Assembly (NCBI GenBank): GCA_030550775.1
Contig: JAUQOS010000016.1
Location: 1-34,609, forward strand
From: Armatimonadota bacterium
GTDB taxonomy: Bacteria; Armatimonadota; Fimbriimonadia; Fimbriimonadales; GBS-DC
DNA length: 34,609 bases
Reading direction: 5' to 3'
The stretch's first letter is position 1. Each line of letters starts with the position of its first letter. Position numbers and translations under genes: made by a program. This document shows positions 1 through 34,609 of the stretch, in pieces. A model generated the notes under the pieces. The model was not told where the DNA came from, made no database searches, and worked only from the letters and a program-made list of their open reading frames with translations.

Positions 1-477
1 TCGCATTGGCAGCAGCCTGAGACGCGCAGCTTGTCCGCCTCCCTCGTCGTAAGGTTTCAACCGCAGCTGCCAAAGCCGTTGCCTATTTTTTCGGAACCCC
101 CTCCCTTAGGTTCCCCTACCCGTAGGGGGAACCGAGCATTCTCAGGGCGAACCTCGCTGAAAACTCAAACGAGGAGAAAACGCGATGCACAAAGTACAAA
201 TCGAAACCGCCACGGTGCAGGGCAGACAAGCGCCCGCTTTAGTAGTTCGGAGAAGCCGCCTCAAGATACTTTGGGTTCTACTGGGCAGCAGCTTGGTAAC
301 CCTGCCTGTCTGGAGCGACACCGAAATTACCTCGACGCGCGCTAATAGAACGGACTTTGCGAGTAGACGACTACACAGCTTTGGAGTGCCCTTCAAACGC
401 CACCATCTATTGGGTCTGGTAGCCACCCTTACCCCTACAAACAGAAGCAAATTGGGGAACATTTTGCCTGCAACCCC
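1..477. other. Left-edge intergenic stretch, no confident gene
   Basis: No open frame here looks like a conserved protein. The first 50 bases may be the tail of an upstream gene (one frame closes at 18-20, another at 50-52), but nothing is recognisable. The stretch holds a palindromic repeat at 97-136, described separately, and one weak small-protein candidate at 185-481. A long open frame on the minus strand covering 142-732 runs across the promoter at 478-506 and has no protein-like composition, so it is not called. Confidence 0.5.
97..136. repeat. Dispersed palindromic repeat, family A, copy 1
   Basis: GGTTCCCCTAC at 109-119 pairs with GTAGGGGGAACC at 122-133 to form a strong hairpin. The flanks (CCCTCCCTTA on the left, CGA on the right) recur almost unchanged at 12351-12390, so this is a repeat family rather than a unique terminator. 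No gene ends immediately upstream, which argues against simple terminator use. Function unknown. Confidence 0.6.
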
Positions 478-481
478 TTGA
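185..481 (+). CDS. Possible small membrane or secreted protein (weak)
   Basis: This 98-codon frame starts with ATG about nine bases after an AGGAG sequence near 171-175. Residues about 24-45 form a hydrophobic segment preceded by arginines and a lysine, like a signal peptide or a single membrane anchor. The rest is basic and low in recognisable motifs, and I know of no family it matches. The stop overlaps the -35 box of the promoter at 478-506. It may be a chance frame in intergenic DNA. The only support is the SD-like sequence plus the hydrophobic segment. Confidence 0.2.
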   Translation: MHKVQIETATVQGRQAPALVVRRSRLKILWVLLGSSLVTLPVWSDTEITSTRANRTDFASRRLHSFGVPFKRHHLLGLVATLTPTNRSKLGNILPATP

Positions 482-506
482 CAACCCTGCCCATTCTTGT
501 TATAAT
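478..506 (+). promoter_or_regulatory. Perfect consensus sigma-70 promoter
   Basis: TTGACA at 478-483 and TATAAT at 501-506 are separated by exactly 17 bases. This is the only full-consensus promoter I found in the window. Transcription would begin near 512-514 and run through the foldable segment at 513-671 toward rpoD, whose start is at 751. It may drive a stable RNA, a long rpoD leader, or both. Confidence 0.85.
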
Positions 507-512
507 TACCAC

Positions 513-671
513 GAGGGCGAAGCCTATCGGGGCAGACCCTGTGAAAATCGACGCAAATAGTGGCATGCGAAGCAGGAACAAGGCTGTGGGGGCTATAATT
601 AAGACTCGGTGCCCGCGCCGGTGGAACCAGTGTCGGGGGCGAATCGTATAGTTTCACAGGTGCGAACGCCC
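513..671 (+). ncRNA. Candidate structured RNA or long rpoD leader
   Basis: Directly after the consensus promoter, the sequence can close on itself. GGGCG at 515-519 pairs with CGCCC at 667-671, and CCTGTGAAA at 538-546 pairs perfectly with TTTCACAGG at 652-660. An inner hairpin around 611-639 is plausible (GCCCG with CGGGGGC, GGT with ACC). A rod-like RNA of about 160 nt with internal loops is the shape of 6S RNA, but I see no diagnostic sequence of 6S, SRP, tmRNA or RNase P. A second TATAAT lies inside at 594-599. It could equally be the 5' leader of the rpoD mRNA. Confidence 0.4.
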
Positions 672-750
672 AACAACTCGTATAACGGCGCGGTATGATT
701 GTACCTAAATGCGCAAACTCGTTTAAAAGCAAGCAGGAGGTGTAAAACCA

Positions 751-2010
751 GTGCCTATCTTGGATGAGGAGATGGATGTTTTGATGGATACGCAGGCAAC
801 GGCTCGACTAAGCAAGGCGGGGCGGGACGCCCTTTACGACGACCCGCTTGGCTTGGAAATGGATGTCAGCGACATAGATGAAATGGAAACGCTGGAAGAA
901 GAGTTTGCCTCGCTGGGGCTGGGCAGCCTTGACCTTGGCGAGGAAATCGGTGGCGAAGAGGAAGTGGATTTCTGGGGGGGCGTGGGCGAAGAAACCCCGC
1001 ACGAAGAAGACAGTGTCGAGCTAGAGCTGTGGATGTTGCAGAGCCGTCGCTCGCAATTACTGACTCCCGAAGAGGAAATCCGCTATGCCAAGCAAGTGCA
1101 AGAGGGCGAACGGCTCTACAAAATCCGCCGCCAACTGGCAGAAAAGCGCAAGGCGGACCCTGAAAGCATCAGCGAGGAAGAATGGGCAAAGGCAGCCAAC
1201 TTGCCCACTTGGGAGCTGGCAGCGCGCATTCAAGAAGCCGAAGAAGCCAAGCGACGCCTCATCGAATCGAATCTGCGCTTGGTGGTCAGCATCGCTAAGC
1301 GCTATGCCTCGCGCGGCATCTCGCTGGCTGACCTTATCCAAGAGGGCAATCTAGGGCTTATCCGCGCTGTCGAAAAGTTCGACCCCGAGCGCGGCTTCCG
1401 CTTCAGCACCTACGCCACCTGGTGGATCCGCCGCGCCATTGCTCGCGCTGTCATCAACAACAGCCGAACCATTCGAATCCCCGTCTACGTGGCGGAGCTT
1501 ATCAACAAGGTCATCAAGACCGAGCTGCGCCTGCAACAAATCCTGCAACGCGAGCCAACCGACGAGGAAATCGCCGCTGAAACCAAGATGTCGGTCGAGC
1601 GCGTGCGCGAGATTCGGCGCGCCGCGGTGGAACCCATTTCTATTGAAAGCCCCGTCGGCGAGCGCGATAACGCCACGCTGGGCGAGTTCATCCCGTCGCA
1701 GGATATCGTGCCCACACCCGAAGATGTCACGGAGCGCCTCATCCTGCGCGAGCAAATCGATATGATTTTGGAAAAGCTCCAGCCGCGCGAACGCGATGTG
1801 GTGCGCCTGCGCTTTGGGCTGGACGACGGGCATCAGCGCACACTGGAAGAAGTGGGCGCTGAGCTGAAAATCACGCGCGAGCGCGTGCGCCAGCTGGAGC
1901 TGCGTGCCCTGCGCAAGCTGCGCCTGATCGGCGAGCGCATCGAGGACCTGCGCCGCAATCAAGGGCTGGAACTGGAAGACGCGCTCGCCCTCATCGAAGA
2001 AGTGCAGTAA
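751..2010 (+). CDS. rpoD: RNA polymerase primary sigma factor, sigma-70 family (RpoD/SigA)
   Basis: This 419-residue sigma factor directs RNA polymerase to housekeeping promoters. It starts with GTG, set by AGGAGGTG at 735-742. Residues 30-95 are strongly acidic and stand where region 1.1 lies in other primary sigmas. Region 1.2 follows at about 92-125. Region 2 (about 168-238) includes [22 protein letters not shown] and [12 protein letters not shown], and is followed by IRIP. Region 3 is about 245-320. Region 4 (about 333-400) ends in the helix-turn-helix [18 protein letters not shown]. Unlike many SigA proteins it continues about 17 acidic residues beyond region 4. The perfect promoter at 478-506 lies upstream. 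rex follows 54 bases downstream, past a hairpin. Confidence 0.95.
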
Positions 2011-2024
2011 AAGAAACCCTATCA

Positions 2025-2046
2025 CGGGCGGGCACACACCCGCCCG
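2025..2046 (+). terminator. Strong hairpin between rpoD and rex
   Basis: CGGGCGGG and CCCGCCCG form a perfect 8-bp stem around the loop CACACA, 15 bases after the rpoD stop. No T-tract follows, so it is either an inefficient terminator or a processing or attenuation element that lowers rex-nadB-PII expression relative to rpoD. Confidence 0.55.
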
Positions 2047-2064
2047 TTCGCTTCGTGAAACGCC

Positions 2065-2739
2065 ATGACAGGCACGCGCGTTCCCATCCCGACCTTAGAA
2101 CGACTGGCGACCTACCTACGTGTGCTCATCGAAGCACGCGAGGCAGGCATTGAAACGCTTTCCTCACAGGAAATCGAGCAGCACTCAGGCATTAGCGCCG
2201 CACAGTTTCGCAAAGACCTTTCTTACTTCGGCGAGTTCGGTAAGCCAGGCGTAGGCTACTCTGTGCCCGGCTTGATTGCATGCATTGAGCGCATCTTGCA
2301 CTTAGACCGTGAGCAGCCCGTGCTGCTGGTGGGCGCAGGCAACCTCGGCGCCGCACTGGTAAACTACCCCAACTTCAAAGCCCATCGGCTTCGTATCGCT
2401 GCCGTGTTCGACAACAACTATGTCAAAATCGGGCGACCGTTTGGCGAGCTGGTGATTGAGGACATTGCCCGCGTTAAGGAAGTAAACGCCGCAATTGGCG
2501 CGCGACTGGGAATTATCGCTGTGCCTGCCTACGCCGCCCAAGAGGTCGCCGACCTGCTAGTGGAAGCGGGCATTACCGGCATTTTGAACTTCGCGCCCAC
2601 CCTGCTACGCGTGCCGCCCCATGTGCATGTGCGTAATGTGTCGCTGCTGCAGGAATTGGCGGTGCTGTCGTACCATGCCGTAGAGGAGGCTGCGTGTAGC
2701 AACGGGCTACTTGCCCGAGGAGGCGACGATGGAATTTGA
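2065..2739 (+). CDS. rex: Redox-sensing transcriptional repressor Rex
   Basis: Rex binds DNA when NADH is low and releases it when NADH rises, controlling fermentation and respiration genes. The 224-residue protein has the usual length. An N-terminal winged helix (about 10-75) carries the Rex hallmark FRKDLSYFGEFGKPGVGY. The Rossmann fold has GAGNLG at 90-95. The tail has ILNFAP and VRNVSLLQEL, typical of the dimerising end. It starts with ATG 54 bases after rpoD and has no good ribosome binding site. The last 11 bases overlap nadB. I found no complete Rex operator (TTGTGAA-N4-TTCACAA) in the window, only two distant half-sites in the rpoD leader. Confidence 0.93.
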   Translation: MTGTRVPIPTLERLATYLRVLIEAREAGIETLSSQEIEQHSGISAAQFRKDLSYFGEFGKPGVGYSVPGLIACIERILHLDREQPVLLVGAGNLGAALVNYPNFKAHRLRIAAVFDNNYVKIGRPFGELVIEDIARVKEVNAAIGARLGIIAVPAYAAQEVADLLVEAGITGILNFAPTLLRVPPHVHVRNVSLLQELAVLSYHAVEEAACSNGLLARGGDDGI

Positions 2740-4306
2740 TTACCTCGCGCTCGGCAGCGGAATCGCTGGACTCACCTTTGCGATCAATGCCGCCCCCCAC
2801 GGCTCGGTGGCAATCCTGACGAAAAAGCAACGCTCCGAATCTAACACAAACTACGCGCAAGGTGGCATCGCCGCGGCGATTGGCAGCGACGACTCGTGGG
2901 AGTTGCACCTCCAAGACACGCTGAACGCGGGCGCAGGACTATGCGACCGCGAGGCAGTGGAAGTGTTGGTCAAAAACGGACCACGCCTGGTGCAGTGGCT
3001 AATCGAACTCGGTGCGCAGTTTGACCGCAACCCCGACGGTAGCCTCGCGCTCGGCAGAGAGGGCGGACACTCGCGCAACCGCATCATCCACGCTGCCGAC
3101 CACACTGGCTACGAAATTGAACGCACGCTGCTGATTGCCGCCCGAAAAACCCCACACATTACCATACTGGAACACTATCAAGCATTAGACCTCATCCTCG
3201 AAGATGGCGTGTGCACGGGCGTGCAGGTGCTGGACACACTCACCGGCGATGTGTTCGAAATCCGCGCCAAAGCGGTGTTGCTGGCAACGGGCGGCTGTGG
3301 GCAGGTGTACCTCCACACCAGCAATCCGCTAATTGCCACCGGCGATGGAATCGGCATGGCATGGCGGGCGGGCGCAGTGATTGCCAACATGGAGTTCATT
3401 CAGTTCCACCCCACCACACTGTACCATACCGACGCCCCCTCGTTTCTGATTTCCGAGGCGGTGCGAGGCGAGGGCGGCATCCTGCGCCGAATTGATGGCT
3501 ACCGCTTTATGCCCGACTATGACCCCCGTGCAGAGCTTGCCCCACGCGACATCGTCGCCCGCGCGATTGACGCCGAGCTCAAGAAAACGGGCGACCCGCA
3601 CGTCTACTTGGATATCACGCACTTAGATGCCGAGTTCATCAAGCGTCGTTTTCCAACGATTTACCAAACCTGCCTACAGTACGGGATTGACATCACGCGC
3701 GAGCCGATTCCTGTGGTGCCCGCCGCGCACTACACCTGCGGCGGCGTGTGGACCGACTTGGACGGGCGCACCACCATTCCGCGCCTTTACGCCTGCGGCG
3801 AGGTTGCCTACACGGGCGTGCACGGAGCAAACCGCTTGGCAAGCAACTCGCTATTGGAGGCGTTGGTGTTCGCCGAGCGCGCCGCTCTCCACGCCACCAC
3901 GCGCCTTGAGGAGCCGCCCCCCCAACCGAAGCCCTCGTGCATCACTATCGCATTGCCCCCTGTCACCCCCGCCCCCCAAGTGGCAGACCACGCCTACAAC
4001 TGGGACGCCAGCCGTTTGCAAATCCGCAAAGTGATGCAAAAGAAAGTGGGCATCGTGCGCACCACCCAGCGGTTGCAAGAGGCGCGCTGTGAACTGGAGT
4101 CGTTGACCGCGCAAGTGGAAGCCGCCTATCGTGCCTTACCGCCCACGGTGGAATCGTGTGAGGTGCGCAACTTGGCTGCGTGTGCTCTGCTAATCACCCA
4201 CAGTGCCCTCGCCCGCAAAGAGAGCCGTGGCTTGCACTATGTGTTGGACTACCCCAACACACGCCCCGAACTGGCTACCTGCCCCACACTGGCGTATCCT
4301 GCATGA
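2729..4306 (+). CDS. nadB: L-aspartate oxidase
   Basis: NadB oxidises L-aspartate to iminoaspartate with FAD, the first step of bacterial de novo NAD synthesis, and passes the product to NadA. I place the start at ATG 2729, six bases after GAGGAGG (2717-2723), giving 525 residues; an upstream TTG at 2711 would add six. The FAD site LGSGIAGLTFAI is at the N-terminus. Family motifs follow: HAADHTGYEIERTLL, MEFIQFHPTTLY, SEAVRGEGG, PRDIVARAI, AAHYTCGGVWTD and GEVAYTGVHGANRLASNSLL. The C-terminal helical domain is complete. It overlaps rex by 11 bases and the PII-like gene by 4 (ATGA), so the three are almost certainly translated from one mRNA. nadA and nadC are not in the window. Confidence 0.95.
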   Translation: MEFDYLALGSGIAGLTFAINAAPHGSVAILTKKQRSESNTNYAQGGIAAAIGSDDSWELHLQDTLNAGAGLCDREAVEVLVKNGPRLVQWLIELGAQFDRNPDGSLALGREGGHSRNRIIHAADHTGYEIERTLLIAARKTPHITILEHYQALDLILEDGVCTGVQVLDTLTGDVFEIRAKAVLLATGGCGQVYLHTSNPLIATGDGIGMAWRAGAVIANMEFIQFHPTTLYHTDAPSFLISEAVRGEGGILRRIDGYRFMPDYDPRAELAPRDIVARAIDAELKKTGDPHVYLDITHLDAEFIKRRFPTIYQTCLQYGIDITREPIPVVPAAHYTCGGVWTDLDGRTTIPRLYACGEVAYTGVHGANRLASNSLLEALVFAERAALHATTRLEEPPPQPKPSCITIALPPVTPAPQVADHAYNWDASRLQIRKVMQKKVGIVRTTQRLQEARCELESLTAQVEAAYRALPPTVESCEVRNLAACALLITHSALARKESRGLHYVLDYPNTRPELATCPTLAYPA

Positions 4307-4638
4307 AAAAAGTAGACTGCATCATTCGCCCCCACAAGCTGGAGGAGGTCAAAACCGCACTGAGCGCGTTGGGCATCACGGGAATGACGGTCAGTGAGGT
4401 GCGTGGCTGCGGTAGTAGTCCGCCTGAGGCCAGCTGGCTGGGCGAAGAAACGCTGATTCGGCTACCCATCCGCTTGCGCCTGGAAATGGTGGTGCCCGAT
4501 GAACAGGTAGAACCGATCATTGAAACCGTGTTACGCCACGCTGCTACAGGGCAGCCCGACGACGGGAAGATTTTCGTGCTGCCCTACCAAGACGCCATTC
4601 GCGTGCGCACTGAAGAGCGCGGCGAGGCGGCCTTATAG
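4303..4638 (+). CDS. PII-like nitrogen regulatory protein with atypical T-loop
   Basis: This 111-residue protein starts at the ATG in the ATGA overlap with nadB. The core matches GlnB/GlnK: MKKVDCIIRP at the start, GITGMTVSEVRG before the T-loop, and the nucleotide-binding B-loop TGQPDDGKIFVLP followed by RVRTEERGEAAL. The T-loop region (about 36-58) is unlike the family. The uridylylated Tyr51 is missing, and the 2-oxoglutarate-contacting Gln39 position is Ser. In its place is a stretch with PPEAS, WLGEE and LIRLPIRLR. It should still bind ATP/ADP, but classical UTase control and 2-oxoglutarate sensing look lost. No amtB or glnA lies nearby; the partners are rex and nadB. It could be a PII paralogue that senses adenylate energy for NAD synthesis (inference). 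Confidence 0.82.
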   Translation: MKKVDCIIRPHKLEEVKTALSALGITGMTVSEVRGCGSSPPEASWLGEETLIRLPIRLRLEMVVPDEQVEPIIETVLRHAATGQPDDGKIFVLPYQDAIRVRTEERGEAAL

Positions 4639-4639
4639 C

Positions 4640-6232
4640 CTAACCACTCGCTGGTTCGAACATCACAATCCGCGCGTTGCCTACGCCCTCCAGCTGCTGG
4701 ATTTGGGCAAACGCTTCAGGCGGGATGGGATTGTCCACTTGCAGAATCATCACGGCGCGCCCGCCCATCGCCTCGCGACCCACATGCATGCCTGCAATGT
4801 TCACTTGATAGTTGCCCAACACGGTGCCCACGCGCCCAATAATGCCGGGGCGATCTTGGTGCTCGGTCATTAGCAGGATGCCCTCAGGGCGGATGTCTAC
4901 GAATAGGTCGTCAATGTGCGTGATGCGCAGATCGCTGCGCCCAAACACCGTGCCCGTGAGTTTGTGCGTACCGCGTGGGGTGTACGCAGCGACGGTCAGC
5001 GTGTCGGGGTAGAGTTCGGTCTCGGGGCGCACACTCCATTCCAGCTGCACACCGCGCTGCTGGGCAATCAGCGGGGCGTTGACAAGGTTCACGGGCGTGT
5101 CGGTGGTGCGCTGAAATAGCCCCGCTAACGCCGCGCGGGCGATTAGGTCAAACGGCAGGTCGCCCCACTCGCCCGCGAACACTACCTGCACACGCTCCAC
5201 GGGGGCGTCAGCCAGCTGGCTGTGCAGGATGCCCATGCGCTCCGCCAGCTTGAGATAAGGCTCCACACGCGTCATCAGCTCAGCGGGGATGGGCGGCAAG
5301 TTCACTGGGCTGCGCGGCGCACCGCCCTGCAGCACCGCCACAATCTGCTCCGCCACATCAATGGCGACTTTTACTTGCGCCTCAACAGTGGAGGCTCCTA
5401 AGTGAGGAGTTAGCACATTTTGGGGCTGATGCAACAACTTCAAATCGGGAGGCGGTGGCTCGGTGGGGAACACATCCAGCGCGGCACCTGCCACATGCCC
5501 CGACTCGATAAACTCGGCCAATGCCTCAGCGTCAATCAGTTCGCCACGCGCGCAGTTGACGATGCGCACCCCCGGTTTGGTGAGCGCAAGGGTGTTGCGA
5601 TTGAGCAAGTGGCGGGTGTCGGCAGTGAGGGGCGCGTGCAGACTAATAAAATCACTTTCGCGCAGCAGGGTCTCCAGCGGGACAGGCTCCGCGCCAATCT
5701 GGCGCATTTGTGTCTCTGACACATAGGGGTCATACGCCAGCACGCGCATGCCGAAAGCGCGAGCGCGGCGGGCTACCTCACGCCCAATCTTGCCCAAGCC
5801 GATGATGCCCAGCGTCTTGCGCGACAGCTCCACGCCTACAAACTGCGTGCGTTTCCACTCGCCCGCGCGCAGGGAGCGATCGGCTTGCGGAATGTGGCGC
5901 GCTAACGCCAGCAGGTGCGCCATCGTCAGTTCGGCAGCGGCAATCGTGTTGCCCTCAGGCGAGTTGACCACTACGATGCCGCGCCGCGTAGCTGCCTCCA
6001 CATCAATGTTATCCACGCCCACGCCCGCACGCCCAATCACCTTGAGGCGCGTGCCCGCCTCAATCACAGGCGCATCCACGCGCGTCTGGGAGCGTACCAT
6101 CAACGCGTCATACGCACCGATAATCTCCAGCAGGGTCTCCCGAGGCAAATTGGGGCGGTAATCAACTTCCATCGCCTGTTGCAGCACCGCTAGCCCTTCT
6201 TCCGCAACCGAGTCGCTCACCAGCACACGCAT
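4640..6232 (-). CDS. serA: D-3-phosphoglycerate dehydrogenase
   Basis: SerA oxidises 3-phosphoglycerate with NAD+, the first step of serine synthesis. From ATG 6232 the protein has 530 residues, the usual size of the long type with an intervening domain. It shows MRVLVSDSVAEEGLAVL, the substrate-binding half, the NAD site GIIGLGKIGREVARRARAFG, the catalytic Arg in NCARGELIDAEAL, and HLGASTVEAQ. A regulatory ASB-like domain follows, then a C-terminal ACT domain (MTEHQDRPGIIGRVGTVLG), which usually mediates serine feedback. An in-frame upstream extension of 86 codons exists, but it crosses the promoter and is unlike SerA. The start has no SD. A TACAAT box ends 7 bases before ATG, suggesting a leaderless mRNA. 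It converges on the PII-like gene with one base between the stops. Confidence 0.95.
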   Translation of the reverse strand: MRVLVSDSVAEEGLAVLQQAMEVDYRPNLPRETLLEIIGAYDALMVRSQTRVDAPVIEAGTRLKVIGRAGVGVDNIDVEAATRRGIVVVNSPEGNTIAAAELTMAHLLALARHIPQADRSLRAGEWKRTQFVGVELSRKTLGIIGLGKIGREVARRARAFGMRVLAYDPYVSETQMRQIGAEPVPLETLLRESDFISLHAPLTADTRHLLNRNTLALTKPGVRIVNCARGELIDAEALAEFIESGHVAGAALDVFPTEPPPPDLKLLHQPQNVLTPHLGASTVEAQVKVAIDVAEQIVAVLQGGAPRSPVNLPPIPAELMTRVEPYLKLAERMGILHSQLADAPVERVQVVFAGEWGDLPFDLIARAALAGLFQRTTDTPVNLVNAPLIAQQRGVQLEWSVRPETELYPDTLTVAAYTPRGTHKLTGTVFGRSDLRITHIDDLFVDIRPEGILLMTEHQDRPGIIGRVGTVLGNYQVNIAGMHVGREAMGGRAVMILQVDNPIPPEAFAQIQQLEGVGNARIVMFEPASG

Positions 6233-6239
6233 CGGTTGA

Positions 6240-6245
6240 ATTGTA
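6240..6245 (-). promoter_or_regulatory. -10 box of leaderless serA promoter
   Basis: On the minus strand, GG-TACAAT is followed by 7 bases (TCAACCG) and then the serA ATG. Transcription would start at or beside the start codon. A weak -35 (TGTCGA) lies 18 bases upstream. Confidence 0.6.
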
Positions 6246-6334
6246 CCTGGTGAGCGGTCGGTTTCGACAGTTCCTACGGGGTTTGCATCAGCAGAGTCAG
6301 CACAGATAGGGTGCAATTGTGCCACTTTTTGCAG

Positions 6335-6340
6335 TATAAT
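6335..6340 (+). promoter_or_regulatory. -10 box for the nfeD-flotillin pair
   Basis: TATAAT sits 16 bases before the ATG at 6357. No good -35 is evident. A purine-rich GGGAGACGGGG lies between, so this transcript has a very short leader with an SD. It diverges from the serA promoter about 90 bases away. Confidence 0.55.
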
Positions 6341-6356
6341 TAGCTGGGAGACGGGG

Positions 6357-7172
6357 ATGTCACTATATACACTGCTGGAATGGTGGAACTTCATCTTTGC
6401 GCTGCCGTTGGCGGTGGGAGGGCTACTGTTGCTGGGCTCGGCACTCTCCGGGCTGATTGACCTCACGAACGGCGCCGAAGACAGCGACACCGCCGAAGCG
6501 GAGCATTCCGACGCTCACCACGATGCGGGGGGGCATCGTGCGGCAGCCGATGCTGTGCTCGACGCCGATCACGATACCCACGCACCCGTTAAAACGCCCT
6601 TCACCACCTCGGAGCACCACGAGGTCGACAAGCCATTGTGGCTAAAGCTGCTCAACCTGTTCGGCATTGGCATGGGGCTGCCGCTTTCAATGGCGCTGCC
6701 GCTGCTGATGATGGTATGGGGTGTGGCGGGGCTAATTAGCAACGGGGTGCTGGCACCACTGCTCAAGCTGCCTGCTCTTTATGCGCCCCTCTCAATGGTG
6801 GTTGCGCTGGTGGTGATGGCGTTCACAGGGCGCGCTGCAGGGCTAATTGTGCGACGCGTTCTGCGTCACGAAGCCACCCCGATTGTGGACAAATATGGGC
6901 TCATCGGCGCCACGGGGCGTGCGGTCTACGAAATCACTGCTGAAGGGGGCGTCGCCCACGTGCGAGACCCCTACGGCAACCTGCACCGCATCGTGTGCCG
7001 AACCGCGCCTGGTGAACCCACCATTCCTGCCGACACCCCTATCCTCGTAGTGCGCTACGACGAGCAAACCCACCTCTACTGGGTCGAGCGCAATCCACTG
7101 GAATTGCACGAGGACGAAACGCCTGAGGTACAATCCTCAGCGCAGCAAACACAACGTATCGGGGGACAGTAA
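6357..7172 (+). CDS. NfeD/YqiJ-like membrane protein, flotillin partner
   Basis: The 271-residue protein has hydrophobic segments at about 12-33, 100-127 and 135-165, followed by a soluble domain at about 175-250 (KYGLIGATGRAVYEI, then VRDPYGNLHRIVCR). This resembles the OB-fold of NfeD/YqiJ proteins, which sit beside flotillins and work with them in membrane microdomains. Between the first and second membrane segments is an unusual loop (about 39-88) rich in His, Asp and Glu (for example AEHSDAHHDAGGH), which may bind metal or simply be an acidic linker. The flotillin gene begins 12 bases downstream, so the two form an operon. Confidence 0.82.
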   Translation: MSLYTLLEWWNFIFALPLAVGGLLLLGSALSGLIDLTNGAEDSDTAEAEHSDAHHDAGGHRAAADAVLDADHDTHAPVKTPFTTSEHHEVDKPLWLKLLNLFGIGMGLPLSMALPLLMMVWGVAGLISNGVLAPLLKLPALYAPLSMVVALVVMAFTGRAAGLIVRRVLRHEATPIVDKYGLIGATGRAVYEITAEGGVAHVRDPYGNLHRIVCRTAPGEPTIPADTPILVVRYDEQTHLYWVERNPLELHEDETPEVQSSAQQTQRIGGQ

Positions 7173-7184
7173 GGAGGCATAAGA

Positions 7185-9020
7185 ATGCACACTTGGTTCA
7201 TCCTCATCGGCTTGGCGCTGATGCTGCTGGCAGGGTTCGGTGGCAGCTTTTTCGCGGGCTGGGGACCCATCCAGCAAACCATCTCCGCTGCCATCGGGCT
7301 ACTCCTGCTGCTCATCGGGTTCATCTTCCTGATGATTTCCAAGTTCTATGTGCGCCCATCTGCCAACATGGCGTATGTGCGCACGGGCTTTGGAGGACGG
7401 CGCGTGGTGCTAGATAGCGGAGCACTGGTGTTTCCGTATCTGCATACGCTGGTGCCCGTGTCGCTGGAGACGATGAAACTTGAAGTGGAGCGTAAAGGAC
7501 CCGACGCACTGATAACCCGCGACAACCTGCGCGTGGATGTGAAAGCCGAATTCTACATCAAAGTGCAACCGGAGGTGGACGCGATTTTGAATGCTGCACG
7601 CTCGCTGGGCGACAAATCTGTCAATGCGCAATCGGTGTCGCAGCTGGTGTTTGAAAAGCTCGTCTCGGCACTGCGCAGCGTGGCTGCCACCAAAGACTTG
7701 GTGGAGATCCACGCCCAGCGCGATGCCTTCGCCAGCAGCGTGCAACAGCTGGTGCGCGCCGACCTAGAACAAAACGGGCTAACGCTGGAGTCAGTCACCA
7801 TCTCGCGCTTAGACCAGACCTCGCAGGAGCTACTGTCAGATAACAACATCTTCGATGCCCAAGGCAAGCGTAAAATCACCGAGATTACCCAAGCCGCGCT
7901 GGTAGAGCGCAACCGCATCGAACAGGAGGCACGGCGCGAAATCACCCTCAAGAATGTGGAAACCCAGAAGGAAATTCTGGAGTTAGAGCGCCAGCGTGCT
8001 GAAGCTGAAGCCGCCCAGCAAGCCGAAGTCGCCAAAATTCAAGCCGAAAAGAAGCGCGAGGCAGACATCTACCGCATCGAGCAAGAGCGGCAAGTGCAAG
8101 AGGCGCAGATCCAGCAAGAGCAGGCGGTGCGCGTAGCCGCCATCGAGCGCGACCGTCTGTTGCTGCTCAAACAACAGGAACTCCAGAAAACGGACATCGA
8201 CCGCGAGAAAGCGGTGGAATTGGCGCAGCGCGAGAAGGAAATCGCTATCGCAGAAGCCGAGCGCCAGCGTGCCGAAGCCGAAAAGCAAGCCTTGGAGGCG
8301 CAAGCCGAGCGCGAACGCGCCAAACAGCAAATCATCACCGTCGAACAACTGGCAGCTGCCGAGCGCGAGGCGCAAGCCAAACTCATTGCTGCCAAGCAAC
8401 AAATCGAGCAGGAGCGCATCAAGCGCGAAACCGATGTGCAGGTGGCGGCGTTCGCGGAGGTGAAAAAAGCCGAAGCGCAAAAACAAGCGGCAGAGCTGGA
8501 AGCGCAGGCAATCCTCACGCGCGCCCAAGCCGAAGCCAAAGCCCGCGAGCTGGAAGCGCAGGGCGAAACCGCGCTCAAAATGGTCGATGTCAACATCGCC
8601 CGCGAACAGGTGGAAGTGGAACGCGCCCGCGTGGAAGTGGAACGCCAAGCCCTAGAGTACCGCCAAACCTACAGCGAAGCCGCGCTCAAGTTCGAAATCG
8701 AAAAACTCCGCATCGAGGCACAGCGCGATGTGCAAGTGGAACTCGCCCGCTCTATCGGCGAGTTCATGAGCCGCGGCACCATGAACATCTTTGGCGACCC
8801 CGAAACGCTGGCGCGCATGACCGAACAGTACGCCAAAGGCTTGGGGCTGGGCATGGCTATCGACGGCGCGCTGTCGGGGCTGCAAGCACTGGGCGACGGC
8901 AGCGGTAAACTCGGCGAAGTCGCTCAGCAACTGATGGCGATTGCCCAACGCATCGGTGCCGTGCGCATGCAAAGCCAAGTGGACGCCGCACAAAGCACGG
9001 AACCGAAAACCGAAGGCTAA
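7185..9020 (+). CDS. Flotillin-like (YqiK/FloT family) SPFH-domain protein
   Basis: Flotillins organise ordered membrane domains together with NfeD-type partners. The 611-residue protein starts at ATG after AAGGAGG. Two N-terminal hydrophobic segments (about 4-25 and 29-50) anchor it. The SPFH domain spans about 58-230 (NMAYVRTGFGGRRVVLDSGA near its start). Residues about 240-520 form a very long charged coiled coil rich in Glu, Gln, Ala, Arg and Lys, with many EAE, AEA and QAE triplets. The C-terminus (about 525-600) is a globular or amphipathic end with FGDPETLARMTEQYAKGLGLG, as in YqiK. Two hairpins follow the stop. Confidence 0.93.
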   Translation: MHTWFILIGLALMLLAGFGGSFFAGWGPIQQTISAAIGLLLLLIGFIFLMISKFYVRPSANMAYVRTGFGGRRVVLDSGALVFPYLHTLVPVSLETMKLEVERKGPDALITRDNLRVDVKAEFYIKVQPEVDAILNAARSLGDKSVNAQSVSQLVFEKLVSALRSVAATKDLVEIHAQRDAFASSVQQLVRADLEQNGLTLESVTISRLDQTSQELLSDNNIFDAQGKRKITEITQAALVERNRIEQEARREITLKNVETQKEILELERQRAEAEAAQQAEVAKIQAEKKREADIYRIEQERQVQEAQIQQEQAVRVAAIERDRLLLLKQQELQKTDIDREKAVELAQREKEIAIAEAERQRAEAEKQALEAQAERERAKQQIITVEQLAAAEREAQAKLIAAKQQIEQERIKRETDVQVAAFAEVKKAEAQKQAAELEAQAILTRAQAEAKARELEAQGETALKMVDVNIAREQVEVERARVEVERQALEYRQTYSEAALKFEIEKLRIEAQRDVQVELARSIGEFMSRGTMNIFGDPETLARMTEQYAKGLGLGMAIDGALSGLQALGDGSGKLGEVAQQLMAIAQRIGAVRMQSQVDAAQSTEPKTEG

Positions 9021-9034
9021 CCCCAAAGCCATAA

Positions 9035-9057
9035 GGGGCGGACTTTTAGCCCGCCCC
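9035..9057 (+). terminator. Hairpin after the flotillin gene
   Basis: GGGGCGG (9035-9041) pairs with CCGCCCC (9051-9057) around a loop with a short T-run. The hairpin is 14 bases after the flotillin stop and is likely a terminator or an mRNA 3'-end stabiliser. Confidence 0.6.
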
Positions 9058-9064
9058 CTAGAAA

Positions 9065-9108
9065 AAACCAACGGTGCAGTGGCATTTCTGCCATCGCACC
9101 GTTGGTTT
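9065..9108. terminator. Long bidirectional terminator hairpin
   Basis: AAACCAACGGTGC (9065-9077) and GCACCGTTGGTTT (9096-9108) form a perfect 13-bp stem. An inner TGGCA/TGCCA helix closes on the loop TTTC. A- and T-rich ends flank both sides, so it can stop the flotillin transcript on the plus strand and the PEP-CTERM transcript on the minus strand. Its inner core resembles the hairpin at 22109-22130. Confidence 0.8.
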
Positions 9109-9118
9109 GGCGATACTT

Positions 9119-9649
9119 TTAGCGGCGGCGCCGACGCAACGCCAGACCCGCCAAGCCCACGCTCAGTGCCGCTAGCGACGCAGGCTCAGGCACAGGCTCA
9201 ATCTGGGCACGGATTTCGCCGAAGGGGTAGCGCTGCGTGTGAATGTCCACATACCACATCCCGGCGAGGAACTCCTGCTCTTCGGAAGCGCTCAACACAC
9301 GCGTGTTGATAGAAAGCCACGAGCGCGGGTCGGGATCAAGGTCGTTGCGGTTCGCGTCACCAAGGAAGAAGCGGTTCGGACCATTCGTGCCTCGCGCCCC
9401 GTAGTGCACATTCGCAAACAAGATGTCGCTGTCGAAGCCTGTGGCATAAAGATAGATCGTCAACACTTTGGTTTGCTGATCGTAGTCGCCAAAGACTCGA
9501 CCCAGCACTGTGCTATCGGTGGGAGGCACCACTTCAGCTCCTGTCAGTGTCGCGCCGAAAGTCCAGATTTGCGCATGGAGTGTCAGCGTACCCAGCGCCA
9601 AGAACATACCCAAGGTTGCACAGAAGCGCTTTATGGCTATACCCTCCAT
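9119..9649 (-). CDS. Secreted CHRD-domain protein with PEP-CTERM sorting signal
   Basis: From ATG 9649 the protein has 176 residues: a signal peptide ending near LHAQ, a CHRD domain, and a C-terminal PEP-CTERM tail (VPEPASLAALSVGLAGLALR then arginines). The CHRD domain is shown by ATLTGAEVVPP, a VHYGARG-NG segment, EEQEFLAGMWYVDIHT and YPFGEIRAQ. PEP-CTERM tails are recognised and cleaved by exosortase, so the protein is likely exported to the surface or extracellular matrix. No exosortase is in the window. The ATG has no SD before it; instead GGAGGG lies just inside it, seven bases before an in-frame ATA that would begin IKRFCATLGMFLALG, a cleaner signal peptide. The true start is therefore uncertain. 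Confidence 0.88.
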   Translation of the reverse strand: MEGIAIKRFCATLGMFLALGTLTLHAQIWTFGATLTGAEVVPPTDSTVLGRVFGDYDQQTKVLTIYLYATGFDSDILFANVHYGARGTNGPNRFFLGDANRNDLDPDPRSWLSINTRVLSASEEQEFLAGMWYVDIHTQRYPFGEIRAQIEPVPEPASLAALSVGLAGLALRRRRR

Positions 9650-9658
9650 TTCAATAAG

Positions 9659-9678
9659 CCGTGTAGGGCAATACACGG
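9659..9678 (-). promoter_or_regulatory. Hairpin in the 5' leader of the PEP-CTERM gene
   Basis: CCGTGTA and TACACGG form a perfect 7-bp stem with a 6-base loop, ending 9 bases before the ATG. It would sit at the very 5' end of the transcript made from the promoter at 9686-9715, where it could protect the mRNA or affect translation. Confidence 0.5.
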
Positions 9679-9685
9679 TGCGCCA

Positions 9686-9715
9686 ACTGTACCACAGCCT
9701 GTGCCGAGTATGCAA
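9686..9715 (-). promoter_or_regulatory. Likely promoter of the PEP-CTERM gene
   Basis: On the minus strand, TTGCAT (9710-9715) and TACAGT (9686-9691) are 18 bases apart. The predicted leader is about 30 bases. Confidence 0.5.
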
Positions 9716-9740
9716 CTCGAGCTCACCTGCACGGGCTAAA

Positions 9741-9781
9741 GCGTAGCGTCGGCGTCCCTGTACGACTGCAAGCCGACGCAG
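9741..9781. repeat. Dispersed palindromic repeat, family C, copy 1
   Basis: The stretch begins GCGTAGCGTCGGCGTCC. GCGTCGGC (9746-9753) pairs perfectly with GCCGACGC (9772-9779). The same core (AGCGTCGGCGT, and CGTCGGCG/CGCCGACG palindromes) recurs at 22167-22271 ahead of glmM. Confidence 0.6.
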
Positions 9782-9858
9782 TTCGGTCGCGTTTGCGCAG
9801 AGGCGGCGTGAGCCGTCCTTTTGGGGACGCTCTCCAAGCCAGCTTCCCCGCTTGAGGG

Positions 9859-9864
9859 TATAAT
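9859..9864 (+). promoter_or_regulatory. -10 box of leaderless promoter for the coiled-coil gene
   Basis: GG-TATAAT ends 10 bases before the ATG at 9875, and no SD lies between. There is no convincing -35. Confidence 0.55.
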
Positions 9865-9874
9865 CCTTCCAGCA

Positions 9875-10549
9875 ATGGAAGTGCTCTTCCAAGACGAGGA
9901 GCTGATCCTCCTGCGGCTGATAGAGGAACTCAAGCAGTACCTCCGCCTGCGCCGCCCGCTTATTGAGGCGTTGGAGATGGCGGAGTTGCTAAATGTGCCG
10001 CAGCAGCTCGACGAACTCAAAACTCTTGTCGTGCAGATCTTGCTCACGCAGGTGGAACACGGCAAACGCATCGCGCATCTTGAGACGCTGGCAGGAGAAC
10101 AAGGCATGCGCCTTGCACAAGTCGAAGAGCTGGCGAAAGACCATAGTGTGCGCTTGGCGCGTTTGGAAGCTTTGGGCGAGGACCACAGTGCACGCTTGGC
10201 GCGCTTGGAAGCGTTAGCTGAAGACCGTAGTGCGCGTCTTACCCGTGTAGAGCAAGTTGCAGAAGAGGTCCGAGAAGGGGCGCACAAAGCCAAACAAGAA
10301 GCGCGCGAAGCTAAGCAAATCGCGTCAGGGCGTGACGTGCGGTTGGTAGTTGAAGTGTCGTGGGGCGTGGGGACAGACGAGAGGGAGCGAACACATGCGT
10401 GCGCTGCCATCCTACGCCGAGCGGGCGTGGATGCCTCCGGCGCGGCGACGGGCAGGAGCGCGACCCCCGAGGCGATTGAACGCGCGCGAGCGTTGGGCGT
10501 GCTGCTTGCGCTGGATGGAACCCTGCAAAACTTCGAAACCCTCGCCTGA
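9875..10549 (+). CDS. Coiled-coil protein with 14-residue tandem repeats, function unknown
   Basis: The protein has 224 residues from ATG 9875. Residues about 1-60 are helical and acidic (EVLFQDEELILLRLIEEL). About 64-133 is a tandem array of 14-residue units (two heptads each), for example VRLARLEALGEDHS and ARLARLEALAEDRS, encoded by 42-bp DNA repeats. A charged helix follows (about 134-160). The last part is a small alpha/beta-like segment (VRLVVEVSWGVG... to the end). There is no signal or membrane segment. The layout resembles restriction-endonuclease-like or DUF3782-type proteins, where a coiled coil precedes a nuclease fold, but I see no PD-(D/E)XK motif, so I assign no function. It lies 62 bases upstream of the RNase E/G gene. 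Confidence 0.75.
   Translation: MEVLFQDEELILLRLIEELKQYLRLRRPLIEALEMAELLNVPQQLDELKTLVVQILLTQVEHGKRIAHLETLAGEQGMRLAQVEELAKDHSVRLARLEALGEDHSARLARLEALAEDRSARLTRVEQVAEEVREGAHKAKQEAREAKQIASGRDVRLVVEVSWGVGTDERERTHACAAILRRAGVDASGAATGRSATPEAIERARALGVLLALDGTLQNFETLA
10064..10273 (+). repeat. 42-bp tandem coding repeats, about five units
   Basis: Five consecutive units of 42 bp encode 14-residue double heptads. The middle three (10106-10147, 10148-10189, 10190-10231) are the most alike, while the outer ones have diverged. The unit length keeps the coiled-coil phase, so copy number can change without breaking the frame. Confidence 0.75.
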
Positions 10550-10611
10550 GGTACACTCATAAGCAACCTACAAACCTTGGTAGGAGGTGTGCTATCGCAA
10601 ACGAGAAAATC

Positions 10612-12330
10612 GTGCGCGAGATTTTGGTGAATGTCTCCGCCCGTGAGACGCGAATCGCCGTGTTGGAAAACGGGCAGCTGATGGAAGTGCGCTTCGAGCG
10701 GGGCGAGCGCGTGGTGGGCAATATCTACAAAGGCGTGGTACAAAATGTGTTGCCCGGCATGGACGCTGCCTTTGTCAACATCGGGCTGGAGCGCAACGCC
10801 TTCCTCTATGTGGGTGATATCTTGCCCGAAGCGATTGACGCCGAAGAACCACAACAACCCGTCAAACGCTCCGAACTGCGTAAGCGCAATATCAGCGAAC
10901 TGCTCAAAATTGGGCAGGAAATTTTGGTTCAAGTTGTCAAAGCTCCGCGTGGCACCAAGGGCGCACGCGTCACAACCCGCATCACCCTGCCTGGACGCTA
11001 TGTGGTGCTGATGCCCGACGCGAATGCGCTAGGCGTCTCGCGCAAAATCGAAGACCGCGCCGAACGCGAACGCCTCCGCCAAATCGGACACAAACTCCAC
11101 CCGCCGGGCTTTGGACTGATTCTGCGCACCGAATCCGAAGGTAAGACCGAGCGAGAAATCGCCCAAGATATCGAATACCTTACCCAACTGTGGCAGCAAA
11201 TTCGTGGACAGATCGCCCAAGCGCAAGCTCCCGCGCTGGTGCACCGCGACGCCAGCTTGCTTTATCGCGTGCTGCGCGATGTGTTCTCCTCCGAAGTGGA
11301 ACGCCTCTGGATTGACGACCCCGAAGAGTACGAAAAAGTGCACGAAGTACTGCGCGTTATCGCCCCCAACCTGCGCAATCGCGTAATGCTCTACGACAAG
11401 CCCACCCCGATGTTCGAGCATTTCAATATTGAAAAAGAGATGGAACGCCTAATGCGGCGCAAGGTCTGGCTTAAGTCGGGGGGCTATATCACCATTGACG
11501 AAACGGAAGCGTTCACTGCTATTGATGTGAACACGGGCAAGTTCACGGGCAAAACCTCGCTGGCGGAAACCATCCTCAAAACGAATCTGGAAGCAGTAGA
11601 GGAGGTGTGTCGCCAACTGCGCCTGCGCGACATCGGGGGCATTATCGTGATTGACTTTATTGACATGGCGCGCAAGAGCGACCATCGGCAGGTGATGCAA
11701 GCGTTGCAACGCACGCTCAAGCGCGACCGCGCACGGTTTCGTATCGGGCGCATCAGCTCGCTGGGGCTGGTGGAACTCACGCGCAAACGCACGGGCGAAT
11801 CCGTCACAGAAAGCCTCACCCGCCCATGCCCCACCTGTCACGGACGCGGGCGCATCCCCTCGCCCGAAACCGTGAGCCTGTGGATTGAACGCGACTTAGA
11901 ATCGCGCGCTCGCAAAGAGCAAGTGGAAGCCTACCTGATTGAGGCGCACCCCAGCGTGGTGGAATACCTCGTGGGCGAGGATGGCGTGAACATCGACATG
12001 CTAGAGCACCATCTGGAAGTGGGGCTGTTTGCGCGCGCCCGCCCTGAACTACCTATCGACGAATATCGCATTCAAGGAGGCGCGTTGGAAACCTTCAAAC
12101 GCCAATACCTACCCTACAAGCTACTCCAAGTGGTGGAGTGCCAACTGGTGCCTTCCGCTATCAACGACGAGCAGAAAGTGGCGTTCACGCACGACGGCTA
12201 CCTCATCCTGTGGGAAAACGAACCGCCCACCCAGCCCATCACAAAGGTCAAAATCAGCGAAGTGCGCCGTTCCTTCGCCTTCGCAGAGCCTGTCTACGAG
12301 GGCAAACTCAAAAAGGCAGAGGTGATATAA
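10612..12330 (+). CDS. rng: Ribonuclease E/G family endoribonuclease
   Basis: RNase E/G cleaves AU-rich single-stranded RNA and drives mRNA decay and rRNA processing. Counted from GTG 10612, the protein has 572 residues. The S1 domain is at about 36-120 (VGNIYKGVVQNVLPGMDAAF). The DNase I-like catalytic domain carries Asp305 (AIDVNTG) and Asp348 (IDFIDM), spaced as in E. coli RNase E. The Zn-link Cys406/Cys409 (CPTCHGRGR) supports dimerisation. There is no long E. coli-style degradosome tail. The only SD, AGGAGGTG (10582-10589), is 22 bases before this GTG but 4 bases before an in-frame ATC at 10594, which would add six residues (start, then ANEKI, then V in place of the GTG Met). An ATC start is therefore likely. 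Confidence 0.93.
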   Translation: MREILVNVSARETRIAVLENGQLMEVRFERGERVVGNIYKGVVQNVLPGMDAAFVNIGLERNAFLYVGDILPEAIDAEEPQQPVKRSELRKRNISELLKIGQEILVQVVKAPRGTKGARVTTRITLPGRYVVLMPDANALGVSRKIEDRAERERLRQIGHKLHPPGFGLILRTESEGKTEREIAQDIEYLTQLWQQIRGQIAQAQAPALVHRDASLLYRVLRDVFSSEVERLWIDDPEEYEKVHEVLRVIAPNLRNRVMLYDKPTPMFEHFNIEKEMERLMRRKVWLKSGGYITIDETEAFTAIDVNTGKFTGKTSLAETILKTNLEAVEEVCRQLRLRDIGGIIVIDFIDMARKSDHRQVMQALQRTLKRDRARFRIGRISSLGLVELTRKRTGESVTESLTRPCPTCHGRGRIPSPETVSLWIERDLESRARKEQVEAYLIEAHPSVVEYLVGEDGVNIDMLEHHLEVGLFARARPELPIDEYRIQGGALETFKRQYLPYKLLQVVECQLVPSAINDEQKVAFTHDGYLILWENEPPTQPITKVKISEVRRSFAFAEPVYEGKLKKAEVI

Positions 12331-12350
12331 GCCCATTTTTCAATTCTGCC

Positions 12351-12424
12351 CCCCTCCTTAGGTTCCCCCCGCACGCAAGGGGAACCGAACTCTAAGCGGT
12401 TCCCCCCACTGCGTAGAGGAAACC
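12351..12424. repeat. Dispersed palindromic repeat, family A, copy 2
   Basis: GGTTCCCC (12361-12368) and GGGGAACC (12379-12386) form a hairpin with the same flanks as the copy at 97-136 (CCCCTCCTTA before, GAAC after). A second, degenerate GGTTCCCC...GGAAACC pair follows to 12424. It lies about 20 bases after the RNase E/G stop and may double as its terminator. Confidence 0.6.
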
Positions 12425-12534
12425 TTACAGAAGGGGTGCGGAGAGAAGCAGGCAGCAGCTTTGGTAGTTAAGGCAGTACCCCGTACCCTTGTCAGCCGCT
12501 GCGCTCGTGGTGAAAAAACTGTAGCTAACCCCGC

Positions 12535-12562
12535 CATTCCGACCCGAAGGCGAGGAATCTCG
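12535..12562. repeat. Dispersed repeat, family B (CATTCCGA...GGAATCTCG)
   Basis: CATTCCGACCCGAAGGCGAG followed by GAATCTCG matches 29435-29462 closely and, inverted, 29380-29407. This CATTCCGAG...GAATCTC pattern is known as an intergenic repeat in several bacterial genomes. Its role is not known. Confidence 0.6.
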
Positions 12563-12624
12563 AGAAAGTAGAAACAGGGGCGGCAACCGTGCCTGCTTCG
12601 CAAAGCAATACTCGCGGCGCAAGG

Positions 12625-12630
12625 TACAAT
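12625..12630 (+). promoter_or_regulatory. -10 box of leaderless promoter for the Ig-repeat protein
   Basis: GG-TACAAT is followed by TTCGCCG and ATG, with no SD. The same TTCGCCG-ATG junction follows the -10 of gspF (31878-31883). Confidence 0.65.
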
Positions 12631-12637
12631 TTCGCCG

Positions 12638-14149
12638 ATGGCAATCCGCATACGATTGGGGCAGGACGAGGTGCAAGTAGAGCCGGGTGGCTCTGCCCAA
12701 CTGGTAGCTACAATACGAAACGAAGGCGAGACAACAGACCAAGTGGCGTTGGAGGTGGAAGGCGTTGACGCGGAATGGTGTGCGATTCCCATTCCATCGT
12801 TCACGCTGGCACCGGGCGAGGAAGTGCAGGAGCGGATTTTGATCCGCCCGCCGCGCAGCGCGGAGAGCCGCGCAGGCGTTTACCCACTGCTGGTACGCGC
12901 GCGCTCGTTAGAAAACGGCGGTTCAGGCGTGGCGCAGGCGAACTTGGTCATCCGCCCCTACAGCATGCTCACGCTGGAGATTAGCCCCCGTCGCAACTTC
13001 GCCTCGCCCTTGCGCAAGCGTGCCCCCTACGAGTTGACCCTTGCCAACTACGGCAACACGGAGCAAACCGTGCAGCTCCATGTATCCGACCCTGAGGACG
13101 AACTGGTGTTTGAACTGGAGCGTGAGCGCGTGCTGCTGGCGCCAGGCGAGACGCAGCAAGTGCTTGTGCATGCCCAGCCGCGTCGCTTGCCAATCCTGGC
13201 AAACCCCGCGTTGTACAGCTTCACTGCCACCGCCCGCAGCATGGAAGACCCCCTACGCTCTACCTCCGCTCAAGCGCAGCTGGAGCGACGCGGTCTCGTT
13301 AGCCCGCTTATGTTGGGCTTTCTCGTGGTGCTGGCGCTGCTAATCGCCCTGTGGCGCTATACGCGCCCTTTGCCGGTAGAGATTGAGTCGTTTGAGGCGC
13401 AACCCACGCAAATCACAGTAGGCGAAACAGTGGAACTGCGCTGGAGCGTACGCCACGCCGATGAAGTGCGCATTGAGCCTGCGTTGGGCAGCTTTGACCC
13501 GAACCGCGTGCGCTCGGTGCAAGTGCAACCACAAACAACCACCACCTACCGTCTGATTGCCCGCAACCGCTACGGCGAGCAGATGCGTGAGGTGGTGGTG
13601 ATTGTGCAAGACGCCCCAGAGCCGCCCGCGCCAGAGATCGTGCGCTTTTATGCAGAGCCGCCGCAAATTAAGCGCGGGGAATCGGTACTACTGCGCTGGG
13701 AGGTGCGCAACGCCACCGAGCTTATCCTCACTCCGCCCGGCGGGCAGAAGTTAGACCCTGCCATGCCCGGCTTTGAGCACCGCCCCTCGCGCACAACTGA
13801 ATATGAACTGATTGCTCGCAACGCCGCAGGTAAAACCGTCAGCAAAAAGATTACGGTGGAGGTGATTGACCCCTCGCTAGCACAGGTGCTGAGCTTCACC
13901 GCGCAACCTGAGCGAATTCGTGCGGGCGAGAGCGCTACCTTGCGCTGGCAACTGCTGAACGCGGTGCGTGCGGAGATTGACCAACGCATCGGGCGCATCA
14001 ACCCAGACGAGGGCGAACTAACGGTGCAACCTGCGACCACTACTACCTACACACTCACTGCCTACGACAGCGAGGGCAGAGCTGTGCAGGCGAAAGTCAC
14101 CATCCAAGTGGAGCCAGCGGGCGAGCCAAGTAGCCCCGACTCGCCCTAA
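12638..14149 (+). CDS. Membrane-anchored protein with Ig-like repeats (COG1470-like N-terminus)
   Basis: The protein has 503 residues. Residues about 1-215 hold two beta-rich domains of the kind found in archaeal and bacterial surface proteins (LAPGEEVQERILIRPP and a matching LAPGETQQVLVHAQPR). A single membrane helix is at about 222-240. Three homologous Ig-like repeats follow at about 248-325, 333-410 and 417-492. Each has the pattern F-x-A-x-P-x-x-I-x-x-G-E-x-x-x-LRW, then V-x-P-x-x-TTTY-x-L-x-A-x-N/D. There is no signal peptide. The N-terminal beta domains and the repeats lie on opposite sides of the membrane unless there is unseen export. It is probably structural or adhesive; no enzyme motif is seen. 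Confidence 0.75.
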   Translation: MAIRIRLGQDEVQVEPGGSAQLVATIRNEGETTDQVALEVEGVDAEWCAIPIPSFTLAPGEEVQERILIRPPRSAESRAGVYPLLVRARSLENGGSGVAQANLVIRPYSMLTLEISPRRNFASPLRKRAPYELTLANYGNTEQTVQLHVSDPEDELVFELERERVLLAPGETQQVLVHAQPRRLPILANPALYSFTATARSMEDPLRSTSAQAQLERRGLVSPLMLGFLVVLALLIALWRYTRPLPVEIESFEAQPTQITVGETVELRWSVRHADEVRIEPALGSFDPNRVRSVQVQPQTTTTYRLIARNRYGEQMREVVVIVQDAPEPPAPEIVRFYAEPPQIKRGESVLLRWEVRNATELILTPPGGQKLDPAMPGFEHRPSRTTEYELIARNAAGKTVSKKITVEVIDPSLAQVLSFTAQPERIRAGESATLRWQLLNAVRAEIDQRIGRINPDEGELTVQPATTTTYTLTAYDSEGRAVQAKVTIQVEPAGEPSSPDSP

Positions 14150-14185
14150 GTAGGAAACCCGCAGCCCTTGCCGAACTCAAAGCCG

Positions 14186-15763
14186 ATGCTCTCGCGTAGT
14201 GCGGTTTACGCAACAAACGGCGTCGTTGCCAGTTCGCAGCCGTTGGCGGTCAGCGCAGGTCTCTCTATTTTGCGCAGCGGTGGCAGCTTCGTAGATGCCG
14301 CCATCGCCACCTCCGCCGTGTTGTGCGTGGTGGAGCCTTGGGCGAGCCATTTAGGGGGCGATGCGTTCGTGGTGCTGTACGACGCTGCCAAACGCCAGAC
14401 GCTCGCGCTCAACGGCTCAGGGGCTGCCCCACAGGTCGCCACGCCTGAGCGGTTTCGTAACGGCATCCCTGTGCGCGGCATCACTGCTGCCACCGTGCCC
14501 GGCTTAGTAGATGCGTGGTTCCGCTTGCACACGCTGTATGGCAAGATGCCATTTGCTCGCTTGCTGGAGCCCGCGATTGAATATGCCGAGCAGGGCTATC
14601 CCATCAGCGCGCGCAAAGCACAGATTTGGAGTAACGCCGCACGCTCCAGTGCCCTGCGCCCCGTGCTGCAGGGCTTGCTGGGGCAAGAGCGCGCCCCGCG
14701 GGCAGGCGAAATTGTGCGCTGTTTAGACACCGCACGCACCCTGAAGGCAATCGCCGCAGGTGGGCGGGATGCGTTCTACAGGGGCGAAATTGCGCGGCGC
14801 ATCGTCGCGTTTTGCCGTCAGCATGGGGGCTGGTTCGAGGCGGATGACCTCGCGCGCCATGAGAGCGAACTGCTCCCCCCACTGCGCGTGCGCTATCGCC
14901 GCCACACTGTGCACGGACAGCCCCCCGTGTCGCAAGGCATTATCTTGTTGGAGGCGCTCGCCTTGCTAGACGGTTTTGACCTGCGCCGTATGGAACTTGC
15001 CCAGCGCACGCATTTAATGATCGAAGCCATCAAATGCGCCTATGCCGACCGCTGGGCATACTTGGGCGACCCCCGCATGGTGCCCCCGCGTGCCGAAGCG
15101 CTGCTGGATCCCACCTACATCCGCGAGCGACGCGCCGCGCTATCCACCGAGCGGGCGAAGCCGCTTTATGCGCCCGGTCAACTGCGCGATACGAACACCA
15201 CCTACTTCTGCATCGCCGACAAAGAGGGCAACGCCATCTCGTTCATCCAAAGCATCTATCACCCCTTTGGTAGTGGCGTGGTGGTGGAGGGCACAGGCAT
15301 CTTGCTCAACAACCGCATGCGGGGCTTCTCGCTGAACCCGAACAGCCCAAACCACCTTGCGCCGGGCAAACGCCCAATCCACACGCTCAACGCCTATGTG
15401 ATCACGCGCGGTGACGAACTTGCCTATGTGGGCGGCACACCCGGAGGCGACATCCAAGTGCAAACGAACTTGCAAGTGATCAGCCAGCTGATTGATTTTG
15501 AGTTAGACCCCCAGCGGGCGATCGAGCAGCCGCGTTGGGCTTGGCAACCCACCTCCAGCACAGAGCCGTCGGAAGGCGTGCTTACAGTGGAGACCGACGA
15601 CCCAAACGCGGAGCTGCTGGAAGCCTTACGCCAGCGCGGGCACAACCCTCGCACCACACCGCTGGGCACGCACCCTAGCGCCGTGCAGCTCATCCAAAAA
15701 CTGGGCAATACCTATTGCGCCGGCTCCGACCCGCGCGCAGAAGGGCACGCAGCGGGCTACTGA
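14186..15763 (+). CDS. ggt: Gamma-glutamyltransferase (Ntn hydrolase)
   Basis: GGT cleaves or transfers the gamma-glutamyl group of glutathione and related peptides. I take ATG 14186 (525 residues), because RSAVYATNGVVASSQPLA is where the family begins; an in-frame TTG at 14168 lies nearer a weak AGGA. The large-subunit motifs are GGSFVDAAIATS and TAATVPGLVDAW. The autoprocessing site is DTN-TTYF, so Thr338 by this numbering should become the N-terminal nucleophile of the small subunit, followed by DKEGNAISF and GGTPGGDIQVQTNLQV. There is no signal peptide, unlike the periplasmic E. coli enzyme, so it may act in the cytoplasm. The next gene is a gamma-glutamyl ligase-like protein, which suggests gamma-glutamyl compound metabolism. 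Confidence 0.9.
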   Translation: MLSRSAVYATNGVVASSQPLAVSAGLSILRSGGSFVDAAIATSAVLCVVEPWASHLGGDAFVVLYDAAKRQTLALNGSGAAPQVATPERFRNGIPVRGITAATVPGLVDAWFRLHTLYGKMPFARLLEPAIEYAEQGYPISARKAQIWSNAARSSALRPVLQGLLGQERAPRAGEIVRCLDTARTLKAIAAGGRDAFYRGEIARRIVAFCRQHGGWFEADDLARHESELLPPLRVRYRRHTVHGQPPVSQGIILLEALALLDGFDLRRMELAQRTHLMIEAIKCAYADRWAYLGDPRMVPPRAEALLDPTYIRERRAALSTERAKPLYAPGQLRDTNTTYFCIADKEGNAISFIQSIYHPFGSGVVVEGTGILLNNRMRGFSLNPNSPNHLAPGKRPIHTLNAYVITRGDELAYVGGTPGGDIQVQTNLQVISQLIDFELDPQRAIEQPRWAWQPTSSTEPSEGVLTVETDDPNAELLEALRQRGHNPRTTPLGTHPSAVQLIQKLGNTYCAGSDPRAEGHAAGY

Positions 15764-15816
15764 GCACCTTGCACGAACCCTGCGGCGCGTGCGCTTCAGC
15801 AGGTATCCTATCACTT

Positions 15817-16860
15817 GTGCCACACGCTTCGAAAGCCGTATCGGCACAAGCGATTGTCGCCTCGCCTGCAGTGGCGACTTTCGGGTTGGAGGAGGAGCTG
15901 TTCATCACCGAGCCGACGCGCCCCACGCTTGGCGCGCTGTATGTAATGGCGAAACTCCTCTGGCGCAATCCACGCTATTACTACACTCACTCAGCAACCA
16001 ACTTTGCGCGGGGGGCAGAAGTGCGCCAGTGCCTTATGAGCAGTGTGGAAATCGCCACACGCCCCCACGCCACCATCGACGCGCTGTTGGAGGACCTGCA
16101 GGTACGCCGCGCCGATCTGGCCGCCGCCGCTGGCGAAGCCTACCTTGTGCCTGTGGGGCATCTGTTTGACCTCGCATCGCCCACAAATACGGGCGGGCTA
16201 CACCTTCACATCGGCGTTGCACCTGAGCGACGCCCAATCGTCTATGCCAACCTCGCGTACTTTTTGCCCGTGCTACTGCTGCTCTCGGCGAGTAGCCCCT
16301 ATGCAGGAGGGCGCCGCTTTGGACAGTCGTATCGGATCGCGCACTCGTTCGCCATCGGTGCGTTGCGCCCCGACCCCTACTATCGCTTCCAAGACCTAAT
16401 CCTTTCGCGACGGCTGGGCACGATTGAAATCCGCGCCCTTGACCCAATTTGGGACTTGGAACGCCTCCGCTGGCTATTGCGGGCGGTAGCCACCATCGTG
16501 TCGCTGCCTGAGCGCATGCCGGTGGACTTGGAACGGTACGCCCGATTGCGCGAACAAGCGGCGCACGCGGGCTACACGCCCGAGCTGCAACGGCTGTATG
16601 CCGAACTACGCACACTCGTTGACTTGCCAGAGGAACTCCTGCAGCGCACGGTTGCCGATACGCTTGCCGAATCAGTGGCGCGTGTGGGACTTGCAGGCAC
16701 CTACGCGGCGCTGGACAACGCCTACCGCACCGGATATTGGCAGCAAGTCGCGCCGCGGACGCTGCGCCCTTCGCCCATCCGCGCGCTTTTGGGCTTGGGC
16801 GGCTACTACTTGCCCAAGCTACCCTATATTGCCTACAAAGCGTGGGCAGAGTGGCACTAA
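15817..16860 (+). CDS. GCS2-family carboxylate-amine ligase (YbdK/glutamate-cysteine ligase-like)
   Basis: Members join an amino acid to the gamma-carboxylate of glutamate using ATP. The frame is open from 15715, inside ggt. I take GTG 15817 (347 residues), since conservation begins at ATFGLEEELF; TTG 15814 is also possible, and neither has a strong SD. Motifs are GLEEELF (catalytic Glu cluster), SSVEIATRPH, GGLHLHIGV, RIAHSFAIGALRPDPYYRF and LGTIEIRALDP. These fit the YbdK/EgtA/plant-type GCL superfamily. The exact substrate cannot be read from sequence. Lying just after ggt, it may make the gamma-glutamyl compound that GGT breaks down. It converges on the minus-strand isomerase gene 12 bases away. 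Confidence 0.82.
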   Translation: MPHASKAVSAQAIVASPAVATFGLEEELFITEPTRPTLGALYVMAKLLWRNPRYYYTHSATNFARGAEVRQCLMSSVEIATRPHATIDALLEDLQVRRADLAAAAGEAYLVPVGHLFDLASPTNTGGLHLHIGVAPERRPIVYANLAYFLPVLLLLSASSPYAGGRRFGQSYRIAHSFAIGALRPDPYYRFQDLILSRRLGTIEIRALDPIWDLERLRWLLRAVATIVSLPERMPVDLERYARLREQAAHAGYTPELQRLYAELRTLVDLPEELLQRTVADTLAESVARVGLAGTYAALDNAYRTGYWQQVAPRTLRPSPIRALLGLGGYYLPKLPYIAYKAWAEWH

Positions 16861-16872
16861 AAAACGCTTTCT

Positions 16873-17628
16873 TTACAACTTGCCCATGCGGCGCATCGCC
16901 TCTAAGCAGAGGCGGATGGTTTCCAGCGGCGGGTGGGCGTAGGTCTCTTGCTCCACGATGTACCACTCCGTGCCGCCAACGGTTTCACACGCCTCAAAAA
17001 AGTCTGCCCACTGCACCTCACCTTCGCCAATGACCGCACTGGGGTTCGTGCTTGAATATTCCTTGCAGTGGACGGTAATTGCGCGCCCTGCATAGCGACG
17101 CACAAACGGTGCGGCGTGTGCCCCGCCGTGCAGTGCGTTGCCCGTGTCGATTTGCATAATCACTTCGGGGCGCGTGTGGCTGAAAAACAGATCCCACGGC
17201 AGCGTGCCATCCTCCAGCGGTTGGAACTCAATCGTATGGTTGTGGTAGCCTGTGCGGAAGCCGTGTGGTTGAATGCGCTCCGCGATTTCGTTGAACAGCT
17301 CAGCGGTCTGAAGCCACGCCTCGCGCGACGCAGTGCGCTCAGGAGGCAAGCCCGGCACAATCAAGTAGGGACACTTCAGCGTGGCGTGGAACTCCAGGGT
17401 GCGTTCTAAGTTATCGCCCAACAGCGCGTCTAAGCCAATATGCGTACCACAGCACTCCAAACCGTTGTCATCAAGCATTTTGCGCAGGGTAGCAGCGTCG
17501 TAGCCGTGGTAGCCCGCAAACTCCACCCCTGCGTAGCCCATCTTCGCAATCGCTGCCAAAGTGCCTGGCAGGTCGCGTTTGCAATCCTCGCGTACCGAGT
17601 ACAGCTGCACTCCAACTTTCACTGGCAT
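16873..17628 (-). CDS. Sugar phosphate isomerase/epimerase-like TIM-barrel protein
   Basis: The 251-residue protein belongs to the xylose isomerase-like AP endonuclease 2 superfamily. It begins with VGVQLYSVREDC and shows the expected metal ligands on successive barrel strands: Glu in GVEFAGYHG, His in CGTHIG, YHNHTIEF, Asp in MQIDTGNALHGG, His in ITVHCKEY and Glu in YIVEQETY. Many paralogues occur in Armatimonadota and Planctomycetes, and their substrates are mostly undefined. The start is ATG 17628 with only a weak SD. It stands alone, converging on the GCS2-family gene and diverging from the small secreted protein gene. Confidence 0.85.
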   Translation of the reverse strand: MPVKVGVQLYSVREDCKRDLPGTLAAIAKMGYAGVEFAGYHGYDAATLRKMLDDNGLECCGTHIGLDALLGDNLERTLEFHATLKCPYLIVPGLPPERTASREAWLQTAELFNEIAERIQPHGFRTGYHNHTIEFQPLEDGTLPWDLFFSHTRPEVIMQIDTGNALHGGAHAAPFVRRYAGRAITVHCKEYSSTNPSAVIGEGEVQWADFFEACETVGGTEWYIVEQETYAHPPLETIRLCLEAMRRMGKL

Positions 17629-17745
17629 AGCAACCGTTACTGTTCGCGTTCAAAAGCGGAATTCCTACCGCTTGTGCTAAGCGTTGGCGTATGTGGTAAA
17701 TTCCGAGCAGCACCTTGTGGTGCCAAAATCGCTGGAGGCAAAACC

Positions 17746-18198
17746 ATGCGCAACCGATGGCTCGGAGTGGCTGTGATTGCTTTGGTGTTCGGGGCAGGAT
17801 TTGCAACCCACCAGCTTCTCGTGCCAGACATCGAGGCAAGGCAACGCGCCCTGTTTCGGGACTTTGAGGAACTGGAGCGGCTTGGAGCATATGTGATCGG
17901 CGCAGACGGCGAAAATCTCGGCAGAATAGCTCGCAACGGTCCCAATGCGCTCGGCAATAAGTATGACGCGGGCAGCCCCTATAAGCACAACGGGCTTTTC
18001 AACCCATACAGCAAGTATGGTAGTCAGTATAGCTCAACTTCGGCATTCAACAAGTACGCGACGGATCCCCCTAAGGTAGTCGTGAAAATGGGCAGTGACC
18101 TCTACCTTGTGGGAGTGCTCACCACGAACCGCTACTTGGCGACTCAGGGGCAGCGGATTAATCCACACTTGCTGCGTGCGTGGCTGGAGTCGCAGTGA
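17746..18198 (+). CDS. Small secreted or anchored protein of a cyanobacteria-like type
   Basis: ATG 17746 follows CTGGAGGC at a good distance; the protein has 150 residues. An N-terminal hydrophobic helix (about 5-22) serves as signal or anchor. The body (about 48-150) reads ENLGRIARNGPNALGNKYD, then repeated turns of the type NPYSKYGSQYS with AFNKYATDPPKVV, then a GxLTTNRYL segment. This pattern is familiar from hypothetical proteins of cyanobacteria, where the repeats read NPYSKYGSPYS. I know of no function. The region after it, 18199-18558, has no gene. Confidence 0.75.
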   Translation: MRNRWLGVAVIALVFGAGFATHQLLVPDIEARQRALFRDFEELERLGAYVIGADGENLGRIARNGPNALGNKYDAGSPYKHNGLFNPYSKYGSQYSSTSAFNKYATDPPKVVVKMGSDLYLVGVLTTNRYLATQGQRINPHLLRAWLESQ

Positions 18199-18558
18199 AA
18201 GCAGCATCCTACCTTGTGCTCTCCACGCCAACTGCGCATGGAGCTGTCAACGCAGGGCAGAGGGAGCACACAGTTGCATCGCACTGCAAGCAAATGGATA
18301 TGGTTCAAGCCGTTTCTGAGCGAGCCAAGCCCCCCGGACGCTGGCTAAAGCGCAGCGCTGGTGTCAACGCTGGCGCCCACAAGCCGATGCAGGTCGACTC
18401 GTTCACATCGGAACAGCCTCAACCGTCGGCTCAAAGGCGCACGATGTGTTGCCTGAGAACTCGCGCCCTGATTTCCTAAACAGTCTACTTGAGCCGACGG
18501 CAGGGAATCTCGGCATCGGTCGCGAAATGTGCCATAATCATCCACAGGAGGCGAGAGC
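18199..18558. other. Gene-free region with a long inverted repeat and a promoter
   Basis: No frame here looks coding. CCGTCGGCTCAA (18423-18434) and TTGAGCCGACGG (18489-18500) are perfect 12-bp arms 54 bases apart, with GGCGC/GCGCC (18436-18440 and 18463-18467) inside. Further on, CATAAT (18533-18538) is the likely -10 of the next gene, and CAGGAGGCG its SD. If that -10 is right, the inverted repeat lies upstream of the transcript start. Confidence 0.5.
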
Positions 18559-19296
18559 GTGGACGAACCAATCAAGCGTTCGGAGGCGATAGAACGCGAG
18601 TACACGCAGGCAGTGATTTACGGGATTGTGGGGTTGGTGGCGTTGGTGCTCACTTTCCTCTTCTGGCGCTACGGCGGGATGTTTTACTCCTTCTCGTGGG
18701 GCTTTGGGTTGGTTTGGCTCGGTTCGTGGGGGTACGCCGCGTGGTCGTTTTACAAAACAACGCGCGTGCCTGCTTATCCAGTAGAGTGCCCCTTCTGCCA
18801 TAAAGAGAACATCCTTACGGGACCGCCACAATCTGATTTTGCCTGCGAGCATTGTGGGCGGCGCGTGCCGATTGAGAACGGGCGCGTGCTGGAAGTGATT
18901 GCCGTCAAGTGCCCCCACTGCGGCTCGATGGAGCAGGTCTCGGTGAAAGCCACTACGGCTATCTGCGAGCAATGTCAACGCGAGTTTCCTATTCGTGCTA
19001 CAGGGCGAGTACCTGCCGATATGCCGTTGCCCCAAGACGACCCCACGCCTTACGAACTGGTGTTGTTGGGCATTGATCGTCGCCATGAGGAGCAGGCGCT
19101 ACAAGCGTTGGCGCGGTTTTTAGACCTGACGCGCACCGACGCCAAAAAGTTGCTGGAAAGCGTGCCGATAGTGTTGCTTACCAACCTGCCGCGTCGCAAA
19201 GCCGAGGGCTATGTGCGCGAGTTGAGCGAGCAGGGCGTGCAAGTGGAGGCGCGCCGCATAGAAGACCCCAACCGCGTGCCCACGCCGTGGAATTAG
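18559..19296 (+). CDS. Membrane protein with two zinc ribbons and an L7/L12-like C-terminal domain
   Basis: GTG start after CAGGAGGCG; 245 residues. Two membrane helices lie at about 18-36 and 45-65. Two four-cysteine zinc ribbons follow: Cys77/80/96/99 and Cys118/121/136/139 (CPFC-CEHC and CPHC-CEQC). Residues about 170-232 resemble the C-terminal domain of ribosomal protein L7/L12 (LTRTDAKKLLESVPIVLLTN, then RRKAEGYVRELSEQG with VQVE). That fold in non-ribosomal proteins can bind partner proteins. The combination is not one I recognise by name. The stop overlaps the minus-strand peptidase stop in the tetramer TTAG. Confidence 0.72.
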   Translation: MDEPIKRSEAIEREYTQAVIYGIVGLVALVLTFLFWRYGGMFYSFSWGFGLVWLGSWGYAAWSFYKTTRVPAYPVECPFCHKENILTGPPQSDFACEHCGRRVPIENGRVLEVIAVKCPHCGSMEQVSVKATTAICEQCQREFPIRATGRVPADMPLPQDDPTPYELVLLGIDRRHEEQALQALARFLDLTRTDAKKLLESVPIVLLTNLPRRKAEGYVRELSEQGVQVEARRIEDPNRVPTPWN

Positions 19297-20231
19297 CGCG
19301 GGCGCGCAACCAGTTCGGCAACGCTGCTGCGCGCCCATTCAGGGCGTTTCGGGTCGGGAGTCAGCACCGCCTCGCGCGGATGCACCACTTGCCACCGCTT
19401 TATGCCGTGGGGTAAAAACAGATACGCGCCCGCAAACGGTAGGCGTATTTGGAGTGTTTCGGCTTCGGTAAGGCTTTCGCGTGCTCCGCGCAAAAAGTCG
19501 TCGGGTTCTACGCCCCCCGCGCACAGCATCGCTCTGCCGAGGCGCGCGCTGCCATACACGCGGTCGATGTAGAGCGCGAGCGCAAGGTACTCCTCGTAGC
19601 CGTCGCGGCGGCGCGAGCGCCACCGCTGCAGGTTTAGCCCCTCGCGCGCTATCCGAGCCACCAGTGGCTCCACGGCGCGACGCAAGTAGGCATCCAGCGT
19701 GCTTAGCGACGCGCCCATCAGATACGGCGCTTCGCCACCTTCCGCGCGTGCCTGCTGCACTAAGTAGTAAGTAAACCACCGCTCGCCCAAGTCGCCGTTT
19801 GCCCACGCCTCTGGTTCCACATACGAGTTGATGGGCGGCATAATCCAGTGCCCATACTCGTGGGTCAGCTCACGCAACCACTCGTGCGGCGGTACGCGCT
19901 CGCTAAGATCGTAGAGGTAAATCAGATTTTGTTGCTGCTCTGCGCCTGCTCTGCCTTCGGTCATCAAGAACACGCGCAGCAGGCGGTCGTAGCGCAGCGA
20001 GTGGTCTAAGCCCAACTTGGTGTGGGCAAGGATGTAGCACTTTAGCAGCAGGTGGCATGCGCGCTCGGCGTAGGGGTAGAGGCTCTGGCGTTGTGCGTGT
20101 ACCTCCACAAGGGGCGTGCGCGGCTCGCTTTCCAAAATGCCCTGCACGCGATAGGCAAACGCCGCTTTGTGGAGGGGGTCTTCCACAGGCGTGGGCAGGG
20201 GCTGCGGCGTGCCAACCACACGGTAGCGCAT
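19293..20231 (-). CDS. Putative zinc metallopeptidase (HExxH), function unknown
   Basis: The protein has 312 residues from ATG 20231. The motif ELTHEYGHWI (His124, Glu125, His128) is a classical HExxH zinc site, and acidic residues that could give the third ligand follow soon after (PEAWANGDLGE, about 140-150). The rest is helical with many Arg and Tyr, with no signal peptide and no membrane segment. It could be a cytoplasmic peptidase, or it could be exported by an unseen route. It starts 4 bases after the SLBB export gene, so the two form an operon. A role in processing or anchoring the exported polysaccharide machinery is possible but unproven. Confidence 0.68.
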   Translation of the reverse strand: MRYRVVGTPQPLPTPVEDPLHKAAFAYRVQGILESEPRTPLVEVHAQRQSLYPYAERACHLLLKCYILAHTKLGLDHSLRYDRLLRVFLMTEGRAGAEQQQNLIYLYDLSERVPPHEWLRELTHEYGHWIMPPINSYVEPEAWANGDLGERWFTYYLVQQARAEGGEAPYLMGASLSTLDAYLRRAVEPLVARIAREGLNLQRWRSRRRDGYEEYLALALYIDRVYGSARLGRAMLCAGGVEPDDFLRGARESLTEAETLQIRLPFAGAYLFLPHGIKRWQVVHPREAVLTPDPKRPEWARSSVAELVARPR

Positions 20232-20235
20232 AGAC

Positions 20236-21357
20236 CTACTGGCGCGTGAGGAGATAGATGATGCTTAGGATTAGCCACAGCACGCGCAAAGGCTCTTCCG
20301 CGGAGGCGCGGCGAGGCGGTTCGGGCACTTCTATGGTGTCGCCGGGCAGCAGCGGCTCATCGGGGCGTGTGCCTTGCGCCACCTCCAGCAAGTTCACCGT
20401 GATGCGCTGGGTTCTGCCGCGCTCGGTAGGGCGCGAGATGGTCACGCGCTCTAAAATCGCGTTTGGGCGCGGACCACCCGCTGCCTCAATCGCTTGGGTG
20501 AGGGTCATCCGCTCGGTGTAATTCAGCAATCCGGGACGGTTCACCGCCCCCCGCACCACGATGAACTGGCGCACGGCGCGGAACGGCACGGTAATCTGGT
20601 CGCCGGGTTGGAGCTCAATATCTGCTTGCAGGGTGTTGAGGTCAACCGTGAGCGGTTCAGGGGCGTTTGCGCGGCGTAGTTGAACACGCGCGGTATCCGC
20701 TTCTGGCAAGGTGCCGCCCGCTCTGCCGATGGCTTGAATCAGTGTTTTGGCATCGCTGTAGTCGTAGGCGCCAGGGTTGCGCACTGCCCCCAACACTAAA
20801 ACGCTTTGCCCACCTGCTCGGAGTGGCACGAAAATCCTGTCGCCTGGTTGTAGAACAGGGTTTTCGTTCGCGTCGTTTTCGCGCAGGAACTTAAGGTAGT
20901 TGACGGTCGAGCGTTCGCCGTTGGCGCGTTCGAGGCGAATGGCGCTCAGGTCGGCGGCGTCGGTGGGTTGGGCGGCGTCGAGCGCATCGCGCAATCGCCA
21001 ACCCGATTGCAAAGTAAACTCGCCCGCGCGGCGTACGGCCCCCTGCACAGTTATCTTCGGCTCTGCCCGCTGCGCGATTTCCACGCGCACTTTCGGCTCG
21101 CGATAAAACTCACCTTCGCGCAGGCGTTTGGCAATCTCCGCTGCCAACTCGTCGGGTGTGCGCCCTGCGGCTTCCACGCGCCCAATCAGCGGCATGCGAA
21201 TCGCGCCTTCAGAGTCAACCACATACACGCGCGAAAGCGACTCGTCGCCCTCTACCGTGATGCGCAGCGAGTCGCCCGCTTGGATGCGCGGCGCCTCTTG
21301 CGCCCACACGCTCATTAGCACGAGCCATGCCGCCAACAGCCAAACCCAACGCTTCAT
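20236..21357 (-). CDS. SLBB-domain polysaccharide export protein (Wza-like)
   Basis: I take ATG 21357 (MKRWVWLLAAWLVLM, 373 residues), since TATCCT ends 7 bases before it and a signal peptide follows (cleavage near VWAQ). An in-frame extension to 21414 is less likely. The Poly_export domain is at about 26-100 (IQAGDSLRITVEGDESLSRVY, DSEGAIRMPLIGRVEAAGRT). Three SLBB-type repeats follow, with ITVQGAVRRAGEF, VLVLGAVRNPGAYDY and FIVVRGAVNRPGLLNY, each paired with an LQPGDxIxVP segment. A C-terminal hydrophobic helix (LRVLWLILSIIYLLTRQ) could span the outer membrane, as the last helix of Wza does. Capsule or exopolysaccharide export is the likely role, and it fits the PEP-CTERM protein in this window. 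Confidence 0.88.
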   Translation of the reverse strand: MKRWVWLLAAWLVLMSVWAQEAPRIQAGDSLRITVEGDESLSRVYVVDSEGAIRMPLIGRVEAAGRTPDELAAEIAKRLREGEFYREPKVRVEIAQRAEPKITVQGAVRRAGEFTLQSGWRLRDALDAAQPTDAADLSAIRLERANGERSTVNYLKFLRENDANENPVLQPGDRIFVPLRAGGQSVLVLGAVRNPGAYDYSDAKTLIQAIGRAGGTLPEADTARVQLRRANAPEPLTVDLNTLQADIELQPGDQITVPFRAVRQFIVVRGAVNRPGLLNYTERMTLTQAIEAAGGPRPNAILERVTISRPTERGRTQRITVNLLEVAQGTRPDEPLLPGDTIEVPEPPRRASAEEPLRVLWLILSIIYLLTRQ

Positions 21358-21364
21358 ACACATG

Positions 21365-21370
21365 AGGATA
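21365..21370 (-). promoter_or_regulatory. -10 box of leaderless promoter for the SLBB gene
   Basis: GG-TATCCT on the minus strand is followed by 7 bases and ATG 21357. There is no SD. Confidence 0.45.
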
Positions 21371-21434
21371 CCTGACCGCGCAAGCCCCCTTGCGCCCCGC
21401 CACCCAAAAGCCACCGTTTGCTTGCCAAAAGGGG

Positions 21435-21440
21435 TATACT
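21435..21440 (+). promoter_or_regulatory. -10 box for grpE
   Basis: GGGG-TATACT lies 56 bases before the grpE ATG. There is no clear -35. No CIRCE element (TTAGCACTC-N9-GAGTGCTAA) is present, so HrcA control is not indicated. Confidence 0.4.
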
Positions 21441-21496
21441 CTCAATTCGAACGCGTTGTCACACATGGCAACGCACGCAAGGAGGTGAGCAGCGCC

Positions 21497-22081
21497 ATGG
21501 AGCCGACAACCACGACACCTGAAATGCCAGAGGCTCAAGCACAGGCGACTACCCAGGAGACGCCCGCAGCCGAGATCAGCGTGGAGCAGCTGCAGGCGCG
21601 TGTGAGCGAGCTGGAGCAGGCGTACGAGGAGCAGAGAAACCTTTACTTGCGCGCGCTGGCGGATTTTCAAAACTACCGTCGCCGCCAACAAGAGGAGATG
21701 GAACGCCAGCGCGGGCTGCTGCTGGAAGCCCTGATGGAGGAACTGCTGCCGATTTTGGACAACTTTGAGCGCGCCTTGCAGGCTGCGGAAGCGACCCGCG
21801 AACTGGAACCACTGCTGGAAGGCGTGCGCATCACCGAACGCCAAATCAAAGCATTGCTGGCACGCTACGATATCCATCCGATTGAAGCCATTGGGCAACC
21901 GTTTGACCCGAACTTCCACGAGGCAATCCAGCGCGTGGAAACCACCGACTACGAAGACGGCATCGTGATTGACGAGGTCGAGCGCGGCTATCGCATGGGC
22001 GAGCGCGTGTTGCGCCCCAGCCGCGTAATCGTGGCACGCCGTCCCTCCGAGCCCTCGCAAAGTATTGATGTGCAAGTCTAA
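21497..22081 (+). CDS. grpE: Nucleotide exchange factor GrpE
   Basis: GrpE releases ADP from DnaK in the Hsp70 cycle. The SD AAGGAGGTGAG (21479-21489) fixes ATG 21497, giving 194 residues. Residues 1-40 are a low-complexity Thr/Glu/Ala/Gln tail. A long coiled coil follows (about 32-80) with the signature YLRALADFQNYRRRQQEEM. A four-helix segment (about 85-130, ILDNFERALQAA, then GVRITERQIKALL) leads to the beta domain (PIEAIGQPFDPNFHEAI, GYRMGERVLRPSRVIVA). dnaK and dnaJ are not adjacent, and the only J-domain in the window belongs to a different membrane protein. Confidence 0.95.
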   Translation: MEPTTTTPEMPEAQAQATTQETPAAEISVEQLQARVSELEQAYEEQRNLYLRALADFQNYRRRQQEEMERQRGLLLEALMEELLPILDNFERALQAAEATRELEPLLEGVRITERQIKALLARYDIHPIEAIGQPFDPNFHEAIQRVETTDYEDGIVIDEVERGYRMGERVLRPSRVIVARRPSEPSQSIDVQV

Positions 22082-22108
22082 GGCGTAGCGTTACAACAGC
22101 ACGCGGAT

Positions 22109-22130
22109 GCGATGGCATTCTTGCCATCGC
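22109..22130 (+). terminator. Hairpin after grpE
   Basis: GCGATGGCA and TGCCATCGC make a perfect 9-bp stem with loop TTCT, 28 bases after the grpE stop. The core (TGGCATTnnTGCCATCGC) also occurs inside the hairpin at 9065-9108, so it may be a repeated terminator module. Confidence 0.65.
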
Positions 22131-22166
22131 TCAGCGTATGACCATGCGAATGTTGCTGCACCAAAA

Positions 22167-22271
22167 GTGTAGCGTCGGCGTTGCACCGAAGATGCATCAG
22201 CGAGACGCTGGCGCTACGCCCATCGGTGTCCTCACCGACGAAACATCGGCGCGTCGGCGTCCTCGCCGACG
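22167..22271. repeat. Dispersed palindromic repeat, family C, cluster before glmM
   Basis: Three related pieces lie in tandem: AGCGTCGGCGTTGCACCGA (22171-22189), CATCGGTG-TCCT-CACCGACG (22221-22240) and CGTCGGCG-TCCT-CGCCGACG (22252-22271). The last is a perfect hairpin with the same TCCT loop as the middle one. The core matches 9741-9781. The cluster ends 24 bases before the glmM ATG and so lies in its leader. Confidence 0.65.
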
Positions 22272-22295
22272 ATTACCAACATCCGCCTACCAACG

Positions 22296-23660
22296 ATGCG
22301 ACACTACTTCGGAACCGACGGTGTTCGTGGCGTGGCGAACGATCTGCTCACGCCCGACTTTGCGCTTCGCTTGGGGCGCGCGATTGCACAACAACTGTTG
22401 GAGACCGTTCCGCACCATCCCCCGCGCGTGCTGATTGGGCGCGACCCGCGCCGCAGCGGCGCAATGCTGGAAGCCGCGCTCACCAGCGGCTTGTGCGCTT
22501 TGGGGGTGCAAGTCACTTCCGCAGGCGTGGTGCCCACTCCCGCCATCGCCTACCTCACGCGTGAAGGGCACTACGATTTGGGCATCGTCATCTCCGCTTC
22601 CCACAACCCTGCCCACGATAACGGCATCAAACTCATCGGGGGCGACGGCTACAAGTTCCCCGACGAGTACGAAGCGCACATCGAAGCCCGCCTCTTGGGC
22701 GCGCCTGAGCCGTTTCCATACCCTCCGCCCGAACGAATCGGGCGTTGGCACTACGACCCCCGCGAGAGCGAGCAATATTTGCTATTTTTGCTGCACCTGA
22801 TGCGCGAGTTGACGGGCGAGCGCGAGCCGCTGCGCGGTGTTCATATCGTCGTTGACTGTGCCAACGGGGCTGCCAGCGCATACGCCCCTGCCCTGCTGCA
22901 CGAACTCGGCGCGAAAGTGAGCACGTTCCACGCCGAACCCGACGGCGATAACATCAATCGCGACTGCGGTTCCACACACCTCACAACCCTACAACGCGCA
23001 GTGCTGGAAACCAACGCCGATCTCGGCGTGGCATATGACGGCGATGCCGACCGCGCCTTGTTCTGCGACGAACAGGGCGACCCCGTCGACGGCGACGCGA
23101 TTATGACCCTCTGGGCACTCACACGCCATCACCAGCAAACGCTCAATCCGCCCGTTGTGGTCGCCACCGAGATGAGCAACCTCGGCATGCAACGCCGCTT
23201 GGAAGCCGAAGGCATTCAGCTACACCGCACCAAAGTGGGCGACCGCTATGTGGCAGAAGCGATGCGCTACAACGGCGCGCTCATCGGCGGCGAGCAATCG
23301 GGGCATATCATCTTCCGCGAACGCGCCACTACAGGCGACGGGCTTATCACCACCCTCGAAGTGCTGAACCTGTACCTACACTACCAAAAGCCCTTCTCTG
23401 AGATCGCCCACCCGTTTGAGCCGTACCCGCAAAAACTGATCACCATCCCCGTGCGCGACAAACACGCTTGGCAAACCCATCCCGACATCCAAGCGCAGAT
23501 TCGCGCAGCCGAGCAACTATTGGGCACGCGCGGGCGGCTCAATGTGCGCGCCTCGGGTACCGAAAACGCCATCCGCATTATGGCGGAAGCTGAAACGCTG
23601 GAGCTGGTGGAAGCAGCGCTGACGCCCGTTGCGGAAGCCGTGCGCCGCGCACTGGGCTAA
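22296..23660 (+). CDS. glmM: Phosphoglucosamine mutase
   Basis: GlmM converts glucosamine-6-phosphate to glucosamine-1-phosphate for UDP-GlcNAc and peptidoglycan synthesis. From ATG 22296 the protein has 454 residues, the family length. The N-terminal FGTDGVRGVAN, the phosphoserine loop SASHNP with Ser102 (the same number as in E. coli GlmM), the Mg2+ loop DGDADR (about 248-253), GGEQSGHIIF (about 330) and the phosphate-binding RASGTENAIRIMAE near the C-terminus are all intact. No SD precedes the ATG, and no good -10 lies close by; the upstream leader is repeat family C. Confidence 0.95.
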   Translation: MRHYFGTDGVRGVANDLLTPDFALRLGRAIAQQLLETVPHHPPRVLIGRDPRRSGAMLEAALTSGLCALGVQVTSAGVVPTPAIAYLTREGHYDLGIVISASHNPAHDNGIKLIGGDGYKFPDEYEAHIEARLLGAPEPFPYPPPERIGRWHYDPRESEQYLLFLLHLMRELTGEREPLRGVHIVVDCANGAASAYAPALLHELGAKVSTFHAEPDGDNINRDCGSTHLTTLQRAVLETNADLGVAYDGDADRALFCDEQGDPVDGDAIMTLWALTRHHQQTLNPPVVVATEMSNLGMQRRLEAEGIQLHRTKVGDRYVAEAMRYNGALIGGEQSGHIIFRERATTGDGLITTLEVLNLYLHYQKPFSEIAHPFEPYPQKLITIPVRDKHAWQTHPDIQAQIRAAEQLLGTRGRLNVRASGTENAIRIMAEAETLELVEAALTPVAEAVRRALG

Positions 23661-23704
23661 GCGCAATCTCAGCTTCAGGTAGCTTATTTGCTGGTGAGCG
23701 CGCG

Positions 23705-23848
23705 ATGGCGCAGATTACTGCGCCGAACCAGCGCACGGAACAGCCACCACGCTTTAGGTTCAGCCGCGAAGCGTATGAACTTATGGCGCCCATGGGGCTG
23801 TTTGAAGGCGAGCAACTGATTGAAGGCGAGGTGATTAAGCAAGCGTGA
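23705..23848 (+). pseudogene. N-terminal remnant of a Uma2 (DUF820) family endonuclease
   Basis: This 47-codon frame starts with ATG 23705 and ends at TGA 23848. Its second half reads PPRFRFSREAYELMAPMGLF, then EGEQLIEGEVIKQA. That matches the start of Uma2 proteins (RFTVDEYERM..G.F....R.ELIEGE.V), which normally continue for about 140 more residues with the PD-(D/E)XK-like core. The core is missing, so this is a truncated copy, probably nonfunctional. Uma2 genes are often present in dozens of copies in cyanobacteria and Armatimonadota, so a decaying copy is unsurprising. It lies between glmM and the minus-strand cyclase gene. Confidence 0.7.
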
Positions 23849-23880
23849 GCCAACGCGGGAGTCGGCTTTTCCCGGCGTAT

Positions 23881-24513
23881 TTATCCCAGCGTGCGCAGCG
23901 CCACGCGCGCGGGCGCACCATCGGCACCCTCAATCAGCAGCGGCATACAAATCAGCTCATAAGCGCCTGCCTCTACGCCGTCTAAGTTCAGCCCCTCAAT
24001 AATCACCTTGCCTGCGCCGCACAAAATCTGGTGTACCTTCGGCTCAGGCACACCGTACCGCTCAATAGAAAGGTAATCCACGCCCACCACATCAATGGCG
24101 TGGCGCACAATCCACTCCGCGGCGTCAGGCGTGAGCGCAACGTAGTTCGCGTCAAAGTCTGTGGCAGTTGCCCAACGCGCGCTGTTATCGGTTCTGAGAA
24201 GCAAGCGCGTGGTCGTGGGCGGAATGTTGGCACTCGCTAATACCTCTGCGGTAATCTGTGGATAGCCTCGCAGGTCTGCCACCCACGCATAGCCGATAAG
24301 GCGCGCAAGCGGAATCTCGTGTACACGCTTGCCTCCTTCGTGAAAGTGCCATGGTGCGTCGATGTGCGTGCCTGTGTGCGTGCCCAGGCGCAATGCGGAG
24401 CCGTTGGCGAGCGCGCCGTCGGCAATCCGCGCAACGGGCGTTAACTCAAACGGCGGGTCGCCCGGATAGGTCGGCATTGGCTGACGCAGCGCAACGCTGA
24501 TGTCGATAATCAT
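23881..24513 (-). CDS. Cyclase family protein (kynurenine formamidase-like)
   Basis: The 210-residue protein shows the family signature HTGTHIDAPWHF, in which two His and one Asp bind a metal, plus DISVALRQPMPTYPGDPP at the N-terminus and VGVDYLSIE with PEPKVHQILCGAGKVIIEGLNL further on. This fits the KynB/Cyclase fold of metal-dependent hydrolases, whose members cleave N-formylkynurenine or other amides and esters. No other kynurenine gene is present, so the substrate is open. It lies 15 bases downstream of the MBL gene but has its own -10 box (24522-24527) and no SD, so a separate leaderless message is likely. Confidence 0.85.
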   Translation of the reverse strand: MIIDISVALRQPMPTYPGDPPFELTPVARIADGALANGSALRLGTHTGTHIDAPWHFHEGGKRVHEIPLARLIGYAWVADLRGYPQITAEVLASANIPPTTTRLLLRTDNSARWATATDFDANYVALTPDAAEWIVRHAIDVVGVDYLSIERYGVPEPKVHQILCGAGKVIIEGLNLDGVEAGAYELICMPLLIEGADGAPARVALRTLG

Positions 24514-24521
24514 CAGCGATG

Positions 24522-24527
24522 ATTGTA
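24522..24527 (-). promoter_or_regulatory. -10 box of leaderless promoter for the cyclase gene
   Basis: GG-TACAAT on the minus strand ends 8 bases before the ATG at 24513. It begins one base after the stop codon of the upstream MBL gene, so its -35 region lies inside that gene. Confidence 0.55.
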
Positions 24528-24528
24528 C

Positions 24529-25293
24529 CTACTCTAACTCGACCACCTGTCCATCGTAGGCGAGTTCCATACCTTCGGGCAGCTCGGCGTTGGTGGTTTC
24601 GTAGTCTAAGTCGTGGGTAAGGTGGGTAAACAGCGTGCGCGCAGGCTTGAGTTCAGTGGCGACCTCGATTGCCTTCGCTAAATGAAAGTGCGTGGGGTGG
24701 GGTTCGCGACGCAGCGCGTCCAAGATGAGCAGTTTTAGCCCTTGCAGTCGCTCCCAGGTGTCAGGCGGAATGTAGCTGACATCGGTTACATAGGCGAAAT
24801 CGCCGATGCGAAACGCCAAGATCGGCATCTCGCCATGGAACACGCGCAACGGCTCAATCGTTAGCGTGCCAATCTCGAGCACGCCCGTGATTTCGCGAAA
24901 CTCAATCTGTGGGATGCTGACGCCAGGAGGGTAGGGGAAGAAAATATATCGGAACACGCGCTTGAGGTCGTCTAACGCGCTGGCTTCCGCGTAAACGGGT
25001 ACGGTGCGCCCTGTGTAGATTGTGAACCCGCGAATGTCATCCAGCCCCATGATATGGTCGGCGTGGGTGTGGGTGATCAGCACGGCGTCTAAGTGTTGGT
25101 CTAAGCCTGTGCGCAGCAGCTGCAAGCGTAGTTCGGGCGGGGCATCAATCAAGATTTGGGTCTCGCCGTGCTGGATGTGGATGCTGGGGCGCGTGCGATG
25201 GTTGCGCGGGTCCGTGGAGGTACACACAGCGCACCGACAGCCCAGTTGCGGCACGCCCATTGAGGTGCCACAGCCCAGCACGGTGATGCGCAC
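24529..25293 (-). CDS. MBL-fold metallo-hydrolase, PhnP-like
   Basis: The 254-residue protein has the metallo-beta-lactamase motif THTHADH with the preceding GCGTSMGVPQLGC, and later HGEMPILAFRIG, YVTDVSYIP and PHPTHFHLAKA. The N-terminal CRCAVC cysteines resemble the structural zinc site of PhnP, a cyclic-ribose phosphodiesterase of phosphonate use. No phn genes are nearby, so it is more likely a general phosphodiesterase. It starts with GTG, directly after the plsX stop (TAAGTG), with its SD GGAGGG inside the end of plsX, so it is translationally coupled to plsX. Confidence 0.88.
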   Translation of the reverse strand: MRITVLGCGTSMGVPQLGCRCAVCTSTDPRNHRTRPSIHIQHGETQILIDAPPELRLQLLRTGLDQHLDAVLITHTHADHIMGLDDIRGFTIYTGRTVPVYAEASALDDLKRVFRYIFFPYPPGVSIPQIEFREITGVLEIGTLTIEPLRVFHGEMPILAFRIGDFAYVTDVSYIPPDTWERLQGLKLLILDALRREPHPTHFHLAKAIEVATELKPARTLFTHLTHDLDYETTNAELPEGMELAYDGQVVELE

Positions 25294-26301
25294 TTAGCCC
25301 TCCTTCTCTTGATGGAGCAGAGTGAGTGCGTGGCGCAAAGTAGGCACGAGCCGGTTTGCCACTGCTTGGGCGGCGACGGCGATTGCTTGGCGCACGGCAT
25401 AGCGGTCGGAGCGTCCGTGCCCGATGATGCACACCCCATCCACGCCCAGCAGGGGCGCACCTCCCCACTCGCGATAGTCTAAGCGGCGCCGGATACGCCC
25501 AAACGCTGGGCGCAACAACGCCAGCGGCACGCGGTTGAGCGGATTGCGCATCAGCTCCTCTTTGACCACTTTCATTACGATTTCCGCCACGCCTTCGCTG
25601 GTCTTGAGAAAGACATTGCCCACGAAGCCGTCGCACACCACCACATCGGCGATGCCCTCAAAAAAGCTCTTGCCCTCTACATTGCCCACGAATTCGTCTT
25701 TGAGTTGGCTTTTGAGCAGTTGGTAGGCTTCCTTCGTGACGCTGTTGCCTTTGGTGGCTTCCTCGCCGATGTTGAGCAGCCCCACGCGCGGGTTAGGGAT
25801 TTCCAGCACTTGTGCGGCGTAGATTTGCCCCATCAGCGCGAAATCAAGCAGGTGGCGCGGGGTGCTATCGACGGTGGCGCCGCTGTCCAGCAAGACGCAG
25901 CGCCCCGCGTAAGTGGGCAGCACTGTGGCGATGGCGGGGCGGTCTACATAGGGTAGGCTACCCCACAGGAGTTTAGCAGCGACGCCCACCGCGCCCGTGT
26001 TGCCCATTGACACTAACGCATCCGCTTTGCCCTCTTTGACAAGTTTGGCAGCTACCACCAACGACGAGTCACGCTTGCGTCGGATTGCCATCACGGGGGC
26101 ATCGTCCATCGTGATGACTTGCGAAGCGTGGTGTAGGGTGAGATTCGGTGGGCGTCCGCGCGCGGGCAGGAGCGGCTCAATTTGCGCGGTGTCGCCCACC
26201 AAGATGATCTCAAAGCTCACTTGGCGTGCCGATTCCAGCGCGCCGGCGACAATCTCGTGCGGGGCGTGGTCGCCCCCCATCGCGTCGACAGCGATTCGCA
26301 T
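25294..26301 (-). CDS. plsX: Phosphate acyltransferase PlsX
   Basis: PlsX makes acyl-phosphate from acyl-ACP, the first step of phospholipid synthesis in the PlsX-PlsY route. The 335-residue protein starts RIAVDAMGGDHAPHEIVAGA, the family hallmark. Further motifs are SMGNTGAVGVAAKLLWG, LLNIGEEATKGN, FVGNVEGKSFFEGIADVVVC and CDGFVGNVFLKTSEG. It follows rpmF by 3 bases in the widespread yceD-rpmF-plsX operon. fabH or plsY, often next, are absent here; the MBL gene takes that place. Confidence 0.95.
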   Translation of the reverse strand: MRIAVDAMGGDHAPHEIVAGALESARQVSFEIILVGDTAQIEPLLPARGRPPNLTLHHASQVITMDDAPVMAIRRKRDSSLVVAAKLVKEGKADALVSMGNTGAVGVAAKLLWGSLPYVDRPAIATVLPTYAGRCVLLDSGATVDSTPRHLLDFALMGQIYAAQVLEIPNPRVGLLNIGEEATKGNSVTKEAYQLLKSQLKDEFVGNVEGKSFFEGIADVVVCDGFVGNVFLKTSEGVAEIVMKVVKEELMRNPLNRVPLALLRPAFGRIRRRLDYREWGGAPLLGVDGVCIIGHGRSDRYAVRQAIAVAAQAVANRLVPTLRHALTLLHQEKEG

Positions 26302-26304
26302 CGC

Positions 26305-26505
26305 TTAATCTTCCGACACAATACCTTCGGTGATGGCGACTTCGTACTTGCGTTTCTTATAGTAACCGCACACGGGGCACGCGCGATGAGGCAGCACCAT
26401 CGCGCCGCAGTGCGTGCAGCGGCTCAAACCGGGCAGCTCCAGCTTGTAGTGGGTGCGCCGTTTGGCGCCCCGTGCGTGCGAGTGGCGTCGTTTTGGGTTC
26501 GCCAT
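26305..26505 (-). CDS. rpmF: 50S ribosomal protein L32
   Basis: The protein has 66 residues, starting at ATG after AAGGAGGAAACGGCT. The N-terminus ANPKRRHSHARGAKRRTHYK is typical. The zinc-binding form is present: CTHC and CPVC (CxxC...CxxC) with HRACPVCGYYKKRK. It lies between yceD and plsX, as in many bacteria, linking ribosome and lipid synthesis. Confidence 0.95.
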   Translation of the reverse strand: MANPKRRHSHARGAKRRTHYKLELPGLSRCTHCGAMVLPHRACPVCGYYKKRKYEVAITEGIVSED

Positions 26506-26529
26506 AGCCGTTTCCTCCTTGTGCGTAGT

Positions 26530-27069
26530 TTACTCTTCGCTGCTATACCACGCGCGCGCCAGCAACTCGAAGGCGGGATGCCCTAAGCGCGGCGCGCAGC
26601 TGCAAGTGCCCTCGTTGAGGTTCTGCCCACAGGAAGGGCACAGCCCCTTGCAGTCAGGCTTGCACACCGGCGCAATCGGCATCTCCAACCACAAGTACTG
26701 ACGCAGCAAGTCATCAGCGTACAAATAGTTCCCCTCAAATACGGGGAATGAGTCCCGATCTTCCACTTCGGCATAGCCATACGCGCTCAGCCCAGCCGGC
26801 GTGCCCACCAGCGGGAACTCCTCGTGGATTTCGAACTCCACGGGCAGCTGGTAGAAGTTCAAACAGCGTCCGCACTCCAGCCACACAGTGGTCTTGAAAG
26901 TCCCCGAAATGCGCAGGATGCGTCCGCCGCTTTCAGCCACTAAAGTACCGCGTATCGGCTCTGCCAGCGGGGGAGCCTCTTCCCGCTCCAACCAAAGCTC
27001 GATCGGGAACTCCAAGCGTCGTCCCGGATGCTGGACGACATCGTTCAAATCCAAGCGATATGTGCTCAT
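26530..27069 (-). CDS. yceD: YceD/DUF177 family protein
   Basis: The 179-residue protein starts at ATG 27069 after GGGGGAGC, chosen over a longer frame to 27252 that runs through the promoter. YceD proteins are linked to 23S rRNA and ribosome assembly and usually precede rpmF. It shows the two-cysteine site LECGRCLNFY and a C-terminal cysteine cluster (CKPDCKGLCPSCGQNLNEG, then CSC), with FPVFEGNYLYADDLLRQYL between. It heads the yceD-rpmF-plsX-MBL operon, which reads from the promoter at 27107-27135. Confidence 0.9.
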   Translation of the reverse strand: MSTYRLDLNDVVQHPGRRLEFPIELWLEREEAPPLAEPIRGTLVAESGGRILRISGTFKTTVWLECGRCLNFYQLPVEFEIHEEFPLVGTPAGLSAYGYAEVEDRDSFPVFEGNYLYADDLLRQYLWLEMPIAPVCKPDCKGLCPSCGQNLNEGTCSCAPRLGHPAFELLARAWYSSEE

Positions 27070-27106
27070 GGCAGCTCCCCCTGTAGCCTGCTGGCTACGA
27101 GCGAAA

Positions 27107-27135
27107 AGTATACCCCATGAGTGCGTTAGAGGCAA
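27107..27135 (-). promoter_or_regulatory. Promoter of the yceD-rpmF-plsX operon
   Basis: On the minus strand, TTGCCT (27130-27135) and TATACT (27107-27112) are 17 bases apart. The leader to yceD is about 30 bases and carries an SD. Confidence 0.7.
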
Positions 27136-27243
27136 CACAATTGCACAAGCGACGCCCCTGTGGACATTCGGTGAAAAAGCCCTCCTGCCAGCACGCGATT
27201 CTCTCAGCGGGTGCCTACGGACGGTGGTAGCAACACAGCGCGG

Positions 27244-27249
27244 TATAAT
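27244..27249 (+). promoter_or_regulatory. -10 box for the RNase HI gene
   Basis: GCGG-TATAAT lies 102 bases before the ATG at 27352. No -35 is evident. Confidence 0.45.
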
Positions 27250-27351
27250 CATCGCGCATTTGACTGGCGTACCCTGACGCGCTTGCTGCTTGGGCGGTGT
27301 CTGGCGTCAGTTGTTTCGCGCAAACCTCTCTTTTGGAAGAGGGATGGGCAA

Positions 27352-27792
27352 ATGAAAATCTACCTATACACGGACGGCGCTTCCATTGGCAATCCGGGCG
27401 CGGCAGGAATTGCCTATTTGTTGAAAGACGAACAGGGCAACATTATCAGGCAAGGGCGCGAGCCGATTGGAACCGCCACCAACAACCAAGCGGAGTATCG
27501 CGCGTTGTTGCGTGGGTTGGAACTGGCGCGCCAAGCGGGCGCGGATGTCGTGGAATGGTTCTCGGACAGCGAGCTGCTGGTGCGTCAGTGGACGGGTGCT
27601 TACCAAGTCAAGTCGCCCCAGCTGCATTCATTGATGCAGCAGGCGCGCGCGCTGGCAAGTGGCATCACGGTTGTGCCCCATGCAGTGCCGCGCAACAGCC
27701 TACCCGAAATGCGTCAGGTCGATTCGTGGGCGCGCCGCGTGGCTAAGGGGCACTTGAAACCGCATCGCACTGCGCCCCGCACGCACCCTTAG
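27352..27792 (+). CDS. rnhA: Ribonuclease HI family protein
   Basis: RNase HI cleaves RNA in RNA-DNA hybrids. From ATG 27352 (after GAGGGATGGG) the protein has 146 residues. The catalytic acids are Asp8 (YTDGAS), Glu48 (NNQAEYRALL), Asp72 (FSDSELLVRQ) and Asp124 (QVDSWARR). It belongs to the compact type seen in archaea and Gram-positives, without the E. coli basic protrusion. A longer frame from 27211 exists but spans the promoter region. The final TTAG is shared with the stop of the convergent AAA ATPase gene. Confidence 0.9.
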   Translation: MKIYLYTDGASIGNPGAAGIAYLLKDEQGNIIRQGREPIGTATNNQAEYRALLRGLELARQAGADVVEWFSDSELLVRQWTGAYQVKSPQLHSLMQQARALASGITVVPHAVPRNSLPEMRQVDSWARRVAKGHLKPHRTAPRTHP

Positions 27793-29336
27793 CGTCCGCG
27801 AGCCTTCTTCGTGCGGCGGGCGGTGGATTGACTGCGAGCTGCGCTGCTAGCAGGGCGCGTGCGCATCTGCGCCCACTGACGCAACGCTTCAATCTCCTCA
27901 CGCATCATCACCGACAAGGGCACCGTGTGGCGGATTTCCTCCAGCATATCCTCGGTGGTAAGGTCGCGCCCTGCGTCAAAAGCTGTGAACAGCCCCGCCA
28001 CCACCACTTGTTCGATTTCCGCCCCCGAGAAGCCCTCGGTGGCGCGTGCCAGCCGCTTGAGGTCAAACTGCTCGGGGTTGCGTCCGCGCTTGCGCAAGTG
28101 AATCGCAAAAATCTGCTCGCGCTCAGACTGGGTGGGTAGGTCCAAGAAAAAGATTTCATCAAATCGCCCCTTGCGTAGGAGCTCCGGCGGAAGCTGCGAC
28201 ACATCGTTGGCAGTGGCGACCACAAACACAGGGGCGCGCTTGTCTTGCATCCAGGTGAGAAAGGTCGCAAACACGCGCGCGGTGGTGCCCGAGTCGGAGA
28301 CGCCAGAGCCTTGCACGCCCGCAAAGCCTTTTTCCAACTCGTCTATCCACAGGATGCATGGAGCGACCGCCTCCGCCACGCGAATGGCTAAGCGCATGTT
28401 CGCTTCCGACGCGCCTACTAGACTGCCGAACACACGCCCCACATCCAAGCGGAGCATCGGCAAGCCCCACAAGTTGGCAATCGCTTTGGCGGTGAGGCTC
28501 TTGCCCGTGCCCTGCACACCCAGCAGCAGCACGCCCTTCGGCGCAGGTAGCCCGAATGCGCGCGCCTCCTGCGTCAGCGCCGCCCGACGCTTGCGCAACC
28601 ACTCCTTGAGCAAGTCCAGTCCGCCCACATCTTGGATACTCTCAGAGGCATCGTAATACTCCAGCACGCCCGACTTGCGCACAATTTGCTTTTTCTCGCT
28701 CAGAATCGCCTCTACTTTGAGTGCCCTGTGCTCCACCACCGAGCGGGCACAGACATTTTCTATTTCATCCATCGTCAACCCCTGCGCTGCGCTAACCAAC
28801 TCATCCAACTCCTGAGGCGAAAGAGCCGTACGCACTTCGGGTTGACTGGCTTTCAGCACGAGCAGGATTTCTTGGAGTTTGTGGGCGATTTCCTCGCGCG
28901 TGGGCAAGGGCATCTCCAGCACGGTGATTTGCTTTTCCAGCTCGGGTGGCAGCTTGAGGATGGGGCTGAGGAAAATCACCGTGCGGCGCGAGCGATGTAG
29001 GCGCGGGTAAAGGTCGCGCAACAGGCGAATCACGCGCTGGTCGCTTAGGTACGGGTGGAAATCCTTGAGGATCACCAGGGCGTCTTCTTGGAGGCGCAGC
29101 AGGTGGGTGATGGCTTCCAGCTCGGGGGCGAGAGTGCGCCCCGAGGCGGCTTCGGAGGGCATCGGGATGGGCGGTTCGTAGCCGCGTGTGTAGGTCCAAA
29201 TGTGCAGGCGTTTCTGGCGTTGTTGGGCAATGTGCTTGATGAGTTCCTCCGCCCGCGCTTCCTCGGCGGTTTGTAAATAAATCAGCGGATAGCGGGCTTT
29301 GATAAGCACGCTCAGCTCGCGCTCAAAGTCGGTCAT
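27789..29336 (-). CDS. Ycf46-like AAA ATPase
   Basis: The 515-residue protein has an N-terminal degenerate ATPase-like half (about 1-210, beginning with FERELSVLIKARYPLIYLQT) and a C-terminal active AAA domain. The latter has Walker A GVQGTGKS (273-280), Walker B ILWIDEL (328-334), the second region of homology ATANDVSQLPPELLRKGRFDE, and the sensor-2 area GFSGAEIEQVV. This matches Ycf46, a protein of chloroplasts and cyanobacteria linked to CO2-use regulation but not well understood. The C-terminal tail is basic and Ser/Arg/Ala-rich, possibly for nucleic acid binding. The -10 TATACT ends 10 bases before ATG 29336 with no SD, so the mRNA is likely leaderless. Confidence 0.9.
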   Translation of the reverse strand: MTDFERELSVLIKARYPLIYLQTAEEARAEELIKHIAQQRQKRLHIWTYTRGYEPPIPMPSEAASGRTLAPELEAITHLLRLQEDALVILKDFHPYLSDQRVIRLLRDLYPRLHRSRRTVIFLSPILKLPPELEKQITVLEMPLPTREEIAHKLQEILLVLKASQPEVRTALSPQELDELVSAAQGLTMDEIENVCARSVVEHRALKVEAILSEKKQIVRKSGVLEYYDASESIQDVGGLDLLKEWLRKRRAALTQEARAFGLPAPKGVLLLGVQGTGKSLTAKAIANLWGLPMLRLDVGRVFGSLVGASEANMRLAIRVAEAVAPCILWIDELEKGFAGVQGSGVSDSGTTARVFATFLTWMQDKRAPVFVVATANDVSQLPPELLRKGRFDEIFFLDLPTQSEREQIFAIHLRKRGRNPEQFDLKRLARATEGFSGAEIEQVVVAGLFTAFDAGRDLTTEDMLEEIRHTVPLSVMMREEIEALRQWAQMRTRPASSAARSQSTARRTKKARGR

Positions 29337-29346
29337 CGCTCTTGTA

Positions 29347-29352
29347 AGTATA
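29347..29352 (-). promoter_or_regulatory. -10 box of leaderless promoter for the AAA ATPase gene
   Basis: TATACT on the minus strand ends 10 bases before ATG 29336. The imperfect palindrome GCCTACT-TG-AGTAGGC (29365-29380) covers the spacer and -35 region just upstream and could be an operator. Confidence 0.55.
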
Positions 29353-29364
29353 ACCCAAGCTGCC

Positions 29365-29462
29365 GCCTACTTGAGTAGGCGAGGTTCCTCGCTCCGCTCG
29401 GGGTGACGAACTGATTGGCTCTAGTCAGCTCTGTCATTCCGAGCCGAAGGCGGGAGATCTCG
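29365..29462. repeat. Inverted pair of family B repeats with adjacent palindrome
   Basis: GCCTACT/AGTAGGC (29365-29380) is followed by CGAGGTTCCTCGCTCCGCTC (29380-29399) with GGGGTGAC. About 28 bases later the same element appears inverted as CATTCCGAGCCGAAGGCG with GGAGATCTCG (29435-29462). The facing copies can pair into a large hairpin. A single copy lies at 12535-12562. Confidence 0.65.
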
Positions 29463-29558
29463 GTACAGTCGGCAACGCGGGTTATTACAACCCAAGTTGC
29501 TAGCTATCGGAATGGCAAAGCGGTTTTGGCGGAAGTGAAGAAGTTGCTTAGTTTGCCT

Positions 29559-30662
29559 TCAGTCTGCCCCAAGGCGCATATTATCAGCCAAGTACCAGCC
29601 CGCCAGTAGGCTCAAAAACAGGAAGTTGCCCCCAAACAGTGTGGTGTAGAGCCAGTCGTGCGGATAGGCGAGGGCAAACAGAAGCGTAAGCCCCGCGCAG
29701 GTGCCGAACACGCGTGCCACGGAGCGGCTTAGGCCGCCTTGTGTAAGCGCAAGCAAGGCATACAGCAACGCCGCGAGCGGGAAGCACAGCGCGCTTAGTG
29801 CCACCAACACAGTGCCCGCTGCCAGCTGCTTCTTACGCCTGCGCCAGGGGAACGCCTCCTCCAGCGGGGCAATCCAACGGCTTACCGCCATCAAAAAGCC
29901 CGCGAGAAAGCCCGCTAGCCCCAGATACGCCAGCAGGTTCCAGCTCCAGCCCAATAGCCGAGGTGTGCCTGGGATGCTGTGGGCTAGTACCACCAGAAAC
30001 AGCACTGCGCCCCAGCCCAGCGATTGCGCCGCGTAAAGCTTCCACTCCGCTGGTAGGCGCAACGCCGGCAGGAACGCCCTCGCAGGCGCAGGTGGCGTGG
30101 CTTGGGTACGCGCAATCATGCTCTCCAGCTTGCGCTGCAGGTCGGGATTGTGCGGATCCAGCTGAACGGCGTAGGAGTAGGCGTTGAGCGCTGCTTCGTA
30201 GTGCCCTTGAGCCCGATAAACATCGCCGATAATCTCGTGCCCTTTGGGGTTTCGGGGCGCCATGCGTGTAGCTTGCTTCGCCCACGACAGCGCATCTTGC
30301 AGCCGACCCTGCAGGAAGGCACGCTCGGCTTGCATAATCACGCGGCGTAGTTCGTCTTCCCTCGGAGGCGTCGTGCGCTTCGGGGGCGGGCTACTGGCAC
30401 GCGAGGGTTGCGCGCGCGGCTGGCTATAGCGGGCACTGGGCGGCTCACCCATCTGCAAGCGCAACAGCGCGTCGTAATGCCTGCGCCGCTCAGGGTCCGA
30501 AAGCACTTGATACGCCTCCTGAATGCGCAAAAACATCTCCTTCGCTTGGGGCGAAGGGTTCACATCGGGGTGATACTTGCGCACCAGCTCGCGGTAGCGA
30601 CGCCGAATCGCTTCCTGCGTCGCATGCATTGACAGCCCCAGCACCTCGTAATGGTTCTGCAT
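29559..30662 (-). CDS. DnaJ-domain, TPR and membrane protein
   Basis: The 367-residue protein starts with a J-domain (about 4-68) carrying the essential HPD at 31-33, which stimulates DnaK ATPase. A Pro/Ser/Arg linker leads to TPR-like helices (about 103-185: AERAFLQGRLQDALSWAKQA, then DVYRAQGHYEAALNAYSYAV). At least four hydrophobic segments follow between about 215 and 360. It lacks the zinc and C-terminal domains of true DnaJ. It is likely a membrane-bound co-chaperone that recruits DnaK. Its ATG overlaps the gspF stop by one base (TAATG), so the two are coupled, and it may help assemble the secretion or pilus system. Confidence 0.85.
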   Translation of the reverse strand: MQNHYEVLGLSMHATQEAIRRRYRELVRKYHPDVNPSPQAKEMFLRIQEAYQVLSDPERRRHYDALLRLQMGEPPSARYSQPRAQPSRASSPPPKRTTPPREDELRRVIMQAERAFLQGRLQDALSWAKQATRMAPRNPKGHEIIGDVYRAQGHYEAALNAYSYAVQLDPHNPDLQRKLESMIARTQATPPAPARAFLPALRLPAEWKLYAAQSLGWGAVLFLVVLAHSIPGTPRLLGWSWNLLAYLGLAGFLAGFLMAVSRWIAPLEEAFPWRRRKKQLAAGTVLVALSALCFPLAALLYALLALTQGGLSRSVARVFGTCAGLTLLFALAYPHDWLYTTLFGGNFLFLSLLAGWYLADNMRLGAD

Positions 30663-31870
30663 TACGGTTGCCCAGCAGCGCCAAAGATGGCGCTGAAGTA
30701 GCCCGCGTAGAACTGAATCACGATAATCGCCACATAAATCGCTACTGCCAGATAAACCACCACGCCCAGCACATGGCCCGCTTGATGAGCGCGCAGCTTG
30801 CCCTCTTCCTCGTAGTACTCAGCCACTTTATCCATCATAAAGCCCAGTTCGCCCGTGTTCTCGCCTGTGGAAACCATATCCATCACCATCGGCGGGAACA
30901 CGCCCGTGCTGGCAAAGGCATCGGTAATGCGATGACCCGCCTCCAGTTTCGCGCCTGCTGGTTCAATCCGGCGGTGCAGGTATTCGTTGCCTGTGGCTGC
31001 CGCCGCGTAGTGCACCGCTTGCGAAAGGGGCAGCCCCGCCCCATAAAGCGCGCTCAGAGCCCGCGCAAACCGCGCCAACGCCAGCTGGCGCACGGTAAAG
31101 CCAATCCACGGCAGGCTCACCGTGAACAGCCCCCACGCATACCGAAAGCCTTGCGCCTGCATCGCCAGCCGAAACAGCGCCCAAATCACAAAAATAACCA
31201 ACAGGATTTTGGCGAAGGTCATCGCGATGCCCCATAGCACAGTACCCACAGGGGCACCGCCCGGAGCGCCCACCAAAGTAATCAGCGCAGGAATGAGGTT
31301 GGGTATCACAATCGCGAAAAACAGCACCAGCTTGGGATAAAAAGTAACGCGGCTAATCAGGCGACGCAGTTCGAGTTCGTTTTCGAGGTAGGTAGCGATT
31401 TGGCGCAGCACTTGTTCCAGCGCGCCACCTGCCTCGCCTACGCGGATCATCGCGCGAATAATAGGCGAAAACACTGCGGGATGCTTATCAAAGGCGTCGG
31501 CGAGGCGTTCGCCAGCCAAAATGCTGTCGCGGATACTGGCGAGCGTGCGGCGGAGGCGGGCATTGCCAGTGTGCTGTTGGCTAAGCGTATCCAACGCTTG
31601 ATAAATCGGTACGCCTGCCGCTAACATCGCGGCGAACTGGCGGAAAAAGAGTGCCAACGCTTTAAGGGGCACACCCCCGAACAAGGGCTGCCATACTGTT
31701 TGCTGTACTGCGCGCGTGGGCGTGCGCGGCTCTGGCTCCGCATAAAGCTCAATCAGCCAGTAACCCTGCTTGCGCACAGCATCGCTCGCTTCCAAGCGCG
31801 TGTTCGCCTGCACCGTGCCGCGCACTTCGCGCCCGTCGGGCGCTTGCGCCACATAGCGAAAGGTGGGCAT
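30662..31870 (-). CDS. Type II secretion/type IV pilus inner membrane protein, GspF/PilC family
   Basis: GspF/PilC is the inner membrane platform that couples the cytoplasmic ATPase to pilus or pseudopilus assembly. The 402 residues have the family layout: a short N-terminal part (MPTFRYVAQAPDGREVRGTV), a first cytoplasmic domain (LALFFRQFAAMLAAGVPIYQALDTL), membrane helices at about 170-190 and 215-235, a second homologous domain (LALARFARALSALYGAGLPL) and a last helix near 375-395. The signature VRVGEAGGALEQVL is present, with VSTGENTGELGFMM at the equivalent place in the second repeat. Other pil or gsp genes are not in the window. TATAAT ends 7 bases before ATG 31870, so the transcript is probably leaderless. 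Confidence 0.92.
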   Translation of the reverse strand: MPTFRYVAQAPDGREVRGTVQANTRLEASDAVRKQGYWLIELYAEPEPRTPTRAVQQTVWQPLFGGVPLKALALFFRQFAAMLAAGVPIYQALDTLSQQHTGNARLRRTLASIRDSILAGERLADAFDKHPAVFSPIIRAMIRVGEAGGALEQVLRQIATYLENELELRRLISRVTFYPKLVLFFAIVIPNLIPALITLVGAPGGAPVGTVLWGIAMTFAKILLVIFVIWALFRLAMQAQGFRYAWGLFTVSLPWIGFTVRQLALARFARALSALYGAGLPLSQAVHYAAAATGNEYLHRRIEPAGAKLEAGHRITDAFASTGVFPPMVMDMVSTGENTGELGFMMDKVAEYYEEEGKLRAHQAGHVLGVVVYLAVAIYVAIIVIQFYAGYFSAIFGAAGQP

Positions 31871-31877
31871 CGGCGAA

Positions 31878-31908
31878 ATTATACCAGCACTTTTAGCGCT
31901 TGTACAAA
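31878..31908 (-). promoter_or_regulatory. Leaderless promoter of gspF
   Basis: On the minus strand, TTGTAC is followed by 18 bases, then GG-TATAAT (31878-31883), TTCGCCG and the ATG at 31870. This is the best supported of the leaderless promoters, since a -35 is visible as well. Confidence 0.65.
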
Positions 31909-32115
31909 GCGAGGCAGATGTCTGCCGCGCTCAAAGCGGGGCATGGAAGGTGTTGCCAGAAGCTTTTACCGCTTGCGAGCTTAGTGCGCGATTTTTTTTT
32001 TCGACTTCTGGGGACGCCCTGTGCTAACCAAGCTCGCCTTGGCAGGCTACCAACCGACACAGCAGCCGGCTCCGTTTGCGTAGGATAGGCTCCAAACCTG
32101 CCCCTGTGTTTTTAG
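31909..32115. other. Gap between gspF promoter and CRISPR array
   Basis: No gene is seen. It holds a run of ten T at 31992-32001 and a small hairpin CCAAG-CTCGC-CTTGG (32028-32042). If the array is read leftward, its transcript would end here. No cas gene lies on this side. Confidence 0.5.
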
Positions 32116-34520
32116 GTTTCAATGAGCACCCGCCCTTGGGGGCGAATGCTACCCGACGGGAGCGTAATCTACGTTGGCTCCAGCGACGATTATGACTCGT
32201 TTCAATGAGCACCCGCCCTTGGGGGCGAATGCTACTGTCCGATTTCGCGGACGTTTTGAACAAATGTGCGTTGAACGTTTCAATGAGCACCCGCCCTTGG
32301 GGGCGAATGCTACCCGCGATTTGAAGTAGCGGAGGTTGTCGATCTTCAGAAAGTTGTTTCAATGAGCACCCGCCCTTGGGGGCGAATGCTACTCACAATG
32401 AAGCAGCAAAGCGTCAAGCGCAACAAACGCGTTTCAATGAGCACCCGCCCTTGGGGGCGAATGCTACCCGCAACGGCGGGCGCGATGTTGAAGGTCCCAG
32501 GTGACTACAGTTTCAATGAGCACCCGCCCTTGGGGGCGAATGCTACTCCCACTACCTCAGGAACACAAGCTGAGCACTCACTACTGTTTCAATGAGCACC
32601 CGCCCTTGGGGGCGAATGCTACCCGCGCGAGAAAGCTCCGCCGCCTGAAGTTGAGGCGGAGCTGGGCTGTTTCAATGAGCACCCGCCCTTGGGGGCGAAT
32701 GCTACGCTCCGAACACACCGCGAGGGGAACACCCTCAAGGTGACGGGGGTTTCAATGAGCACCCGCCCTTGGGGGCGAATGCTACCTCTGTACCAAGGCG
32801 GACCCGAAAGGGTTCGGATTCCCAAGTTTCAATGAGCACCCGCCCTTGGGGGCGAATGCTACGCCCCGTCCATCGAAACCAACGTGAACGTGGACGAGGA
32901 TCCGTTTCAATGAGCACCCGCCCTTGGGGGCGAATGCTACAAAAAACTAGAGGACAACTTCTTCCATTGGATGGACAATCGCGTTTCAATGAGCACCCGC
33001 CCTTGGGGGCGAATGCTACCTAAGCTATTTGCCGTCTTCTCTGCGAATACAAGTATAGACGGGTTTCAATGAGCACCCGCCCTTGGGGGCGAATGCTACC
33101 CCGACGAACCACGATGGGAGTGGCCGCCGATTCACCAAGGTTTCAATGAGCACCCGCCCTTGGGGGCGAATGCTACGAGCTATTCCGAGAAGCAGCCAGG
33201 CGCGGACGACACCGCACCGTTTCAATGAGCACCCGCCCTTGGGGGCGAATGCTACCGGCATGTTTATCGCCGGGGCCGGTATAGCCGTTTGCATATAGTT
33301 TCAATGAGCACCCGCCCTTGGGGGCGAATGCTACATCTTCAAGCGGTGCGCGATCGGTCACGCTTGAAGCGGTTCTGTTTCAATGAGCACCCGCCCTTGG
33401 GGGCGAATGCTACGCGCGGGCGAATTGGAGGTAACCATGCCGCGAACCAAAAAACAGTTTCAATGAGCACCCGCCCTTGGGGGCGAATGCTACATCTTCA
33501 AGCGGTGCGCGATCGGTCACGCTTGAAGCGGTTCTGTTTCAATGAGCACCCGCCCTTGGGGGCGAATGCTACGCACAACAAACACAACAAGAAAAAGCTG
33601 CCGCGCAAAATAAGGCGGGTTTCAATGAGCACCCGCCCTTGGGGGCGAATGCTACTGGCGGAGTTGAAGCTTTGCTTTGCACGAGCCTGGTTTTGGGTTT
33701 CAATGAGCACCCGCCCTTGGGGGCGAATGCTACCTTCGCGAAAAGGCGAAGGTGCTTTGCCGAGCCTACAACCTTAAGTTTCAATGAGCACCCGCCCTTG
33801 GGGGCGAATGCTACAGCCTAGCTCGCGCTGGCGATGCCAATGCCGCCGAGAGTTTCAATGAGCACCCGCCCTTGGGGGCGAATGCTACGCGAGCTAAATC
33901 GCTTGAACAACTTGGCAACAACGGCGACGAGTTTCAATGAGCACCCGCCCTTGGGGGCGAATGCTACGACCTTAGGAAGCCAGTCTCCCCCGATATCTTC
34001 GTGATCCAGGTTTCAATGAGCACCCGCCCTTGGGGGCGAATGCTACTTTTTACCACCCAGCTGGCTCGTTGAACTCGTCGAGGAGGGCGTTTCAATGAGC
34101 ACCCGCCCTTGGGGGCGAATGCTACCTTGCCCCGACGGGACAAAGTTCCGTGGGGGTTTCAGCCAGTTTCAATGAGCACCCGCCCTTGGGGGCGAATGCT
34201 ACGCGAGCGAGATGGAGGTTCATATGGCACGCAAGAAGCAGCAGAAGGTTTCAATGAGCACCCGCCCTTGGGGGCGAATGCTACAGAAGGAAAGCCGTGC
34301 TCGGAAGCATCGATGGCACGCACCGTTTCAATGAGCACCCGCCCTTGGGGGCGAATGCTACGCAGTGTTATCGGTTGATGGTTGAAGCGCATCGGGCTTC
34401 GCCAGTTTCAATGAGCACCCGCCCTTGGGGGCGAATGCTACGCTCGCGTTTGCGCAGATGGCCTTTGCGGCACGGCAATTCAGGTTTCAATGAGCACCCG
34501 CCCTTGGGGGCGAATGCTAC
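32116..34520 (-). CRISPR. CRISPR array, 31 repeats of 37 bp, 30 spacers
   Basis: Every repeat reads GTTTCAATGAGCACCCGCCC then TTGGGGGCGAATGCTAC, and I saw no variant, not even at the ends. Inside the repeat CGCCC-TTGG-GGGCG can form a 5-bp hairpin, with GCA/TGC outside it. Spacers are 37 to 46 bp, most often 42. The reverse complement ends in ATTGAAAC, the usual crRNA 5' handle, so I infer transcription on the minus strand from the right end. Spacers 16 (33335-33376) and 18 (33494-33535) are identical. Spacers 17 and 27 carry an SD plus ATG. The varied spacer length and handle fit type III or type I-B/I-D; with no cas gene in the window the type is not settled. Confidence 0.98.
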
Positions 34521-34609
34521 GGTATAGCTTACCTCAAAACACCCCCCCTTTGTCAAGGGTTTTGCCCGTTTCTTAACAATTCGCCCGAATTTTGAACTCA
34601 GCGTTTGCG
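34521..34609 (-). promoter_or_regulatory. Probable CRISPR leader and promoter (incomplete at window edge)
   Basis: This A/T-richer segment on the right of the array contains, on the minus strand, TTGACA (34551-34556), a 19-base spacer with a run of seven G, and TAAGCT (34526-34531), pointing into the array. The position and direction match the handle-based orientation. The leader continues past the window edge. Confidence 0.6.

What the first reader, a model, noticed from the sequence alone, without database searches (positions are those of the whole stretch)
32116..34520. CRISPR array probably yields crRNAs antisense to target mRNA
Seen: the reverse complement of the repeat ends in ATTGAAAC, and a TTGACA-like promoter lies at the right end facing the array, so the array should be read leftward. 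Several spacers on the plus strand look like the sense strand of genes: 17 and 27 hold SD plus ATG, 4 starts TCACA-ATG-AAG, and every spacer has an open plus-strand frame. Inference: crRNAs would be complementary to phage mRNA, as RNA-targeting type III systems need. Many spacers are open on the other strand too, so openness alone is weak evidence; the start-site spacers carry the argument.
Basis: partly seen in the sequence, partly recalled or inferred. Interest (0 to 1): 0.68.

Follow-up and report, generated by a model that had tools for sequence, protein, structure and literature searches.

The report
Type III CRISPR array with antisense-biased spacers
This is an ordinary bacterial CRISPR memory array of the RNA-targeting (type III-B) kind; its guide RNAs are read right to left and, by roughly two to one, are the antisense of phage genes, the level of bias already known for such systems.

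Summary
The array is real: 31 identical 37-nt repeats and 30 spacers (29 distinct) at 32116-34520, ending a contig of a Fimbriimonadales (Armatimonadota) MAG. The same repeat and leader occur in two more arrays of this genome, and close variants in congeners. The leader lies on the right and the repeat ends in ATTGAAAC on the minus strand, so crRNAs should be the reverse complement of the plus-strand spacers. The genome has one Cmr/Cas10 (III-B) locus and a separate I-C locus with a different repeat. A closed congener (KatS3mg018) has this repeat family, a standalone Cas1c-Cas2c pair and III-B, but no detectable Cas8c, which ties the repeat to III-B. Antisense bias was tested three ways. Codon statistics make the plus strand coding for 66% of 192 spacers (56-75%; this array 81%, 58-96%). 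Spacers sharing target sequence agree in strand (5 of 5 pairs). Six protospacers of the congener's spacers, in phage contigs, are 5 of 6 antisense, without a TTC PAM. No protospacer was found for this array's own spacers. New member of a known kind.

The parts
32116..34520 (-). CRISPR array: 31 identical 37-nt repeats, 30 spacers; inferred to be transcribed leftward
   Evidence: Rfam CRISPR-DR9 aligns to all 37 positions on the minus strand, below its gathering score
34521..34609 (-). Leader (cut by the contig end)
   Evidence: Nearly identical leader beside the C64 and C78 arrays; homologous leaders at the same end of arrays in G003 and G010, where it follows Cas1-Cas2
34551..34556 (-). TTGACA (putative -35 element)
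   Evidence: kept in three species' leaders; not called by the promoter scan because of the 19-nt spacing
34526..34531 (-). TAAGCT (putative -10 element)
   Evidence: Read from the sequence; TAGACT in G010 and TAAACT in G003
32153..32198 (+). Spacer 1; plus strand encodes PDGSVIYVGSSDDYD, homologous to C64 spacer 6 and C78 spacer 9
33177..33218 (+). Spacer 14; shares 10 nt with C64 spacer 9 in the same orientation, joint reading frame NELFREAARRG
   Evidence: weak: 10-nt overlap
33335..33376 (+). Spacer 16, identical to spacer 18 (33494-33535)
33414..33456 (+). Spacer 17, holds GGAGGTAACCATG (start site on plus strand)
34203..34247 (+). Spacer 27, holds GGAGGTTCATATG (start site on plus strand)
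34362..34404 (+). Spacer 29; its last 18 nt are the first 18 nt of C64 spacers 15 and 16, same orientation

Best explanation
A CRISPR array that serves the genome's type III-B (Cmr/Cas10) effector. It is transcribed leftward from a leader at the right end; each crRNA carries the 5' tag AUUGAAAC followed by the reverse complement of the plus-strand spacer. Spacers are probably inserted at the leader by a standalone I-C-type Cas1-Cas2 pair without strand or PAM control, and those antisense to phage mRNA are then kept more often because only they let Cmr/Cas10 bind a transcript. Shown: the array; the leader's position and conservation; a separate repeat for the I-C system; co-occurrence with III-B in a congener that lacks detectable Cas8c; a statistical coding bias of about 2:1; congener protospacers 5 of 6 antisense. 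Inferred: leftward transcription, processing at the tag, which Cas1 feeds this array, and selection as the cause of the bias.
For: Array, leader and sister arrays. Cmr1, Cas10, Cmr3-6 on C84, Cas10 with GGDD. I-C operon on C135, whose leader is found complete on C141 beside a different repeat. Closed G010: this repeat family, standalone Cas1c-Cas2c, III-B, no Cas8c. Minus-strand repeat folds into a hairpin that leaves AUUGAAAC free, z -4.0. Plus strand coding: 0.66 (0.56-0.75) of 192 spacers, p 0.0017; I-C control 0.46, n = 27. Spacer pairs sharing target sequence within G000 and G010: 5 of 5 same orientation. Protospacers of G010 spacers in phage contigs: 5 of 6 antisense, none with TTC on the crRNA 5' side.
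Against: No protospacer for the window's own spacers. The I-C control is small, so the difference from it is not established. The C78 array alone shows no bias (0.54) and C64 little (0.60). No Cas6 of family PF10040 in the genus, so the processing enzyme is unknown. The link from the C14 Cas1 to the arrays is by homology only, because C14 breaks inside cas1.
Confidence: 0.78

Rival explanations
1. The array belongs to, or is shared with, the genome's type I-C system, which targets DNA, so strand does not matter and any bias is incidental.
For: The repeat and leader resemble those of the I-C system, and the standalone Cas1 and Cas2 are of the I-C type. In G000 both systems are present. G003 has the repeat family and Cas8c pieces but no Cas10 found, though it is only 84% complete.
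Against: The I-C operon has its own leader and repeat. G010 has the repeat family without detectable Cas8c. No TTC at six protospacers. Spacer length is broad, 37-46 nt.
Confidence: 0.12
2. There is no real antisense bias: the array is read leftward but spacers are a 50:50 mix, and the signals seen are chance or a composition effect.
For: Each test alone is weak: 5 of 6 protospacers is p 0.11 one-sided, 5 of 5 pairs p 0.03. C78 alone 0.54, C64 0.60. SD-ATG 4:3 in G010. Purine content also leans to the plus strand in I-C controls.
Against: Three different kinds of test agree, and the codon test holds without the window array, p 0.015.
Confidence: 0.1
3. The antisense bias is made at acquisition (spacers taken from RNA), not by later selection.
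For: A bias exists, and RT-Cas1 systems with such acquisition are known (PMC9048733).
Against: Both Cas1 families here are 335-355 aa with no fused reverse transcriptase; a separate RT gene was not searched for. The bias is partial, as expected from selection. In Thermus without RT, unselected spacers came from both strands (PMC7515739).
Confidence: 0.07

Closest known systems
Type III arrays with coding-strand bias, as surveyed in PMC8482600
   Same: Average 65% of type III spacers match the coding strand; here 66%. [quoted passage not shown] no shared PAM in six protospacers here.
   Different: Here the strand share is estimated from codon statistics plus a few protospacers, and the Cas1-Cas2 pair is of I-C type, standing alone.
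Thermus thermophilus type III arrays (PMC7515739)
   Same: Thermophile, type III, no reverse transcriptase fused to Cas1, antisense bias explained there by selection.
   Different: Bias there is very strong after infection; here it is about 2:1 in natural arrays, and selection is only inferred.
Marinomonas mediterranea III-B with I-F (PMC5576922)
   Same: III-B beside a type I system in one genome.
   Different: There III-B uses type I crRNAs; here the two systems have distinct repeats, and sharing was not shown.
Rfam CRISPR-DR9 (RF01322)
   Same: Aligns over all 37 positions on the minus strand.
   Different: 27.9 bits against a gathering score of 45, so not a member by Rfam's rule.

Membership tests
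CRISPR array | Regularly spaced near-identical repeats with distinct spacers and a leader at one end | tested here: met
   31 identical repeats, 29 distinct spacers of 30, leader shared by three arrays
Type III-B CRISPR-Cas | Cas10 (Cmr2) with Cmr1, Cmr3, Cmr4, Cmr5 and Cmr6 in the genome | tested here: met
   C84 locus; GGDD in Cas10
Type III-B CRISPR-Cas | The array lies next to the effector genes | tested here: not met
   The array ends contig C132, the effector is on C84. Arrays remote from the effector also occur in closed G010, so adjacency is not required here
Type III-B CRISPR-Cas | The effector loads crRNAs of this repeat | not testable with these tools
   Only co-occurrence: G010 has the repeat family and III-B but no Cas8c
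Type III-B CRISPR-Cas | Cas6 that processes the repeat | tested here: inconclusive
   No PF10040 match in 13 genus genomes; other Cas6 families not searched
Type III, RNA-targeting spacer set | Majority of crRNAs complementary to mRNA | tested here: met
   0.66 (0.56-0.75) by codon model; 5 of 6 protospacers of a congener
Type I-C array | Repeat and leader shared with the I-C cas operon | tested here: not met
   The C135 I-C operon leader is the C141 leader, beside repeat GTTTCAATTCTCACCCGCCCTTGGGGGCGGGTGCAAC
Type I-C array | TTC PAM on the crRNA 5' side of protospacers | tested here: not met
   0 of 6 protospacers of the same repeat family in G010; the TTC motif is from general knowledge
RT-Cas1 type III adaptation | Reverse transcriptase fused to Cas1 | tested here: not met
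   Cas1 proteins of 335-355 aa match Cas1 end to end; the C14 copy is cut at its C-terminus by the contig end

The most novel reading that the evidence does not exclude
In this genus a type I-C adaptation pair (Cas1c-Cas2c) has split off, acquired its own repeat and leader, and become a dedicated spacer supplier for III-B, working without an adjacent Cas4, without a fused reverse transcriptase and without a PAM, with crRNAs processed by an enzyme other than the usual Cas6 family.
Probability: 0.35. Interest if true: 0.42.

Novelty: new member of a known kind. Interest (0 to 1): 0.3.

Why it matters
It adds a little-studied thermophilic lineage to the evidence that type III spacers are mostly, but not always, antisense to phage transcripts. 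It shows that array orientation and strand bias can be estimated from array sequence alone, by coding statistics and by spacers that share targets. It also ties a phage group to this genus, which makes further tests possible.

Tried and rejected
BLAST of all 63 distinct spacers of this genome against phage records found nothing, and against the genus only weak chance-level hits outside the arrays. Exact and wobble-degenerate target patterns in IMG/VR gave nothing or chance hits: an 18-mer without further support and a WQVYSDPW motif outside real genes. tblastn of two joined spacer peptides against phages found nothing. I first took the leader-like end of the I-C contig C135 as a sign that I-C and this array share a leader; contig C141 shows that leader sits beside a different repeat, so I dropped this. 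Many G003 spacers look garbled and were left out of the pooled set. A plus-strand 516-aa ORF on L139 first made one protospacer look sense; the real gene there is the minus-strand capsid gene, so the call was changed. Because that change went in the favoured direction: without this spacer the count is 4 of 5. Two weak matches were left out as probable chance, L065_30 in purK of G012 and L067_29 on L141. Purine content favours the plus strand but leans the same way in the I-C controls, so it was not used.

Full report
What is there. The window is the whole of contig C132 of a 2.43 Mb MAG in 152 contigs. Positions 32116-34520 hold 31 identical 37-nt repeats and 30 spacers of 37-46 nt, 29 of them distinct. 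The same repeat occurs on C64 (17 copies), C78 (22) and at the end of C61 (one copy with one mismatch). Congeners found by name are Fimbriimonadales MAGs, among them KatS3mg016 (G003), JP3_11 (G005) and the complete genome KatS3mg018 (G010), so the host belongs to that order.

Orientation. The C132, C64 and C78 arrays carry nearly the same leader on the right, and homologous leaders sit at the same end of arrays in G003 and G010. In G010 and G003 one such leader lies directly downstream of Cas1-Cas2. The leader keeps TTGACA and a TAAACT-like hexamer facing the array in three species; the spacing of 18-19 nt is long, and a standard scan does not call it. The minus-strand repeat folds into a hairpin that leaves AUUGAAAC free (z -4.0; plus strand z -2.2) and aligns to Rfam CRISPR-DR9 over its full length, below the gathering score. 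All this supports leftward reading; there are no RNA data.

Which system. C84 encodes Cmr1, Cas10, Cmr3, Cmr4, Cmr5 and Cmr6, and Cas10 has GGDD. C135 encodes a I-C operon with Cas5c, Cas8c, Cas7c, Cas4, Cas1 and Cas2. The start of that operon's leader, at the contig end, is found again on C141 beside a different repeat, and the I-C operons of G007 and G009 run into their own repeats of that second kind. A second Cas1, on C14, is 65-70% identical to the standalone Cas1 of G010 and G003 but 53% to the I-C Cas1. Closed G010 has this repeat family in five places, the standalone Cas1c-Cas2c and III-B, but no Cas8c. So this repeat goes with III-B and, by homology, with the standalone adaptation pair. 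The link between C14 and this array is not seen directly, because C14 breaks inside cas1. No Cas6 of family PF10040 was found in 13 genus genomes, so the processing enzyme is open.

Antisense test 1, coding statistics. A codon model trained on 105 long ORFs calls the coding strand of 41-nt pieces of held-out genes correctly 78% of the time. For 192 spacers of this repeat family from four genomes, the estimated share with the plus strand coding is 0.66 (0.56-0.75), one-sided sign-flip p 0.0017. This array alone gives 0.81 (0.58-0.96), p 0.008; the set without it, 0.62 (0.52-0.73), p 0.015; 27 I-C spacers give 0.46 (0.22-0.72), too few to show a difference. G003 spacers from its better-looking stretches give 0.46 (0.26-0.68); they were kept apart because parts of those arrays look garbled, so the pooled figure is for G000, G010, G009 and G005 only. 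Open-frame counts do not separate the strands, and SD-ATG pairs, plus versus minus, are 5:0 in this genome and 4:3 in G010.

Antisense test 2, spacers that hit the same place. Within this genome and G010, the five spacer pairs that share target sequence are all in the same orientation; this shows strand agreement, not by itself which strand is coding. Spacer 1, C64 spacer 6 and C78 spacer 9 encode related peptides on the plus strand (SVIYVGSSDDYD, AVIYVGPSEEYD, SIFVGSSD; and direct reading), with synonymous and conservative changes.

Antisense test 3, protospacers. Spacers of G010 match contigs binned with G005. L137 and L138 are parts of one phage, since IMG/VR contig L142 overlaps both, and L137 has a terminase large subunit. 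L139 is a phage contig with a capsid gene. Six protospacers fall in genes: four match at 95-100% over most of the spacer, L065_30 at 100% over 28 of 39 nt, and L066_17 at 78% over 40 nt. Five crRNAs would be antisense to the gene and one, in a DNA methylase gene, sense. For L066_17 the gene call was changed during the work, from a plus-strand ORF to the capsid gene on the minus strand; the capsid match (E 5e-33) and the mostly third-position differences justify this, and without it the count is 4 of 5. None of the six has TTC on the crRNA 5' side, and no shared flank is seen. Alone, 5 of 6 is p 0.11.

How it most likely works. Spacers are inserted at the right end without strand control, transcribed leftward, and used by Cmr/Cas10 to bind phage transcripts; spacers of the wrong strand do not help and are kept less often. 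In Thermus without a reverse transcriptase, unselected spacers come from both strands and selection makes the bias (PMC7515739). A survey gives 65% coding-strand spacers for type III systems (PMC8482600), close to the value here. Selection is inferred, not shown.

Verdict. That is an ordinary property of type III arrays. The less usual part is that III-B seems to be fed by a standalone I-C-type Cas1-Cas2 pair with its own repeat.

Noticed in passing
L070 spacers 17-35 and L071 array 6726-9558 (G003, KatS3mg016): Spacers of 28-35 nt that look like near-random, CG-dense letters, beside normal ones; L069 spacer 10 looks like a mangled copy of spacer 6. Probably a consensus of reads with different spacers (assembly artefact).
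   Followed up: partly
Window 33335-33376 and 33494-33535; also C64 spacers 4/5 and 15/16, C78 spacers 14 and 19: Identical spacers within one array: duplications of repeat-spacer units.
   Followed up: no
All 13 genus genomes: No match to the Cas6 family PF10040 although type III-B is present in seven of them; the pre-crRNA processing enzyme is unidentified.
   Followed up: partly
G005 contigs C194 (L137), C231 (L138), C106 (L139); IMG/VR 3300020567_000271 (L142): Tailed-phage contigs binned with a host MAG and targeted by a congener's spacers; L142 joins C231 and C194. They identify phages of this genus.
   Followed up: yes
L067 spacer 26, C64 spacer 11, C78 spacer 7, window spacer 16: Spacers that are themselves strong inverted repeats, which would be targets at hairpins or terminators.
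   Followed up: no
C141 start (L112), C135 end (L033): The I-C array of this genome has its own related 37-nt repeat; the two repeat kinds differ mainly in the three bases before ATTGAAAC.
   Followed up: yes
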